A program made the position numbers and the translations under genes. Shown in pieces: positions 1-64,000 of a stretch of 64,000 bases of DNA. Within the stretch, counting starts at the first letter, position 1. Every line of letters begins with the position of its first letter. Source of the DNA: Roseateles sp. Its GTDB lineage: Bacteria > Pseudomonadota > Gammaproteobacteria > Burkholderiales > Burkholderiaceae_C. Under the pieces are notes generated by a model. That model saw only the letters and a list, made by a program, of their open reading frames with translations, was not told the DNA's origin and searched no databases. Where the stretch lies: positions 1 to 64,000 of the forward strand of contig JACDQM010000105.1 of assembly GCA_015657635.1 (NCBI GenBank), in the 5' to 3' direction.

Positions 1-1034
1 ATCGGATAGATCTTGGGGTCCAGGCGGGGGAACATATAAAGCGCCGCTTTGGGCTTGACCACGCTGACGCCGGGAATCTGGCTCAGCAGCTCATAGGCCA
101 GATCGCGCTGGCGGCACAGGCGGCCACCGGGGGCTACCAGGTCCTTGATGCTCTGATAGCCGCCAAGCGCCGTCTGGATGGCCAACTGGCCCGGCGTGTT
201 GGCGCACAGGCGCATGGAGGCCAGCATATTGAGGCCGGTGATGTAGTCCTTGGCATGACGCTTCTCACCCGAGACGATCATCCAACCTGCGCGGTAGCCG
301 CAAGAGCGGTAGTTCTTGGACAGGCCGTTGAAGGTCAGGCACAGCACATCGTCGGCCAGCGAGGCAATGCTGGTGTGCACATGGCCGTCGTACAGCGTCT
401 TGTCGTAGATCTCGTCGGCCATGATGATCAGCTGGTGCTGACGCGCGATCTCGACTATTTCTCCCAGCAGGCTCTCCGGATAGAGCGCACCCGTCGGGTT
501 GTTGGGGTTGATGACGACGATGGCCTTGGTGTTCGGCGTGATCTTGGACTTGATATCGTCGATGTCCGGGAACCAGTCGCTGCTCTCGTCGCAAACGTAA
601 TGCACCGGATTGCCGCCGGAGAGCGCCACCGCGGCGGTGTAGAGCGGATAGTCGGGCGCGGGCAGCAGCACCTCGTCGCCGTTGTCCAGCAGGGCGTTGA
701 GCGCCATCACGATCAGCTCGGAGGCGCCGTTGCCCAGGTAGACATCGTCCACCGTGACGCCGCGGATGTTCTTTTCCTGGCAGTAGTGCACCACCGCCTT
801 GCGGGGCGCGAACAGGCCCTTGGAATCCGTATAACCCGCAGCCGCCGGCAGGTTGCGTATCATGTCCTGCACGATCTCGTCCGGGGGCTCCAGGCCGAAG
901 GCGGCGATATTGCCGATGTTCAGCTTGATGATCTTCTGGCCCTCTTCCTCCATCTGCCGCGCCTTGTCGAGCACGGGCCCGCGGATGTCGTAACAGACAT
1001 TGGCCAGCTTGCTGGACTTGGCAATGGGCTTCAA
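1..1034 (-). CDS. alaA: Alanine-synthesising aminotransferase, AlaA type (partial, C-terminus beyond window)
   Basis: A PLP-dependent class I/II aminotransferase, expected to interconvert pyruvate/glutamate and alanine/2-oxoglutarate in the cytoplasm. The first 344 codons are present. The N-terminus carries the AlaA-type stretch KLNIGN..AFG..PPDEI, and the Schiff-base lysine lies in NGLSKNYRSCGYRAGWM near position 316, which is typical of E. coli AlaA (YfbQ). There is no ATG at the N-terminus. I chose the TTG at 1034 because GGAG lies about nine bases upstream and the conserved sequence begins directly after it. The gene is divergent from the Mth938-domain gene, so 1035-1134 must hold both promoters. 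An AlaT or aspartate-type specificity cannot be excluded. Confidence 0.85.
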   Translation of the reverse strand, partial: MKPIAKSSKLANVCYDIRGPVLDKARQMEEEGQKIIKLNIGNIAAFGLEPPDEIVQDMIRNLPAAAGYTDSKGLFAPRKAVVHYCQEKNIRGVTVDDVYLGNGASELIVMALNALLDNGDEVLLPAPDYPLYTAAVALSGGNPVHYVCDESSDWFPDIDDIKSKITPNTKAIVVINPNNPTGALYPESLLGEIVEIARQHQLIIMADEIYDKTLYDGHVHTSIASLADDVLCLTFNGLSKNYRSCGYRAGWMIVSGEKRHAKDYITGLNMLASMRLCANTPGQLAIQTALGGYQSIKDLVAPGGRLCRQRDLAYELLSQIPGVSVVKPKAALYMFPRLDPKIYP

Positions 1035-1134
1035 GACGGACGCTCCTGATGGGGGATGAGATCGGACAAAGAAGAACCCGCGATTTAAACACAGGGTTTG
1101 CGCCCTTATCGGGCGTAACCCGCAGCAGCACAGC

Positions 1135-1515
1135 ATGAAGTTCCAACTCGACGAGCAGCAAGGCGGCAACAGCATTTCGCGCCAGGAAGGCCAGAAGGTC
1201 TGGGTCAACGGTCAGGTTCACCAGCGCAGCCTGCTTGTGCCCTGGCGCGGCAAGGTCCAGGCCTGGGATGCGGCGCGCTTCGAGGACCTCGGCGAGGCCC
1301 ACTTTGAGCGCATCTTGGCGCTCAAACCTGAGCTGGTGGTGTTTGGCAGCGGAGCCCGGCTGCGATTTCTGCGCCCCGCCGTCTATCGCTGCCTGATCGA
1401 GGCGCGCATCGGCGTGGAGACCATGGACACGGCGGCCGCATGCCGCACCTACAACGTGCTGGCCAGCGAAGGCCGCAGCGTGCTGGCGGCCCTGCTGATC
1501 GAGGCGCAAGGCTGA
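1135..1515 (+). CDS. Mth938-domain (DUF498) protein
   Basis: A 126-residue protein of the Mth938/NDUFAF3-like superfamily. Its human relative NDUFAF3 helps assemble respiratory complex I, but the bacterial role is not established. The start MKFQLDEQQGGN and the central segment LVVFGSGARLRF match the family pattern of a small single-domain fold, and the protein fills the family's usual length. It is divergent from the aminotransferase and lies about 110 bases upstream of the peroxiredoxin gene. I can name the family but not a reaction. Confidence 0.8.
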   Translation: MKFQLDEQQGGNSISRQEGQKVWVNGQVHQRSLLVPWRGKVQAWDAARFEDLGEAHFERILALKPELVVFGSGARLRFLRPAVYRCLIEARIGVETMDTAAACRTYNVLASEGRSVLAALLIEAQG

Positions 1516-1576
1516 GCTGACACCACACTCGCCAGACCCCGGGCCCAGCCTGGCGGGTGGGGCTTGCCGTTCACCG

Positions 1577-1582
1577 TATAAT
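1577..1582 (+). promoter_or_regulatory. Candidate -10 box of the peroxiredoxin gene
   Basis: A perfect TATAAT stands 44 bases before the peroxiredoxin ATG. No good -35 box lies at the usual distance, so a conventional sigma-70 promoter is only suggested. A five-base-pair hairpin (TGCCC/GGGCA, 1592-1605) follows in the presumed leader. Confidence 0.35.
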
Positions 1583-1625
1583 TAGCGGCTATGCCCTTTC
1601 GGGCACAATCACTACAGAACGCCTC

Positions 1626-2105
1626 ATGACGCCAGCGCTCAACAAACCCCTCCCGGAAATTGAAGCTCTTGCCACCGGCGGCGTGAAGTTCACGCCGAAC
1701 GCCTTCCTGGGTCAGGCCGTGGTGCTGTACTTCTACCCGAAGGACAACACCCCGGGCTGCACGACTGAAGCCATGCAGTTCCGTGACCGCCACAAAGACT
1801 TCGTCAAGGCCGGCGCCGTGGTGCTGGGCGTGTCGCGCGACAACATGGTGTCGCACGACAAGTTCAAGCAGAACCTGGAACTGCCCTTCGAGCTGATCGC
1901 CGACACGGAAGAGAAGCTCTGCCACATGTTCGGCGTGGTGAAGAACAAGATCATGTACGGCAAGAAGGTCAAGGGCATCGAGCGCTCCACCTTCCTGATC
2001 GACGCGGGCGGCGTGCTGCGCGCGGAATGGCGCGGCATCAAGGTGGCCGGCCATGTCGACGAAGTGCTGAAGGCAGTCAAGGCACTGAAGAAGGAAGCCG
2101 CCTGA
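1626..2105 (+). CDS. bcp: Peroxiredoxin, Bcp/PrxQ type
   Basis: A thioredoxin-fold peroxidase expected to reduce H2O2 and alkyl hydroperoxides with thiols. From the ATG at 1626 it is 159 residues long. The frame is open further upstream, but homology begins at MTPALNK. The peroxidatic cysteine is Cys45 in the motif P-x3-TPGCTTE. The usual Bcp resolving cysteine five residues later is replaced by Met50. Cys99 (in EKLCHMF) could act as resolver, as in PrxQ enzymes whose second cysteine lies in helix 3; otherwise the enzyme works as a 1-Cys type. A strong hairpin terminator follows at about 2154. Confidence 0.88.
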   Translation: MTPALNKPLPEIEALATGGVKFTPNAFLGQAVVLYFYPKDNTPGCTTEAMQFRDRHKDFVKAGAVVLGVSRDNMVSHDKFKQNLELPFELIADTEEKLCHMFGVVKNKIMYGKKVKGIERSTFLIDAGGVLRAEWRGIKVAGHVDEVLKAVKALKKEAA

Positions 2106-2152
2106 GCGGCAGCCGCAAGTTCTTGGCGGGCCAGCCCCGCAGTATCCACGCG

Positions 2153-2188
2153 AAGCCGGCTCGGACCCCCGTCCAAGCCGGCTTTGTT
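2153..2188 (+). terminator. Intrinsic terminator after the peroxiredoxin gene
   Basis: AGCCGGCTCGGAC pairs with GTCCAAGCCGGCT (one mismatch) around a short C-rich loop, followed by TTTGTT. It lies about 50 bases after the bcp stop codon. Confidence 0.7.
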
Positions 2189-2277
2189 GCATCTCTGCCG
2201 CGCAGATCGGCCGCCATCGTCCGGTGGTGGCCTTTGTGCATAATGAGTTCATGCCTCAGCGCCCTGCAGTCCTCCCG

Positions 2278-2308
2278 AAAAGCCGCAAAGCCGCCTTTGC
2301 GGCTTTTT
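2278..2308 (+). terminator. Strong hairpin with T-tract in the phoH leader region
   Basis: A perfect 13-base-pair stem (AAAAGCCGCAAAG with its complement), loop CCGC, runs directly into five T residues. It sits 70 bases before the PhoH start codon and downstream of the bcp terminator. It is either a second, backup terminator or a leader terminator for the phoH transcript. A CATAAT -10-like box stands at 2239. Confidence 0.7.
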
Positions 2309-2378
2309 GCCTTTCGGGCCCCGCAGGAAGCTATCTTTCGCCAATGACCGCGCAGCCCTGCGCCTTGCCCGAAGCCTC

Positions 2379-4106
2379 ATGCCTCTGCCCAAGCCCCCGA
2401 CCAAGCGCGCCAGCCGCCTAGACGCTACTGCCTTTGCCGAAACGCTGGCGGTCAGCAAAGCCCCGACACCACGGCCAGCGGCCACCCCCTCTGCGGCGCC
2501 TGTTGCCGCCGCCCCGACCAAGGCAAGCAAGACAGGACGCCGCCGCGCCGACGCGCAGCCCGCGCTCGATGCCACAGCCAGCGCACCGGTGCAGCAGACG
2601 CCCGCCACATCATTTGCCCATCCGCCCGCCATCGCTGCCGCCGCAGCGCCGGCTATCGTCAGGCCCAAGGCCAATGGCGCCAAGAGCAGCAAGCCGAAGA
2701 GCCTGGAGGCGCCCAAGCTGTTCGTGCTCGATACCAATGTGCTGATGCACGACCCGATGTGCCTGTTCCGTTTCGAGGAACACGACATCTACCTGCCCAT
2801 GATCACGCTCGAAGAGCTGGACGGGCACAAGAAGGGCATGTCGGAAGTGGCGCGCAATGTGCGCCAGGTCAGCCGCGAACTTGATGCGCTGGCGGCCAGC
2901 CTGCAAAGCAGCACGCTCGAAGAGATGGCCAAGGGCCTGCCCTTGGCGCACACCGGCCACCGCGAGGCCGGTGGCAAGCTGTTCTTCCAGACCCAGCTGC
3001 TCGATACCCCCCTGCCCGCCGGCCTGCCGCAAGGCAAGGCGGACAACCAGATCCTGGGTGTGGTGCAGGCGCTGAAGAACCTGCAGCCCAGCCGCGAGGT
3101 GGTGTTGGTGTCCAAGGACATCAATATGCGCATCAAGGCCCGCGCGCTGGGTCTGGCGGCTGAGGACTACCGCAACGACAAGACGCTGGAAGACAGCGAT
3201 CTGCTCTACACCGGCGTGCAGGCCCTGCCAGCGGACTTCTGGGAGCGCCATGGCAAGACCATGGAGAGCTGGCAGCAAGGCGGCCTGACCTACTACCGCA
3301 TCAGCGGCCCGCTGGTGCCCTCGCTGCTGGTCAACGAATTCGTCTACCTTGAAGCCCCCGGCGCGGCGCCGCTCTATGCCAAGGTCACCGAGATCACCGG
3401 CAAGAGCGCGGTGCTGCGCACCTTGAAGGACTTCGGCCACCAGAAGAACTCCGTCTGGGGCGTCACGGCGCGCAACCGCGAGCAGAACTTCGCGCTCAAC
3501 CTGCTGACCGACCCGGATTGCGACTTCATCACGCTGACCGGCACTGCCGGCACCGGCAAGACGCTGATGACGCTGGCTGCCGGCCTGCAGCAGGTGCTGG
3601 ACGAGCGCCGCTACAGCGAGATCATCGTCACCCGCGTGACCGTGCCGGTGGGCGAGGACATCGGTTTCCTGCCCGGCACCGAGGAAGAGAAGATGGGGCC
3701 CTGGATGGGCGCGCTGGACGACAACCTGGAAGTGCTGGCGCGAGGCGACGGCAGCGCCGGCGAATGGGGCCGCGCCGCGACCAACGATCTGGTGCGTAGC
3801 AAGATCAAGATCAAGAGCCTGAACTTCATGCGCGGGCGCACCTTCCTGAACAAGTACGTCATCATTGACGAGGCGCAGAACCTGACGCCCAAGCAGATGA
3901 AGACCCTGATCACGCGTGCCGGCCCGGGCACCAAGATCGTCTGCTTGGGCAATCTGGCGCAGATCGACACGCCCTACCTGACCGAAGGCTCCTCGGGCCT
4001 GACCTATGCGGTGGACCGTTTCAAGGGCTGGGCCCACAGCGGCCATGTGACCCTGGCACGCGGCGAGCGCTCGCGCCTGGCGGACTTCGCTTCCGAAGTG
4101 CTGTGA
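2379..4106 (+). CDS. PIN-PhoH family ATPase (PhoH2/YlaK-like)
   Basis: A 575-residue fusion of a PIN nuclease domain and a PhoH P-loop ATPase. PhoH2 proteins of this architecture are RNA helicase/RNases in mycobacteria. Residues 1-110 are rich in Ala, Pro and Lys and look disordered. The PIN domain opens with LDTNVLMHD (first acidic residue Asp118) and continues with ITLEELDG. Walker A is GTAGTGKT at 388-395, and Walker B is IIDEAQN with Asp497-Glu498. The frame is open from about 2307 because of a TTG, but that start lies in the terminator hairpin; the ATG at 2379 is preferred although its ribosome site is weak. It stands alone between terminators, upstream of a HAD gene. Confidence 0.85.
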   Translation: MPLPKPPTKRASRLDATAFAETLAVSKAPTPRPAATPSAAPVAAAPTKASKTGRRRADAQPALDATASAPVQQTPATSFAHPPAIAAAAAPAIVRPKANGAKSSKPKSLEAPKLFVLDTNVLMHDPMCLFRFEEHDIYLPMITLEELDGHKKGMSEVARNVRQVSRELDALAASLQSSTLEEMAKGLPLAHTGHREAGGKLFFQTQLLDTPLPAGLPQGKADNQILGVVQALKNLQPSREVVLVSKDINMRIKARALGLAAEDYRNDKTLEDSDLLYTGVQALPADFWERHGKTMESWQQGGLTYYRISGPLVPSLLVNEFVYLEAPGAAPLYAKVTEITGKSAVLRTLKDFGHQKNSVWGVTARNREQNFALNLLTDPDCDFITLTGTAGTGKTLMTLAAGLQQVLDERRYSEIIVTRVTVPVGEDIGFLPGTEEEKMGPWMGALDDNLEVLARGDGSAGEWGRAATNDLVRSKIKIKSLNFMRGRTFLNKYVIIDEAQNLTPKQMKTLITRAGPGTKIVCLGNLAQIDTPYLTEGSSGLTYAVDRFKGWAHSGHVTLARGERSRLADFASEVL

Positions 4107-4173
4107 GCACCCGCCGCCGGACGGGCCCCTCCCAGGGGCCGGTCAGTGCATGCGCGGGCCGGGGAGCTGGCCC

Positions 4174-5013
4174 ATGACGCTGTATGTCAGCGACCTGGAC
4201 GGCACGCTGCTGGACCCGCAAGGGCAGCTCTCGGCGAGCACGCGCGCCGGCCTGACGCGGCTGCTCGACGAAGGATTGGTCTTCACCGTGGCCAGCGCAC
4301 GCCATGTGGTCTCGATCCAGCGCCTGTTGCAAGGCCTGCCGCTCACTCTGCCAGTCATCTCGTCCAACGGCGCCTACCTGAGCGACATGGTCAGTGCCCG
4401 GCATGAGCTGGTCAACGCGATGGAGCCGGCCCTGGGGCAGGCGCTGTTCGCCCTGGTTCGCCAGCATGGCTTGATGCCCTTCATCGCCACCCACGGCAAC
4501 AAGGGCGACCAGCTGTTCTGGCACAGCACGCACAACGCTGGCCAGCTGAGCTTTGTCGATGAGCGCATCGCCAATGGCGACCCGCGCCTGCGCCGGAGCG
4601 CGCGACTCCAGGACGAACTGCGCGATCCGCTCGTGACCCTGGTGGTGGTCGACCGCCATGCGCCGCTGCAGGCGCTGCAGGCTGAGATCGAGGCCCTGTG
4701 CGGCGATGCGGTGCAGACGCATCTGAACGAAGACCTCTACCAGCCTGAATGGCCCTGGCTGACCGTGCACGACCGCCGCGCCAGCAAGGACCAGGCGATA
4801 CGCACGCTGGCCGAGCGCTACGGCCTGGCCGAGCGCGAGATTGTCGTGTTCGGCGACCATGTCAACGATGTGTCGATGATGCGCGCCGCGCACCGCGGCA
4901 TCGCGATGGGCAATGCGATTGGCGCGGTCAAAGAGGCGGCGCACGCGGTGATCGGCAGCCACCACGAAGACAGCGTGCTGCGCTTCATCGAGCAGGACTG
5001 GCGTCGGGGCTAG
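4174..5013 (+). CDS. Cof-type HAD-IIB family phosphatase
   Basis: A 279-residue haloacid-dehalogenase hydrolase of the Cof/YbiV-like IIB subgroup, which dephosphorylates sugar phosphates or flavin nucleotides. Motif I is SDLDGTLLD (nucleophile Asp7, acid/base Asp9), the conserved lysine is in RRASKDQAI, and motif IV is FGDHVNDVSMM (Asp228, Asp232). The ATG at 4174 has GGAG seven bases upstream; an earlier in-frame ATG at 4150 lacks such a site. The substrate cannot be predicted. The gene converges on the MFS gene with a 12-base gap. Confidence 0.82.
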   Translation: MTLYVSDLDGTLLDPQGQLSASTRAGLTRLLDEGLVFTVASARHVVSIQRLLQGLPLTLPVISSNGAYLSDMVSARHELVNAMEPALGQALFALVRQHGLMPFIATHGNKGDQLFWHSTHNAGQLSFVDERIANGDPRLRRSARLQDELRDPLVTLVVVDRHAPLQALQAEIEALCGDAVQTHLNEDLYQPEWPWLTVHDRRASKDQAIRTLAERYGLAEREIVVFGDHVNDVSMMRAAHRGIAMGNAIGAVKEAAHAVIGSHHEDSVLRFIEQDWRRG

Positions 5014-5025
5014 GCTCAGCGGCGC

Positions 5026-6521
5026 TCAGTCGGGCGCGCTGGTGTCGCGCGCATCCGGACTGCCTTCGTGTCCGCGCAACTGGTAGAAGATAAAGGCCGC
5101 CAGCGCGGCCATCGCACCGACCGAGCCGAAGGTGGCATGGAAAGCCGGCAGCAGTGCGCTACCCAGACCCTGATGCACCTGCGCCAGCCCGGCGCCGTCT
5201 GAATAGAGCAGCAGGAAGGCACTGGACGTCGCCACGCCCAGGCTCATCGAGAGCTGCATCACGACCGCCAGCAGGCTGTTGCCGCTGCTCGCGGTGGCAG
5301 CATCCAGATCGCCCAGCGTCAGTGTGTTCATCGCGGTGAACTGCAGGCTGTTGATCATGCCGAACAGCGCCAGGTGCAGGGCCAGCCACAGATGCGTGGT
5401 CTGCCGGTCGATCAGCGCGAAGCTGGCGATCATCAGGCCCAGCAGCAGCGTGTTGACCACCAGCACGCGGCGATAGCCGCGCGCCGGATCAGCCGGATGG
5501 CCAGCGTCTTGCTCAGCATGGCGCCCAGCACGGTAGGCACCATCGAAAGGCCAGCCACGCTGGGGCTGTAGCCCAGGCCCAGCTGCAGAAACATCGGCAT
5601 CAGAAAAGGCGTGGCGCCGCTGCCCAGGCGCGCAAACACATTGCCGATCAGGCCGATGCGGTACGTCGGGATCGCGAACAGCTCGCGGCTGAACAGCGGC
5701 CGCTCGGCGCGTGCCGCATGCAGCCAGTAGGCCATCACGCAGGCCAGCCCGGCCACCAGCATCACCACGCAGACAGCCGGACTGAGCATCGCTTCGCCGA
5801 AGCCCTGCAAGGCCATCGACAGCAGCACCAGGCCGAGGCTGAACAAGGCAAAGCCGCCCCAATCGAAAGGCGCCGGTGCGTCGCTGCGCAGCTGCGGCAT
5901 ATAGCGCAGCGCCACCAGTACGCCCAGCACACCCACCGGCAGATTGATCAGGAAGATCCACTGCCAGCTGGCGTACTGCACCAGCAGCCCGCCCAGGGCC
6001 GGCCCGATCAGCGGGCCCAGCAGACCGGGCAGCGCAATGAAGGTCATCACCGGCAGGAACTCGTCCTTTGGAAACACCCGCAGGACCGCCAGCCGGCCGA
6101 CCGGCGTCAGCAAGGCGCCCCCTATGCCCTGCAGCACCCGTGCGGCCACCAGCACCTTCAGCGACGGCGACAGCGCGCAGGCCAGCGAACCCAGCGTGAA
6201 CAGAACGATGGCCCAGACGAAAAGTCGGCGCGTGCCGAAGCGGTCAGCCAGCCAGCCGGAGGCCGGAATCAGCAGCGCCACGGTCAGCAGATAGGCCACC
6301 ACCGCCGACTGCATACGCAGCGGGTTCTCGCCCATGTCGGCCGCCATGCCAGGCAGCGCCGTGTTCAGGATGGTGGTGTCCAACGTCTGCATGAAGAAGG
6401 CCAGCGCCACCACCCAGGGCAGGACGCGGCGCGTTGCCGCATCGACGGGCACACGCTCGAGCGCCAACGCCTCCTCCTGCGAGCTCGCTGGCAGCTTCTC
6501 GGACGACTTCTCGGGCAGCAT
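5026..6521 (-). pseudogene. DHA2-family MFS drug efflux transporter, frameshifted
   Basis: An MdtD/EmrB-like 14-helix proton-drug antiporter of the inner membrane, about 498 residues when repaired. The first frame (6521 to about 5480) contains the MFS loop GWLADRFGTRR and the TM5 signature GPALGGLL. It then shifts into nonsense at ..AIRLIRR. The second frame resumes with GYRRVLVVNTLLLG and runs to the stop at 5026. One base is missing in the GCGCG run around 5477-5486. Both halves are fully conserved in style, so sequencing error is as likely as true inactivation. The ATG at 6521 is preferred because the upstream extension overlaps the terminator of the preceding gene. Confidence 0.8.
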
Positions 6522-6549
6522 CGCCCGAGTATCGCGGCCGGCATGGCAA

Positions 6550-6580
6550 AGCGCCCGCAAGACCGAAGCCTTGCGGGCGC
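6550..6580 (-). terminator. Intrinsic terminator of the M3 peptidase gene
   Basis: A perfect 11-base-pair stem GCGCCCGCAAG / CTTGCGGGCGC with an eight-base loop, followed on the minus strand by TTTGCC. It lies 40 bases after the peptidase stop codon and before the MFS start. Confidence 0.75.
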
Positions 6581-6617
6581 ATGGTGAAACGAGCAAGCCA
6601 GCGCTTCGGCCGCGCGC

Positions 6618-8594
6618 CTACTTGCGCAAGTAATCGAAGAAGGCCTTGTTGCTCGGCTCGCGGCCCAGGAACTCGCGCACCAGCTCCGGTGCCGGGCGCT
6701 GCCCGCCCTGGCCAAGGATGATGTTGCGGTAGCGGGCGCCAACGGCCGGCCCCAGCTTGTCGGCCTTGAACTCACCGCGCAGATCCATGGCCATGACCAG
6801 GCTCCACAGATAGCCGTAGTAGCCGGCGCCGTAGCCCCCCACCAGATGTCCGAAGCCGGCCGGGAACATCGTGCCCTGCACATGGCCCAGCGGCGTCGCG
6901 CCCTCCATGCGGGCCCACAGACCCATCGGATCGGGCTTGGCTGCGGTGTGCAGCACCAGGTCATAGCTGGCGTACAGATGCTGGCGTCCGACCTGCGTGC
7001 CCTTGCCGTACTCGCGCGCCGCCACCGCCTGGTCCACCATGGCATCCGGCACCGGCTTGCAGCTGGGGCAGACCTCGGCCATCAGCTTGAGCACCTGCTT
7101 GTCGTAGACCCAGTCTTCCAGCATCTGCGACGGTGCTTCGACGAAGTCATGCATCACGCTGGTGCCGCCCTGCGAGGCATAGCGCGTCGCCGACAGGTTG
7201 TTGTGCACCGCATGGCCCAGCTCGTGCAGCAGGGTCTCGACCTCGTCCAGCGTCAGGCCCTTGCGATCGAAGTTCACCACCAGCGCCGCAGCCGGCTTGC
7301 GGTCCAGGCGGGTGCTGCTGGAGCGCAGCGGCCAGACCGCCGCATGGTTGTACTTGCCGTCGCGCGGATACAGGTCGACATACATCGTGGCCAGCGGCTT
7401 GCCCGTGGCGGCCTCACTGACGGCAAAAGCCTGCACCTCCGGGTGCCAGGTCTGGGCCTTCACCGGCGTGTACTTCACCCCCATCATCTTCTCGATCACG
7501 CGCATCGAGAACAGCAGGCTTTCCTGCGGCGGGAAGAACTCGCGGAAGGCCTCCTGGTCGACCGAGAAACGCTGCTTGCGGATGCGCTCGGCATAGAAGC
7601 TGGCATCCCAGCGCTCGACCTTGGTGGCTTCCACCGGCGTGCCCAGATGCTGGGCCTTGGCGGCGCGCAGTTCCAGCAGGTCGGCGCGTTCGCCCTCGAT
7701 GACGGCGGCTTTGACCTCATCGAGGAACTTCATCGCCGTCGCACCATCCTTGGCCATGCGGCGGCGCAGATTGAAGTCGACATAGTCCTTGAAGCCGAAC
7801 AGCGCCGCGTATTCCTGCCGCGCCTGCACCACCTGCGCCAGCAGCTGCAGATTGGCAGCGCCGCCTTCATTGGTCTTGGCCAGCCACATGCGCTCGCGTG
7901 CCGCGCCGCTGTCGGCGCTCTGCAGCACCGGCACATAGCTCGGGTAGTCCACACCCAGCACGATGCGGCCCTGCGCATCGCGCTGGGCATCCTTCCACAC
8001 GCTGTCCGGCACGCCTTTGAGCTCGGCCTCGGTGAAGCTCACCTTGACGCCGGCATCGCGCACGTTCTTCTCGAACTGCTGGCTGAGCTCGCTGCTCTTG
8101 TCGAGCAACTGCTTGGCGCGGGCGCGCGCCTTGGGCGGCAAGGCCACGCCCGAGTCCTCGAAGCCGGCCAGGCTGACGCGCACCAGCTCGCGGTCGATCT
8201 CGTCCCGGGTCGGCGCAGCCTTCAGCGCGCGATAGAGCTTGGCGTTCTGCCCGACCCGCGAGCTGAAGTCAGCCCAGCGCAGCGAGCAGGCCTGCGCGGC
8301 TTCGCGCACCGGCTTGTCCGGATGCACGTTCAGCACGAACTCGATCGGGTACTGGGTGTCTTCGAGAAACGTGTAGAAGTCGTCGTAGGCGGCCAGCCAG
8401 CCGCCGTCGACCTTGCGCTTCTCAAGCTGCAGCACGCGCTGTCCGGCGGCCTTCAGGCCGCTGTCGCAGGCGCTCTTGATGGCGGCGGCATCCTTGTACT
8501 GGGGGAAGGCGGGCGTCGGCAGTTCAGTGGCGGCCTGGGCCGGCAGCTGGCTCAGCGCCAGAGCCAGGGTGCCAAGCAAGAGTGGCTGGTTCAT
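6618..8594 (-). CDS. Secreted M3-family zinc metallopeptidase (oligopeptidase A/Dcp-like)
   Basis: A 658-residue thimet-oligopeptidase-family enzyme that cuts short peptides. Residues 1-22 form a signal peptide (MNQPLLLGTLALALS, then AQAA), so the protein is exported, unlike cytoplasmic E. coli PrlC. The zinc motif is HELGH at 457-461; the third ligand is expected to be the Glu in HDFVEAPSQ. The ATG at 8594 has GGAG five bases upstream. A longer open frame to 8711 has no homology and is ignored. It is followed by a clear terminator and so is probably monocistronic. Confidence 0.88.
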   Translation of the reverse strand: MNQPLLLGTLALALSQLPAQAATELPTPAFPQYKDAAAIKSACDSGLKAAGQRVLQLEKRKVDGGWLAAYDDFYTFLEDTQYPIEFVLNVHPDKPVREAAQACSLRWADFSSRVGQNAKLYRALKAAPTRDEIDRELVRVSLAGFEDSGVALPPKARARAKQLLDKSSELSQQFEKNVRDAGVKVSFTEAELKGVPDSVWKDAQRDAQGRIVLGVDYPSYVPVLQSADSGAARERMWLAKTNEGGAANLQLLAQVVQARQEYAALFGFKDYVDFNLRRRMAKDGATAMKFLDEVKAAVIEGERADLLELRAAKAQHLGTPVEATKVERWDASFYAERIRKQRFSVDQEAFREFFPPQESLLFSMRVIEKMMGVKYTPVKAQTWHPEVQAFAVSEAATGKPLATMYVDLYPRDGKYNHAAVWPLRSSSTRLDRKPAAALVVNFDRKGLTLDEVETLLHELGHAVHNNLSATRYASQGGTSVMHDFVEAPSQMLEDWVYDKQVLKLMAEVCPSCKPVPDAMVDQAVAAREYGKGTQVGRQHLYASYDLVLHTAAKPDPMGLWARMEGATPLGHVQGTMFPAGFGHLVGGYGAGYYGYLWSLVMAMDLRGEFKADKLGPAVGARYRNIILGQGGQRPAPELVREFLGREPSNKAFFDYLRK

Positions 8595-8773
8595 GGGGTC
8601 TCCATCGCAAGCCGGCACCGACTCGGGTTTGCGGCGCCGTCGCGCGCGATTGTGCCGCGCGGCCCCTGCCGCGCCGCCAGGCACTGCGACGGACGGCGCG
8701 ATGCGCGGCATGAGCCACGGTCAGCCGCTCGTCCGCCCCAGCCCGCTGCCGCCAAGGCGGCCGGGCGCCGGGG

Positions 8774-10672
8774 TCAGGCCTTGACCAGATCCTTGATCTG
8801 CTGCAGCGCAGTCGGGTCCTCGATGGTGGTCAGGTCGCCCGGATCGCGCGCCTCGCAGACCGCCTGGATGGCACGGCGCAGCAGCTTGCCCGAGCGGGTC
8901 TTGGGCAGCACGCTGACGAAGCGCACGCGCGCCGGCCGCGCCACGGCGCCGAGCTGATCGTCCACACGCTTCATGATCTCGCCTTCGAGCTTCAACGCGC
9001 CCTCGGGCGTGGCGGCCGCGGACACGTCCTTCAACACCGCGAAAGCCATCGCCACCTGGCCCTTGAGCTGATCGGCCACGCCGACCACCGCCACTTCGGC
9101 CACATTCGGATGGCTGGAGATGCTCTCCTCGATTTCCCGCGTGCCGAGCCGGTGGCCGGCCACATTGATCACGTCATCGGTGCGGCCGAGGATGAAGAAA
9201 TAGCCGTCCTCGTCCTTCACGCCCCAGTCGAACGTGCTGTACATGGTGCGGCCATGGATGCCGGACCAATAGGTCTTCACATAGCGCTCGTCGTCGCCCC
9301 AGATGGTCTGCAGGCAGCCCGGCGGCAGCGGACCTTCCACCGCGATCACGCCCTTCTTGCCCGGCTCGGTGATCTCCTCGGCGGTGTTCTCGTCGATCAG
9401 GCGCACGTCGTAGCCGTAGACCGCCTTGCCCGGCGAGCCGAACTTGGTGGGCGCCGCCTCCACGCCATTGCACACCGCCAGGATGGGCCAGCCGGTTTCG
9501 GTCTGCCAGTAGTTGTCGATGATGGGCTTCTTGATCGCATCGGCGATCCAGCTGGCCGTTGGCTCGTCCAGGGGTTCGCCGGCCAGGAACAGCGCGCGCA
9601 GGCTGCTGAGGTCGTATTTGGACAGAAAGGCCGGATCCTGCTTCTTCAGCACCCGCGCCGCGGTCGGCGCGCTGAACATCACGCTGACCTTGTACTTCTC
9701 GACCAGGCTCCACCAGATGCCGGCATCGGGGCGGATCGGCAGACCCTCGTACATGAGGGTCGCCATGCCGGCGATCAGCGGGCCATAGATGATGTAGCTG
9801 TGCCCGACCACCCAGCCGATGTCCGAGGTGCTGAAGTAGGTCTCGCCCGGCTGGCCGCAGTAGATGTGCTTCATGCTCGCGGCCAGCGCCACGGCATAGC
9901 CGCCGGTGTCACGCTGCACGCCCTTGGGCTTGCCGGTGGTGCCGCTGGTGTAGAGCGTGTAGCTCGGTGTGCTGGACTCCAGCCAGGTGCAGGGCACGCG
10001 AGCGTCCAGATGCTTGGCGCGCAGTGCGGCGTAGTCCAGGTCGCGCCCGGCCACGCGCGCCATCGGCGCCAGGCCGCGATCCACCATCAGCACGCCGGCC
10101 GGCTTGTGCTGCGCCAGCGCGATCGCCTCGTCCAGCAGATGCTTGTAGGGCACGACCTTGCCGCTGCGGCTGCCCGCATCGGCGCTGATGATCAGCTTGG
10201 GCGCCGCGTCATCGATACGGCTGGCCAGCGAGACGCTGGCAAAGCCGCCAAACACCACCGAGTGGATGGCGCCGATGCGCGCACAGGCCAACATCGCGAA
10301 AGCCGCCTCCGGAATCATCGGCATATAGACCAGCACGCGGTCGCCCTGCCCCACGCCCTGCTCCAGCAGGATAGCGGCCATGCGCTCGACCTCACGCTGC
10401 AGCTCGGCGAAGCTGTAGACGATTTCCTGATCGACCTCGGTCGAGACCCAGATCAGCGCGCGCTCATCCGGGCGCTTGGCCGCATGGCGATCCACCGCGT
10501 TGTGGCACAGATTGGTGCTGCCGCCGACAAACCACTTGGCGAACGGCGGCCGGCTGTAGTCGCAGACCTGGGTGAAGGGCTGCTGCCAGTCGATCAGCTG
10601 CGCCTGCTCGGTCCAGAAAGCGTCGGGCTGCTCGATCGAGCGACGGTAGAACTCTGCGTAGCTGCTGCTCAT
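8774..10672 (-). CDS. prpE: Propionyl-CoA synthetase
   Basis: A 632-residue AMP-forming acyl-CoA synthetase that activates propionate (acetate more weakly) with ATP and CoA. The AMP-binding loop TSGTTGKPKG begins at residue 242 and is followed by VQRDTGGYAVAL and STSDIGWVVGHSYI, a PrpE-like pattern. The C-terminus holds RSGKLLRR with the catalytic, acetylatable lysine. The ATG at 10672 has AGAGG eight bases upstream; a GTG at 10681 overlaps that site and is unlikely. No prpBCD genes are nearby, so it stands alone. An AT-rich stretch upstream (10706-10740) probably holds its promoter. Confidence 0.85.
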   Translation of the reverse strand: MSSSYAEFYRRSIEQPDAFWTEQAQLIDWQQPFTQVCDYSRPPFAKWFVGGSTNLCHNAVDRHAAKRPDERALIWVSTEVDQEIVYSFAELQREVERMAAILLEQGVGQGDRVLVYMPMIPEAAFAMLACARIGAIHSVVFGGFASVSLASRIDDAAPKLIISADAGSRSGKVVPYKHLLDEAIALAQHKPAGVLMVDRGLAPMARVAGRDLDYAALRAKHLDARVPCTWLESSTPSYTLYTSGTTGKPKGVQRDTGGYAVALAASMKHIYCGQPGETYFSTSDIGWVVGHSYIIYGPLIAGMATLMYEGLPIRPDAGIWWSLVEKYKVSVMFSAPTAARVLKKQDPAFLSKYDLSSLRALFLAGEPLDEPTASWIADAIKKPIIDNYWQTETGWPILAVCNGVEAAPTKFGSPGKAVYGYDVRLIDENTAEEITEPGKKGVIAVEGPLPPGCLQTIWGDDERYVKTYWSGIHGRTMYSTFDWGVKDEDGYFFILGRTDDVINVAGHRLGTREIEESISSHPNVAEVAVVGVADQLKGQVAMAFAVLKDVSAAATPEGALKLEGEIMKRVDDQLGAVARPARVRFVSVLPKTRSGKLLRRAIQAVCEARDPGDLTTIEDPTALQQIKDLVKA

Positions 10673-11003
10673 GTCTGACACCTCTGTACCGGCTGTGACG
10701 CCAATAATTATTGATGATGAATTAACTCAAGCTGTATTTCATGCGGCGGGGCTGACGATAGCCTGACCTCGCTGCGCCCGGCATGGCGCTTCCCGGCGCC
10801 CGTTACCGATGCTTGCGCCAGAACAAGCACCTGAACAGAGGGTTGACCTGCAGGCTGTGGTCCAATCCGGGTATTCCCCTGGAGACGCCTGCGCTCGACG
10901 CCCGGGCTTTCCCTCGACCCCTGCGACCTTGCTTGACACTCACGCCAGCCCCCATAGACACTCGCCGGCCATGTCCGCCGCCGGCCCCAAGCTCCCAGCC
11001 CCG
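10673..11003. promoter_or_regulatory. Divergent control region between prpE and the NlpC/P60 gene
   Basis: These 331 bases hold no credible gene. On the prpE side there is an AT-rich segment (10706-10740) with TTGAGT on the minus strand at 10725-10730. On the other side TTGACA at 10933-10938 is followed after 16 bases by TAGACA (10955-10960). A transcript from there would start near 10967, which favours ATG 11004 over ATG 10971 for the downstream gene. Confidence 0.4.
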
Positions 11004-11660
11004 ATGACCGTCCAGCACACGCTGCGGGTCGGACTGTTGGTGCTCGGCTTGAGTCTGGCTGGTGCGGCAGCCTTGGCCGCGCCGGGTGACCACTCGGCCC
11101 CGGCGCCGCAAGGCGCTGCCAGCGCGCCGGCAGCGGGTGGCGCCGATGCGGTCAGCAAGTTTTTGCGAGAACGCGGGCTGTGGTCGCCGGGCAGTGCCCC
11201 GGGCGAGGTGGCCAACCAGGATCTGCTGAACCAGGTCCGCGACCGCGCCTCGGAAATGGTGCTGTCCGCGATGAACTTCCTGGGCGTGCCCTACCGGCGC
11301 GGGGGCAGCTCGGTGGAAACCGGCTTCGATTGCAGCGGCTTCACTCGCCACATCTTCGAAATGAGCCTGGGCCTGGTGCTGCCGCGCCGCGCCGACGAGC
11401 AGGCCAAGCTGTCCAGTCTGGTGACCATCAAGCGAGAAGAGCTCAAGCCGGGCGACCTGGTGTTCTTCAACACCATGCGCCGGACCTTCTCGCATGTGGG
11501 CATCTATGTCGGCGAGGGCAAGTTCATCCACGCGCCGCGCAGTGGCGCCAAGGTGCGCGTGGAGGATATGCGCGAGGCCTACTGGGCCAAGCGCTACACC
11601 GGCGCGCGCCGAGCCGAGCTGCCTGGCGGCGGCGACAGCCCGGTGACGATCACGCAGTAG
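11004..11660 (+). CDS. NlpC/P60 (C40) cell-wall hydrolase
   Basis: A 218-residue exported cysteine peptidase expected to cut peptide cross-bridges of peptidoglycan. It begins with a signal peptide (TLRVGLLVLGLSLAGAA, Ala-rich cleavage region), then a linker rich in Ala, Pro and Gly. The C40 catalytic residues are visible: Cys in FDCSGF, His in SHVGIY and a third polar His in FIHAPRSG. Starts at 10971 or 10809 are open but lengthen the n-region without a ribosome site. Its stop overlaps the end of the convergent PEP-CTERM gene by 11 bases. Confidence 0.82.
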   Translation: MTVQHTLRVGLLVLGLSLAGAAALAAPGDHSAPAPQGAASAPAAGGADAVSKFLRERGLWSPGSAPGEVANQDLLNQVRDRASEMVLSAMNFLGVPYRRGGSSVETGFDCSGFTRHIFEMSLGLVLPRRADEQAKLSSLVTIKREELKPGDLVFFNTMRRTFSHVGIYVGEGKFIHAPRSGAKVRVEDMREAYWAKRYTGARRAELPGGGDSPVTITQ

Positions 11661-12603
11661 CCGACACCTGAGGGCGGAGGCCACGCCGTGTCCGCAGCCA
11701 GCCCATCAGTCCCAGACCGGCGAGCAGCAGGCTGGTCGTGGCCGGCTCCGACACCTGACTGGAGGGCTCGAGCGCAAAGTCGAAGCCACTGGAGCCGGTG
11801 GTGTTCAGACCCTGGACCGAAGGCGTCAGATTGAAGTGAGCCGAGTTGTAGAAGTCCGACTCGACCCAGCGCCCAGTCGTGGCGTAGGCGCTCACCGAGG
11901 CGCCCACCTCCAGCGTGGCGCCGATGGAGATCTCGCGCCCGACCTGCGTGTTCAGCGTGATGCTGTAGAGCCCCGGATCGTCCTGATCGGCATACCAGCG
12001 ATTCCAGACTTCCTCGCGCGTCGTCAGGTCGGTCAGCCGCACCCAGGCTTGGCCATAGCCGCTGAGGTAGCCGCCGATCTCGAAGTCCGGCTGGCTCAGC
12101 GTGCCGTCGATGCGCATCGTCACCGTATAGCTGACCGGCGTGCCGACGGCAAGTCCGGCGCCCGATACCGAGAGGGTGTCATAGAAGCCCGCACCCACCG
12201 TCGCATTGCTGTAGCCGTTCAGTACCGTGCGCCCGCCCAAGCAGCAGTAGGGATAACTGGCGCTGGCGTAGGCCTTGAGCATGCCCATCCGGCCCATGAA
12301 ACGTGCGCTGGCGCTGCCGCCACCGGCGTGCGCCTCATCGTCCAGGCGCTGCAGGCTGCGGGCCTGAGGCTGGTTCAGGTAGTCCAGCCGCATCGTGTGG
12401 TCGTCAACGGTGCCGGGCAGCGGGTAGAAGCTGGTGGCATTGACCAGGGTGTTGGCGTAGAGCTGGTACACCCCAGCCTGGGCCGGCAAGGCCAGATGGA
12501 CCAGGCCGAAAGCCAAGGCCAAACCAGGCACAAAGCCATTCTTGCGAGTCGAGACAGGCCGCACCCAAGCCTGCGGCGGGCACGATTGAAGCAGATCAGA
12601 CAT
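11650..12603 (-). CDS. PEP-CTERM sorting-domain protein
   Basis: A 317-residue exported protein of unknown function. It has an N-terminal signal region (GLALAFGLVHLALPAQA) and ends with the exosortase signal SEPATTSLLLAGLGLMGWL followed by RTRR. PEP-CTERM proteins are processed by exosortase and go to the envelope or extracellular matrix; no exosortase gene is in this window. The middle is a beta-rich domain with no motif I recognise and a Cys-Cys pair (YPYCCLGG). The ATG at 12603 has GGGGAG five bases upstream. A two-block motif shared with the kinase gene lies at 12664-12698, about 60 bases before the start, suggesting joint control with the sigma-factor/kinase pair. Confidence 0.85.
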   Translation of the reverse strand: MSDLLQSCPPQAWVRPVSTRKNGFVPGLALAFGLVHLALPAQAGVYQLYANTLVNATSFYPLPGTVDDHTMRLDYLNQPQARSLQRLDDEAHAGGGSASARFMGRMGMLKAYASASYPYCCLGGRTVLNGYSNATVGAGFYDTLSVSGAGLAVGTPVSYTVTMRIDGTLSQPDFEIGGYLSGYGQAWVRLTDLTTREEVWNRWYADQDDPGLYSITLNTQVGREISIGATLEVGASVSAYATTGRWVESDFYNSAHFNLTPSVQGLNTTGSSGFDFALEPSSQVSEPATTSLLLAGLGLMGWLRTRRGLRPQVSATA

Positions 12604-12663
12604 GACAACTCCCCGAGTTTGATGAGCGATGAAAGCGGCGCGCCGCATCCGCGAGTTGCCACA

Positions 12664-12698
12664 CGCAGACATACGCAAAGCCGCGGCCGATCCGGCCA
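12664..12698 (-). promoter_or_regulatory. Two-block motif, copy A (candidate ECF promoter of the PEP-CTERM gene)
   Basis: Given on the plus strand, CGCAGACATACGC and GCCGATCCGGCCA are separated by nine bases. The same two 13-base blocks with the same spacing occur at 14914-14948. Read on the minus strand, the order is TGGCCGGATCGGC, nine bases, GCGTATGTCTGCG, which has the shape of a -35/-10 pair. It stands 60 bases before the PEP-CTERM start codon. Confidence 0.6.
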
Positions 12699-12727
12699 GC
12701 AGCCTTGCCGGCGCCGGGCAGGGCCGC

Positions 12728-14911
12728 TCAGCGACGGGCGCGGCTGCAGGCCGTCAGCGCGGCCTCGTATGTGGCACGACCCTGGCCCGGCTCGGGCGCC
12801 GGCAGGCTCTGCAGCAAGGCGCTGGCGCGCGTGCGCGCTGCCGGCTCACTGCACCAGGCACCGACCAGCGCGTGCAACTCGCGCAGCGGCTGGCGTGCCA
12901 GAACAGCCTGCGGCCCGAGGCTGGCCTGAAGGCGCTGCCAAGCCTGTTCGGCCGCGTCCAGCGAATCGGCCGCCGCGCCGCGTTCTTGCTGCACGGCGGC
13001 GAGCTGCAGCAGCAGACGCACATGGTCCAGCGCGATATAGGGCTCGCTGTGCAGCAGCAAACCTTGCGCCTGCTGAAGCAGTGGCAAGGCCGCCTCGAAC
13101 TCTCCCGCGTGGCGCTGAAGCGCTGCCAGCCCCATCAGTGCGCTGACATGGCCGCTGTCCTGCGGCGCATCGCGTTGGTAGAGCTCGCGCGCCCGCTCAA
13201 GGGCCTGCTGGCGCTGCGCTGACGCAGCGCCGGCAGCGCTCCGCCAGTCAGCCGTGGCCAGCCACCACTCGGCGCGCAGCAGTCCGCGATGCGGCAGACG
13301 GGTGTCCAGCGTCTGCAACAGCACCTGGGCCTCTGCCTGCTTGCCCAGCGCCAACGTCGGCCAGACCAGGGACATGCCCACGCCAGGGCAGCGCTCGGCA
13401 CCCAAGCTGCTCGCCAGGCAGGCTTGCCAGCGCCGCAGCGTCAGCGCCCGACTGCGCTCGGCTTCGCCGAGATAGTCGTAGATCGTGGCCGTCAGGTGCA
13501 GCAGCGCATCAGCTGCCTCGGGGTCACTGGGCAGTTGCTGCTCGATCCGGTCCAGGCGCTGGCGCAGCAGCGCGCGCATCGCGGCAGCCGGCTGCGCGGC
13601 ATCGGCTTTGCGCGGGTCCAGGGTGCGGAACAGATCCAGCAACTCCTGGCTGGCCGCTTGCGCGCGCAGTGCCTGCTGCTGCGCCTGGCGGGCCTGCCAC
13701 AGCGCCAGCGCCAGGCCCAAGAGCAAGGCGAGCAGCACCGCGCCCGCCGCCAAAGCCGGGCCACGACGCTGGCGCCACCAGCAATGCAGACGGTAGCGCC
13801 AGCTGTCGGGGTGCGCCTGCACCGGTCGGCCGTCCAGCCAGCGGTGCAGATCGGCCGCAAAGGCCTCGACGCTGGCGTAGCGCGCCGCCGGGTCCGCCGC
13901 CCGAGCTTTCAGCACGATGGCATCGAGTTCGCCGCGCAGCGCGGCCGCGGCCGCGGCCGGCGCTGCTTCGCTGGGCGGCTGGGGGTGCAGCGCCTGCAAC
14001 TCGCGCACCATGGCCTCGCGCGTCTCGGCACGCAGCTGGTAGGGCCGCTGGCCGCTCATTAGCTCGTGCAGCACCAGACCCAGCGCGTAGACATCCACCG
14101 CCACCGTCAACGCCTGGCCGGCCAACTGCTCGGGCGCAGCGCAGGCGGGCGTGAGCGCGCCGGCCTGGCTGACGGGCAGCGCGTCGCCCTCGCCGGCCTG
14201 CGGCGCCAGCAGGCGGGCGATGCCGAAGTCCAGCAGCTTCACATGGCCCTCGCGGCTGACGCACAGATTGGCCGGCTTGATGTCGCCATGCACCACCAGG
14301 CGCGCATGCGCGAAGCGCACGGCCTCCAACACCTGCAGGAAAAGGATCAGGCGCGCGCGCAAGGGCAGCGTCTGCGCATGCGCCAGCAGCGGCAGGCCAT
14401 CGACACGCTCCATCGCCAGATAAGGTTGGCCGCCCTCGGCCAGGCCGGCGTCGTACAGGCGGGCGATGCCAGGGTGCTCCAGCGCCGCCAGCAGATCGCG
14501 CTCATGCTCGAAATGCCGGCTCCGCAGCTCGCGGCCCTCAGGCAGGTGGCGCGGCAGCTTCAAAGCCACCACGCGCCGCACGCCGCTGAGCTGTTCGGCC
14601 TCCCAGACGCTGGCCATGCCGCCCTCGCCCAGTGGACGCAGCAATCGGTAGGGGCCGACGCACTGCCCCGCCGTCAGTGCCACCACCTGTCCCAGCAGTG
14701 CTTGGCTCATCAGCGAAATCGGCGACTCCGGCAACTGCGCTCGGCCCTGATGCGCCTGCAGCAGCCGCTGCAAGTGTGCGGCCAGCTCAGCATCGCGCTC
14801 GCGCAGGGCAGCCAGGCGCTGCGGCCAGGTCTCGGGCACCCATGTCATGGCCTCGTCGAAGGCAGCGGACAGCGCAGGCCACAGGGCAGCAGGGATGGCG
14901 GTCCGGCTCAT
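12728..14911 (-). CDS. Membrane-anchored Hanks-type serine/threonine protein kinase with TPR-like sensor region
   Basis: A 727-residue protein kinase. An N-terminal helical segment (1-80) precedes the kinase domain: glycine loop GEGGMASV 95-102, ATP lysine Lys118, catalytic loop HGDIKPANL (Asp210, Asn215) and DFG 228-230. His-Gly-Asp replaces the usual His-Arg-Asp, so it is a non-RD kinase. One transmembrane helix lies near 385-407. The remaining 320 residues are helical and alanine-rich, resembling tetratricopeptide repeats, and would lie in the periplasm. It follows the sigma-factor gene by 45 bases. Copy B of the two-block motif ends right before the ATG, so a transcript from it would be nearly leaderless. 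Confidence 0.86.
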   Translation of the reverse strand: MSRTAIPAALWPALSAAFDEAMTWVPETWPQRLAALRERDAELAAHLQRLLQAHQGRAQLPESPISLMSQALLGQVVALTAGQCVGPYRLLRPLGEGGMASVWEAEQLSGVRRVVALKLPRHLPEGRELRSRHFEHERDLLAALEHPGIARLYDAGLAEGGQPYLAMERVDGLPLLAHAQTLPLRARLILFLQVLEAVRFAHARLVVHGDIKPANLCVSREGHVKLLDFGIARLLAPQAGEGDALPVSQAGALTPACAAPEQLAGQALTVAVDVYALGLVLHELMSGQRPYQLRAETREAMVRELQALHPQPPSEAAPAAAAAALRGELDAIVLKARAADPAARYASVEAFAADLHRWLDGRPVQAHPDSWRYRLHCWWRQRRGPALAAGAVLLALLLGLALALWQARQAQQQALRAQAASQELLDLFRTLDPRKADAAQPAAAMRALLRQRLDRIEQQLPSDPEAADALLHLTATIYDYLGEAERSRALTLRRWQACLASSLGAERCPGVGMSLVWPTLALGKQAEAQVLLQTLDTRLPHRGLLRAEWWLATADWRSAAGAASAQRQQALERARELYQRDAPQDSGHVSALMGLAALQRHAGEFEAALPLLQQAQGLLLHSEPYIALDHVRLLLQLAAVQQERGAAADSLDAAEQAWQRLQASLGPQAVLARQPLRELHALVGAWCSEPAARTRASALLQSLPAPEPGQGRATYEAALTACSRARR

Positions 14912-14913
14912 AT

Positions 14914-14948
14914 CGCAGACATACGCGAATGCTGTGCCGATCCGGCCA
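14914..14948 (-). promoter_or_regulatory. Two-block motif, copy B (candidate ECF promoter of the kinase gene)
   Basis: The 13-base blocks CGCAGACATACGC and GCCGATCCGGCCA (plus strand) are identical to copy A, with the same nine-base gap but different gap bases (GAATGCTGT against AAAGCCGCG). It lies between the sigma-factor stop and the kinase ATG. If it is a promoter, the start of transcription would fall within a few bases of the kinase ATG. Confidence 0.6.
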
Positions 14949-14956
14949 TGCGGGCC

Positions 14957-15541
14957 TCAAGCCAGCTGATCCAGCAGGAAGGCTCGCGCCTTGGCCCATT
15001 GCCGGCGCAAGGTCCTCTCACTCAGGCCCAGGGCCTGGGCCGCCTCGGGCTCGGTATAGCCGCCATAGAAGCGCAACTCCACCAGCTCGGCCAGCGCCGG
15101 GTCCAGCGACTCCAACGCGCGCAAGGCCTCGTCCAGCTCGCTGAGCTGCTGCAGCGGCGCACTGTCGGGCAGCAAACCCAGCGAGGCGGTGTCCCAGGTC
15201 TGGCGCTGCCAGTCACCGCCGCGCCGCTGCGCCTGCGCGCTGCGCACGAAGTCCACCACGATGTGGCGCATGATCTTGGAGGCCAGGCTGAAGAAGTGCT
15301 TGCGCCCCTGCAGCGGAGGCGCCGCGGCGGCCGTGATGAAGCGCAGGAAACACTCGTGCACCAGGGCTTCGGTATCGAGCAGCGTGGGCGGCGCCGGCCC
15401 GCGCAGGCGCGCGCTGGCAATGCGCAGCAGCTCAGGGTAGAGGCGGCGGAACACACGCTCCGCGGCCGCGGCATCACCGGCCCGGGCCTGCTCCAGCCAG
15501 AGAGTCACATCCGCTTGCGGCGACTGCGCGTGCTCGTCCAT
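14957..15541 (-). CDS. ECF-type RNA polymerase sigma factor
   Basis: A 194-residue sigma-70 relative with regions 2 and 4 only. Region 2 covers about 28-105 (LYPELLRIASARLRG, EALVHECFLRF, HIVVDFVRS). Region 4 covers about 135-190 (LAELVELRFYGGYTEPEAA, helix-turn-helix LGLSERTLRRQW). This style matches the family of ECF-like sigma factors encoded beside serine/threonine kinases. No anti-sigma factor is next to it; the kinase downstream may be its controller. The ATG at 15541 follows an inverted-repeat region. The open frame extends far upstream to 16045 only because of GC-rich sequence. Confidence 0.85.
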   Translation of the reverse strand: MDEHAQSPQADVTLWLEQARAGDAAAAERVFRRLYPELLRIASARLRGPAPPTLLDTEALVHECFLRFITAAAAPPLQGRKHFFSLASKIMRHIVVDFVRSAQAQRRGGDWQRQTWDTASLGLLPDSAPLQQLSELDEALRALESLDPALAELVELRFYGGYTEPEAAQALGLSERTLRRQWAKARAFLLDQLA

Positions 15542-15596
15542 GGGCCGCAGTATGGCAGGCGGCTGCCGCTCAGCCTGCGGGTCAGTTGTCCCTGAT

Positions 15597-15673
15597 GGGG
15601 ACGCTCTGCACAAATCAACACGGTCCGTGATCGCGCGGACTCGGCCTCGCGCCGCCTTGTGCAGCGCGTCCCC
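15597..15673. repeat. Imperfect 17-bp inverted repeat upstream of the sigma-factor gene
   Basis: GGGGACGCTCTGCACAA (15597-15613) and TTGTGCAGCGCGTCCCC (15657-15673) match at 16 of 17 positions as reverse complements. A smaller GTCCG/CGGAC pair lies in the 43-base loop. It fills most of the gap between the ketimine-reductase stop and the sigma-factor start. It could be a factor-independent stop without T-tract, an operator or a mobile palindromic element. Confidence 0.6.
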
Positions 15674-15678
15674 TGTGC

Positions 15679-16575
15679 TCAGCGCTCGCCCAACGCCACT
15701 CCGGCTGCGGCCAGATCCCAGGCTGCATGGCCCACGGTCTTGAACAGCACCGGGGCGGACGGCGGCTCGGCCAGGGCATCCACCAGCGCGCACACGCGAG
15801 TCCAGTCGACGCCGGCCTGAATCAAGTCCCCCGCTTCGTGGCGCGCGCCCTCCAGCGTATCGACCACCAGGCGGCGGCGCCGCACCAGCGCCGCCGGCAC
15901 CTCGGCCATCTCGGGCGTGAAGGCGCCAATCGCGACGATCAGCGTCGCGTCGTCGATCGGCTCGGGCAGCACCGGCTCGCGGCTGGTGGTGGCGGTGATC
16001 ACGGCCTGCGCGCCCTGCAGTGCGCTGGGCACATCGACCGCCCATTGCACATCCACACCCTCGGCCCGCAATTCAGCGGCCAGGGCTTGCGCCCGCGCGG
16101 CGCTGCGGCTGCTCAAGGCGATCTGTGCGCCGAATAGCGCATGGACGGCGCGGGCATGCTCCGCCGCCTGTGCGCCGGCGCCGATCAGCGCCACGCGGCG
16201 CAGGTGGCCCGCCGGCACAAAGCGCTGCAGGCCCAGCATCGACAGCGCTGCCGTGCGCCGCGCCGTGACGGCAGGCCCGTCCAGCAGCGCCAGCAAGGCG
16301 CCATCGCGCGCATCGGTCACCAGCAGGCCGCCGCGTATCGCAGCCAGGCCATGGACCGGGTTGTCCGGGTGCACGGTCACCAGCTTGCAGATCGCCAGCC
16401 GCGTGTTGACGGCCGGCATCGCCAGGTAGCGAGCGCCACCGGGCAGCGCCAGCGAGTGCCGCTCGGGCGCCTGAATGGCACCAGCAGCCAGCTCGCGCAC
16501 GGCGGCCTCAAGCGCCGGCAGCAGCGCCGCATAAGGCAGGCGCTGCCGGGTCTGCGCTGCGTCGAGCAGCAACAT
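15679..16575 (-). CDS. Ornithine cyclodeaminase/mu-crystallin family ketimine reductase
   Basis: A 298-residue NAD(P)-dependent enzyme. The family includes ornithine cyclodeaminase, alanine dehydrogenase and reductases of delta1-pyrroline- or delta1-piperideine-2-carboxylate. Visible signs are a substrate-binding segment with CKLVTVHPDNP, the Rossmann motif GAGAQA and the segment TSREPVLP. It starts ten bases after the gcdH stop codon, so the two are probably cotranscribed. Since gcdH handles the glutaryl-CoA end of lysine and pipecolate breakdown, a delta1-piperideine-2-carboxylate reductase role is the best inference. The LysR gene divergent from gcdH may control both. Confidence 0.75.
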   Translation of the reverse strand: MLLLDAAQTRQRLPYAALLPALEAAVRELAAGAIQAPERHSLALPGGARYLAMPAVNTRLAICKLVTVHPDNPVHGLAAIRGGLLVTDARDGALLALLDGPAVTARRTAALSMLGLQRFVPAGHLRRVALIGAGAQAAEHARAVHALFGAQIALSSRSAARAQALAAELRAEGVDVQWAVDVPSALQGAQAVITATTSREPVLPEPIDDATLIVAIGAFTPEMAEVPAALVRRRRLVVDTLEGARHEAGDLIQAGVDWTRVCALVDALAEPPSAPVLFKTVGHAAWDLAAAGVALGER

Positions 16576-16585
16576 GCGACTCAGC

Positions 16586-17764
16586 TCAGAACGCGGCGAT
16601 GCCGGTCTGTGCGCGGCCCAGGATCAGCGCGTGGATGTCGTGCGTGCCTTCATAGGTGTTCACCACTTCCAGGTTCACCAGATGGCGGGCCACGCCGAAC
16701 TCGTCGGAGATGCCATTGCCGCCCATCATGTCGCGCGCCAGGCGGGCGATGTCCAGGGCCTTGCCGCAGCTGTTGCGCTTCATGATGGAGGTGATTTCCA
16801 CCGCGGCCGTGCCCTCGTCCTTCATGCGGCCCAGGCGCAGGCAGCCCTGCAGTCCCAGCGTGATCTCGGTCTGCATATCGGCCAGCTTCTTCTGGATCAG
16901 CTGGTTGGCCGCCAGCGGCTTGCCGAATTGCGTGCGGTCCAGCGTGTACTGGCGGGCCTTGTGCCAGCAGTCTTCCGCCGCACCTAAAGCGCCCCAGGCG
17001 ATGCCGTAGCGGGCGCTGTTCAGGCAGGTGAACGGGCCCTTCAGGCCGCGCACCTCGGGGAAAGCGTTCTCCTCGGGGCAGAACACCTGGTCCATCACGA
17101 TCTCGCCGGTGATGGAGGCCCGCAGGCCCACCTTGCCGTGGATGGCGGGGGCGGAGAGGCCCTTCCAGCCCTTCTCCAGCACGAAGCCGCGGATCGCGCC
17201 TTCATCGTCCTTGGCCCAGACCACGAACACATCGGCGATCGGGCTGTTGCTGATCCACATCTTGGCGCCGGAGAGGGAATAGCCGCCCGGCACCTTCTTG
17301 GCGCGGGTGATCATCGAACCGGGGTCGGAACCGTGGTTGGGCTCGGTCAGGCCGAAGCAGCCGATGTATTCGCCGGTGGCCAGTTTGGGCAGGTACTTCT
17401 GCTTGGTGGCCTCGTTGCCAAACTCGTTGATCGGCACCATCACCAGCGAGGACTGCACGCTCATCATCGAGCGGTAGCCCGAGTCCACACGCTCCACCTC
17501 GCGGGCGATCAGGCCGTAGCAGACGTAGTTCAGCGCGGCGCCGCCGTACTGCTCGGGGATGGTCGGGCCCAGCAGGCCCAGCTCACCCATTTCGCGGAAG
17601 ATGGCCGGGTCGGTCTTCTCGTGGCGGAAGGCCTCCAGCACGCGCGGCGACAGACGCTCCTGGCAATACACCTTGGCCGCGTCACGCACGGCGCGCTCGT
17701 CATCGCTGAGCTGCTGGTCCAGCAGCAGCGGGTCGTCCCAGTGGAAGCTTGCCTTGGTGGCCAT
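16586..17764 (-). CDS. gcdH: Glutaryl-CoA dehydrogenase
   Basis: A 392-residue FAD acyl-CoA dehydrogenase that oxidises and decarboxylates glutaryl-CoA to crotonyl-CoA in lysine, pipecolate and tryptophan-type catabolism. The catalytic glutamate is Glu372 in [12 protein letters not shown], the position used by glutaryl-CoA dehydrogenases. FAD and substrate motifs are [14 protein letters not shown] and [12 protein letters not shown]. The ATG at 17764 has GGAG nine bases upstream. The gene is divergent from a LysR regulator. Confidence 0.92.
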
Positions 17765-17832
17765 GGTGAAGTTCTCCTGCGTGAATCTGTGGTGCCAGGA
17801 CCGCATGATCGGGCCCCAGCAAAGCCAGCAGT

Positions 17833-17867
17833 ATTCCGCGTGCGACGATTCGTGTCCAATTCGGAAT
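17833..17867. promoter_or_regulatory. Inverted repeat in the gcdH/LysR divergent region
   Basis: ATTCCG (17833-17838) and CGGAAT (17862-17867) form an inverted pair 23 bases apart, next to the palindrome GGAATTCC (17863-17870). The position between a LysR gene and its divergent target fits an operator, but the arms are short. Confidence 0.35.
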
Positions 17868-17892
17868 TCCACTCCGACGATACGCAGCAACT

Positions 17893-18786
17893 ATGAGCCT
17901 CGCCAGCCGACTGGAATTCCGCCACCTGCGCTACTTCATCGCCCTGGCCGAGGAACTGCACTATGGCCGCGCCGCGCAGCGCCTGGCAATCTCGCAGCCG
18001 CCGCTGTCGGTCGCGATCCAGCAGCTTGAGGCCAATGTCGGCGCGCGTCTGTTCGACCGCGACAGCAAGGGCGTGCGCCTCACGCCCGCCGGTGAGGCTT
18101 TTCGCCTGAGCGCCCAGGCCCTGCTCAGCCGCGCCGAGGACGCCTGCGCGCTGGCCCGCGAGGTGCAGGCCGGCGAGGTGGGCCGGTTGCGCCTGGGCTT
18201 TGTCGGCTCCACCCTCTTCCACGGCCTGGCCGGCTGGCTGCAGGACTTCCAGGCGCGCCACCCCAAGGTCGAGGTGGTGGTGGTGGAGTTGAACTCGCAG
18301 GACCAAATCGAGGCGCTGCTGCACGAGGAGCTGGACCTGGCCCTGCTGCACACCGACCGCCTGCCGCCCGGACTGGACAGCCGGCCGCTCTACAGCGAGC
18401 CCTTCCTGGCCTGCCTGCCGGCCGGGCACCCGATGGCGGCCAAGCGCCAGGTGGCGCTGGCGGCCTTGAGCGATCAGCCCTTCATCCTGTTCTCGCGCAA
18501 GGGCTCGCCGGACTACCACGCCCGCATCATCGAGATGTGCCGCAGCCAGGGCTTCTACCCGCGCCTGCAGCATGAAGGTCGGCACTGGCTGTCGGTGGTC
18601 TCGCTGGTCGCGCAGGGCCTGGGCGTGTCCATCGTGCCGGCCGCCTTCAAGCAGGCCGGCATCCAGGGTGCCGTCTTCAAGCCGCTGGCTGAGTCCATCG
18701 AGGCCTCAGCGGTGTTCGCCGCCTGGCGAAGGGATTCGGCGCCAGCGCTGCGGGATGCATTCCTGATGGCACGGCCGGGCCGCTGA
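17893..18786 (+). CDS. LysR-family regulator (probable GcdR-like)
   Basis: A 297-residue LysR-type transcription factor. The N-terminal winged helix-turn-helix spans about 9-68 (FRHLRYFIALAEELHYGRAA, then SQPPLSVAIQQLE) and is followed by a periplasmic-binding-protein-like effector domain with GFVGSTLFHGL and the late signature VAQGLGVSIVP. It is divergent from gcdH with 128 bases between, the usual arrangement for autoregulation and control of the neighbour. The effector is unknown; glutarate or a glutaryl compound is the natural guess. Confidence 0.85.
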   Translation: MSLASRLEFRHLRYFIALAEELHYGRAAQRLAISQPPLSVAIQQLEANVGARLFDRDSKGVRLTPAGEAFRLSAQALLSRAEDACALAREVQAGEVGRLRLGFVGSTLFHGLAGWLQDFQARHPKVEVVVVELNSQDQIEALLHEELDLALLHTDRLPPGLDSRPLYSEPFLACLPAGHPMAAKRQVALAALSDQPFILFSRKGSPDYHARIIEMCRSQGFYPRLQHEGRHWLSVVSLVAQGLGVSIVPAAFKQAGIQGAVFKPLAESIEASAVFAAWRRDSAPALRDAFLMARPGR

Positions 18787-18880
18787 GCCAAGTCAGGGGC
18801 GGAGTCCGCCAGCGCAGCCCCTGCCAGCCAGAGACCGGCGCTTGCAGGTGGGCTTCGCGGCTTTGCGACAATCCCTCCCC

Positions 18881-19834
18881 ATGCTTGATGTCGTGGTCCT
18901 GTTTTTCGCCCTGGGGGTTTTCGCGCGCGTGGTCAAGAGTGATCTGCGTCTGCCCGAAGCCCTGTATGAAACCCTCACCATCTATCTGCTGCTGGCCATC
19001 GGGCTCAAAGGTGGGCTGGAACTCAGCCGACAGCCGCTGATGGACCTTTTGCCCCAGGTGCTGGCCGTGGTCATCCTGGGTGCCTTGGTGCCGCTGGTGG
19101 TCACACCCTTGCTGCGCCTGGCCGGGCTCAAGCCGGTGGATGCGGCCGGCCTTGCCGCCCATTACGGCTCAGTGAGCGTGGTGACCTTTGCCGTGGCCCT
19201 GACCGCGGTGCAACGTGCGGGTCTGCCGCATGAGTCGCATGCAGCGCTTTGGGTGGCGGTGATGGAGGCGCCAGGCCTGGTGGTGGGCATCGTGCTGGCC
19301 CGTCTGGCCCTCAAGCGCGCAGATGCCGGCGGTGGCTCGAGCATCCGCTGGGATCTGCTGGCCCATGAGGTGCTGCTGGGCAAGAGCGTGCTCTTGCTGA
19401 TGGGCGGCCTGCTGATCGGTGCGGTAGCCGGCGACGCTGGCGTGGCGCCGATCAAGGCGGTGTTCATCGATCCCTTCAAGGGTGTGCTGGCGCTGTTTCT
19501 GCTGGAGCTGGGCCTGGTCGCGGGCGGTCAGCTGGGCGCGCTCAAGCGCCACGGCATCAAGCTGGTGCTGGTGGGCTGCGCCTTGCCGCCACTGCTGGCC
19601 TTGGCCGGCGCGACCACCGGCATGCTGCTGGGGCTGCAGGTCGGCGGGGTGGCCCTGCTGGCCACCCTGGCCGCCAGTGCCAGCTATATCGCGGCCCCGG
19701 CTGCGCTGCGCGTGGCCGTGCCTCAGGCCAATACCGGCCTGGCCATCGCCTGCGCACTGGGTGTGACCTTCCCCTTCAATCTGCTGGTGGGCATTCCGCT
19801 GTACCTGCATCTGGCGCCCTACTTCACGCGATGA
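18881..19834 (+). CDS. sbtA: SbtA-type sodium-dependent bicarbonate permease
   Basis: A 317-residue inner-membrane protein with about ten hydrophobic segments in two inverted halves, the SbtA (DUF897) fold. SbtA imports bicarbonate with sodium in cyanobacteria; relatives occur in many heterotrophs with untested substrates. Typical segments are LAIGLKGGLEL, the half-repeat LLELGLVAGGQLG and ATLAASASYIAAPAA. The ATG at 18881 fits the first helix; an upstream open frame to 18842 lacks support. Its stop overlaps the sbtB start as ATGA, so the pair is translationally coupled. Confidence 0.83.
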   Translation: MLDVVVLFFALGVFARVVKSDLRLPEALYETLTIYLLLAIGLKGGLELSRQPLMDLLPQVLAVVILGALVPLVVTPLLRLAGLKPVDAAGLAAHYGSVSVVTFAVALTAVQRAGLPHESHAALWVAVMEAPGLVVGIVLARLALKRADAGGGSSIRWDLLAHEVLLGKSVLLLMGGLLIGAVAGDAGVAPIKAVFIDPFKGVLALFLLELGLVAGGQLGALKRHGIKLVLVGCALPPLLALAGATTGMLLGLQVGGVALLATLAASASYIAAPAALRVAVPQANTGLAIACALGVTFPFNLLVGIPLYLHLAPYFTR

Positions 19835-20142
19835 ACAACAACAAGCACCACCCCAAGACCAAACTCACGCTGGTGGCCGAAGCGGCCCTGGAGCCCCGGC
19901 TGCTGGCCGAGCTCAAGCGCCACCAGGCGCATGTCTGGACGATCAGCGAGGTACGCGGCGCCTTTCCGGAAGGAGAGCGCGACGGCGATTGGGAGGCCAA
20001 CCGCACCATCGAGATCAAGGTGATCTGCGAGCCGGCGGTGGCCGAGGCCATCGCCGACGCCGTGCTGGCCAAGTACGCCGCGGACTACAGTGTGGTGATG
20101 TATTTCAGCGCGGTGAGCGTGCTGCGCGCGGAGCGCTACTGA
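19831..20142 (+). CDS. sbtB: SbtB-like PII-family regulator of SbtA
   Basis: A 103-residue PII-like protein. The C-terminal strand and turn (KYAADYSVVMYFSAVSVLRAERY) align in style with cyanobacterial SbtB, which binds AMP/cAMP and plugs SbtA. The T-loop region around residues 40-55 (RGAFPEGERDGDWEANR) is short and charged. The CxxxC redox extension of some SbtB proteins is missing. The ATGA overlap with sbtA shows that transporter and regulator are made together. Confidence 0.78.
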   Translation: MNNNKHHPKTKLTLVAEAALEPRLLAELKRHQAHVWTISEVRGAFPEGERDGDWEANRTIEIKVICEPAVAEAIADAVLAKYAADYSVVMYFSAVSVLRAERY

Positions 20143-20161
20143 GCGGCCGGCGCGGCACTGT

Positions 20162-20590
20162 TCAGAGGACGACCGCCGTCACCTCAATCTCCACCTTCGC
20201 CCGGTCTTCCATCAGCGCCACCACCTGCACCGCGCTCATCGCGATCGCGTAGTGCTGGCCCAGCACCTCGCGGTAGACGGCGCCCACCTCGCGGCCGCGG
20301 GCGATGTATTCGCGCTTGTCGATCAGGTACCAGGTCATGCGGGTGATGTGCTCGGGCCCGGCGCCGGCCTCGGCCAGCACGGCCTTGATGTTGAGCAGCG
20401 TCTGCCGCACCTGATCGACAAAATCGTCACTCTCGAACTGGCACTGCGCGTTCCAGCCGATCTGGCCGGCCACGAAGACCTGCCGGCCACTGGCGGCCAC
20501 GCCGTTGGCATAGCCGCGCGGCTGGGCCCAGCCGGCCGGTTGCAGGATCTGCTTGCTCTGGTCTCCGGTGTTCTTGTTCTCGTCGTTCAT
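20162..20590 (-). CDS. RidA-family (YjgF/YER057c) enamine/imine deaminase-like protein
   Basis: A 142-residue protein of the RidA superfamily, trimeric proteins of which the true RidA group hydrolyses 2-aminoacrylate and other enamines to keto compounds and ammonia. Visible are PAGWAQPRGYANGV, VFVAGQIGWN and the substrate-channel segment ITRMTWYLIDKREY. It is the last gene of the minus-strand anthranilate island, joined to the thioesterase by an ATGA overlap. The monooxygenase/reductase of this pathway makes a cyclic enamine (2-amino-5-oxocyclohexenecarboxyl-CoA). A role in removing the amino group is therefore inferred from context, not shown. Whether the catalytic arginine of true RidA is present is unclear. 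Confidence 0.8.
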   Translation of the reverse strand: MNDENKNTGDQSKQILQPAGWAQPRGYANGVAASGRQVFVAGQIGWNAQCQFESDDFVDQVRQTLLNIKAVLAEAGAGPEHITRMTWYLIDKREYIARGREVGAVYREVLGQHYAIAMSAVQVVALMEDRAKVEIEVTAVVL

Positions 20591-21033
20591 GGCTGTACTG
20601 CTCCTGGTGCGCGCGCTTCGAGTGCGGCGCGCAGATCGGGTGGAAAGGCTTGGGCGCGGTGGGTCTCCAGCGAGGTGCAGACGATCACCTGCTCGAAACG
20701 GGCACGCAACTGCCCGTCGTCGCGGCCCTCGAATCGGAGCTCCAGCTGCAGCGAGCTGCGCCCCAACCGGATGATGCGCAGGCGCTGGCTGAGCCAGTCG
20801 CCCATGCGGCTGATGGCCTTGAACTCGCTCTTCAGTTCCACCGTGGGCAGGCCGACGCGGCGCTGACCCAGCAGCTGCGCATAGTCCACGCCCAGGCCCT
20901 CGGTGATCCAGTCCTCGACCAGCGCATTGAGCATCTCGTGATAGCGCGGGAAGAACACAATGCCGGCCGGATCGCAGTGGCCGAAGCGCACCAGCTCCTG
21001 GCGCTCGTAGATGAAGTCAGCGGCGTCGCTCAT
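20587..21033 (-). CDS. 4-hydroxybenzoyl-CoA-type hotdog thioesterase
   Basis: A 148-residue acyl-CoA thioesterase of the 4HBT class. The active-site loop RFGHCDPAGIVFFPRY carries the catalytic aspartate of Pseudomonas-type 4-hydroxybenzoyl-CoA thioesterase. It starts five bases after the livF stop and overlaps ridA by four bases, so it belongs to the anthranilate operon. A likely job is to release CoA from dead-end aromatic thioesters or an intermediate. The start at 21033 is where homology begins; the upstream frame has no support. Confidence 0.83.
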   Translation of the reverse strand: MSDAADFIYERQELVRFGHCDPAGIVFFPRYHEMLNALVEDWITEGLGVDYAQLLGQRRVGLPTVELKSEFKAISRMGDWLSQRLRIIRLGRSSLQLELRFEGRDDGQLRARFEQVIVCTSLETHRAQAFPPDLRAALEARAPGAVQP

Positions 21034-21037
21034 GGCC

Positions 21038-21748
21038 TCAGACGCCCAGGTAGCGATGCCACAGCGCGTGATCCGCATCCAGCGCCGCGGAGTCGCCGCG
21101 CCAGGCCACGCGGCCGCGCTCAACGATGCAGTGGTGGTCGGCCAGCGCGATCAGGCGCTTGACGTATTTGTCCACCACCAGAATGGTCTGGCCGGCTTCG
21201 CGCAGCGTGGCTAGGCAGCGCCAGATCTCCTCGCGGATCAGCGGCGCCAGGCCTTCGGTGGCCTCGTCGAGGATCAGCAGGCGCGGGTTGGTCATCAGCG
21301 CGCGGCCGATGGCCAGCATCTGCTGCTCGCCACCCGACAGCTGGTTGCCCATGTTCGAGGCACGCTCCTTCAAGCGCGGGAACAAGGCAAACACGCGCTC
21401 CACATCCCAGGGCTCGGCGGCGGCGCAGCGGTTGGCGGCAAAGGCCTGCAGATGTTCCAGCACGCTGAGGTTGGGAAATACCTGACGGCCCTCGGGCACG
21501 ATGGCCAGACCGAGGCGCGCGATGCGGTCGGCGCTCCAGCCCGTCACGTCCTCACCGGCAAAGCGGATGCGCCCGCTCTTGGGCGCCATCCAACCGGTCA
21601 GGCAGCGCAGCGTGGTGCTCTTGCCCATGCCGTTGCGGCCCAGCAGCGTGGCCACCTCGCCGGCTTCGATCTTCAGGTCCAGGCCGAACAGCACCTGGCT
21701 GCTGCCGTAAGCGGCTTGCAGCTCACTGACTTCAAGAAGCGCACTCAT
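21038..21748 (-). CDS. ABC transporter ATP-binding protein, LivF type
   Basis: A 236-residue ATPase of a branched-chain amino acid/aromatic-acid-type importer. Walker A is GRNGMGKST, the signature is LSGGEQQM and Walker B is LLILDEATEGLAP. The D-loop to H-loop region reads LVVDKYVKRLIALADH: Lys stands where most LivF proteins have Glu-Gln (VEQ), an oddity of a few aromatic-acid importers. It is the last transporter gene of the set 21038-25695 and is followed directly by the thioesterase. Confidence 0.86.
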   Translation of the reverse strand: MSALLEVSELQAAYGSSQVLFGLDLKIEAGEVATLLGRNGMGKSTTLRCLTGWMAPKSGRIRFAGEDVTGWSADRIARLGLAIVPEGRQVFPNLSVLEHLQAFAANRCAAAEPWDVERVFALFPRLKERASNMGNQLSGGEQQMLAIGRALMTNPRLLILDEATEGLAPLIREEIWRCLATLREAGQTILVVDKYVKRLIALADHHCIVERGRVAWRGDSAALDADHALWHRYLGV

Positions 21749-21829
21749 GCCTGCCCCTCGTCCAATGGAATCATTGGCCGATCCCCCGAGGGAATACGGC
21801 CCCGCTTGGGGCGGCCGGCGCCGGGGCGG

Positions 21830-22600
21830 TCACAGCGCACCCTCCATCTCATCGCCAAGATAGGCCTTGCGCACCTCCGGATGCTCGCGGATATGCTGCG
21901 GTGTGCCGGTCGCGATCACGCGGCCGAACACCAGCGTGGAGATGCGGTCGGCCAGGCGGAACACCGCGTCCATATCGTGCTCCACAAGCAGCAGAGTGAC
22001 TTCCTTTCGCAAGGACTGCAGCAGCTCGACCATGCGCTCCGACTCGTCCGGCCCCATGCCGGCCATGGGCTCGTCCAGCAGCAGCAGGCGCGGGCGCGCC
22101 GCCAAGGCCAGCCCCACTTCGAGCTGGCGCTGCTCGCCATGTCCCAGGCTGCCGGCGGCCCGGTCGGCCTGGGCGCTCAGGCCGATGCGCGCCAGCAGCC
22201 CTTCGGCCTCGGCATGCGCCGACTTATCGCGCACCGCGACGCGCAGCCACGACGGTAGCCCTGGCCGCCTTGCCTGCACGGCCAAGGCCAGGTTGTCCCG
22301 CACCGAGAAGGATTTGAAGATGCTGGTGATCTGGTAGCTACGCACCAGGCCCGCATGCACATGGGCGGCCATGCCGGCATGCGTCAACTCGCGGCCCGCA
22401 AAGACGATGCGACCCGAGTCCGGCGCCAGCGCGCCCGAGATCTGGTGGATCAGCGTGGTCTTGCCCGCGCCATTGGGGCCGATCAGCGCATGGACCTCGC
22501 CCTCGTGCACCTCGAAACTGGCGTCATCGGTAGCGGCCAAGGCGCCGAAGCGCTTGACGAGCTTGTCCACCTGCAACAGCGGCTGTGGCGCGGCGTTCAT
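21830..22600 (-). CDS. ABC transporter ATP-binding protein, LivG type
   Basis: A 256-residue ATPase. It has Walker A GPNGAGKTT, the signature region SLGHGEQRQLEVG and Walker B LLLLDEPMAGMGPDES, with LLVEHDMDAVF after it. The ATG at 22600 has GGGGAGGAG seven bases upstream and overlaps the livM stop (ATGA). The open frame runs on to 23020 but is only a shadow of livM there. It pairs with LivF to power the importer. Confidence 0.87.
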   Translation of the reverse strand: MNAAPQPLLQVDKLVKRFGALAATDDASFEVHEGEVHALIGPNGAGKTTLIHQISGALAPDSGRIVFAGRELTHAGMAAHVHAGLVRSYQITSIFKSFSVRDNLALAVQARRPGLPSWLRVAVRDKSAHAEAEGLLARIGLSAQADRAAGSLGHGEQRQLEVGLALAARPRLLLLDEPMAGMGPDESERMVELLQSLRKEVTLLLVEHDMDAVFRLADRISTLVFGRVIATGTPQHIREHPEVRKAYLGDEMEGAL

Positions 22601-23559
22601 GGTTTGGCTCCTCCCCGCTTGACCAGCCCAGCCAGGCCGCGCGGCGCGAACAGCACCACCAGCAGCAAGAGCAGGCCCAGGCCCATCTGCCAGTGCATGG
22701 TGTAGCCGGCCAGAAGCTCTTCCAGCAGCAGCAAGGCAGCGGCACCCAGCGCGCCGCCCCACAGCGTGCCGGCACCGCCCAGGATCACCATGATCATCAA
22801 CTGGCCCGATTGCGACCAGTGCATCAGATGCGGGCTGACCATGCCGTTCAGATTGGCCAGCAGCGCGCCCGCCAGCCCGGCCAGCGCGCCCGCCAGCACA
22901 AAGGCCTGCCAGCGCACCGCGAACACCGGCGCACCGACGGCCAGCATGCGTTGCTCGTTCTCCTTGGCCCCCTGCAGCAGCCAGCCCAGCGGCGAATTGA
23001 CCACCCGCTGCATCACCCACAAGGCCAGCGCTGCCAGCGCCAGCACCACGTAGTAGAAGCTCTCGTCCACCTGCAGGTCCAGCCCGCCCAGGCTGGAGCG
23101 CTGCGCCAGCGGCAGTCCGTCCTCGCCGCCATAGGCTTTCAGCGAGACCATCAGGTAATAGAACATCTGGGCAAAGGCCAGCGTGATCATGATGAAGTAG
23201 ACGCCGCGGGTGCGCAGGCTGATCGCGCCGATCAGGGCCGCAGCCAGACCTGACACCAGCATGGCCGTCGGCCAGGCGATCCAGGCTTCGCGCACACCCG
23301 CGTCCATCAGGATGCCCACCGTGTAGGCGCCCAGGCCGACAAAGGCCGCATGGCCGAAGCTCACCATACCGCCGAAGCCTAGGATCAGGTTGAGGCTGGA
23401 CGCCGCAATGGCAAAGATCATCAGCCGCGTCGCCACGCCGGTGTAGAACTCCAGACCGAAGGCCTTGAGTCCCAGCGGCAAGGCAATCAGCGCGACCAGC
23501 AGTGCGAGCAGCAGCCAGCGGCCTGGCCCGGGGTGATGAAGTGAGGAGGAGCTGGACAT
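22597..23559 (-). CDS. ABC transporter permease, LivM type
   Basis: A 320-residue inner-membrane permease with about nine hydrophobic segments. The family pattern SLNLILGFGGMVSFGHAAF and the inward helix TRGVYFIMITLAFAQMF are present. It sits 14 bases after livH and overlaps livG. With LivH it forms the channel, probably for anthranilate or a related aromatic acid given the operon. Confidence 0.87.
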   Translation of the reverse strand: MSSSSSLHHPGPGRWLLLALLVALIALPLGLKAFGLEFYTGVATRLMIFAIAASSLNLILGFGGMVSFGHAAFVGLGAYTVGILMDAGVREAWIAWPTAMLVSGLAAALIGAISLRTRGVYFIMITLAFAQMFYYLMVSLKAYGGEDGLPLAQRSSLGGLDLQVDESFYYVVLALAALALWVMQRVVNSPLGWLLQGAKENEQRMLAVGAPVFAVRWQAFVLAGALAGLAGALLANLNGMVSPHLMHWSQSGQLMIMVILGGAGTLWGGALGAAALLLLEELLAGYTMHWQMGLGLLLLLVVLFAPRGLAGLVKRGGAKP

Positions 23560-23573
23560 AGCTTAAAGGCGCC

Positions 23574-24494
23574 TCAGCCGCGGGCGGGGAACAGGCCCTG
23601 GGGTTTCCAGAACAGCACCGCAGCCATCAGCACATAGATCAGGATGGAGGCCAGCGCCGGGCCGAGGTTGGACGCCACTTCGGGCGAGGCCAGCTGGCGC
23701 AGCGTCATCGGCAAGAGCGTGCGGCTGGCGGTGTCCACCAGGCCCACCAGCAGCGAGCCGACCAGCGCGCCACGGATGGAACCGATGCCGCCGATCACGA
23801 TGACGACGAAGGCGGTGATCAGGATGCTCTCGCCCATGCCCACCTGCACCGCCAGCAGCGGCCCCAGCAGCGAGCCGGCCAGCGCGCACAGCGCCGCACC
23901 AAAGCCGAACACCGCCGTGAACAGCCATCGGATGTTGACGCCCATCGCCGTGGCCATCGCGCGGTTGGAGGCCCCGGCCCGCACCCACATGCCGACGCGA
24001 GTGCGCGTCACCAGCACAAACAGCAGCAGCGCCACGGCCAGGCCCACACCGATGATCAGCAGCCGGTAGCTCGGATACATCAGCCCCGGCAGCAGTTCCA
24101 CCGGACCAGCCAGCGCCGCTGGCGTGTTGAGCATCAAGGGCTGCTCGCCCCAGATCATGCGCACGCTCTCGTTCATGATCAGGATGAGCGCGAAAGTGGC
24201 CAGCACCTGCGACAGATGGTCACGCGTGTAGAGCCGGCGCAGCAGCGCCACTTCCAGCAGCATGCCGATCAGCGCGGTGCCGGCCAGCGCCGCACCGACC
24301 GCAATCACGAAAGAGCCGCTGGCCTGCATCACGGCGGCGGCCAGGTAGGCCCCCACCATGTACAGCGAGCCATGGGCCAGATTGATCATGTCCATGATGC
24401 CGAACACGAGCGTCAGCCCGGCCGCCAGCAGGAAGAGCATCAGGCCGAACTGCAGGCCGTTCAAGGCCTGCTCGGTGATCAGGATCCAGTCCAC
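23574..24494 (-). CDS. ABC transporter permease, LivH type
   Basis: A 306-residue inner-membrane permease. Recognisable segments are ALNGLQFGLMLFLLAAGLT, the DMINLAHGSLYM motif and the C-terminal LFWKPQGLFPARG. Translation begins at a GTG (24494), with a weak GAG upstream; no better ATG fits the first helix. It is 19 bases downstream of the binding-protein gene. Confidence 0.87.
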   Translation of the reverse strand: MDWILITEQALNGLQFGLMLFLLAAGLTLVFGIMDMINLAHGSLYMVGAYLAAAVMQASGSFVIAVGAALAGTALIGMLLEVALLRRLYTRDHLSQVLATFALILIMNESVRMIWGEQPLMLNTPAALAGPVELLPGLMYPSYRLLIIGVGLAVALLLFVLVTRTRVGMWVRAGASNRAMATAMGVNIRWLFTAVFGFGAALCALAGSLLGPLLAVQVGMGESILITAFVVIVIGGIGSIRGALVGSLLVGLVDTASRTLLPMTLRQLASPEVASNLGPALASILIYVLMAAVLFWKPQGLFPARG

Positions 24495-24513
24495 AGCTCG
24501 TCGCGCCTTTGCT

Positions 24514-25695
24514 TTACTTCATCTTGCAGGAAGCGGCGTAGGCATCAGCGTGGTTGCTGAAGATCTTGCCCAGCGTCTTGTTGGTCACACGGCCCTGGCC
24601 ATCCTTGGTGATGATGCGCAGGTAGTAGTCCTGCACCGGGTACTGGTTGTTGCCGAACTTGAAGGGACCGCGCACCGAATCGAACTTGGCCGTCTTCAGC
24701 GCCTTCAGCAGCGCATCACCGTCCTCGATCTTGCCCTTCACATCGCGCACCGCCGCGCCCATCAGCTGGGCCGCGTCATAGCCCTGGCTGGCATAGAGCG
24801 AAGGCAGGCGGCCATATTCCTTCTGGAAGTCGGCCACGAACTTCTTGTTGGCGGCGTTGTCCATGTCATGCGCCCAGTGCGAGCTGTTGAACATGCCCAG
24901 CATGGGCTCGCCCACCGCCTTGATCACATCCTCGTCGGCCGAGAAGCCCGGGCCGAACAAGGTGATGTCCTTCGAGAGCCCGGCGCCGACGAACTGCTTG
25001 ATGAAGTTGATGCCCATGCCACCGGGCAGGAAGATGTACATCGCATCGGGCTTGGCCGCGCGCGCCTGCGCCAGCTCGGCCGAATAGTCCAGCTGGCCGA
25101 GCTTGGTGTAGATCTCGTCGGCCACTGCGCCCTTGTAGAAGCGCTTGAAGCCGGTGATCGCGTCCTTGCCCGCCGGATAGTTGGGCGCCAGCACCACCAC
25201 CTTCTTGAAGCCCTTGTCCATCACCGTCTTGCCGACGGCCTCATGCAGGTTGTCGTTCTGCCAGGCCACGTTGAAGAAATAGGGGTTGCACTGCTCGCCC
25301 GCATATTGCGAAGGGCCGGCATTGGCGCTGATATAGGGCGTCTTGGAGGCAAACACGGTGGGGCCGACCGCCAGCATCACATTCGAGAACACGATGCCGG
25401 TCATCAGGTCGACCTTGTCGCGCTTGAGCAGACGCTCAGTGGTCTGCTTGGCCACATCGGGGTTCTGCTGGTCGTCGGCGGTGATCACCTCCACCGGCAG
25501 TCCGCCGAACTTGCCGCCCTGGTGCTTGAGCGCCAGATTGAAGCCGTCGCGGATGTCCACGCCCAGGCCGGCGCCGGGGCCGGAGAGCGTGCTGAGCAGG
25601 CCCACCTTGACCTTGTCGGCGGCCAGCGCCGGCATCGCGGCCAGCAGGCCCAACACGGCCGTCATCACCAGGGTCTTCTTGTCGTTCATGCTCAT
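24514..25695 (-). CDS. Periplasmic substrate-binding protein of the Liv-type ABC importer
   Basis: A 393-residue type I periplasmic binding protein. The signal peptide is MSMNDKKTLVMTAVLGLLA..ALA, and the mature part starts near ADKVKVGLLSTLSGP. It resembles binding proteins for aromatic acids in degradation clusters rather than leucine-binding proteins (for example ITADDQQNPDVAKQ). The ATG at 25695 has GGAG seven bases upstream; a second ATG at 25689 is also possible. It is the first of five transport genes and follows the CoA-ligase gene by 53 bases. Confidence 0.86.
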   Translation of the reverse strand: MSMNDKKTLVMTAVLGLLAAMPALAADKVKVGLLSTLSGPGAGLGVDIRDGFNLALKHQGGKFGGLPVEVITADDQQNPDVAKQTTERLLKRDKVDLMTGIVFSNVMLAVGPTVFASKTPYISANAGPSQYAGEQCNPYFFNVAWQNDNLHEAVGKTVMDKGFKKVVVLAPNYPAGKDAITGFKRFYKGAVADEIYTKLGQLDYSAELAQARAAKPDAMYIFLPGGMGINFIKQFVGAGLSKDITLFGPGFSADEDVIKAVGEPMLGMFNSSHWAHDMDNAANKKFVADFQKEYGRLPSLYASQGYDAAQLMGAAVRDVKGKIEDGDALLKALKTAKFDSVRGPFKFGNNQYPVQDYYLRIITKDGQGRVTNKTLGKIFSNHADAYAASCKMK

Positions 25696-25748
25696 GCTCA
25701 CTCTCCAACAGGGTTTCGGAAAAGGATCAGTCGAGGGGGAAGGAAGAT

Positions 25749-27362
25749 TCAACCGTCGCGCAGACGGAAGCGCTGCAACTTGCCGTTTTCGGTGCGCGGC
25801 AGGCTGGCGCGGAACTCTATCGCACGGGGGTACTTGTAAGGCGCGATCGTGGCCTTCACGAAGTCCTGCAAAACCCTGACCTGGGCCTCGTCCTCCGCAT
25901 GGCCGGGGCGCAACACCACAAAGGCCTTGACGATCTGGCCGCGCTCGACGTCGCCCACACCGATCACGCCGCATTCAGCCACCGCCGGATGCAGCAGCAG
26001 CGCGCTCTCCACCTCGGGGCCGGCAATGTTGTAGCCACCCGAGACGATCATGTCGTCGGTGCGCGCCTGGTAGAAGAAGTAACCATCAGCGTCCACCAGA
26101 TAGGCGTCGCCCGTGAGATTCCAGCCGTTCTTGACGTAGTCGCGCTGGCGCTCATCGGCCAGATAGCGGCAGCCGGTCGGCCCCTTGACCGCCAGCTTGC
26201 CGACCTGGCCGGGAGGCAAGACCTGGCCCTCATCGTCCATCACGCAGGCCTGGTAACCGGGGATGGGCTTGCCGGTGGCGCCGGGGCGGGCGTTCGACTC
26301 GTCATGCGAGATGAAGATGTGCAGCAGTTCGGTGGCGCCGATGCCGTCGATCAGTTCGATGCCGGTGCTGTCTTTCCAGAGCTGGCGCGTCGCCGCCGGC
26401 AGGGCCTCGCCGGCGCTGACGCATTTGCGCAGCGCGCTGAGATCGTGCGCCGAGGCTTGCGCGGCCATTGCGCGGTAGGCGGTCGGCGCGGTGAAGCAGA
26501 CGCTGGCGCGGTACTGCGCGATCGCCGGCAGCAGCGCATCAGGCCCGGCCTTCTCCAGCAGCACGGTGGAGGCACCGACGCTCATCGGGAACAGCAGCAG
26601 ACCACCGAGTCCGAAGGTGAAGGCCAGCGGCGGGCTGCCGATGAAGACGTCGTCGGGCGTGGGTCGCAGGCAATGCGGCGGCCAGCAGCGCGTGATCGCC
26701 ATCACATCGCGGTGGAAATGCATCGTGCCCTTGGGCTGGCCGGTGGTGCCCGAGGTGAAGGCAATCAGCGCGCAGTCATCGGCGGCGGTCTCCACGTTGG
26801 CAAAGCGTGTCGGCTTGGCGGCGGCGCGCGCCTCCAGGCCTTCGGGCGCGTCGCTGAAGAAATGTGCCACCGTCTTCAGCGCCGGGCTCTGCGCCTGCGC
26901 CAGCGTCAACTCTTCAGCCAGGCGCGCGTCGCACAGTGCGTGGCTGACCTCAGCCTTGTCAATCGCCTGGCTGAGCTCCTTGGCGCGCAGCATCGGCATG
27001 GTGGCCACTGCGATCGCGCCGACCTTCTGCACCGCGAACCAGCAGGCCGCCAGCTGCGGCGTGTTGGCGCCGCGCAGCAGCACCCGGTTGCCGGGCACGA
27101 CGCCAAGATCGTCCACCAGCACATGCGCGATCTGGTTGGCACGCGCCTGCAGATCGGCGTAAGTCCAACGCAGGCCGCCCGCACCCTGCAGGCACAGGCG
27201 CTCGCCCTGGCCCTGCTCGACCCAGCGGTCCAGCAGCTCGGCCGCGCAGTTCAGACGGTCCGGAAACTGCAACTCGGGCAGCTCAGACAAGAGCTCGGGC
27301 CATTGCTCGCGCGGCGGCAGGTGATCGCGCGCAAAGGTATCGAGATGGGATGTGTCGGCCAT
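25749..27362 (-). CDS. abmG: 2-Aminobenzoate-CoA ligase (benzoate-CoA ligase family)
   Basis: A 537-residue AMP-forming ligase that would turn anthranilate, ATP and CoA into 2-aminobenzoyl-CoA. Visible motifs are the AMP loop TSGTTGQPKGTMHF, the acceptor segment GIGATELLHIF (benzoate-CoA ligase-like), YQARTDDMIVSGGYNI, and the C-terminal lysine in RTENGKLQRF. The ATG at 27362 has AGAGGAA eight bases upstream. The neighbouring monooxygenase/reductase and the divergent kynurenine genes make anthranilate the expected substrate; benzoate or salicylate ligase activity cannot be excluded. The symbol follows Azoarcus evansii. Confidence 0.82.
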   Translation of the reverse strand: MADTSHLDTFARDHLPPREQWPELLSELPELQFPDRLNCAAELLDRWVEQGQGERLCLQGAGGLRWTYADLQARANQIAHVLVDDLGVVPGNRVLLRGANTPQLAACWFAVQKVGAIAVATMPMLRAKELSQAIDKAEVSHALCDARLAEELTLAQAQSPALKTVAHFFSDAPEGLEARAAAKPTRFANVETAADDCALIAFTSGTTGQPKGTMHFHRDVMAITRCWPPHCLRPTPDDVFIGSPPLAFTFGLGGLLLFPMSVGASTVLLEKAGPDALLPAIAQYRASVCFTAPTAYRAMAAQASAHDLSALRKCVSAGEALPAATRQLWKDSTGIELIDGIGATELLHIFISHDESNARPGATGKPIPGYQACVMDDEGQVLPPGQVGKLAVKGPTGCRYLADERQRDYVKNGWNLTGDAYLVDADGYFFYQARTDDMIVSGGYNIAGPEVESALLLHPAVAECGVIGVGDVERGQIVKAFVVLRPGHAEDEAQVRVLQDFVKATIAPYKYPRAIEFRASLPRTENGKLQRFRLRDG

Positions 27363-27400
27363 GGTCTCAGTTCCTCTGATGCGATGGGCCTGAATCGGGG

Positions 27401-28558
27401 TCAGACGCCGTTTTTGAGCAGATCGCGGCCGATGATCAGCTGCTGCACTTCGCTGGCACCCTCGTAGATGCGCAGCGCCCGGATCTCGCGGTAGAGCGAC
27501 TCGACGATCTCGCCGCGCCGCACGCCACGGCCGCCGAACAGCTGCACCGCCGCGTCGATCACCTTCTGCGCGCCTTCGGTGGCCATCAGCTTGGCCATCG
27601 CAGCCTCGCGCGTGATCGGCCGGCCCTGGTCGCGCGCCCACGCGGCCCGGTAGACCAGCAGGGCGGCGCTGTCCACGGTGCAGGCCATATCGGCCAGCTT
27701 GGCCTGGGCGAGCGGCAGGTCGGCCAGCGTGGCCCCGAACATGCGGCGCTCCTGGGCGTGGGCCAGGCCCTCCTTCAGCGCGCGCCGACCGAAGCCCAGC
27801 GCGGCAGCGGCCACCGAGGTGCGGAACACATCCAGCGTACGCATCGCAATCTTGAAGCCCTCGCCGGCCGCACCGATGCGTTGGCTCTTGGGCACGCGGC
27901 AGTTCGTGAAGCGCAGCCGTGCCAGCGGGTGCGGCGCAATCACATCGATGCGCTCGGCAATCTCGAAGCCCGGCAGTCCGGCGTCGACGATGAAGGCACT
28001 GATGCCTCTTGAGCCCGGCGCTTCGCCGGTGCGCGCGAACAGCACATAGAAGTCCGCGATGCCGCCGTTCGAGATCCAGGTCTTCTCGCCGTTGATCAGA
28101 TAGGCATCACCGTCATCGACCGCGCTGCACTGCATCGCTGCCACATCGGAACCGGCCTCGGGCTCGGACAGCGCAAACGCCGCCAGCGCCTCGCCTGCTG
28201 CCACGCGCGGCAGATAGCGCGCTTTCTGCTCGTCAGAACCTGCCAGTGAGATCGCTCCAGAACCGAGACCCTGCATCGCGAAGGCGAAGTCCGCCAGGCC
28301 GTCATGGCACGCCAGCGTTTCGCGCAGCAGGCACAGGCTGCGCGTGTCGATCACCTCGGCTGCGCCGCCCAGAGCGGTGCCGGCCACCGCATGGCGCAGC
28401 CAGCCACCCTGCCCCAGCGCCTTCACCAGCGCGCGGCATTCGGCATCGACATCGTCACCATGGCCGTGCGAGAGATGGGCGGCGCACCAGGCATCCAGCT
28501 CGGTGGCCAGCGCGCGGTGCTTGTCCTGGAAGAAAGGCCAGCTGAGGAATTCCTGCAT
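27401..28558 (-). CDS. Acyl-CoA dehydrogenase of the anthranilate cluster
   Basis: A 385-residue FAD enzyme of the acyl-CoA dehydrogenase family. It has the FAD/substrate motif [26 protein letters not shown], and the catalytic glutamate in [10 protein letters not shown] near the C-terminus. The start at 28558 lies one base beyond the enoyl-CoA hydratase stop, with GGAG six bases upstream, so the genes are coupled. It probably oxidises a ring-derived cyclohexane- or open-chain acyl-CoA made after the monooxygenase/reductase step. Confidence 0.85.
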
Positions 28559-28559
28559 C

Positions 28560-29411
28560 TCAGTCTCCCTGGAACTCTGGCTTTTGCTTGGCGGCAAAGG
28601 CCTGGTAGGCGCGGTGGAAGTCCTGCGTCATCATGCAGATGGCCTGGGCCTGGGCTTCCGACTCGATGGCCTCGTCCACGCCCATGGCCCATTCCTGGTG
28701 CAGCATCTTCTTGGTCATCGCATGGCCGAAGCTGGGGCCGCAGGCGATCTCGGCGGCCCAGTCCAGCGCGGTCTGCTCCAGCGCCTCGGGCGCGGGCAGG
28801 CGGTTCAGAAAGCCCCATTGCAGCGCCTCCTCTCCGCCCAGAGAGCGACCGCTGTAGAGCAGATCGGACGCGCGGCCCTGGCCGACGATGCGCGGCAGCA
28901 TCGCGCAAGCGCCCATATCGCAGCCGGCCAGGCCGACGCGGGTAAACAAGAACGCCGTCTTGCTGCGCGCCGTGCCCACGCGCAGGTCCGAGGCCATCGC
29001 GATGATGGCGCCCGCGCCAGCGCAGACCCCGTCAATGGCCGCGATGATGGGCTGCGGGCACGCGCGCATCGCCTTGACCAGATCGCCCGTCATGCGAGTG
29101 AAGGCCAGCAGATCGGGCATGGGCATCTGCGTCAGCGGACCGATGATCTCGTGCACATCGCCGCCCGAGCAGAAATTGCCGCCCGCGCCCTGCACCACGA
29201 TGGCCTTGATCTCGTCCACATAGCTCAGGCGGCGAAACAGATCGCGCAGCTCGGCATAGGAATCAAAGGTCAGCGGGTTCTTGCGCTCGGGCCGGTTCAG
29301 CGTGATGACGCCGACGCCATCCAGCTGGCGCCACAGGAAATGCTGCGGCTGATAGTCCTGCAGGCTCTGGCGGTTGCCACCCGCCAGGTGCTGATCAATG
29401 GGGCGGCTCAT
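28560..29411 (-). CDS. Enoyl-CoA hydratase/isomerase family protein
   Basis: A 283-residue crotonase-fold enzyme. The oxyanion-hole segments are [13 protein letters not shown] and [18 protein letters not shown], with the later loop [15 protein letters not shown]. Crotonase enzymes in such clusters hydrate or open ring acyl-CoA intermediates. It overlaps the MarR gene by four bases (ATGA) and is joined to the acyl-CoA dehydrogenase gene. Confidence 0.85.
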
Positions 29412-29989
29412 GTCTGTTTCTCCTTGCTGCTGACGCTCATGCTGCTGGCACTTGCGCTCTTGCGGGTAACACGTTTCTTCGCGGCCGGCGCGGCGACGAC
29501 GGCGGCCGCGTCCAGGCTGCCGAGGTGCTGCTTGAGCTGGGCCAGCAGCTCATAAACCTGGGTCTTCTGCGCCGGGCTCCAGCCGCTCAACAGCTCGATC
29601 ACCCAGCCTTCATGCGTGCTGGCCATGCGCTTGAACTGGCGCCGACCGGTCGCGGTCAGCTTGACGCTGAAGGAGCGCCGGTCGGTCTCGGAGGGCACGC
29701 GCTGCACCAGCCCCTCGGCTTCAAGCTGGTCGGTGATGCCGGTGATATTGCCGCCGGTCACCATCAGGCGTTGCGACAGCGCGCGCATGGTCAGGCCTTC
29801 GGGGTGGCGCTCCAGCTGAGCCAGCAGGTCGAAGCGCGGCAGCGTGGTGCCGAAATCCTGACTCAGGCGGCGGCGGATCTGGTCTTCGATGCGGGTGCTG
29901 CAAGTCAGCAGGCGCAGCCACAGCTTCAGCGCCTGGTGGTCCGCATCGCCCAGGCGCGATTCCAGATCGGGCGTCAGTTCGTCCAGCAT
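29408..29989 (-). CDS. MarR-family regulator inside the anthranilate operon
   Basis: A 193-residue winged-helix repressor. The DNA-binding core is [19 protein letters not shown] to [18 protein letters not shown], followed by the wing [15 protein letters not shown]. The C-terminal 35 residues are an Ala/Lys/Ser tail not usual for MarR. It starts within the stop codon of the SDR gene (TGATG) and its end overlaps the hydratase gene, so it is made with the enzymes. Homologues commonly respond to aromatic acyl-CoA; 2-aminobenzoyl-CoA is the natural candidate. The operator is probably at 33142-33163. Confidence 0.84.
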
Positions 29990-30774
29990 CAGGCCGTCTC
30001 CCCACCACACACGGCAATCGCCTGGCCGTTGACGGCAGCGGCGCCGGGGCTTGCCAGCCAGGCCACCGTCTGCGCCACTTCCTCGGGCTGGATCAGGCGG
30101 CCCTGCGGATTGGCCGAGGCCAGCTCATGCTTGGCCTGCTCGGGCGTGCGGCCGGTCTTGGCGACGATGGTCTCGACCGCCTGCGCGACGATCTCGGTCT
30201 CGGTGTAGCCGGGGCAGACCGCGTTCACGGTGATGCCCTTCTTCGCCACTTCCAGCGCCAGCGCACGGGTCAGGCCCAGCACCCCATGCTTGGCGGCGCA
30301 ATAGGCCGCCACATAGGCATAGCCCTTGAGCGCCGCCGTGCTCGCCACATTGATGATGCGGCCCCGCCCAGCGGCCAGCATGCCCGGCAGCACCTGCTGG
30401 CTGCACAGGAAGGTGCCGGTCAGATTGACCTGCAGCATCTGCTGCCACTGCGCCAGCGTCGTGCGCGCCAGCGGCGCCGTCTGCACCTGGCCGGCGTTGT
30501 TGACGAGGATGTCCACCGGCCCGAAGTCCGATGCCCCGGCTGCCGCGAACGCGGCCTGCACGCTGGCCTCGTCGCCCACATCGCAGCGCTGCGCAGCCAC
30601 CGGCCCCAGCGCTGCCAGTGCCGCGCACTGCACCTGCAGGCGGGCAAGATCGCGGCCCATCAGCGTGACGCGAGCACCGCCCCGCAACAGCGCGGCGGCC
30701 ACCGCCGCACCGATGCCCGAGCCACCGCCGGTGACGACAGCATGCTGCCCCTGCAAGCCTTGGTCGACGCTCAT
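29989..30774 (-). CDS. SDR-family 3-hydroxyacyl-CoA dehydrogenase-like oxidoreductase
   Basis: A 261-residue short-chain dehydrogenase. The NAD(P) motif is TGGGSGIG, followed by NNAG, a catalytic Ser ([10 protein letters not shown]) and YCAAK. Its length and style fit 3-hydroxybutyrate/3-hydroxyacyl-CoA dehydrogenases. It lies between the monooxygenase/reductase gene (four-base overlap) and the MarR gene (one-base overlap). A beta-oxidation-like dehydrogenation of a cyclic or opened intermediate is the probable step. Confidence 0.85.
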
Positions 30775-33104
30775 GCCTTCTGCGCCTTTTCGCGTTGGAA
30801 GTTCGCTTCCATCTGCGACTTGGCCGAGCGGTATTGCTGCGGCCAGGCCAGTTCGGTGAAACCGATCTTGGCGGCTTCAGTCAGCGTCCAGGCCGGGTTG
30901 GCCAGATGCGGACGCGCCACCGCGCACAGGTCGGCGCGGCCGGCGGCGATGATGCTGTTGACATGATCGGCCTCGCTGATCGCGCCCACCGCCATCGTCG
31001 CGATGCCGGCCTCCTGGCGCACGCGGTCGGCAAACGGGGTCTGGAACATGCGACCGTAGACCGGCTTTTCCTGTTTGCTGACCTGACCCGAGGAACAGTC
31101 GATCAGGTCGGCGCCGGCGGCCTTGAAGGCGCGGGCGATCTGCACCGCATCGTCCGGCGTCGTGCCGCCCTCGACCCAGTCATGCGCCGAGATGCGCACC
31201 GACATCGGCAGATGCGCCGGCCAGACTTCGCGCAGCGCGGCGAACACCTCCAGCGGGTAGCGCAGGCGGTTCGCCAGGCTGCCGCCGTACTCGTCCTCGC
31301 GCTGATTGGTCAGCGGCGAGATGAAGCTGGACAGCAGATAGCCGTGCGCGCAGTGCAGCTCCAGCCAGTCGAAGCCGGCCGCGGCGGCGCGCTGGGCGGC
31401 AGCCACGAAGTCGGCCTTGACGCGGTCCATATCGGCACGCGTCATCGCCCGCGAGACCTGGCTGACGCCTGACAAGTATTGCTGGGGCGAGGCGCTGATC
31501 AAGGGCCAATTGGCCTCGCTGTCGCTGTCCGACAGGGGCTTGTCGATACCGTCCCAGGCGCGCCGGGTCGAGCCCTTGCCACCGGCATGGCCCAGCTGCA
31601 CCGCCATCTTGGCGTCGCTGTTGGCATGCACCCAGTCGACGATGCGCCGCCAGGCCGCGCCCTGCTCGTCCGTCCACAAGCCCGGCAGCCGGGGGGTGAT
31701 GCGCGCATCCGGACTGGTGCAGGTCATCTCGGCGAACACCAGGCCGGCGCCGCCCATGGCGCGCGCACCCAGATGCACCAGGTGATAGTCGCCCGGAAGG
31801 CCGTCCACGGCAGAGTACTGCGCCATCGGCGAGACCACCACACGGTTCTTCAGCGTCAGCGAGCGCAGCGTGAAGGGCGTGAACATCGGCGGCACGGGCT
31901 TCTGCTCGGGGCCGCGCTCGACACCCGCACGCGCGGCGAACCAGCGCTCATAGCCTTCGAGCCAGTCCTTGTCGCGCAGGCGCAGGTTCTCGTGGCTGAT
32001 GCGCTGGCTGCGCGTCAGCATCGAATACATGAACTGCTCGGGCTCCAGCGGGTCGCAGTAGCGCTGGCCGCAGACCTCGAACCACTCCATCGCATTCCAG
32101 GCCGCGTTCTGCAGGCGCAGGGTCTCGACGCGGCGCGCCGACTGGTAGTCGGCCAGCACCTGGGGAATCTGTGCAGGCGTGTCGCCCTGCTGCTGGAACA
32201 GCCGCGCCAGCTCGATCGCGTCCTCGATGGCCAGCTTGGTGCCCGAGCCGATCGCAAAGTGCGCCGTGTGCACCGCGTCGCCCATCAGCACCACATGGCT
32301 GCCGTGCTTGTTCTTCAGCCACCACTGATCACAGACCACGCGCTGGAAGTTCAGCCAGGCCGAGCCGCGCAGATGGCGCGCATTGGTCATCAGCTTCTCG
32401 CCCTGCAGGCTGTCGGCAAACAGCTTCTCGCAGAAATCGATGGATTGCTGCTGGTCGGCCTGGTCCAGCCCATGCGCCAGCCAGACATGCTCAGGACACT
32501 CGACGATGAAGGTGGTGGTCTGCTCGTCGAATTTGTAGACGTGGGCCTGGAACCAGCCATGCTCGGTCTTCTCGAACAGGAAGTTGAAGGCGTCGTACAG
32601 CTTGTGCGTGCCCAGCCAGATGTAGCGGTTGGGCCGCGTGACGATATCGGGCTTGAAGACCTCGGCGTAGCGGCCTCGGACGCGGCTGTTGATGCCGTCG
32701 CTGGCGATGATCAGGTCGGAGTCGGCATAGTCCTCGTCGGACTGCGCATCGCAGTCGAACACCAGCTCCACGCCCAGACGCTCACAGCGCGCCTGAAGGA
32801 TGTTGAGCAGCTTCTTGCGGCCGATGCCGACGAAGCCATGGCCGCCGGAGCGGATCGCGCGGCCCTTGATGTGCAGCTCGATGTCGTCCCAGTGATTGAA
32901 GGCCTGCTGGATCTCGGCGGCCGTCTCCGGGTCCCATTGGCGCATATTGTCCATGGTGGCATCCGAGAACACGACGCCCCAGCCGAAGGTGTCGTAGGGC
33001 TTGTTGCGCTCGACCACGCGGACCTGGTGGGCCGGGTCCAGCTTCTTCATCAGCAGACCGAAATAGAGGCCAGCGGGGCCGCCGCCTATGCAGGTGATGC
33101 GCAT
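30771..33104 (-). CDS. abmA: 2-Aminobenzoyl-CoA monooxygenase/reductase (ACMR), FAD hydroxylase-OYE fusion
   Basis: A 777-residue two-domain flavoenzyme. Residues 1-395 form an FAD aromatic hydroxylase: [10 protein letters not shown] at the N-terminus, then DGINSRVR and [18 protein letters not shown]. Residues 407-777 are an old-yellow-enzyme domain: [28 protein letters not shown] and [11 protein letters not shown]. This fusion is the hallmark of Azoarcus 2-aminobenzoyl-CoA monooxygenase/reductase, which hydroxylates and then reduces the ring to a non-aromatic enamine ketone. Databases often call the same family salicylyl-CoA 5-hydroxylase. It is the first gene of the minus-strand operon. The ATG at 33104 has AAGG nine bases upstream; an in-frame start at 33140 is less likely. 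Confidence 0.86.
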
Positions 33105-33308
33105 GCCGTCACGCCTTGGACAGTGAACGAATGCGATCAACTTTAGGTATCGATAGTTTAGGTGTCAATTACTTTCAGGCTGTGCCAGACTACGGACATT
33201 CCCGGGGTCGCGACCGTGGTCGCCATCCCGCCGAAGGCCTTGTTGGGATTAACCGACACCACGCCGATTCAAGCCGCGATAAGGTGCGCGCCGCCTGAGG
33301 AACACACC
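33105..33308. promoter_or_regulatory. Divergent control region between the ACMR operon and kynB
   Basis: These 204 bases must drive both operons. TTTAGGT occurs twice in direct order (33142-33148, 33157-33163) around the palindrome TATCGATA (33148-33155), a fitting size for a MarR site, and lies 40-60 bases before the ACMR start. Nearer kynB, GGTCGCGACC (33206-33215) overlaps GCGACC/GGTCGC (33210-33223), two interlocked palindromes that could bind a second regulator. Protein-binding is inferred from symmetry only. Confidence 0.45.
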
Positions 33309-33937
33309 ATGACAGTCAAGAAGCTCTGGGACATCTCACCCACCGTCACGCCGGACGCGCCGATCTTTCCCGGCGACGAGCCCTTTGCGCTGCGCTGGAC
33401 CGCGACGCTGACGCCGGACTGCCCGGTGAATCTGAGCGCGATCACGATGTCGCCACATGTGGGTGCGCATGCCGATGCGCCGCTGCACTACGCGAATGGC
33501 GCGGCAGCCATTGCCGACGTCGCGCTGGACGCCTATCTGGGCCGCTGCCGCGTGATCCACGCGATCGCCTGCGGCCCGCTGATCCGCATCGAGCACCTGC
33601 AGCATGCCGAGGCCGCGCTGCCGCCGCGCGTGCTGGTGCGCTGCTGCCAGCACGCCGACACGCAGTGGAACCCCGAGTTCAGCGCCTTCGCGCCCGAGAC
33701 GGTGGACTGGCTGGCGGCGCGCGGCGTGCGCCTGATCGGCCTGGACACACCCTCGGTGGACCCAGCCAGCAGCAAGAGCCTGGACAGCCACCAGCGACTG
33801 CTGCGCCTGGACCTGCGCGTGCTTGAGAACCTGGTGCTGGACGAGGTGCCGAGGCGACTACGAATTGATTGCGCTGCCACTGAAGCTGGCCGGCGCTTGT
33901 GCATCCCCCCGTTCGCGCAGTCTTGCGCGAACTTTGA
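33309..33937 (+). pseudogene. kynB: Kynurenine formamidase, frameshifted near its 3' end
   Basis: KynB hydrolyses N-formylkynurenine to kynurenine and formate. The start [13 protein letters not shown] has GAGGAA six bases upstream. The metal motif [11 protein letters not shown] is intact, and so are the first 180 codons through [10 protein letters not shown]. The frame then breaks at GTGCCGAGGCGAC (33849-33856); the family sequence [18 protein letters not shown] follows in a second frame, and PVRAVLREL plus TGA (33937) in a third, after a six-C run at 33905-33910. As printed, the kynB frame never stops and runs into kynU. With the indels repaired it is about 209 residues, the normal length. 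Confidence 0.83.
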
Positions 33938-33983
33938 CGGTTCGGCGCAGTGCTGCGCGAACGCTGATGGAGTTGAACGACAA

Positions 33984-35287
33984 ATGAATGCAATCACCAG
34001 ACAGGACTGCGTCGCGCGGGATCAGGCCGATCCGCTGCGCGCCCTCAAGGACCAGTTCGCGCTGCCGCCCGGCGTGATCTACCTGGACGGCAATTCGCTG
34101 GGCGTGCTGCCCAAGGCGACGGCCGCGCGGGTGCAAGCGGTGATCACCCAGGAATGGGGCACCGACCTGATCAAGAGCTGGAACACCGCGCACTGGATGG
34201 AGCTGCCGGCGCGGGTGGGCGACAAGATCGCCCGTCTGGTCGGCGCCGCGCCGGGCGAGGTGATCGCGGCGGACTCGACCTCGCTGAACCTCTACAAGGT
34301 GCTCAGCGCCGCGATCCGCATCGCGCAGGCCGACGCGCCGGGGCGCAAGACCCTCGTGTCCGAGCGCAGCAACTTCCCGACCGACCTCTACATCGCCGAG
34401 AGTCTGTGCCAGCAGCACGGCTTGACGCTCAAACTGGTCGATAGCGTGGACGAACTGCCTGCCGCACTGGACGCCGACCTGGCGGTGCTGATGCTCACCC
34501 AGGTGAACTACCGCACCGGCTACCAGCACGATATGGCCGCCGTCACCGCCGCCGCGCAGGCGGCGGGCGCGCTGGTGATCTGGGACCTGGCGCACTCGGC
34601 CGGCGCGGTGCCGGTGAACCTGAGCGGCGCGAACGCTGACTTCGCCATCGGCTGCGGCTACAAATACCTGAACGGCGGCCCGGCGCGCCGGCCTTCGTGT
34701 GGGCGCATCCACGCCATGTGAACCGGTTCTGGCAGCCGCTGTCGGGCTGGCTGGGCCATGCAGCGCCCTTCCAGTTCACGCCCGACTACCAGCCCGCCGC
34801 CGGCATCACGCGCTACATCTGCGGCACGCCGGCCATCCTGGCGCTCGCCGCGCTGGAGTGCGGCGTGGACACCGTGCTGGCGGCCGAGCCGCTGGGCGGC
34901 ATGGCGGCGCTGCGGCAGAAATCCGTCGCGCTGACCGAGTGCTTCATCGAGCTGGCTGAGGCGCGCTGCGCCGAGCTGGGCGTGCGCCTGGCCTCGCCGC
35001 GCGAGGCCGCGCAACGCGGCAGCCAGGTCTGCCTGAGTCTGGCCGCACCGCTGCACGAAGCCGGCTATGTGGTGATCCAGGCCCTGATCGCACGCGGCGT
35101 GATCGGCGACTTCCGCGCCGGCGATCCCGCGCGACTTGACGAGGTGCCGCACATCCTGCGCTTCGGCTTCACGCCGCTGTACCTCGGCTTCGCCGATGTG
35201 TGGGATGCCGTCGAGCATCTGCGCCAGGTGCTGGCCAGCAGCGAGTGGAAAGAGGCGCGTTTCAACCAGAAAGCGAGCGTGACATGA
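33984..35287 (+). pseudogene. kynU: Kynureninase, one-base frameshift in the middle
   Basis: KynU is a PLP enzyme that cleaves kynurenine to anthranilate and alanine. The first frame (33984 to about 34680) includes [30 protein letters not shown] and the PLP lysine in [11 protein letters not shown]. It then misreads (ARRPSCG) and stops at 34721. The second frame continues properly with [18 protein letters not shown] and ends ASVT at 35287. One G is missing in CCCGG at 34679-34683. Repaired length is about 434 residues. The start is preceded by GGAG eleven bases away. It lies between kynB and kynA and supplies anthranilate to the divergent CoA pathway. Confidence 0.86.
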
Positions 35288-35402
35288 GCTGCCCCCATCA
35301 CCCCGCTGGCGCTTCCATCACCGAGGGCATCGTCAAGGACGCCGCCGCCGCCGGGCCGTCCCAAGGCGGCGGCAGCCCCCCGGGGGGCAGGAGCGCAGCG
35401 AC

Positions 35403-36227
35403 GTGGGGGCCGGCTTCCACGGAGCACAGCTCGACTTCTCCAAGGACATGAGCTACGGCGACTACCTGCATCTGGATCAGGTGCTCAGTGCCCAGCACCC
35501 GCTTTCGCCCGAGCACAACGAGATGCTCTTCATCGTGCAGCACCAGACCTCGGAGCTGTGGATGAAGCTGATGCTGCACGAGCTGCATGCCGCCGTGCGC
35601 TGCGTGGCGGCCGACCAGCTGCCCGAGGCCTTCAAGATGCTGGCGCGGGTCTCACGCATCATGGAACAGCTGGTGCATGCCTGGGACGTGCTGGCGACCA
35701 TGACCCCGCCCGAATACAGCGCGATCCGGCCCTACCTCTCGAACAGCAGCGGCTTCCAGAGCTGGCAGTACCGGCAGATCGAGTTCATGCTGGGCAACAA
35801 GAATGCCGCGATGCTGAAGCCGCACGAACACCGGCCCGAGCTGCTGGCGGCGGTGCGCGCGGCCTACGAGTCGCCCTCGCTGTACGACGAGGTGCTGCGC
35901 CTGATGAGCCGCTGCGGCATCAGCGTGCCCGCCAGCCACACGGCGCGCGACTGGACCCAGGCCTACGGCGCCGATGACGGCGTCAAGGCCGCCTGGCTGC
36001 AGGTCTACCGCGACCCGAAGGCGCATTGGGACCTCTACCAGATGGGCGAAGAACTGGTCGACCTGGAAGACGCCTTCCGGCTCTGGCGCTTCCGCCATGT
36101 GACGACGGTGGAGCGCGTGATCGGCTTCAAGCGCGGCACCGGCGGTACCGGCGGCGTCAGCTACCTGCGCAAGATGCTGGACGTGGTGCTGTTCCCAGAG
36201 CTGTGGGCCTTGCGCACCGAGCTCTAG
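35403..36227 (+). CDS. kynA: Tryptophan 2,3-dioxygenase (N-terminus uncertain)
   Basis: A haem enzyme that opens the indole ring of L-tryptophan to N-formylkynurenine. The intact frame has 274 residues from a GTG at 35403 with AGGAG nine bases upstream. Signatures are [33 protein letters not shown], the haem-side [14 protein letters not shown] and [16 protein letters not shown]. The natural start may instead be ATG 35284, which overlaps the kynU stop as ATGA and encodes [15 protein letters not shown]. That frame joins this one only if one base is missing in the C6G6 tract at about 35376-35387. The shorter form already contains the whole catalytic core. Confidence 0.87.
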
Positions 36228-36357
36228 GTCGCGCATCGCTTGGGTCCCGCCGGCTTGCGATTCGTCGGCGGCGCTCGCCATCCGTCACCTGATAGCGGTC
36301 TGGACAGCGCTGCTGTCGAACACTGGCGCCATCGCAAACCACACGACGGAGCCGACC

Positions 36358-37278
36358 ATGACGATCAACAAGCCCAGCACCCAGTCCCCTGCCCTGCTGA
36401 CCCGCGCCACGCTGGCCTTGTGCGGCCTGCTGCTGGCCCTGGGCCAGGGCAGCGCACGGGCCGCCGACAGCGCCAGCGTGCAGATCACCGAACGCGGCGA
36501 GGGCCGACCGGTGCTGATGATTCCCGGCCTGAACAGCTCGGCCGAGGTCTGGAGCGAAACCTGCGACAAGCTGCAGCCCGGCGTGCGCTGCCTGATGGCG
36601 CAGCTGCCCGGCTTTGCCGGCGCGCCCGCATCGGAAGCCGCCCGCAAGGACTTCCTGGAAACCATGCGCGCGCAGCTGAAGGCGCAGCTGGCCCAGGCTG
36701 CGCCGCAGGGTGCCACCGTGGTGGGCCACAGCCTGGGTGGCGTGCTGGCGCTGATGCTGGCGGCCGAGGCCGACAACAAGGTCAAGCAGCTGGTGATCGT
36801 CGACAGCCTGCCCTTCCTGCCCGGCATCCAGAACCCCAAGGCCAGCATCGACAGCGTGCGGCCCATGGCCGAGGCCATGCGTGAGGGCACGCAGCGCGCC
36901 ACGCCGGAGCAGATGCGTGTGCAGATGGGACCGATGCTGGCCAGCATGAGTCGCCAGGCCGAGCGCCAGTCGACGATGATGAAGTGGATGCTGGACAGCG
37001 ACCCCAAGAGCAGCGGCCAGGCCATGTACGAGATCTGGACCACCGACCTGCGCCCGCTGCTGCCGAACATCAAGGCGCCGACCACGGTGCTGGGCGCCTG
37101 GGCCGCCTATGCGCCGATGGGCAGCACGCTGGACAGCACGCGCGCCATCTTCGAGCGCCAGTACGCCGGCCTGGCCAAGGCCGAGCTGCGCATGAGCGCC
37201 CAGGGCTATCACTTCCTGATGTGGGACGACGCCGAGCTGGTGCAGGCCGCCATCCGCGAGGCGGTGGCCAGGCGCTGA
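36358..37278 (+). CDS. Exported alpha/beta-fold hydrolase
   Basis: A 306-residue protein with an N-terminal signal peptide (TRATLALCGLLLALG, cleavage after ARA) and an alpha/beta hydrolase domain. The oxyanion segment is MIPGLNSSAEVW, the nucleophile elbow is GHSLGG, and the candidate catalytic histidine is in QGYHFLMWDD. The substrate is unknown; an ester or lactone hydrolase is likely. The ATG at 36358 has GGAG six bases upstream. It follows kynA by 130 bases with no obvious shared role. Confidence 0.8.
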   Translation: MTINKPSTQSPALLTRATLALCGLLLALGQGSARAADSASVQITERGEGRPVLMIPGLNSSAEVWSETCDKLQPGVRCLMAQLPGFAGAPASEAARKDFLETMRAQLKAQLAQAAPQGATVVGHSLGGVLALMLAAEADNKVKQLVIVDSLPFLPGIQNPKASIDSVRPMAEAMREGTQRATPEQMRVQMGPMLASMSRQAERQSTMMKWMLDSDPKSSGQAMYEIWTTDLRPLLPNIKAPTTVLGAWAAYAPMGSTLDSTRAIFERQYAGLAKAELRMSAQGYHFLMWDDAELVQAAIREAVARR

Positions 37279-37381
37279 GCGCACCCGCTGGGCAGCGGCC
37301 CTCCTACAATCCGCGTCACTGCACTGTCACACAAGTCGGTCGCCCATCCGGCGGCTGCCTGCACCATTCCCGGAGACGCTC

Positions 37382-39202
37382 ATGGACACCCGCACCTCGA
37401 CCATCACCCTGCGCATCGAGCGCGTGCGCGACGCGCTGCGCGCGGCCGGTGCCCACGCGGCCCTGGTGCCGTCGGCCGATCCACACCTCTCCGAGTACCT
37501 GCCCGAGCGCTGGCAGGGCCGGCAGTGGCTGTCGGGCTTCACCGGTTCGATGGGCACGCTGGTGGTGACGCTGGATCGCGCGGCGATCTTTGCCGACAGC
37601 CGCTACTGGACGCAGGCTGAGGTGGAACTGGCCGGCACCGGCATCGAGCTGGTCAAGGTTCCCACCGGCGCAGCCACCCATTACATCGAGTGGATCGTCG
37701 AGCAGCTCCAGAGCGGGCAGGCGCTGGCCGTGGATGGCCAGGTGCTGGGACTGGCGCTGGCGCAGCAGCTGCGCACGGCGCTGACGCGCCAGGGCCTGCA
37801 AGTGCGCAGCGATATCGACGTGATCCAGTCCGCCTGGGACGCGCCCGGCCTTGCCCGGCGATGCGATCTACGAGCACCTGCCGCCGCAAGCGGTGGTGAC
37901 GCGCGCTGACAAGCTCGCTGGCGTGCGCGCTGCGATGGCGCGCCACGGTGCCAGCCACCACTTCATCTCCACCGTCGACGACATCGCCTGGCTGCTGAAC
38001 CTGCGCGGCGCCGATGTGGACTACAACCCGGTGTTCCTGGCCCATGTGCTGATGGACGCGCAGCAAGGCCTGACCCTGTTCGTGGGCGCCGGCAAGGTCC
38101 CGGCCGAGTTGCAGGCGCGCCTGGCGCTGGATGGCGTGAAGCTGGCCGACTACGCTCAAGCCGCCAGCGCGCTGGCAGCCCTGCCCGCTGACGCCGCGCT
38201 GCTGATCGACCGCGCCGCGTGACCTTGGGTCTGCGCGAAGCTGCGCCGGCCGGCGTCAAGGTGATTGAGGCCATCAACCCCAGCACATTGGCCAAGAGCC
38301 GCAAGACCGCAGGCGAGGCCGCGCATGTGCGTGAGGCGATGGCGCAGGACGGCGCCGCGATGTGCGAGTTCTATGCCTGGTTCGAGGCCGCGATGGCGCG
38401 TGGCGAGCGCGTCACCGAGATCACCGTCGATGAAGAGCTCAGCGCCGCGCGCGCCAAGCGGCCGGGCTTCAAGGGCCTGAGCTTCCCCACCATCGCCGGT
38501 TTCAATGCCAACGGCGCGATGCCGCATTACCGCGCCACGCCGGAATCGCATGCAGTGATCGAGGGCAACGGTCTGCTGCTGATCGATTCGGGCGCGCAGT
38601 ACCTGGGTGGCACTACCGACATCACACGGGTCTGGCCGATCGGCGAGGTCAGCGCGGCACAGAAGCGTGACTACACGCTGGTGCTCAAGGGCACGATGAA
38701 CCTGTCGCGCGCGGTGTTCCCGCGCGGCACGCTGAGCCCGATGCTGGACAGCCTGGCGCGCGGCCCGCTGTGGGAGCACGGCATCGACTTTGGCCATGGC
38801 ACAGGCCACGGCGTGGGCTATTTCATGAACGTGCATGAAGGCCCGCAGAGCATCTCCAAGGCGGTGGCCGAGCCACAGATGGCGATGGAGCCCGGCATGA
38901 TCACCTCGATCGAGCCCGGCGTGTATCGCCCAGGCCAATGGGGCGTGCGGATCGAGAACCTGGTGCTCAACATCGCGCTGGAGACGCCGGAGAAAGGCCA
39001 GTTCGGCGAGATGCTGGCCTTCGAAACACTGACGCTGTGCCCGATCGACACCCGCTGCCTGGACCTGGCGTTGATGCGTGCCGACGAAATCGCCTGGCTC
39101 AACAGCTATCACGCCCTGGTGCGCGCCCGTTTGTCACCGCTGCTGAGCGGCGAAGCGCTGGCCTGGTTGAACGCACGCACCGAGCCGCTGTCGAGCAACT
39201 GA
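37382..39202 (+). pseudogene. pepP: Xaa-Pro aminopeptidase (M24B, aminopeptidase P), two frameshifts
   Basis: A cytoplasmic metallopeptidase removing N-terminal residues before proline, about 607 residues when repaired. Frame one (from ATG 37382) has the creatinase-N part with TGSMGTLVVT and FADSRYWTQAE, and breaks near 37841-37846, where GCGCCCGG probably lost GC. Frame two has ISTVDDIAWLLNLRG and breaks near 38210 (GACCGCGCC, one C lost). Frame three has the catalytic domain: metal ligands in LLIDSGAQYLGGTTDITRVW, the HGTGHGVGYF loop and SIEPGVYRPGQWGVRIEN. All three pieces are contiguous and conserved, which favours sequence error. Confidence 0.83.
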
Positions 39203-39287
39203 TTGCCACGCCGCGTCGTCGCCGACTTGCTGCTGGCGGAGTGCCTGACTGCCGCCTAGACTTGTCTTGCACAAGCAGGAGGTCGTC

Positions 39288-39512
39288 ATGGACACCAAGG
39301 CCCTGTTGACACCGCGCGCCACGCCGCAAGAACGCACTGAGCGGACACGTCCGCTGGGGCGGATGCATGAGATATCTGACAGCGCCCTGCACATCGGGCT
39401 GTTGATTGCGCTGGCGGCCATTGTGGTCCTCGCCGTGCTGCAAAGCGCCGACCAAGCGGTGGCCGTGTGGCAATTGGAAACGGTGGTGGTGCAAGGTCAG
39501 ACCAGCCGCTGA
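39288..39512 (+). CDS. Small single-helix membrane protein, unknown
   Basis: A 74-residue hypothetical protein. An ideal ribosome site (AGGAGG, five bases before ATG 39288) supports translation. The first 35 residues are charged (RATPQERTERTRP), and one transmembrane helix follows (LHIGLLIALAAIVVLAVL), then a short tail. I recognise no family. It converges on the LytTR regulator gene with a 20-base gap. Confidence 0.6.
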   Translation: MDTKALLTPRATPQERTERTRPLGRMHEISDSALHIGLLIALAAIVVLAVLQSADQAVAVWQLETVVVQGQTSR

Positions 39513-39532
39513 CCCTAGGGGGTGGGCCGTCT

Positions 39533-40354
39533 CTACATCTGCCGGAACAGGTGCAAGTAGCTGCGGCTCACCGGCAGCACTTCCGGGCGGCCGCGCAGGT
39601 GCAGGTCGGCCGTCTCGTTGGGGCCGCGGGTCACGTGGCTGATGGCGCGCAGATTGACCACCACCGAGCGATGCACCTGGGCAAAGGCCTGCTGATCCAG
39701 CTGTTCGATCAGTTCGCGGATCGGCATGCGGATCAGGGCCTCGCCTTCCTGCCAGACCACCAGGGTGTACTTCTCGTCCGAGCGCATGAAGATGATCTGC
39801 TCGACCGGAATCAGCTTGAGCGTGCTGCCCACCGAGGCGCGCAGCCACTGCAGCGGCGCCGGCCGCGGCGGCTCCGCCGCTGGATTGCCACTCTTGAGGC
39901 GCTCGTTGAGCTGGTTCAGCGCCGCCTCAAGCGCCGCTTCCAGGCGCGCCTGGTTCGCGTCGCCCGGTGTGCCGGCAACTGAGGCCGCCAAGCGCTCCTG
40001 CAGGCGCTCCACCGTGTCAGCCAGACGCTCGGGCTCCAGCGGCTTGACGAGATAGTCCAGCGCGCCCTGCTCGAAAGCCTGTACCGCGTATTGCTCGTAG
40101 GCCGTGACGAACACCAGCTGCGCACGCCGGGCAATCGCCTTGGCCGCTTCGACGCCACTCAGGCCTGGCATGTGCACGTCCAGGAAGACGATCTGCGGGC
40201 GCAGCTGCTCGAACAGCTCGATCGCCTCCCGACCATTGCGGGCCTGCCCGACGATCCGCAGCTCAGGCCAGACCTGGGCCAGGCCGCGCACCAGGCTCTC
40301 GCGCAGCAGCGGCTCGTCGTCGGCGATCAGGGCCGTCGCTTCAGGATTCGTCAT
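39533..40354 (-). CDS. LytTR-family response regulator
   Basis: A 273-residue regulator. The receiver domain (about 5-120) carries the acidic pair in ALIADDEP, the phospho-acceptor Asp in IVFLDVHMPG and the Lys in YLVKPLEPE. The LytTR DNA-binding domain occupies about 165-273 (LIPVEQIIFMRSDEKYTLV, FAQVHRSVVVNLRAI). It overlaps the stop of its sensor kinase gene by four bases. Targets are unknown; the family often controls envelope or carboxylate-uptake genes. Confidence 0.88.
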   Translation of the reverse strand: MTNPEATALIADDEPLLRESLVRGLAQVWPELRIVGQARNGREAIELFEQLRPQIVFLDVHMPGLSGVEAAKAIARRAQLVFVTAYEQYAVQAFEQGALDYLVKPLEPERLADTVERLQERLAASVAGTPGDANQARLEAALEAALNQLNERLKSGNPAAEPPRPAPLQWLRASVGSTLKLIPVEQIIFMRSDEKYTLVVWQEGEALIRMPIRELIEQLDQQAFAQVHRSVVVNLRAISHVTRGPNETADLHLRGRPEVLPVSRSYLHLFRQM

Positions 40355-41442
40355 GGGGTGAACTCGATTTCTGCGCGCAATCCATGCGGCGGATTTTCGG
40401 TCAGGTCCAGTCGCGCCGTGTCGCCATAGAAGACTTGCAGCCGCTCGCGCAGATTGCGCAGCCCTGTGCCCGAGCCCATCTGCTGGGTCAGGCCGACGCC
40501 GGAGTCGCTGACCCACAGACGCAGCGGCCGGCCCGGTGCCTCGCGAAAGCCGCTGACCTCGATGCTGCCGCCCTCCTCGCTCGGGTCGATGCCGTGGCGC
40601 ACCGCGTTCTCGACCAGGGTCAGCAAGGCCATCGGCGGAAAGCGCAGCGCGTGCAGCTCGGCCGGCACGGCAATGCGGTACTGCAGCCGGTCCGGCATGC
40701 GCAGGTGCATCAGCTCCAGATAGGCGCGCACCAGGGCCAGTTCGTCGCCCAGGCTGGCCGCCTCGTTGTGCAGGCGCGGCACCGCGGCACGCAGATAGGC
40801 GATCAGGCTGCTGAGCACCGGCGCAGCCTGCGGCGAGCCGGTCTCGACCAAAGCGCGCACATTGGCCAGGGTGTTGAACAGAAAGTGCGGCTCAACCTGG
40901 GCCTGCAGCAGGCGCAGCCGAGCATCCAGCGCACGGCGCTCCAGTTCGCTGCGCTCCAGCTCGAAATGCAGCGCCTGGCTGCGCGCTTCGGCATCGCGCT
41001 GGCGGTACAAGGCCCCCATCGCCAGCAAAGGACCGATCAGCAAGCCCGAACCGGCAATCCAGAAGAAGCCCAGCAAGCGGCCCTCGCTGCGCAGCAGCGT
41101 GCCGATGTCGCCACCGACCGAGACCAGATAGACCAGCAAGGTGCCCAGCGGCACCATCAGCGTCACCAGCAGCACTTGCACCAGCCAGCGCGCCACCCAG
41201 CTGGGCAGGCGCCGCGGCCACTGCCCCGCCGCCGAGAAGGCCAGCAAGGCCAGCAGCGCGATGAACAGCGTGCGTCCCAGCAGCACCGCATAGGGCGTGA
41301 TGAAGATGGGGTTCAGCAAGGTCGCCGCCAGCACCGCCAGGGCCAGGGTCAGGCCCACCCGCCACAAGGTCAGCGAAGCAACGAAACCCTGCCAAGCCTG
41401 GCGATGGCTGGGCAGCTTCAGGACAGGAAGGGTCGCGCTCAT
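40351..41442 (-). CDS. LytS/YehU-type sensor histidine kinase
   Basis: A 363-residue membrane kinase. Four hydrophobic segments fill roughly residues 25-150, then a short coiled coil, and the His_kinase domain with the phospho-acceptor in VEPHFLFNTLANV. The ATPase part has LLTLVENAVRHGI (N box) and GSGTGLRNLRERL (G box). The ATG at 41442 fits the first membrane helix; the open frame beyond it has no support. It is cotranscribed with the LytTR regulator (ATGA overlap). Confidence 0.87.
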   Translation of the reverse strand: MSATLPVLKLPSHRQAWQGFVASLTLWRVGLTLALAVLAATLLNPIFITPYAVLLGRTLFIALLALLAFSAAGQWPRRLPSWVARWLVQVLLVTLMVPLGTLLVYLVSVGGDIGTLLRSEGRLLGFFWIAGSGLLIGPLLAMGALYRQRDAEARSQALHFELERSELERRALDARLRLLQAQVEPHFLFNTLANVRALVETGSPQAAPVLSSLIAYLRAAVPRLHNEAASLGDELALVRAYLELMHLRMPDRLQYRIAVPAELHALRFPPMALLTLVENAVRHGIDPSEEGGSIEVSGFREAPGRPLRLWVSDSGVGLTQQMGSGTGLRNLRERLQVFYGDTARLDLTENPPHGLRAEIEFTP

Positions 41443-41555
41443 GCCCGGCACGATAGCGGGCGCCGACGCTTTGCCCAATAGCCGGGGGCTGCTGAGGCGA
41501 CGAAAGACGGAATCTGCGCCCTCAGCAGCAGCCGCAGGCCTGTCGCGACTGCAGC

Positions 41556-41804
41556 TCAGTTCACCGACTGGCGCCCGCACATCACGAAGTCACGCCCAGC
41601 GTTGACCGCAAAACGCAAGGCTTCCGCAGGTGTCGGCCAGCCATAGCCACCCGCCAGGCACTCGTCCCGGAAAGTTTCCTGCCGCGGTGTGATGCCACGC
41701 AGCCGCACCACCACGACGGCGGCCACGTAGCCATAGGCGCGCGGCCTCTCGATCGCGCCCGCATAGATCCTGTAGTCACCGGTGTCGACTTCTTCGAAGT
41801 GCAT
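41556..41804 (-). CDS. Short conserved-looking hypothetical protein
   Basis: An 82-residue soluble protein starting MHFEEVDTGDYRIYAGAIE. AAGGAG stands six bases before the ATG at 41804; a longer open frame to 41873 lacks one. A GYGWPTPAEALRFAVNAGRDF segment suggests a compact alpha/beta fold, but I do not recognise a family. It stands alone between clpA and the sensor kinase gene. Confidence 0.6.
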   Translation of the reverse strand: MHFEEVDTGDYRIYAGAIERPRAYGYVAAVVVVRLRGITPRQETFRDECLAGGYGWPTPAEALRFAVNAGRDFVMCGRQSVN

Positions 41805-41943
41805 GATCCGCTCCTTGCGCAAGCGCTTGGCCTCGCTGAACGAACTATTGCCGGCTGGCGATGCGTTGACCATACGCCCAAAGAGTGCCCCCGGACGAGG
41901 GGGTTCGCGATGGTGGACGCCATCCGCGGCACGCGCGCAAAGA

Positions 41944-41975
41944 CAAGAGCCCGGTCAAACCTGACCGGGCTCTTG
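41944..41975 (-). terminator. Intrinsic terminator of clpA
   Basis: A perfect 14-base-pair stem (CAAGAGCCCGGTCA with its complement), four-base loop, then TCTTTG on the minus strand, 38 bases after the clpA stop codon. The symmetric ends let it act in both directions. Confidence 0.8.
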
Positions 41976-42013
41976 CACTCAACACGGCACGCAGCCCGAC
42001 AGGCCGCTGCGCT

Positions 42014-44335
42014 TCAACCGGCTGTCGCCGGCTCGGCCTTGGGCTTGTTGTCGCGTTGCTTGGCTGGCTGGATGTCCAGCTGCACCTCGCCGGCCGCATC
42101 CACATCGACGCTCAGGCGACCGCCATCGACCAGGCGGCCGAACAGCAACTCGTCCGCCAGCGCGCGACGGATGGTGTCCTGGATCAGGCGCTGCATCGGG
42201 CGCGCTCCCATCAAAGGGTCGAAGCCCTTCTTGGCCAGGTGCTGGCGCAGCGCGTCGGTGAATGTAACCTCGACCTTCTTCTCCTGCAGCTGGCTTTCCA
42301 GCTGGAGCAGGAACTTGTCGACCACGCGCAGGATGATCTCCTGGTCCAGAGCGCGGAAGGACACGATGGCATCCAGGCGATTGCGGAACTCCGGCGTGAA
42401 CAGGCGCTTGATGTCGGCCATCTCATCACCCTGCTCGCGCGCGGTGGTGAAGCCGATGGTCGACTTGTTCATCGTCTCGGCGCCCGCATTGGTCGTCATG
42501 ATGATGATGATGTTGCGGAAATCCGCCTTGCGCCCGTTGTTGTCGGTCAGCGATCCATGGTCCATCACCTGCAGCAGCACGTTGAAGACGTCAGGATGCG
42601 CTTTCTCGATCTCGTCGAGCAACAGCACCGCATGCGGCTTCTTGGTGACGGCTTCCGTCAGCAAGCCGCCCTGATCGAAGCCCACATATCCCGGCGGCGC
42701 ACCGATCAGGCGGCTGACGGCGTGACGCTCCATGTACTCCGACATGTCGAAGCGGATCAGCTCGATGCCCAGGATGTAGGCCAGCTGCTTGGCCACTTCC
42801 GTCTTGCCGACGCCGGTGGGGCCGCTGAACAGGAAGCTACCAATCGGCTTGTCGGGCTTGCCCAGGCCAGAGCGTGCCATCTTGATGGCCGCCGCCAGCG
42901 CGTCAATGGCCGGCTCCTGACCGAAGACCACGCTCTTCAGGTCACGGTCCAGGCTCTTGAGCTTGCCGCGGTCATCGCTGGACACCGAAGCCGGCGGGAT
43001 GCGCGCGATCTTGGCCACGATGTCCTCGACCTCGGCGCGGGTGATGGTCTTCTTCTGCTTGCTCTTGGGCAGGATGCGCTGCGCGGCACCGGCCTCGTCG
43101 ATCACATCGATGGCCTTGTCCGGCAGATGACGGTCGTTGATGTACTTGGCTGACAACTCGGCGGCAGCCTGCAGCGCCCCCAGCGCGTACTTGACGCTGT
43201 GGTGCTCCTCGAAGCGCGACTTCAGGCCCTTCAGGATCTCGACCGTCTGCTCAACTGAAGGCTCGGCCACGTCGACCTTCTGGAAGCGACGCGACAGCGC
43301 CGCGTCCTTCTCGAAGATGCCACGGTACTCTGTGAAGGTGGTCGCGCCGATGCACTTCATCGCGCCGGAACTCAGCGCCGGCTTGAGCAGGTTGCTCGCA
43401 TCCAGCGTGCCGCCCGATGCCGCGCCTGCACCGATCAGGGTGTGGATCTCGTCGATGAACAGGATCGCATGCGGCTGGTCCTTGAGCTGCTTGAGCACAG
43501 CCTTCAGGCGCTGCTCGAAGTCACCACGGTACTTGGTACCGGCCAGCAAGGCGCCCATGTCCAGCGAATAGACCACGCTGTCCGCCAGCACCTCGGGCAC
43601 ATCGCCCTCGGTGATACGCCAGGCCAGGCCTTCAGCGATGGCTGTCTTGCCGACACCGGCCTCGCCAACCAGCAGCGGATTGTTCTTGCGGCGGCGGCAC
43701 AGCACCTGCACCACGCGCTCGACCTCAAGTTCGCGGCCGATCAGCGGATCGATCTTGCCGTCCTTGGCGAGCTGGTTGAGGTTCTGCGTGAACTGCTCCA
43801 GCGGCGAGCCCTTGCCACCGCCCTGGCCTTCTGCGTCCTCGCGCTCGGCTTCCTGACCGGAGCCGCCTTCCTGGCCCTTGGGAGGCTCCGGGGGCTCACT
43901 CTTCTTGATGCCGTGCGCGATGTAGTTCACCACGTCCAGCCGTGTGACGCCCTGCTGGTGCAGGTAGTAGACGGCGTGCGAATCCTTCTCGCCGAAGATC
44001 GCCACCAGCACATTGGCGCCAGTCACTTCCTTCTTGCCGCTGCCCGTGGACTGGACATGCATGATGGCGCGCTGGATCACGCGCTGGAAGCCCAGCGTCG
44101 GCTGGGTATCCACCTCTTCGGCACCACCCACCGTGGGCGTGTTTTCCTTGATGAATTGCGACAGGCTCTTGCGCAAATCATCGATATTGGCCGAACAAGC
44201 GCGCAGCACTTCGGCCGCGGAGGGGTTGTCCAGCAACGCCATCAGCAAATGCTCGACGGTGATGAACTCGTGACGCTGCTGACGCGCTTCGACAAACGCC
44301 ATGTGCAGGCTGACTTCAAGCTCTTGCGCAATCAT
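42014..44335 (-). CDS. clpA: ATP-dependent Clp protease ATP-binding subunit ClpA
   Basis: A 773-residue class I AAA+ unfoldase that feeds substrates to ClpP. The N-domain (1-145) is followed by D1 with GEAGVGKTA and [13 protein letters not shown], and D2 with GPTGVGKTE and [15 protein letters not shown] glycine/glutamate-rich linker ([16 protein letters not shown]) separates N-domain and D1. An IGF-type ClpP-binding loop is present as STIGF. The ATG at 44335 overlaps the clpS stop (ATGA), confirming the clpS-clpA operon. Confidence 0.95.
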
Positions 44336-44703
44336 GCGGCCTCCATAATGCACTGCAGGGGATGGCCGGCACGCCTTGCGGCGCCCAGCACCAGTTCCAC
44401 TTTCGTGGCTGCAACATCCTTGGTGAATACACCGCAGACGCCACGGCCCTCGTGGTGGATTTTGAGCATGATTTGGGTGGCAGTATCCAAATCAAGACGA
44501 AAAAACTCCTGAAGCACCATCACGACAAACTCCATCGGCGTGAAATCGTCGTTAAGCAACAGGACTTGATACAGACGCGGAGGCTCGGTGCGCTGCGCAA
44601 TGCGCTCCAACGTGGTGGTGCCATCCGCGTCCTCACGACCCGGCCCGACATCGGGCGGTCGGATACTCGGCGGCTTGGGAGGCTGACGGGGAGAATCTGG
44701 CAT
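44332..44703 (-). CDS. clpS: ClpS adaptor of the ClpAP protease
   Basis: A 123-residue adaptor that delivers N-end-rule substrates to ClpA. The core is [17 protein letters not shown], with the substrate-pocket residues in NDD, and [11 protein letters not shown]. The first 35 residues are proline-rich, a normal flexible tail. It precedes clpA with a four-base overlap and is divergent from the cold-shock gene. Confidence 0.95.
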
Positions 44704-44777
44704 GGTCCGATTCTATAGATGGGGTCTCGGTGCCGTTCTTGCAAGCCCATCATGGGCCCCCGAAACCCTGGGGTATC

Positions 44778-44813
44778 TGTCGATCTCCGCCAGGGATTGC
44801 CAACAGATCGACA
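44778..44813. repeat. 9-bp inverted repeat in the clpS/csp intergenic region
   Basis: TGTCGATCT (44778-44786) and AGATCGACA (44805-44813) are exact reverse complements separated by 18 bases. It lies 75 bases before clpS and just upstream of the cold-shock promoter, where an operator could act on either gene. Confidence 0.45.
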
Positions 44814-44856
44814 AGCGATCGCTCGATGGCTGTGCTGACCTCGGGGACCTACCGAA

Positions 44857-44886
44857 TTGACAGGGGATTGACAGCGCTTTGAGAAT
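44857..44886 (+). promoter_or_regulatory. Candidate sigma-70 promoter of the cold-shock gene
   Basis: A perfect TTGACA (44857-44862), 18-base spacer and GAGAAT (44881-44886, four of six matches). The start of transcription would be near 44893, giving a leader of about 30 bases. A second TTGACA follows at 44868 but has no partner. Confidence 0.5.
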
Positions 44887-44923
44887 CCGCCGCGGTGCAC
44901 TAGACACCGGGATGGAGAAGCAA

Positions 44924-45172
44924 ATGCAACGAGGAACAGTCAAGTGGTTTAACGATGCCAAGGGATTTGGCTTCATAGAACCCGAGTCCGGCGGAGAGGA
45001 TGTGTTCGCGCACTTTTCCGCCATCCAGATGGAAGGCTTCAAGACGCTTCAACAAGGCGGCAAGGTGTTGTTTGAGTTGGTGCAAGGCCCCAAGGGCCAA
45101 CTGGCCCAGAACATCACGCCGACCATCGAAGAGGAGCGACTTGCCCAAGCCAGCTTGAGTGGCGCCGACTGA
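44924..45172 (+). CDS. Cold-shock domain protein
   Basis: An 82-residue single-strand nucleic-acid-binding protein of the CspA family. The RNP motifs are KGFGFI and DVFAHFSAI; the start is [14 protein letters not shown]. Fourteen residues after LAQNITP extend beyond the usual 67-residue form. The ATG at 44924 has GGAG six bases upstream; the ATG at 44912 is in frame but lacks a site. Confidence 0.92.
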
Positions 45173-45348
45173 CCCAGCCAGCGCCCTGCAGCAACAAGGT
45201 CCGAGCAGCACAAATGCGGACTGTCGCAAGACAGCCCGCTGCTGCGCGTTGTTGATCAGGCGCTGAGGCTCGAAAGAAAACAGCCCCAGGGCGAAGAGCA
45301 CCTGGAGCTGTGCGATGTGCTGCAAACCGGCGCCAAGGCCGGCTGGCA

Positions 45349-46602
<1,254 letters not shown>

Positions 46603-46654
46603 GGGGGAGTCTTTCGAAAAGGTCAAACAGTATCGGTAGCGGCCAGCCACGAGT

Positions 46655-46676
46655 AGGCTGGCCCAGGGGCCAGCCT
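46655..46676 (-). terminator. Hairpin between the two isocitrate dehydrogenase genes
   Basis: AGGCTGGCC and GGCCAGCCT form a nine-base-pair stem with a four-base loop, 20 bases after the monomeric enzyme's stop. No T-tract follows, so termination is uncertain. Confidence 0.35.
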
Positions 46677-46696
46677 CAGCGGTGGGCGGCAGGCGC

Positions 46697-48934
<2,238 letters not shown>

Positions 48935-49054
48935 GAGGGTATCCAGATCGGCCAAACAAGCAGGCGCATAGAGGAGGATTAGAGCGACGATTCTAAGACA
49001 GGCGTGCCGCACTGCGGACCCGGTCTTATACAAGTCTTGGCCTTCACTGGCCTG

Positions 49055-49738
49055 TCAGGACGGCAGCCCGCAGATCGCGGCGATTTGCACCCACACGCCA
49101 TGGCCCATGGCCCAGCCGGAAGCACTCACCAGGGCCAGGCCCGCCAGACGAACCGACCAAGCCATGCCGCGCGGGCCGATTGCCTTAAGCAGCAGGCTCG
49201 GGCCCAGCACCAGGCCCAGGCCCGAGGCGATGGCAAAACTGGCCATCACCAAAGCGCCGGCCGCCGGTCCGCTGGCCAGGCCGGCCGTCAGCAAGGCTGA
49301 CTGCAGCAACCCACAGGGCCAAGCGACCCAAGCCAGCCCGATCAGGCCCGAGCGGGCCGGCGCCGACAGCACGACCCGCCCTGCCCCTGGCACCGCCAGC
49401 GTGGACGAGCCGACCAGCTGCCCGAGTTGACTCAACCAGGCCGGCTGGCGAGCGAAGACAAGCAGATAGAGACCGAGCAGCAGCGCTGCGCAATGAACCA
49501 GCAGCCAGAGCGGCCTGAGCCAGGCTGCAGCACCACCGAGCCAAGCCAGTGCGCCGACGCTGGCTGCCGCGATGGCACCGCCCAACGCGTAGCTGAGCAC
49601 CCGCCCGACTTGGAAAGCCCCCATCGTGCCGTGACCGTTGCGACCGCATGCCGCTGCCGCCGGCCCGCACATGGCCACGCAGTGCGGTGATCCGGCAAGA
49701 CCCATCAACAGGGCCGATCCGGCGAGCGCAAGGTCCAT
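49055..49738 (-). CDS. SafE/TauE-like membrane protein next to the cco genes
   Basis: A 227-residue inner-membrane protein with six to seven hydrophobic segments. It begins with GLAGSPHCVAMCGP, the HCxxMC motif of the UreH/SafE family often placed beside cbb3-oxidase genes and probably handling a metal (copper or nickel-like) or sulfur compound. Cysteines and histidines at the first helix could bind metal. It lies 52 bases downstream of hemN on the same strand, so cotranscription is likely. Confidence 0.78.
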   Translation of the reverse strand: MDLALAGSALLMGLAGSPHCVAMCGPAAAACGRNGHGTMGAFQVGRVLSYALGGAIAAASVGALAWLGGAAAWLRPLWLLVHCAALLLGLYLLVFARQPAWLSQLGQLVGSSTLAVPGAGRVVLSAPARSGLIGLAWVAWPCGLLQSALLTAGLASGPAAGALVMASFAIASGLGLVLGPSLLLKAIGPRGMAWSVRLAGLALVSASGWAMGHGVWVQIAAICGLPS

Positions 49739-49789
49739 CTGCAGATTCCGTCCCTCTCGAAATGCACCGCTGACGCGGCGATCCAGGCC

Positions 49790-51198
49790 TTAGATGATGC
49801 GGGAGAACTTCTCCCGCGTCCTGTCCGCCTGGAGGTAACGATCAAAAACCATCGCCACCGCACGAACGAAGAACCACCCCTTGGCCGTGACCTCGATCGA
49901 TCCCGGAAGGAGCTCAACCAGACCCGCCTCGGCGAGGCTCTGCAGTTGCTCGATCTCGGCGCGGAAGTAGTCTTTCACCTTGATCAGATGCGCCAATTCG
50001 ATGGACTCGAACTCCACCCGCCCCTGGCACATCAGCGCCATGATCATCGCGCGCCGAACCAGATCATCCCGGTTGAGCGCCAGGCCACGAACGATCGGCA
50101 ACTGACGCTGGCGCAGCGCGTCGTAATACTCGGGCAGGGTCTTGGCGTTCTGGCTGTAGGTGGCACCGACACGCCCGATCGACGACACGCCCAGGCCGAT
50201 CAGGTCACAGTCCGGTTGTGTGCTGTAGCCCTGGAAGTTCCGATGCAGGCGGCCTTGACGCTTGGCGACCGCGAGCGAGTCGGTGGGCAGGGCAAAGTGA
50301 TCCATGCCGATGTAGACATAGCCGTGTCCGAGGAAGCCACTGATGGCGCCCGACAGCATGTGCAGCTTGTCAGCCGCCACCGGCAGGCGCGTCGCATCGA
50401 TCCGGCGCTGCGGCTTGAAGCGCTGCGGCAGGTGGGCGTAGCCGTAGAGCGCAATGCGGTCCGGCTTGAGGGCCGCCACTTGAGCGATGGTGCGGGCAAA
50501 GGATTCAGGCGTCTGCTGAGGCAGTCCATAAATCAGATCCACATTGGTCGACTCGAACCCCAGGGCTCTCGCCTCACCCATCAGCAGGGCCACACTCTCA
50601 TGGCTCTGCAGACGATGCACGGCCTTCTGCACATCAGGATCGAAGTCCTGGACGCCGAAGCTCAGGCGATTGAACCCGAGCTGACGCAGATGCTGCAGGC
50701 GCTCTCGGGTGACCGTGCGGGGATCCACCTCGATCGAGACCTCGGCACCCGGAGCCAGCTTGAAGTGCTGCTGGATGTCCTGCATGACGCGAGTCAGCTC
50801 GGCATCACTCAGGAAGGTCGGCGAACCGCCGCCGAAATGCAGCTGCGACACGGACTCCTGCCGACCGAGCCGCTCACGGGTCAGCGCCACCTCGACGGCC
50901 AGCGCATCCAGGTACTCGCCTGCCCGCTCGTGGTGCTTGGTGATGACCTTGTTGCAGGCACAGTAGTAGCAGACTGACTCGCAGAACGGCACATGCACAT
51001 AGAGCGACAAAGGCGCGCCGCCCCCCACCTGCGAGCCTGTCCCGCGCTGCACAAGCGCCTGCTCGTACTGCTGGACAGTGAACGCCTCGACGAAGCGGTC
51101 TGCGGTCGGATAGGAGGTGTAGCGCGGCCCTCGACGTCAAAGCGGCGCAACAGAGCCTCGTCAACGCCAGCGGGCGTCAGGGTAATGCTTGCAGTCAT
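49790..51198 (-). pseudogene. hemN: Oxygen-independent coproporphyrinogen III dehydrogenase, frameshifted near its N-terminus
   Basis: A radical-SAM enzyme of haem synthesis under low oxygen. The SAM cluster motif CESVCYYC is intact, as are HFGGGSPTFLS and FNRLSFGVQDFD. The N-terminal frame begins at ATG 51198 (MTASITLTPAGVDE..LRRFDVEG). It joins the main frame only if one C is restored in GGGCCGCGC (51126-51128), giving the family text PRYTSYPTADRFVEAF. Repaired length is about 469 residues. The gene is divergent from fnr with an FNR-box-like site between them. Confidence 0.86.
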
Positions 51199-51232
51199 GA
51201 CAGTGACTGTGCCAAGCTCCAGCCGAGGGCGG

Positions 51233-51246
51233 TTGATCTGAGTCAA
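51233..51246. promoter_or_regulatory. FNR-box-like site between hemN and fnr
   Basis: TTGATCTGAGTCAA differs from the consensus TTGAT-N4-ATCAA by one base. It lies 35 bases before the hemN ATG and 50 bases before the fnr ATG, so one site could serve both genes. Confidence 0.6.
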
Positions 51247-51296
51247 GCTAGCTCAGGTTTGGGGCAGCAACAATGCACCTGGAATTGAGGAGCATC

Positions 51297-52121
51297 ATGT
51301 TCACAACCCAAACAACGTCCACCGCCTCCGATTCAGCATTGAGCGAAAGCAGCTGCAGGGGGCAGACCATAATGCGCGGCATGAGCACCAACGCACCCAT
51401 CAAGATCGAACCGTTCAAGGTCGCCTGTTCGAGCTGCAATCTGCGCGAACTGTGCCTGCCGGTCGGCCTGTCCAAAAGCAATCTTGACCAGCTGGATAAC
51501 TTGGTTGCAACGCGCCGCACCGTCTCGCGTGGCGACACCCTGTTTCGCACCGGCGACAGCTTCCAGTCGCTCTATGCGGTTCGTACCGGATTCTTCAAGA
51601 CTTGCGTCTCGTCCGAGGACGGCCGCGACCAGGTCACGGGGTTCCAGATGGCGGGCGAATTGCTGGGCCTCGACGGCATCAGCAATGACCGGCACTCCTG
51701 TGACGCCGTGGCGCTGGAGGACTCGCAAGTCTGCGTGATCCCCTACGAACAGTTGGAAGAGCTCTCGCGCGAGTTCACCGACCTGCAGCACCAGTTCCAC
51801 AAGATCATGAGCCGCGAGATCGTGCGCGACCATGGCGTGATGCTGTTGCTGGGCAGCATGCGCGCGGAAGAGCGACTGGCCGCCTTTCTGCTGAACCTCA
51901 CCCAGCGCCTGCAAGCACGGGGCTTCTCCGCCTCGAGCCTGGTGCTTCGCATGACACGCGAGGAAATCGGCAGCTATCTGGGCCTCAAGCTTGAAACGGT
52001 CAGCCGGACCTTCTCGCGCTTTCAGGACGAAGGCCTGCTCGAAGTGAAGCAGCGCCAGATCACCATCCTTGATCAATCCGGTCTGGAGCGGCTGGTCAAC
52101 AGCAGCAACGGCGCCTGCTGA
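51297..52121 (+). CDS. fnr: FNR-type oxygen-sensing transcription regulator
   Basis: A 274-residue CRP/FNR family regulator with a [4Fe-4S] cluster. Three N-terminal cysteines lie in CSSCNLRELC, and the fourth in NDRHSCDAV. The helix-turn-helix is TREEIGSYLGLKLETVSRTFSRF, with the E-SR recognition residues of FNR. The ATG at 51297 has GAGGAG close upstream; ATG 51381 is an alternative that still keeps the cysteine cluster. It is expected to control the cco genes and hemN, and itself through the site at 51233. Confidence 0.9.
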   Translation: MFTTQTTSTASDSALSESSCRGQTIMRGMSTNAPIKIEPFKVACSSCNLRELCLPVGLSKSNLDQLDNLVATRRTVSRGDTLFRTGDSFQSLYAVRTGFFKTCVSSEDGRDQVTGFQMAGELLGLDGISNDRHSCDAVALEDSQVCVIPYEQLEELSREFTDLQHQFHKIMSREIVRDHGVMLLLGSMRAEERLAAFLLNLTQRLQARGFSASSLVLRMTREEIGSYLGLKLETVSRTFSRFQDEGLLEVKQRQITILDQSGLERLVNSSNGAC

Positions 52122-52125
52122 GGCT

Positions 52126-52160
52126 GCTGAGCGCGATCCGGCGTTCCGGCCTGCGCTCAG
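52126..52160. terminator. Hairpin between the convergent fnr and cco-operon ends
   Basis: CTGAGCGC (52127-52134) pairs with GCGCTCAG (52153-52160), with an inner CCGG/CCGG stem and a four-base loop. It sits in the 35-base gap between two convergent genes and could end both transcripts, though no T-tract follows. Confidence 0.45.
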
Positions 52161-52450
52161 TCCCGCAGGCTCTCGGCTGGCGGGCTGCTCGCCAGCAGGG
52201 CCGCGATTCCCGCCGCGATGGAGATGATGCTCCAGAAGAGCAGAAAGGCGATGGTGTAGACGGCCGCATTGGGTATGTCCAGATGCGTGCCGGCCGACCA
52301 GCGCAGATCCGCAGGATCAACCAGCGCAAACACCAGCGCTTCCATCACGCCCGCCATCACGAACGCGGGCCACAGCGCCACCATCAGCAGCCGCGCGCGC
52401 CGCGTCGGCGGTGGCTGCAACTCGCTGGCAGTGTCCTGCAGCGCGCTCAT
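52157..52450 (-). CDS. Two-helix membrane protein at the end of the cco operon, unknown
   Basis: A 97-residue protein with two transmembrane helices: LLMVALWPAFVMAGVMEALVFAL and, after a short loop, AAVYTIAFLLFWSIISIAAGIAALL. It overlaps the FixH-like gene by four bases (ATGA), so it belongs to the operon. I recognise no family; an oxidase-assembly helper is a guess from position. Confidence 0.65.
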   Translation of the reverse strand: MSALQDTASELQPPPTRRARLLMVALWPAFVMAGVMEALVFALVDPADLRWSAGTHLDIPNAAVYTIAFLLFWSIISIAAGIAALLASSPPAESLRD

Positions 52451-52688
52451 TGCCCGCCTGTCGCCGCGTGATTGCGCGCCTTGCCTGCAGGCTGCATCGC
52501 ACGCACATCAGCACTGTCGGCTGAAGTCTTGCCAGCCGATGTGTCGAGCACCGGGTCCGGGTACTTCAATGCCAGCGCGAGCGTCACGAAGCTGGCCAAC
52601 ACCACCGCCAGCGGCCGCCGACCACCAGCCACATCATGCGTTCAGTCCACCAGCGCTGGGTGCCGGATGCCTTCGAGGTCTGCGTCAT
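52447..52688 (-). pseudogene. FixH/CcoH-like small membrane protein, one-base frameshift
   Basis: It occupies the usual ccoH slot after ccoG. AAGGAG lies six bases before ATG 52688. The first frame reads MTQTSKASGTQRWWTERMM and breaks in GGCGGCCGC near 52613. With one C restored it continues as GGPLAVVLASFVTLALALK and then YPDPVLD, giving one helix and an 80-residue protein. FixH/CcoH helps assemble cbb3 oxidase; this short form is typical of Burkholderiales rather than rhizobia. The family is inferred from position and topology. Confidence 0.6.
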
Positions 52689-52702
52689 AGATGTCTCCTT
52701 GA

Positions 52703-54154
52703 TCAGCGGGGAACGACGAAGGTGGATTTCTCTTCGATCGTGTAGTCAGGGCTTGCGCCGGCGGGTCCCCGGCGCTCGATACGGAAGTGAATCTCGTGCG
52801 CGCCGGCGCCCGCCTTGGCGGCGCTCTCGGGCGGCAGGCGCAACGCCACCGACACCCAGCGACCTTCGGCCGGCGCCACATCCACAGCCAGGCTGCGGCT
52901 CAGGGCCAGACCCGGCAAGCCGGAAGCGCTGATGCTGAAGTGGTGATCCACCTCGGTGGCGTTCATGACCTGCAGCCGGTAGACGTTCTCGATGTAGCCA
53001 TCCTCCACCAGCCGCGCCAGCGATGCGCGATCGCGGACCACGTCCACCTTGAACGGCGTGCGCATCAGCAAGCTGGCCAGCAAGGCGGCACAAATGATGA
53101 ACAGGATGCCGGTGTAGACCAGCACGCGCGGGCGGAACAGGCGACGCAACAACTGCGCCTTGCTCAGGTGCTGCTGCAGGCCGTTCTGCGTGTCATAGCG
53201 GATCAGGCCGGGCGCATAACCCATCTTGTCCATCACGCCATTGCACACATCAATGCAGGCTGCACAGCCAATGCATTCGTACTGCAGCCCTTTGCGGATG
53301 TCGATGCCCGTCGGGCAGACCTGCACGCACAGATTGCAGTCAATGCACGAGCCCAGGCCCAGTTCCTTGGGGTCGGCCTTCTTGCCGCGCGAGCCCCTCG
53401 GCTCGCCACGCTCGGCGTCGTAGCTGATGATCAGCGTGTCCTTGTCGAACATGGCGCTCTGGAAGCGCGCATAGGGACACATGTACTTGCAGACCTGCTC
53501 TCGCATATGGCCAGCAAAGCCATAGGTAGCCAGGCCATAGAACAGCACCCAGAACAACTCCCAGGGCCCCAGGGCCATCCCTGCGACTTCCAGCGACAGC
53601 GTCTTGATCGGCGTGAAATAGCCAACGAAGGTGAAGCCGGTCCAGAGCGCCAGCGCGATCCAGGCCGCTTGCTTGCCGCCCTTGCGCCAGAACTTCTCCA
53701 GCGTCCAGGGTCCGGCATCCAGTTTCATGCGGGCTGCGCGGTCGCCCTCGAACTTGCGTTCGATCCACATGAAGATCTCGGTGTAGACCGTCTGCGGGCA
53801 GGCATAGCCACACCACAGGCGGCCGGCCACCGCAGTGAAGAGGAACAGCGCGTAGGCTGAAATCAGCAGCAGCGCTGTCAGGTAGATGAAGTCCTGCGGA
53901 TAGAGCACCAAACCGAAGATGTAGAAACGGCGGGCGCCCAGATCGAACAGGACGATCTGACGGTTGCCCCAGTCGAACCAGGGCAGGCAATAGAACAAGA
54001 GCTGAGTGAGCCACACCAGGGCCCAGCGCCAGGTGGCGAACCATCCACTGACCGCACGCGCATAGATCTTCTTCTGCGCCTGGTACAGCGACACCACCTG
54101 TGCGGAGGCGTCATCGGCCGCCGCGACCTGGGAACCCTGGGGACTGCTACTCAT
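52703..54154 (-). CDS. ccoG: Cytochrome c oxidase accessory protein CcoG (FixG)
   Basis: A 483-residue inner-membrane iron-sulfur protein needed for cbb3-oxidase maturation (copper reduction). There are about five membrane segments. Two 4Fe-4S motifs occur, CIDCNLCVQVCP and CIGCAACIDVC, and other Cys-pro motifs are CGYACPQ and CKYMCPYARFQ. A C-terminal Ig-like FixG domain (about 360-483) follows the last helix. The ATG at 54154 is preferred over the TTG at 54157. It follows ccoP by eight bases. Confidence 0.92.
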   Translation of the reverse strand: MSSSPQGSQVAAADDASAQVVSLYQAQKKIYARAVSGWFATWRWALVWLTQLLFYCLPWFDWGNRQIVLFDLGARRFYIFGLVLYPQDFIYLTALLLISAYALFLFTAVAGRLWCGYACPQTVYTEIFMWIERKFEGDRAARMKLDAGPWTLEKFWRKGGKQAAWIALALWTGFTFVGYFTPIKTLSLEVAGMALGPWELFWVLFYGLATYGFAGHMREQVCKYMCPYARFQSAMFDKDTLIISYDAERGEPRGSRGKKADPKELGLGSCIDCNLCVQVCPTGIDIRKGLQYECIGCAACIDVCNGVMDKMGYAPGLIRYDTQNGLQQHLSKAQLLRRLFRPRVLVYTGILFIICAALLASLLMRTPFKVDVVRDRASLARLVEDGYIENVYRLQVMNATEVDHHFSISASGLPGLALSRSLAVDVAPAEGRWVSVALRLPPESAAKAGAGAHEIHFRIERRGPAGASPDYTIEEKSTFVVPR

Positions 54155-54162
54155 CAATGACT

Positions 54163-55083
54163 TCAGTTAGACGCGACGGCCGTGCCGCTACGCTGCGACA
54201 GGCTCCAGACATAGGCCGCCAGCACACGCACCTGCTCAGGGCTCAGGCGCTCGGCATGGGCCGGCATCATGTTGTTCTTGCCACCGTTGATCATCGCGAT
54301 GACCGTCTCTTCACCCCAGCCATGCAGCCAGACCTTGTCGGTCAGGTTGGGCGCGCCCAAGGCCTGGTTGCCCTTGCCGTCAGCGCCGTGGCAGGCGGCA
54401 CAGGCACCAAACTTGGACTTGCCAAGCTGGGCGGCAATCGAGTTGTGCGGGCTGCCCGAGAGGCTCAGCACATAGTTGGCAACATTGCGCACATCCTCAG
54501 GCCCGCCCAGCGCAGCCGCCATCGGCGGCATCACGCCATTGCGGCCCTTGGCGATGGTTTCCATGATGGCCTCGTGCGAACCGCCCCACAGCCAGTCGGC
54601 GTCGGTGAGATTGGGGAAGCCCTTGCTGCCCTTGGCATCCGACCCGTGGCAGCTGGCGCAGTTGTTGGCAAACAGCCGCTCGCCGATGCCCATGGCCTGG
54701 TCGTTCTTGGCCATCTCGGCTGCCGGCATGGCAGCGAAGCGGGCATAGACCTCAGTCAGGGCGGCCTTGGCCTTGGCCTGCTCGGCCTCGTACTGGCCGG
54801 CACTGCTCCACTTCAGGCTGCCCTGCATGCTGCCCAGGCCGGGATACATGGCCAGATAGATGCCGGCAAAGACCACGGTCAGCACGAACAAGCCCATCCA
54901 CCAGCGCGGCAGCGGGTTGTTCATTTCCTTCAGGTCTTCGTCCCAGATGTGACCGGTCGTGTTGTCGTTCGCCATCACCTTGCGGCGGCTGGCGATGATC
55001 AGCAGGACCAGGCACAGCACCAGACCGAGAACGGTGGCCGCTGCAACAAACAGCGACCAGCCATTGGAGAAAAAGTCACTCAT
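54163..55083 (-). CDS. ccoP: cbb3 cytochrome c oxidase subunit III (di-haem cytochrome c)
   Basis: A 306-residue membrane-anchored di-haem electron carrier of the cbb3 oxidase. An N-terminal double helix (WSLFVAAATVLGLVLCLVLLI; WWMGLFVLTVVFAGIYLAMY) precedes two cytochrome domains with CASCH and CAACH. It ends SGTAVASN. Its ATG overlaps the ccoQ stop. Confidence 0.93.
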   Translation of the reverse strand: MSDFFSNGWSLFVAAATVLGLVLCLVLLIIASRRKVMANDNTTGHIWDEDLKEMNNPLPRWWMGLFVLTVVFAGIYLAMYPGLGSMQGSLKWSSAGQYEAEQAKAKAALTEVYARFAAMPAAEMAKNDQAMGIGERLFANNCASCHGSDAKGSKGFPNLTDADWLWGGSHEAIMETIAKGRNGVMPPMAAALGGPEDVRNVANYVLSLSGSPHNSIAAQLGKSKFGACAACHGADGKGNQALGAPNLTDKVWLHGWGEETVIAMINGGKNNMMPAHAERLSPEQVRVLAAYVWSLSQRSGTAVASN

Positions 55084-55256
55084 TGCATCCTCCTCGAAGC
55101 CTCGGCCGAATCGGCCTCGGAGTCGCCATGCAGCGGCAGTGCCGCACATTCATCAAAGCTCGCTGCGCGCTTCTTGCTGTAGGTCCAGGCGACGATGGCC
55201 AGGAACATCACAAGCAGCAGCACCGTGACGAGGGATCTCAGTTCATTGACGTCCAT
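55080..55256 (-). CDS. ccoQ: cbb3 oxidase small subunit CcoQ
   Basis: A 58-residue protein with one transmembrane helix near the N-terminus (LRSLVTVLLLVMFLAIVAW) and a charged tail (TYSKKRAASFDE). The position between ccoO and ccoP and the ATGCAATGA overlap with ccoP identify it. It stabilises the cbb3 complex. Confidence 0.88.
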   Translation of the reverse strand: MDVNELRSLVTVLLLVMFLAIVAWTYSKKRAASFDECAALPLHGDSEADSAEASRRMQ

Positions 55257-55265
55257 GAGAGCTCC

Positions 55266-55882
55266 TTACTTCACGGCGGTGCCGAGCACCTGCAGGTAAG
55301 CAATCACCGCATCCATTTCGGTGCGACCCTTGACCGCCTCGGCAGCTCCGGCAACGTCGGCATCGCTGTAGGGCACGCCGACGACGCGCAGCGCCTTCAG
55401 CTTGGGGGCCATGTCATCCGGGTTGAGCTTGGCCGTGGCCAGCCACGGGTAGGCCGGCATATTGGACTCGGGCACCAGATCACGCGGATTGATCAGGTGA
55501 ATGCGATGCCATTCATCGCTGTACTTGCCGCCCACGCGGTGCAGATCGGGACCGGTGCGCTTGGAGCCCCACTGGAAGGGGTGGTCGTAGACGAACTCAC
55601 CCGCTGTCGAATAGTGGCCGTAGCGCAGCGTCTCGGCGCGGAAAGGACGGATCATCTGCGAGTGGCAGTTGTAGCAGCCCTCGCGGATATAGACGTCCCG
55701 CCGGCCAGTTGCAGCGGCGTATAGGGCTTGAGGCCTTCGACCGCCTGGGTGGTCGAGCGCTGGAAGAACAGCGGCACGATTTCCACGATGCCGCCGACCA
55801 GCACGGTCAGCAGCACCAGCACGATCATCAGGAAGTTGTTGGTCTCGATCTTCTCGTGACCACCCACATGCTTGTTTGCCAT
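55266..55882 (-). pseudogene. ccoO: cbb3 oxidase subunit II (mono-haem cytochrome c), one-base frameshift
   Basis: CcoO is the membrane-bound mono-haem cytochrome of the oxidase. Frame one from ATG 55882 (GGGAG site upstream) reads [16 protein letters not shown] through the helix and TPLQLAGG. It then breaks near 55697-55701. The second frame holds [20 protein letters not shown] (haem site CYNCH) and runs to 55266. One C is missing in GGCGGGAC. Repaired length is 205 residues, the normal size. The oxidase cannot work without CcoO, so sequence error is likely. Confidence 0.87.
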
Positions 55883-55899
55883 GTTATTGCTCCCTCAGT

Positions 55900-57348
55900 T
55901 CAAGCGTGGGCCACGACGGCAGGAATACGCACCGGCACAGCCTTGCCAGCCTGCACGGTCTTGATGACGTTCCAGCCCATGATCAGCATGCCGCCGAGGT
56001 ACAGCAGACCGCCGGCCAAACGGATCACATAGAACGGGTAGGTCGCCTTCACGCTTTCAACAAAGGTGTAGACCAGGGTGCCGTCCGGGTTCACAGCACG
56101 CCACATCAGGCCCTGCATCACACCGGCGATCCACATCGCGGCGATGTAGAGCACGATGCCCAGCGTCGCCACCCAGAAGTGCAGTTCAATGGCGCGCTTC
56201 GAGTACATCTCGGTGCGGCCGAACATGCGCGGGATCAGGTGGTACAGCGCACCCATCGAGATCAGACCCACCCACCCCAGAGCACCGGAGTGCACGTGGC
56301 CGACGGTCCAGTCCGTGTAGTGCGACAGCGCGTTCACGGTCTTGATGGACATCATCGGACCTTCGAAGGTCGACATGCCGTAGAAGGACAGCGAGACGAT
56401 CAGGAACTTCAGGATCGGGTCGTCGCGCAGCTTGTGCCAGGCACCCGACAGGGTCATGATGCCGTTGATCATGCCGCCCCAGCTCGGTGCCAGCAGCACC
56501 AGCGAGAACACCATGCCGACGCTCTGCGCCCAGTCAGGCAAAGCCGTGTAGTGCAGGTGGTGGGGGCCCGCCCACATATACGTGAAGATCAGGGCCCAGA
56601 AGTGCACGATGGACAGGCGATAGCTGTACACCGGACGGCCTGCCTGCTTGGGGATGTAGTAGTACATCATGCCCAGGAAGCCCGCGGTCAGGAAGAAGCC
56701 CACGGCATTGTGGCCGTACCACCATTGCACCATCGCGTCCTGCACGCCCGCGTAGGCCGAGTAGCTCTTGGTCAGGCTGACAGGGATGGCCGCGCTATTG
56801 ACCAGGTGCAGCAAGGCCACGGCAATGATGAAGGCGCCGAAAAACCAGTTGGCCACATAGATGTGACGCACCTTGCGGGTACCGACCGTGCCGAAGAACA
56901 CGACCGCATAGCTGACCCACACCAGGGTGATCAGGATGTCGATCGGCCACTCCAGCTCGGCGTATTCCTTGCCGCTGGTCATGCCCAGCGGCAGCGTGAT
57001 GGCTGCCAGCAGGATGACCAGTTGCCAGCCCCAGAACGTGAACCAAGCCAAGGCCGGCGCGAACAGGCGGGTCTGGCCGGTGCGCTGAACCACGTGGTAA
57101 GCCGTTGCGAACAGCGTGCAACCGCCGAAAGCAAAGATCACCGCATTGGTGTGCAGCGGGCGCAGGCGCCCGTAGCTCAGCCATGGGATGCCCAGATTGA
57201 GTTCGGGCCAAGTCAGCTGTGCGGCGATGATCACGCCGACCAGCATGCCCACGACGCCCCAGAGGACGGCGGCCAGAGCAAAGGCTCGTACCACGCCGTC
57301 TTCATACACGGGCCCCGCCGGCCCGCTCGGCATTGCAACACTTGCCAT
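55900..57348 (-). CDS. ccoN: cbb3 cytochrome c oxidase catalytic subunit I
   Basis: A 482-residue haem-copper oxidase subunit with about twelve helices. Haem and copper ligands are visible in [41 protein letters not shown] (CuB histidines) and [17 protein letters not shown]. It is a high-affinity C-type oxidase used at low oxygen. The ATG at 57348 has AGGAG seven bases upstream. Downstream order is ccoO-Q-P-G. Confidence 0.95.
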
Positions 57349-57393
57349 TGAAACGCTCCTTGCTAGATGTTCTTAAACCAGTGGGGGAAATTC

Positions 57394-57576
57394 TCAGCTG
57401 CCGTTCGGCTGCCGGACTTGATCGCGGTCAACCCCAGCCGGCTCCTCGTCGAAAATGCGGTCGCCTTCGCGCTCCAGATCGTCCAACTGGCCACTGTGGA
57501 TGGCCCAACCGAAGACGCCGACGATGGCCAGCACCAGAACAACCGAGAGCGGGATCAGCAGATACAGGATGTCCAT
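57394..57576 (-). CDS. ccoS: cbb3-oxidase assembly protein CcoS
   Basis: A 60-residue protein: one N-terminal helix (DILYLLIPLSVVLVLAIVGVFGWAI) and a polar tail with the CcoS pattern GQLDDLEREGDRIFDEE. It helps insert cofactors into CcoN. The ATG at 57576 follows the ccoI stop by nine bases; a TTG at 57585 is also possible. Confidence 0.9.
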   Translation of the reverse strand: MDILYLLIPLSVVLVLAIVGVFGWAIHSGQLDDLEREGDRIFDEEPAGVDRDQVRQPNGS

Positions 57577-57585
57577 GGGCGGCAA

Positions 57586-59894
57586 TCAGGGCTGAGCCGG
57601 CACCGGCAGACGGGCCAGACTCATGGCGTTGAGGATCACGAACAGCGAGCTGAGCGCCATGCCCAGTCCCGCCGCCCAGGGCGGCAGCCAGCCGGCCAGG
57701 GCCAGGGGTATGCAGGCGGCGTTGTAGGCCGCCGCCCAGCCAAGGTTCTGACGGATCACGCGCCGGGTGCGCAGTGCGTGCTCGCGCAGCAGGGCAATGT
57801 CGGTCAGCCGCGATGAGAGCACCACACCATCCGCCTGAACACGCGCGATCAAGGCCCCCTGCCCCATGGCCAGGCTGGCGTCGGCGCGGGCCAGCACGGG
57901 CGCGTCATTGATGCCATCCCCCACCATCAGCACACAGCGGCCCTGGGCCTGCAGTGCAGCGACTGCCGCCAGCTTGTCCTCCGGGCTCGCGCCGCCGCGC
58001 GCTTCATCGATGCCGGCCGCCGCCGCGATCGCGCTGGCGCGCTCGGCCGTGTCGCCCGACAGCAGCAAGCTGCGCAGCCCTTGGTGACGCAACCGCTGCA
58101 CCGCCTCACGCGCATCCTCGCGCAGGACTTCGCCGAACTGCAGCTGCAGCAGCGGCTCGCCTGCGCGGCCGAACACCAGCTGCGCCTCGGGGTGCGCCAC
58201 GGTCGCGCCCTCGCCCGCGACCCACGCCGCCGAGCCCAGGCGCCAGAGCCTGCCATCGGCAGCCACGGCCTCAAGCCCACGCCCTGGCAACTCGCGCACC
58301 TCGCGCCAGGCCTGCACCTCATCATCAGGCACGGGGCAATGCGCTGCGAGCGCACGCGCAAACACATGGCGCGACTGCGCCGCCAGCGCCGCGGCTTGGC
58401 GCAGCAGCGGGTCCTGCGGCGTCAGCGCCGGCCAGCTCTGCAGCAAGCGCATGCGTTCTTCGGTCAAGGTGCCGGTCTTGTCCAGCACCACGGTGTCGAC
58501 CCGGGCCAGCGTCTCCAGCAGATCCAGCCGCGCCAACAGCACGCCGCGCTGCGCCAGCGCCCCGGCCGCACTGAGCCAGGCTGAGGGCGCCGCCAGCGAC
58601 AAGGCGCAGGGGCAGGTCACGATCAGCACCGACACCGCCACCCAGACCGCCCGCGAAGGATCGATCTGGCTCCACACCAGGGCGCCGCCGAGTGCCAGCG
58701 CCAGCACCACCCACAAGAACGGGCCGGCCACGCGATCGGCCATGCGCAGGGCTTGCGGGCGCTGCGTCAATGCGCTTCGCATCAGGCGGACGATGGCCTC
58801 GAAGCGGGTGTCATCGCCCAGGCGCTGCACCCGCAGCAGCACCGGCGCGACCAGATTGACACTGCCGGCAATCGCCGTGTCGCCCTGTTTCTTCAGCACC
58901 GGCTGCGACTCGCCGCTCAGCAAAGCCTCGTCGGCCGCGGTCTCACCCTGCTCGATCAGTCCGTCCGCCGGAAATGCCTGCCCTGCCGGCACGCGCAAGA
59001 GGTCGCCCACCCGCAGCTGCGTCGGGCTCAAGCGGGTGACCGAACCATCGGCCTCGATGCGCTCCACCGATTCCGGCAAGCCAGCCGTGGCCCGCTCAAG
59101 CTCACGCGCCACCCGGTGGCGTGCCCGCAACTCCAGGTAACGCCCGCCCAACAGGAAGCTGACGAACATCGTCAGCGAATCAAAGTAGACCTCATGCCCG
59201 AACACACCGTCTGGATCGAAGGTGGCTCCGCTGCTGGCGATGAAGGTCACCAGGATGCCCAGGCTCACCGGCACATCCATGCCCAGCCGACGCTGACGCA
59301 GTTGCGCCCAGGCGGCGCTGAAAAAGGGGCCGGCCGAGAAAAACAGCACCGGCAGGCTCAGCACCCACGAGCCCAGTTCAGCAGATTGCGCAGGTCAGCG
59401 CTCATTTCGCCCGGCTCGGCCACATAGATCGGCCAGGCCAGCATCATCACCTGCATCATCAGAAAGCTGGCGACGAACAGGCGCCACATGGCGCGCCGAT
59501 GCTCGCGCTCGCGCAGCAGCCGGGCCGGCGCCGCCAGGTCAGGCACCGCCTGATATCCGGCGCGCTCCACGGCCGCCAGCAAGCTGCTCAGGCGCGTCTC
59601 GCGCGGGTTCCAGCGCAGTTGCAGCCGCTCAGCCGCCGAATTGACCTGGGCGTCCAGCACGCCAGGCTGGCCCAGCAAGGCCCGCTCGATGATGCCGGCA
59701 CAGGCCGCGCAATGCATGCCTGCCACGCGCAGCTGCGACAGGGATTCCAGCTCGCTGAGCTGCTGGCTGAACCCCGCCTGAGCCTGGCTGTCGTCGATCA
59801 CTTCCGCGCTGCTGCCCTGGTCGGACGGCGCAGTGAAAGGAAGGGCGGAAGCAGTCATGGGCAGGCGAGGCGGGGCGGATTCTTCTAAGCCCAT
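57586..59894 (-). pseudogene. ccoI: Copper-translocating P1B-type ATPase CcoI (FixI), one-base frameshift
   Basis: CcoI exports copper for cbb3-oxidase assembly. The N-terminal frame (from 59894, or ATG 59858) has the metal-binding GMHCAACAG and ends LLNWARGC. It breaks near 59372, where one G is missing in AACTGGGCTCG. The second frame holds GSWVLSLPVLFFSA, the TPC-equivalent motif VTCPCALSLA, DKTGTLTEE (phosphorylated Asp) and GDGINDAPVL. Repaired length is about 769 residues. The start codon is ambiguous because neither candidate has a ribosome site. Confidence 0.88.
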
Positions 59895-59922
59895 AATCTA
59901 GGGTCATCCCTCTCAGCGCGAC

Positions 59923-60387
59923 ATGACCTATATCAAGACCCAACCCATTCGGCTCGCCTTGCTGGCCTTTGTCTTGCTGATGTTGGGCGCCGCCCAGGCC
60001 CAGCCTGCGGGCGAACCACAGCGACTGCCGGTGACCCAGCTGCGCGCCGGCATGCATCTGATCCAGGCTGAAGTGGCCCAGAACGACCAGCAGCGCGCGA
60101 TCGGCCTGATGCATCGGCGCAGCATGCCCGTCAACAACGGCATGCTCTTCATCTTCGAAGCACCCAGCCAGCAGTGCTTCTGGATGCGCAACACCCTGCT
60201 GCCGCTGTCGATCGCTTTCATCAGCGATGACGGCAGCATCGTCAACATCGCCGAAATGCAGCCGATGTCTGACGACTCACATTGCTCGGCCAAGCCGGTT
60301 CGCTATGCGCTGGAGATGAACCAAGGCTGGTTCGCCAAGCGCGGGCTCAAGGCGGGATCCAAGCTGAGCGGCGGCCCCTGGCCTTGA
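59923..60387 (+). CDS. Exported DUF192 protein
   Basis: A 154-residue protein with a signal peptide (RLALLAFVLLMLGAAQAQ) and one DUF192 domain: QQRAIGLMHRRSMP, GMLFIFEAPSQQCFWMRNT and the C-terminal YALEMNQGWFAKRG. The role of DUF192 is not established. It is divergent from ccoI with only about 28 bases between. Confidence 0.84.
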   Translation: MTYIKTQPIRLALLAFVLLMLGAAQAQPAGEPQRLPVTQLRAGMHLIQAEVAQNDQQRAIGLMHRRSMPVNNGMLFIFEAPSQQCFWMRNTLLPLSIAFISDDGSIVNIAEMQPMSDDSHCSAKPVRYALEMNQGWFAKRGLKAGSKLSGGPWP

Positions 60388-60394
60388 CTGACCC

Positions 60395-61801
60395 TCAGGC
60401 TGGCAGCTGCCACACCAGCCGAAAGCCGGCCAGCTCGGGCCGGGTCTGGGCAGTCCAGCGGCCGCCCAGTCGCGTGACGATCTCGTAGGCGATCGCCAGC
60501 CCCAAGCCCGACCCGCCGTCGTTGCGCGTGTCGGCCCGCTCGCCCCGCCAGAAGGGCTCAGCCAGACGGCCCAGATCAGCCGCAGCCACGCCCGGACCAT
60601 CGTCCTCGATCTCGATGCGCGCCCCCCCCTGCTCATCCACCAGGCGCAGGCGGATGTGCGGACCGCCATAGCGCAAGGCGTTGTCCAAGGCATTGCTGAT
60701 CGCCTCGCCAAGCCAAACCGAGTGGGCAAAGGCAATCACAGGCTCGTCCGGCATGTCGAGCACCAGGCTTCGGCCCTTTCGGGCAGCCTGCAAAGCCAGG
60801 GGCTCGGCAGCCTCGCGCAACAAGGGTCGCAGGTCCTGATGAAAGGCCTCCGCCTCCAATGCCATGCTGCCTTGTGAACGGACCAGGCTGAGCAACTGCC
60901 CGATCAGCCGCGCCAGCCGGTCACTGGACTTCAGCATGGCGGCGACCAGCGGCTGAAGCTGCGCCTCACTGTCACTGCCCTGCTGACGCAGCTCCAGCAT
61001 CAGCTCCTGGGCCAGCACGCGCAGGCCGGCCACCGGCGTGCGCAACTGATGCGCCGCATCAGCCACGAAGCGGCGCTGGCGGTCGATCGAATCCTTCACC
61101 TCGACCAGCAGACTGTTGATCCGCTCAATCAGGGGCTGGGCCTCGGCGGGCACCCCATCGGTCGGCAGCGGCCGCAGATCGCTGGGTGCGCGCCGCGCCA
61201 CCTCACGAGCCACCTCACGCAAAGGCGCCAGGCCGCGTCGCACACCCCAGGTCAGCAAGGCGAACGTCAGCAGTCCAAGCGCCAGCGTCGGCAGCGCCAT
61301 CGCCATCAGCACATCGCGCACCAGGCGATCCCGCTTGTTGCGCGTCTCCACAACGACAATCGAGACCGAGCGATCCAGCATCGGTGAAGTCAGCGAGAAC
61401 ATCGCGCCGCGCACCGGCGTCCCGGCCATCTCGCCATCGAACAGCACCGGATGGGCAAAACTGGTGTGACGCAAATCGGGTCGCGGCAGCCCTGACTGCC
61501 CCGCCAGCACATGACCGCGCTCGTCAAGCACGGCAAAGCTGTTGCGCTCAGTACTGTCCCAGGTCAGCAGCTCCAGGGTCTGCCGACTCATGTCCAGCAG
61601 TGGGCCCCGGTCCGTCCAGATGATCTTGGCCGCCAACGCGCCAGCCTCATCCTGCAGGCTGTGATCGAAGGCGGCATTGGCACTGCTGCGCGACAGGCCG
61701 TAGGCGCCCAGTGCTGCAGCCGTCATGCCCAGCAGCCAGATCCACAGCAGCGGCGTCAGCAGCTGCCGGCGCAGGCTGCTCACGCGCGGCTTAGGCTTCA
61801 T
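60395..61801 (-). CDS. Sensor histidine kinase with 2CSK_N domain (TctE/QseC-like)
   Basis: A 468-residue membrane kinase. A first helix near 15-35, a periplasmic 2CSK_N domain (35-165), a second helix (MAMALPTLALGLLTFALL), HAMP-like region and kinase core. The phospho-acceptor is in ADAAHQLRTPVAGL, the N box is SNALDNALRYGG and the G box is GGSGLGLAIAYEI. The ATG at 61801 overlaps the regulator gene by 11 bases, so both are one operon. Confidence 0.88.
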   Translation of the reverse strand: MKPKPRVSSLRRQLLTPLLWIWLLGMTAAALGAYGLSRSSANAAFDHSLQDEAGALAAKIIWTDRGPLLDMSRQTLELLTWDSTERNSFAVLDERGHVLAGQSGLPRPDLRHTSFAHPVLFDGEMAGTPVRGAMFSLTSPMLDRSVSIVVVETRNKRDRLVRDVLMAMALPTLALGLLTFALLTWGVRRGLAPLREVAREVARRAPSDLRPLPTDGVPAEAQPLIERINSLLVEVKDSIDRQRRFVADAAHQLRTPVAGLRVLAQELMLELRQQGSDSEAQLQPLVAAMLKSSDRLARLIGQLLSLVRSQGSMALEAEAFHQDLRPLLREAAEPLALQAARKGRSLVLDMPDEPVIAFAHSVWLGEAISNALDNALRYGGPHIRLRLVDEQGGARIEIEDDGPGVAAADLGRLAEPFWRGERADTRNDGGSGLGLAIAYEIVTRLGGRWTAQTRPELAGFRLVWQLPA

Positions 61802-62492
61802 CCGCGATGCCATCGGCGGGCGCGCCTTCGCAGGCCTCGAGCACATAGCCGAAGCCGCGCACCGTGCGGATGGCCACGCCCAGCGAGCAGAAGCGCTTGC
61901 GCAGCCGGTGCACATAGACCTCGACCGAGTTCTCGCTGAAATCGGCCTCCCAGCTGGACAAGCGCGCGACGATCGCTTCCTTGCCCACCACGCGGCCCAC
62001 ACGCTGCATCAGAATCTCTGTCAGCGCGAACTCGCGCGGGCTCAGGCGCACCGGCTCACCGCGGTGGCTGAGCTCACGATGCTCCAGATCCATCGTCAGC
62101 TCGCCCACCTGCAGGGTCTCGCTCACCCGCCCCTGGGCGCGCCGCTTCAGCGCCCGCAGCCGCGCAATCAACTCACTCAGGTCGAAGGGCTTGACCAGGT
62201 AGTCGTCCGCACCGGCGTTGAGCCCCGCGACGCGATCGCGCAGCTCGTCGCGCGCCGTCAACAGCAGCACCGGCAGACGGGCACCCTGGCTGCGCCACTG
62301 ACGCAACACACTCATGCCGTCCAGCCCCGGCAATCCCAGGTCGAGCACCGCCAGATCGAATTGCTCGATCAGCCCGGGTGCGCAGGCCTGCCGGCCGTCA
62401 ACCAACAAGTCAACTTGCCAACCCTCGCGCTCCAGCGCGCGGGCCACACCCAGGCTCAGGGCCGGTTCGTCTTCGACCAGAAGGATTCGCAT
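61791..62492 (-). CDS. OmpR-family response regulator (TctD/QseB-like)
   Basis: A 233-residue regulator. The receiver domain has acidic residues in LLVEDEPAL, phospho-acceptor Asp in LAVLDLGLPGLDG and the Lys in YLVKPFD. The winged-helix output follows (about 130-225) with VEVYVHRLRKRF and TVRGFGYVLE. The ATG at 62492 is preferred over a GTG at 62501. It partners the downstream 2CSK_N kinase; the signal is unknown. Confidence 0.9.
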   Translation of the reverse strand: MRILLVEDEPALSLGVARALEREGWQVDLLVDGRQACAPGLIEQFDLAVLDLGLPGLDGMSVLRQWRSQGARLPVLLLTARDELRDRVAGLNAGADDYLVKPFDLSELIARLRALKRRAQGRVSETLQVGELTMDLEHRELSHRGEPVRLSPREFALTEILMQRVGRVVGKEAIVARLSSWEADFSENSVEVYVHRLRKRFCSLGVAIRTVRGFGYVLEACEGAPADGIADEA

Positions 62493-62519
62493 GAAAGGCA
62501 CTCACAGCAGTTGCTGACG

Positions 62520-62546
62520 CGAAAAAGGCCGGTCGCAACCGGCCTT
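62520..62546 (-). terminator. Intrinsic terminator of sodB
   Basis: A nine-base-pair stem AAGGCCGGT / ACCGGCCTT with a four-base loop, followed on the minus strand by five T residues. It lies 25 bases after the sodB stop. Confidence 0.78.
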
Positions 62547-62571
62547 CGACGCAGCAAGGAAAGGAAACGCT

Positions 62572-63153
62572 TCAGGCGAAGTTGGCCTGCGCGAACTCCC
62601 AGTTCACCAGATGGTTCAGGAAAGCTTCGACAAACTTGGGGCGCAGATTGCGGTAGTCGATGTAGTAGGCATGCTCCCACACGTCGACCGTCAGCAGCGC
62701 CTTGTCAGCGGTGGTCAGCGGCGTGCCGGCCGCGCCCGTGTTGACGATGTCCACCGAACCGTCTGCCTTCTTCACCAGCCAGGTCCAGCCGGAACCGAAG
62801 TTGCCGACGGCACTCTTGGTGAAGGCTTCCTTGAAAGCGTCGTAGCTGCCCCACTTGGCATTGATCGCGTCGGCCAGAGCGCCGGTGGGCGCGCCGCCGC
62901 CATTGGGCTTCATGCAGTTCCAGAAGAAGGTGTGATTCCAGATCTGAGCTGCGTTGTTGTAGATGCCGCCGCTGCTCTTCTTGACGATGTCTTCCAGCGA
63001 CATGGTCTCGAACTCGGTGCCCTTCTGCAGATTGTTCAGGTTCACCACATAAGCGTTGTGATGCTTGCCGTGGTGGAACTCCAGCGTCTCGGCGCTGTAG
63101 TGCGGTGCCAGGGCATCCTTGGCATAGGGCAGTGCGGGCAGGGTGTGTTCCAT
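62572..63153 (-). CDS. sodB: Iron superoxide dismutase
   Basis: A 193-residue Fe/Mn-family superoxide dismutase that protects the cytoplasm from superoxide. Metal ligands are in [20 protein letters not shown] and [13 protein letters not shown]. The Gln in NNAAQIWNH is at the Fe-type position, so iron is more likely than manganese. The ATG at 63153 is preceded by GGAG. It sits between the partial xseA gene and the two-component operon and ends in a strong terminator. Confidence 0.93.
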
Positions 63154-63213
63154 GTCAACTCCTCTTCAACAGGTTTGGGGGTATTGCATCACCGGCGGCG
63201 ATTGTAGGCAGCT

Positions 63214-64000
63214 TCAGCAAAGCCCTGGCTGCGTGGCGAGTACCTGCATTTGTGCCTCGCCGTCGACCAGCACCGCATGCACCTGCGCCCCGACTTCAAG
63301 CTGAGCCACCGAGCTCAGCGCGCGGCCGGACCCATCGTCCAGCCAGGCATAGCCGCGCGCGAGCACACGCCGCGGGTCCAGCGCCTGCAAGCGGGCTTGC
63401 AAGGCATCGACGCGCCGGCTTTGCGCCTGCAAGCCCACCTGCAGAGCCCGATCACGGCGCTGTGCCAGCTGATCCAGCCGCATGGGCTGGCGCTCCAGCA
63501 CCCGGGGCAAGGCCTGACCCCGACGTTGAGCCAGCAGGTCCAGCAGTCGGCGCTGGCGGGCCAAGGCATCGCTGGGCCGGGCGAGCCGCAGTGCGGCCCG
63601 GTCCAGGCGCTGCGCCAGGTTGTCCAGCCTCTGATCGATGCGACGGCTCAATGCCGCCTCCAGCATGCGCAGCCGCTCAAGTTCGCCCGCCTGCGCCGGC
63701 GCTGCGAGCTCGGCCGCGGCGGTCGGCGTCGGCGCCCGCAGATCGGCGGCCAGGTCAGCCAGCGTCACATCGGTCTCATGGCCGACCCCGCATATCACCG
63801 GCAGTTCGGATTCGGCCACCGCCCGCACCACCCGCTCGTCGTTGAAGGCCCACAAGTCTTCGAGCGAACCGCCACCGCGGCACAGCAGCAAGGCATCGAC
63901 TTCGGCCCGCGCATTGGCCGCACGCAATGCCTGCACCAGTGCAGCAGGCGCTTGATCGCCCTGGACCAGGCTGGGATAGATGACGAGCTCCACCTGCGGC
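63214..64000 (-). CDS. xseA: Exodeoxyribonuclease VII large subunit (partial, N-terminus beyond window)
   Basis: XseA with XseB degrades single-stranded DNA. The 262 C-terminal codons are here. The catalytic-domain segments are [19 protein letters not shown] and [19 protein letters not shown], followed by a long coiled coil (about 110-210 of the fragment) and the family ending [10 protein letters not shown]. The N-terminal OB domain lies beyond position 64000. Confidence 0.93.

Follow-up and report, generated by a model that had tools for sequence, protein, structure and literature searches.

The 64,000-nucleotide window analysed here, from a Roseateles sp. assembly (GCA_015657635.1, contig JACDQM010000105.1), carries on its minus strand, in the order of transcription, a gene for an ECF43-like sigma factor, a 35-bp repeat, a gene for a Hanks-type Ser/Thr kinase, a second copy of the repeat and a gene for a PEP-CTERM surface protein (Table 1). 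The sigma stop codon (14957) and the kinase ATG (14911) are 45 nt apart; the kinase-side copy lies in this gap and stops 2 nt short of the ATG. The other copy lies between the kinase stop codon (12728) and the PEP-CTERM ATG (12603). A plus-strand NlpC/P60 peptidase gene (10809–11660) converges on the PEP-CTERM gene, and their 3′ ends overlap by 11 nt.

Table 1. Coordinates of the sigma factor locus and its putative promoters in the window
Feature	Coordinates	Strand	Details
ECF43-like sigma gene	14957..15541	-	194 aa; PF07638 E 9.6e-49, TIGR02999 E 8.3e-47
Putative kinase-gene promoter	14914..14948	-	-35 TGGCCGG 14948-14942, 16-nt spacer, -10 CGTATGT 14925-14919
Hanks-type Ser/Thr kinase gene	12728..14911	-	727 aa; PF00069 E 9.4e-33
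Putative PEP-CTERM-gene promoter	12664..12698	-	-35 TGGCCGG 12698-12692, 16-nt spacer, -10 CGTATGT 12675-12669
PEP-CTERM surface protein gene	11650..12603	-	317 aa; PF07589 E 5.3e-6

The two repeats

Read along transcription, each repeat is TGGCCGGATCGGC-N9-GCGTATGTCTGCG. The first-pass annotation had described two blocks that recur exactly, with the same 9-base gap and differing gap bases, each time upstream of a minus-strand gene, and both copies agree with this in sequence and position. Its block positions are correct; on the minus strand, which is the functional one, the right-hand block is the −35 side (TGGCCGGATCGGC) and the left-hand block the −10 side (GCGTATGTCTGCG). The 13-mer blocks are exact repeats but are longer than the core kept in evolution, TGKCCGGWT ... 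TTGCGTAYGTC. On this strand both copies have the form TGGCCGG-N16-CGTATGTC, the geometry of an ECF promoter; the 7-base −35 element, the 16-base spacer and CGTA at −10 fit such a promoter.

At up to 3 mismatches the window holds these two copies and no others, and 100 dinucleotide shuffles held none. The genome-wide search for the blocks that had been proposed with the first annotation covered 4,603,275 bases in 191 contigs (93.84% complete) and returned, again at up to 3 mismatches, just the same two sites in the one locus; a backwards control pattern returned none. Exact matches to CCGG-N16-CGTAYGT are confined to these two sites per genome, in the window's own genome and in a congener.

Conservation of the motif

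The closest genome (G001, same genus) encodes a sigma factor 96–97% identical to that of the window and keeps both sites, with 3 mismatches before the kinase gene and 1 before the PEP-CTERM gene. The motif had also been proposed as something to look for beside the same sigma/kinase pair in relatives, and its core was found there, next to sigma orthologs of 49–63% identity: between the sigma and kinase genes in L034, L119, L121, L123 and L133, after the kinase gene in L119 and L120, and upstream of the sigma gene in L122. In loci with an exact core where the sigma and kinase genes are divergent (L128, L181 and L186), the core follows the kinase strand.

The surroundings of related sigma genes (66 loci, 749,079 bases) contain 21 matches to TGNCCGS-N16-CGTAYGT, or 18 when the 3 loci chosen through the pattern itself are excluded. 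Gaps of 8–15 and 17–24 bases gave no matches in these loci, and a gap of 25 gave one. For gap 16, 30 sequence simulations with a third-order Markov model yielded a mean of 0.2 matches and a maximum of 2. Conservation extends beyond the search pattern: among the 21 matches, position 7 is A or T in 20, position 8 is T in 19, position 21 is T in 17, and CGTAYGT is followed by C in 14. The exact core was absent from all 11 class-level sigma loci from outside the order, searched with flanks of ~1.5 kb. It requires 9 changes on a 69-row sigma tree, in a clustered pattern, and is therefore a trait that comes and goes, not one that marks a single clade.

A search of 399 family genomes for TGNCCGGW-N15-CGTAYGT gave 21 matches in 18 genomes, and 14 of these matches lie within ~3.5 kb of a related sigma gene. 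Such sigma genes have at least 233 matches in 94 of the 399 genomes, with no more than 8 candidates scored per genome, and their neighbourhoods make up an estimated 0.1% or so of the DNA searched, so the chance expectation there is far below one match. The other 7 matches had no sigma or kinase match in the surrounding 7–13 kb. A longer pattern, with 1 mismatch allowed, was searched for in 399 genomes from the order. It was found in the window's own genome (2 sites) and in 7 others with one site each; none of these 7 belongs to the 21 genomes that have a sigma match, and we take their sites as chance matches. Backwards control patterns are not fair in composition for CGTAYGT, being commoner than the pattern itself (at 2 mismatches, 22 control against 10 pattern matches in G000 and 24 against 11 in G001). 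The argument is carried by the spacing controls.

A matrix built from 19 exact sites gave 51 scores of at least 12 in 37 of the 66 loci, including the 21 exact sites, and none in 1.5 Mb of simulated sequence. The broader form of the motif is TGTCSGGWTT-N10-TTSCGTW, with variants such as TGTCGGG...CGTTTTA. An iterated matrix reached this score 96 times in 732,079 bases, 15 times in 1.5 Mb of simulated sequence and 8 times in 113,293 other real bases; it was fitted on its own data, and the real-DNA control includes 7 stretches fetched for a pattern match, so we rely on a test with unseen loci. For this test, 39 further loci were picked by sigma similarity alone, and the two halves of the matrix were scored at 17 offsets. 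At thresholds of 14, 16, 18 and 20, the native offset gave 33, 25, 23 and 14 matches, the 16 other offsets gave 1–6, 0–3, 0–3 and 0–2 each, and a reversed control gave 1, 0, 0 and 0. A full-matrix site scoring at least 18 occurs in 24 of the 39 loci and in none of the other 15. The looser matrix passed this test. Dyad enumeration upstream of kinase genes without an exact core was uninformative, with start points falling in coding sequence and a reversed control that gave a similar picture, and was replaced by the matrix scan.

Sigma factor and its clade

The sigma factor scores 166.2 bits against PF07638 (cut-off 21.1) and 159.4 bits against TIGR02999 (cut-off 126.15), models that we take to stand for the ECF43 group. 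A Hanks-type kinase gene adjoins it, with its ATG 45 nt after the sigma stop codon; co-occurrence with such a gene has been called a hallmark of ECF43 (PMC13147305). The phospho-acceptor threonine in region 2.2, found in 88% of ECF43 members and so typical but not universal (PMC13147305), is replaced: region 2.2 reads DTEA-LVHE, and residue alignment places Glu at the phospho-threonine position. The name ECF43-like reflects these family models and carries no claim of group membership. In EcfP (STTA) and EcfK (QATE), the phosphorylated threonine is reported as the third of four residues before LV-HE (PMC8999054, PMC13147305), the register of these residues to LVHE being our own alignment.

At the switch residue, the 69 sigma rows divide into 52 with T, 5 with E, 5 with Q, 3 with S, 2 with G and one each with N and P. 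The corresponding counts for 107 matches without the congener are T 87, Q 6, E 4, S 3, G 2, N 1 and P 1, with 3 unread. The window's sigma factor falls in a clade of nine (bootstrap 100, SH-aLRT 98; 97 in a quick tree) together with G001, L034, L119, L120, L121, L122, L124 and L129. Five members have Glu at the switch position and four have Gln, so threonine is absent from all nine, and the clade holds every Glu and four of the five Gln in the 69 rows. The 11 rows beside the clade in the quick tree all have Thr. Glu requires 2 changes on the sigma tree, and a single origin is therefore not claimed.

PEP-CTERM protein and kinase

PF07589 matches the PEP-CTERM protein with 26.7 bits in the window and 23.7 bits in the congener (cut-off 20.7). 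The protein has an N-terminal hydrophobic stretch and a C-terminal sorting motif (SEPATTSLLLAGLGLMGWLRTRR) whose first Pro is replaced, giving SEP in the window and AEP in the congener. Exosortase is present in the same genome, with 2 matches over the PF09721 cut-off. Within the clade, a PEP-CTERM gene follows the kinase gene at the window, G001, L034, L119, L120, L121, L124 and L129, and L122 is the only one of the nine loci without it there. Outside the clade, a PEP-CTERM gene lies within 2.6 kb in 8 of 91 loci (L282 being doubtful) and in none of 75 others, and 8 loci end too early. The window and G001 were counted by Pfam; the regular-expression count gives a false match in the C-terminus of the window's kinase and misses SEP. 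Two successive PEP-CTERM genes are present in L034, L120 and L121. In L034 (9364–10104) and L120 (5036–5734), the first protein of the pair scores above the cut-off of PF21114, a discoidin-like domain that may serve in adhesion. The predicted structure of the window's PEP-CTERM protein is mostly beta (mean pLDDT 66.8), and comparison with the PDB gave best listed TM-scores of 0.33 or lower; we make no claim of a lectin-like or sugar-binding function.

PEP-CTERM-side sites with an exact core are found in the window, G001, L119 and L120. Weaker sites with the same 16-base gap occur in L124 (18.7) and L129 (20.9), from which the exact core is absent altogether. The score of 10.5 in L034 is within the simulated background (top 11.3), so this site counts by place only, and the site in L121 has a poor −35 side.

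The kinase has a kinase domain at residues 88–307, one hydrophobic helix at ~385–405, judged by inspection to be a membrane helix, and a C-terminal region beyond it. Alignment shows that K118, D210, N215 and D228 are kept, and that HRD is replaced by HGD from residue 208. Of 105 kinase matches, all but four (the window, L034, L207 and L258) have HRD, which leaves 101 with the motif. The congener's kinase, outside this set, also has HGD. The window and congener kinases are ~165–260 aa shorter than nine aligned relatives (~890–990 aa, versus 727 aa in the window), with the difference in the C-terminal region. Both traits coincide a second time in L207 and L258, outside the clade, which have an HGD kinase and, behind a matrix site, a PEP-CTERM gene.

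Promoter model and alternatives

Very probably, the two repeats serve the adjacent ECF43-like sigma factor as promoters and drive the kinase and PEP-CTERM genes. The ECF-type promoter shape, first recognized in the first-pass annotation, is well supported by the fixed 16-nt spacing, the orientation, the conservation and the tie to the sigma family. That annotation had also named the neighbouring sigma factor as the reader, and comparison favours it as the likely one, given the recurrence of the core beside its relatives. A site lies before the kinase gene in five of the nine clade members (the window, G001, L034, L119 and L121). Its absence from the other four (L120, L122, L124 and L129) makes the promoter reading slightly less secure.

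In all five clade members with a kinase-side site, the kinase start codon begins 12–14 nt downstream of the C of CGTAYGT; in L034 it is taken as GTG, and an in-frame ATG inside the site is also present. A transcript started from such a site would have no room for a ribosome-binding site, so the kinase message is probably leaderless or nearly so, with a predicted start at ~14913–14911. The PEP-CTERM ATG is preceded by GGGGAG, and the predicted leader is ~60 nt. RNA polymerase with the ECF43-like sigma factor would then produce one transcript that starts practically at the kinase start codon and a second that starts ~60 nt before the PEP-CTERM gene. By this route the sigma factor would amplify its own kinase partner, a positive feedback, and supply a surface protein sorted by the exosortase pathway. 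Sigma factor, kinase and surface protein would form a small single locus. The small regulon envisaged in the first-pass annotation is well supported by comparison at about two genes in one locus, the exact core being present at only two sites in the genome.

Other readings of the repeats were rejected on conservation, spacing, strand and association with sigma genes. Two-block motifs with fixed spacing can be operators, and GGCCGATCCGGCC in the window is a near-palindrome; a site for a separate transcription factor, with no sigma promoter, is nevertheless unlikely, as neither block repeats the other, relatives do not keep the palindrome, the sites track transcription in position and strand, and they are associated with sigma genes. 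An RNA or translation element, whether a hairpin in the leader or an element at the start codon, is less likely still, and so is a terminator behind each gene. The copies do sit after a stop codon and before a start codon, and the block in the window allows a short hairpin to be drawn, but the start codon lies anywhere from 3 to more than 100 nt beyond the end of the 33-base site, the spacer is constant in length although its bases, like those of the hairpin, vary, and no T run follows in the window. Two near-identical 35-bp copies in one locus could in principle reflect a recent duplication or a functionless chance repeat. We consider this extremely improbable: the spacer bases differ, the congener keeps both copies, and the core is kept beside sigma factors of 49–63% identity.

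The role of the kinase is the least certain step of the promoter model, since the phospho-threonine position of region 2.2 is Glu here. Replacement of an anti-sigma factor by a kinase, as put forward in the first-pass annotation, is established for the ECF43 pairs EcfP/PknT and EcfK/PknS (PMC13147305, PMC8999054); for the present locus, the Glu and the lost HRD arginine weaken it. In EcfK, T51E is reported to be constitutively active, whereas T51A retains function and residue T106 of the linker is important (PMC13147305). From these observations, region 2.2 in the window's lineage probably has its switch in the "charged" state. The linker between sigma regions 2 and 4 still has threonines (QTWDT), and the kinase either acts on these or has another role, between which the sequence cannot decide. 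By analogy with EcfK, the Glu most likely raises basal activity, and the kinase would act, if at all, via the QTWDT linker, as with T106.

The same promoters could instead work with the standard ECF43 phospho-switch, in which the kinase phosphorylates the sigma factor and enables binding of core polymerase, as a positive regulator like PknT and PknS, and the Glu only tunes the response. This account disputes the doubt about the kinase and leaves the promoter reading as it is. The gene pairing and kinase type are those of ECF43, the catalytic Lys, Asp and Asn and the DFG motif are kept, a threonine one residue earlier (DTEA) and the linker threonine are retained, and the behaviour of EcfK T51A and T106 is in line with it. 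Against it, the switch threonine is absent from all nine clade members and kept in 52 of the 69 sigma rows, and the HRD arginine is lost in the window, the congener and L034. We regard the standard switch as a real contender, if not quite the probable one; the Glu and the HGD kinase speak against it, and the usual phospho-switch may be altered here. More tentatively, and on balance doubtfully, the clade could be a branch with a fixed switch, in which Glu or Gln (Glu in the window's lineage) stands in for phospho-threonine and keeps the sigma factor permanently charged. The kinase, transcribed from that sigma factor's promoter as a near-leaderless message and altered in its catalytic loop, would then have turned from a switch into an output or a brake of the PEP-CTERM surface-protein circuit.

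Relation to known systems

Autoregulated ECF promoters of the Bacillus subtilis SigW type have a −35 TGAAAC, a 16-nt spacer and a −10 CGTA, and are under anti-sigma control. The 16-nt spacer and CGTA are shared with the sites described here, whereas the −35 element is TGGCCGG here. The pairing of sigma factor and kinase and activation by phosphorylation are already known. Kinase-switched sigma factors are little explored, and reviews name just a handful of worked-out systems (PMC8999054, PMC8103513).

EcfP/PknT of Vibrio parahaemolyticus (ECF43) likewise combines an ECF sigma factor with a Hanks kinase and no anti-sigma factor; the second threonine of STTA is phosphorylated, whereas the window's sigma factor has DTEA with Glu, and the output is polymyxin resistance rather than a PEP-CTERM protein (PMC8999054). 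In EcfK/PknS of Xanthomonas citri (ECF43), the sigma gene also lies beside the kinase gene, and the transmembrane kinase also has a segment N-terminal to its kinase domain and an outside C-terminal region (PMC13147305). EcfK has QATE with T51 where the window's sigma factor has DTEA, and its output is a type VI secretion system (PMC13147305). Its T51E mimic corresponds to the natural Glu found here. The window's clade is in this respect a natural experiment, in which the evolved Glu matches the laboratory change that renders EcfK constitutively active. A PEP-CTERM gene of Aquincola tertiaricarbonis is also under an alternative sigma factor, there RpoN (sigma-54) and not an ECF factor (PMC9850573).

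No ECF43 promoter consensus was found in a literature search that included parts of PMC13147305 and PMC8999054, the group's classification literature lying outside its coverage. The consensus TGTCSGGWTT-N10-TTSCGTW and its variants, for many such sigma factors of the order, would allow target genes to be listed from sequence. The locus also ties surface proteins of the PEP-CTERM type to signalling by a kinase and sigma factor, a connection not found in the portions of the literature searched.

Other sites of the matrix

Automatic placement of 99 matrix sites put 20 before the kinase gene, 18 after it and 61 in the category "other"; inspection suggests that several of the last group go with a gene divergent from the sigma gene. 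At L218, in the window's own genome (contig C5), a sigma gene paralogous to the window's, from the same family, is accompanied by a site at ~3518–3550 (TGTCGGG...CGTTTTA) before a GGDEF-domain gene, and GGDEF genes also lie behind such sites in L203 and L250. Short proteins of 77–105 aa with one hydrophobic stretch are encoded behind sites outside the clade in L182 (7197–7514), L186 (~5800–6030) and L134 (~5790–6030), and may represent a common small target.
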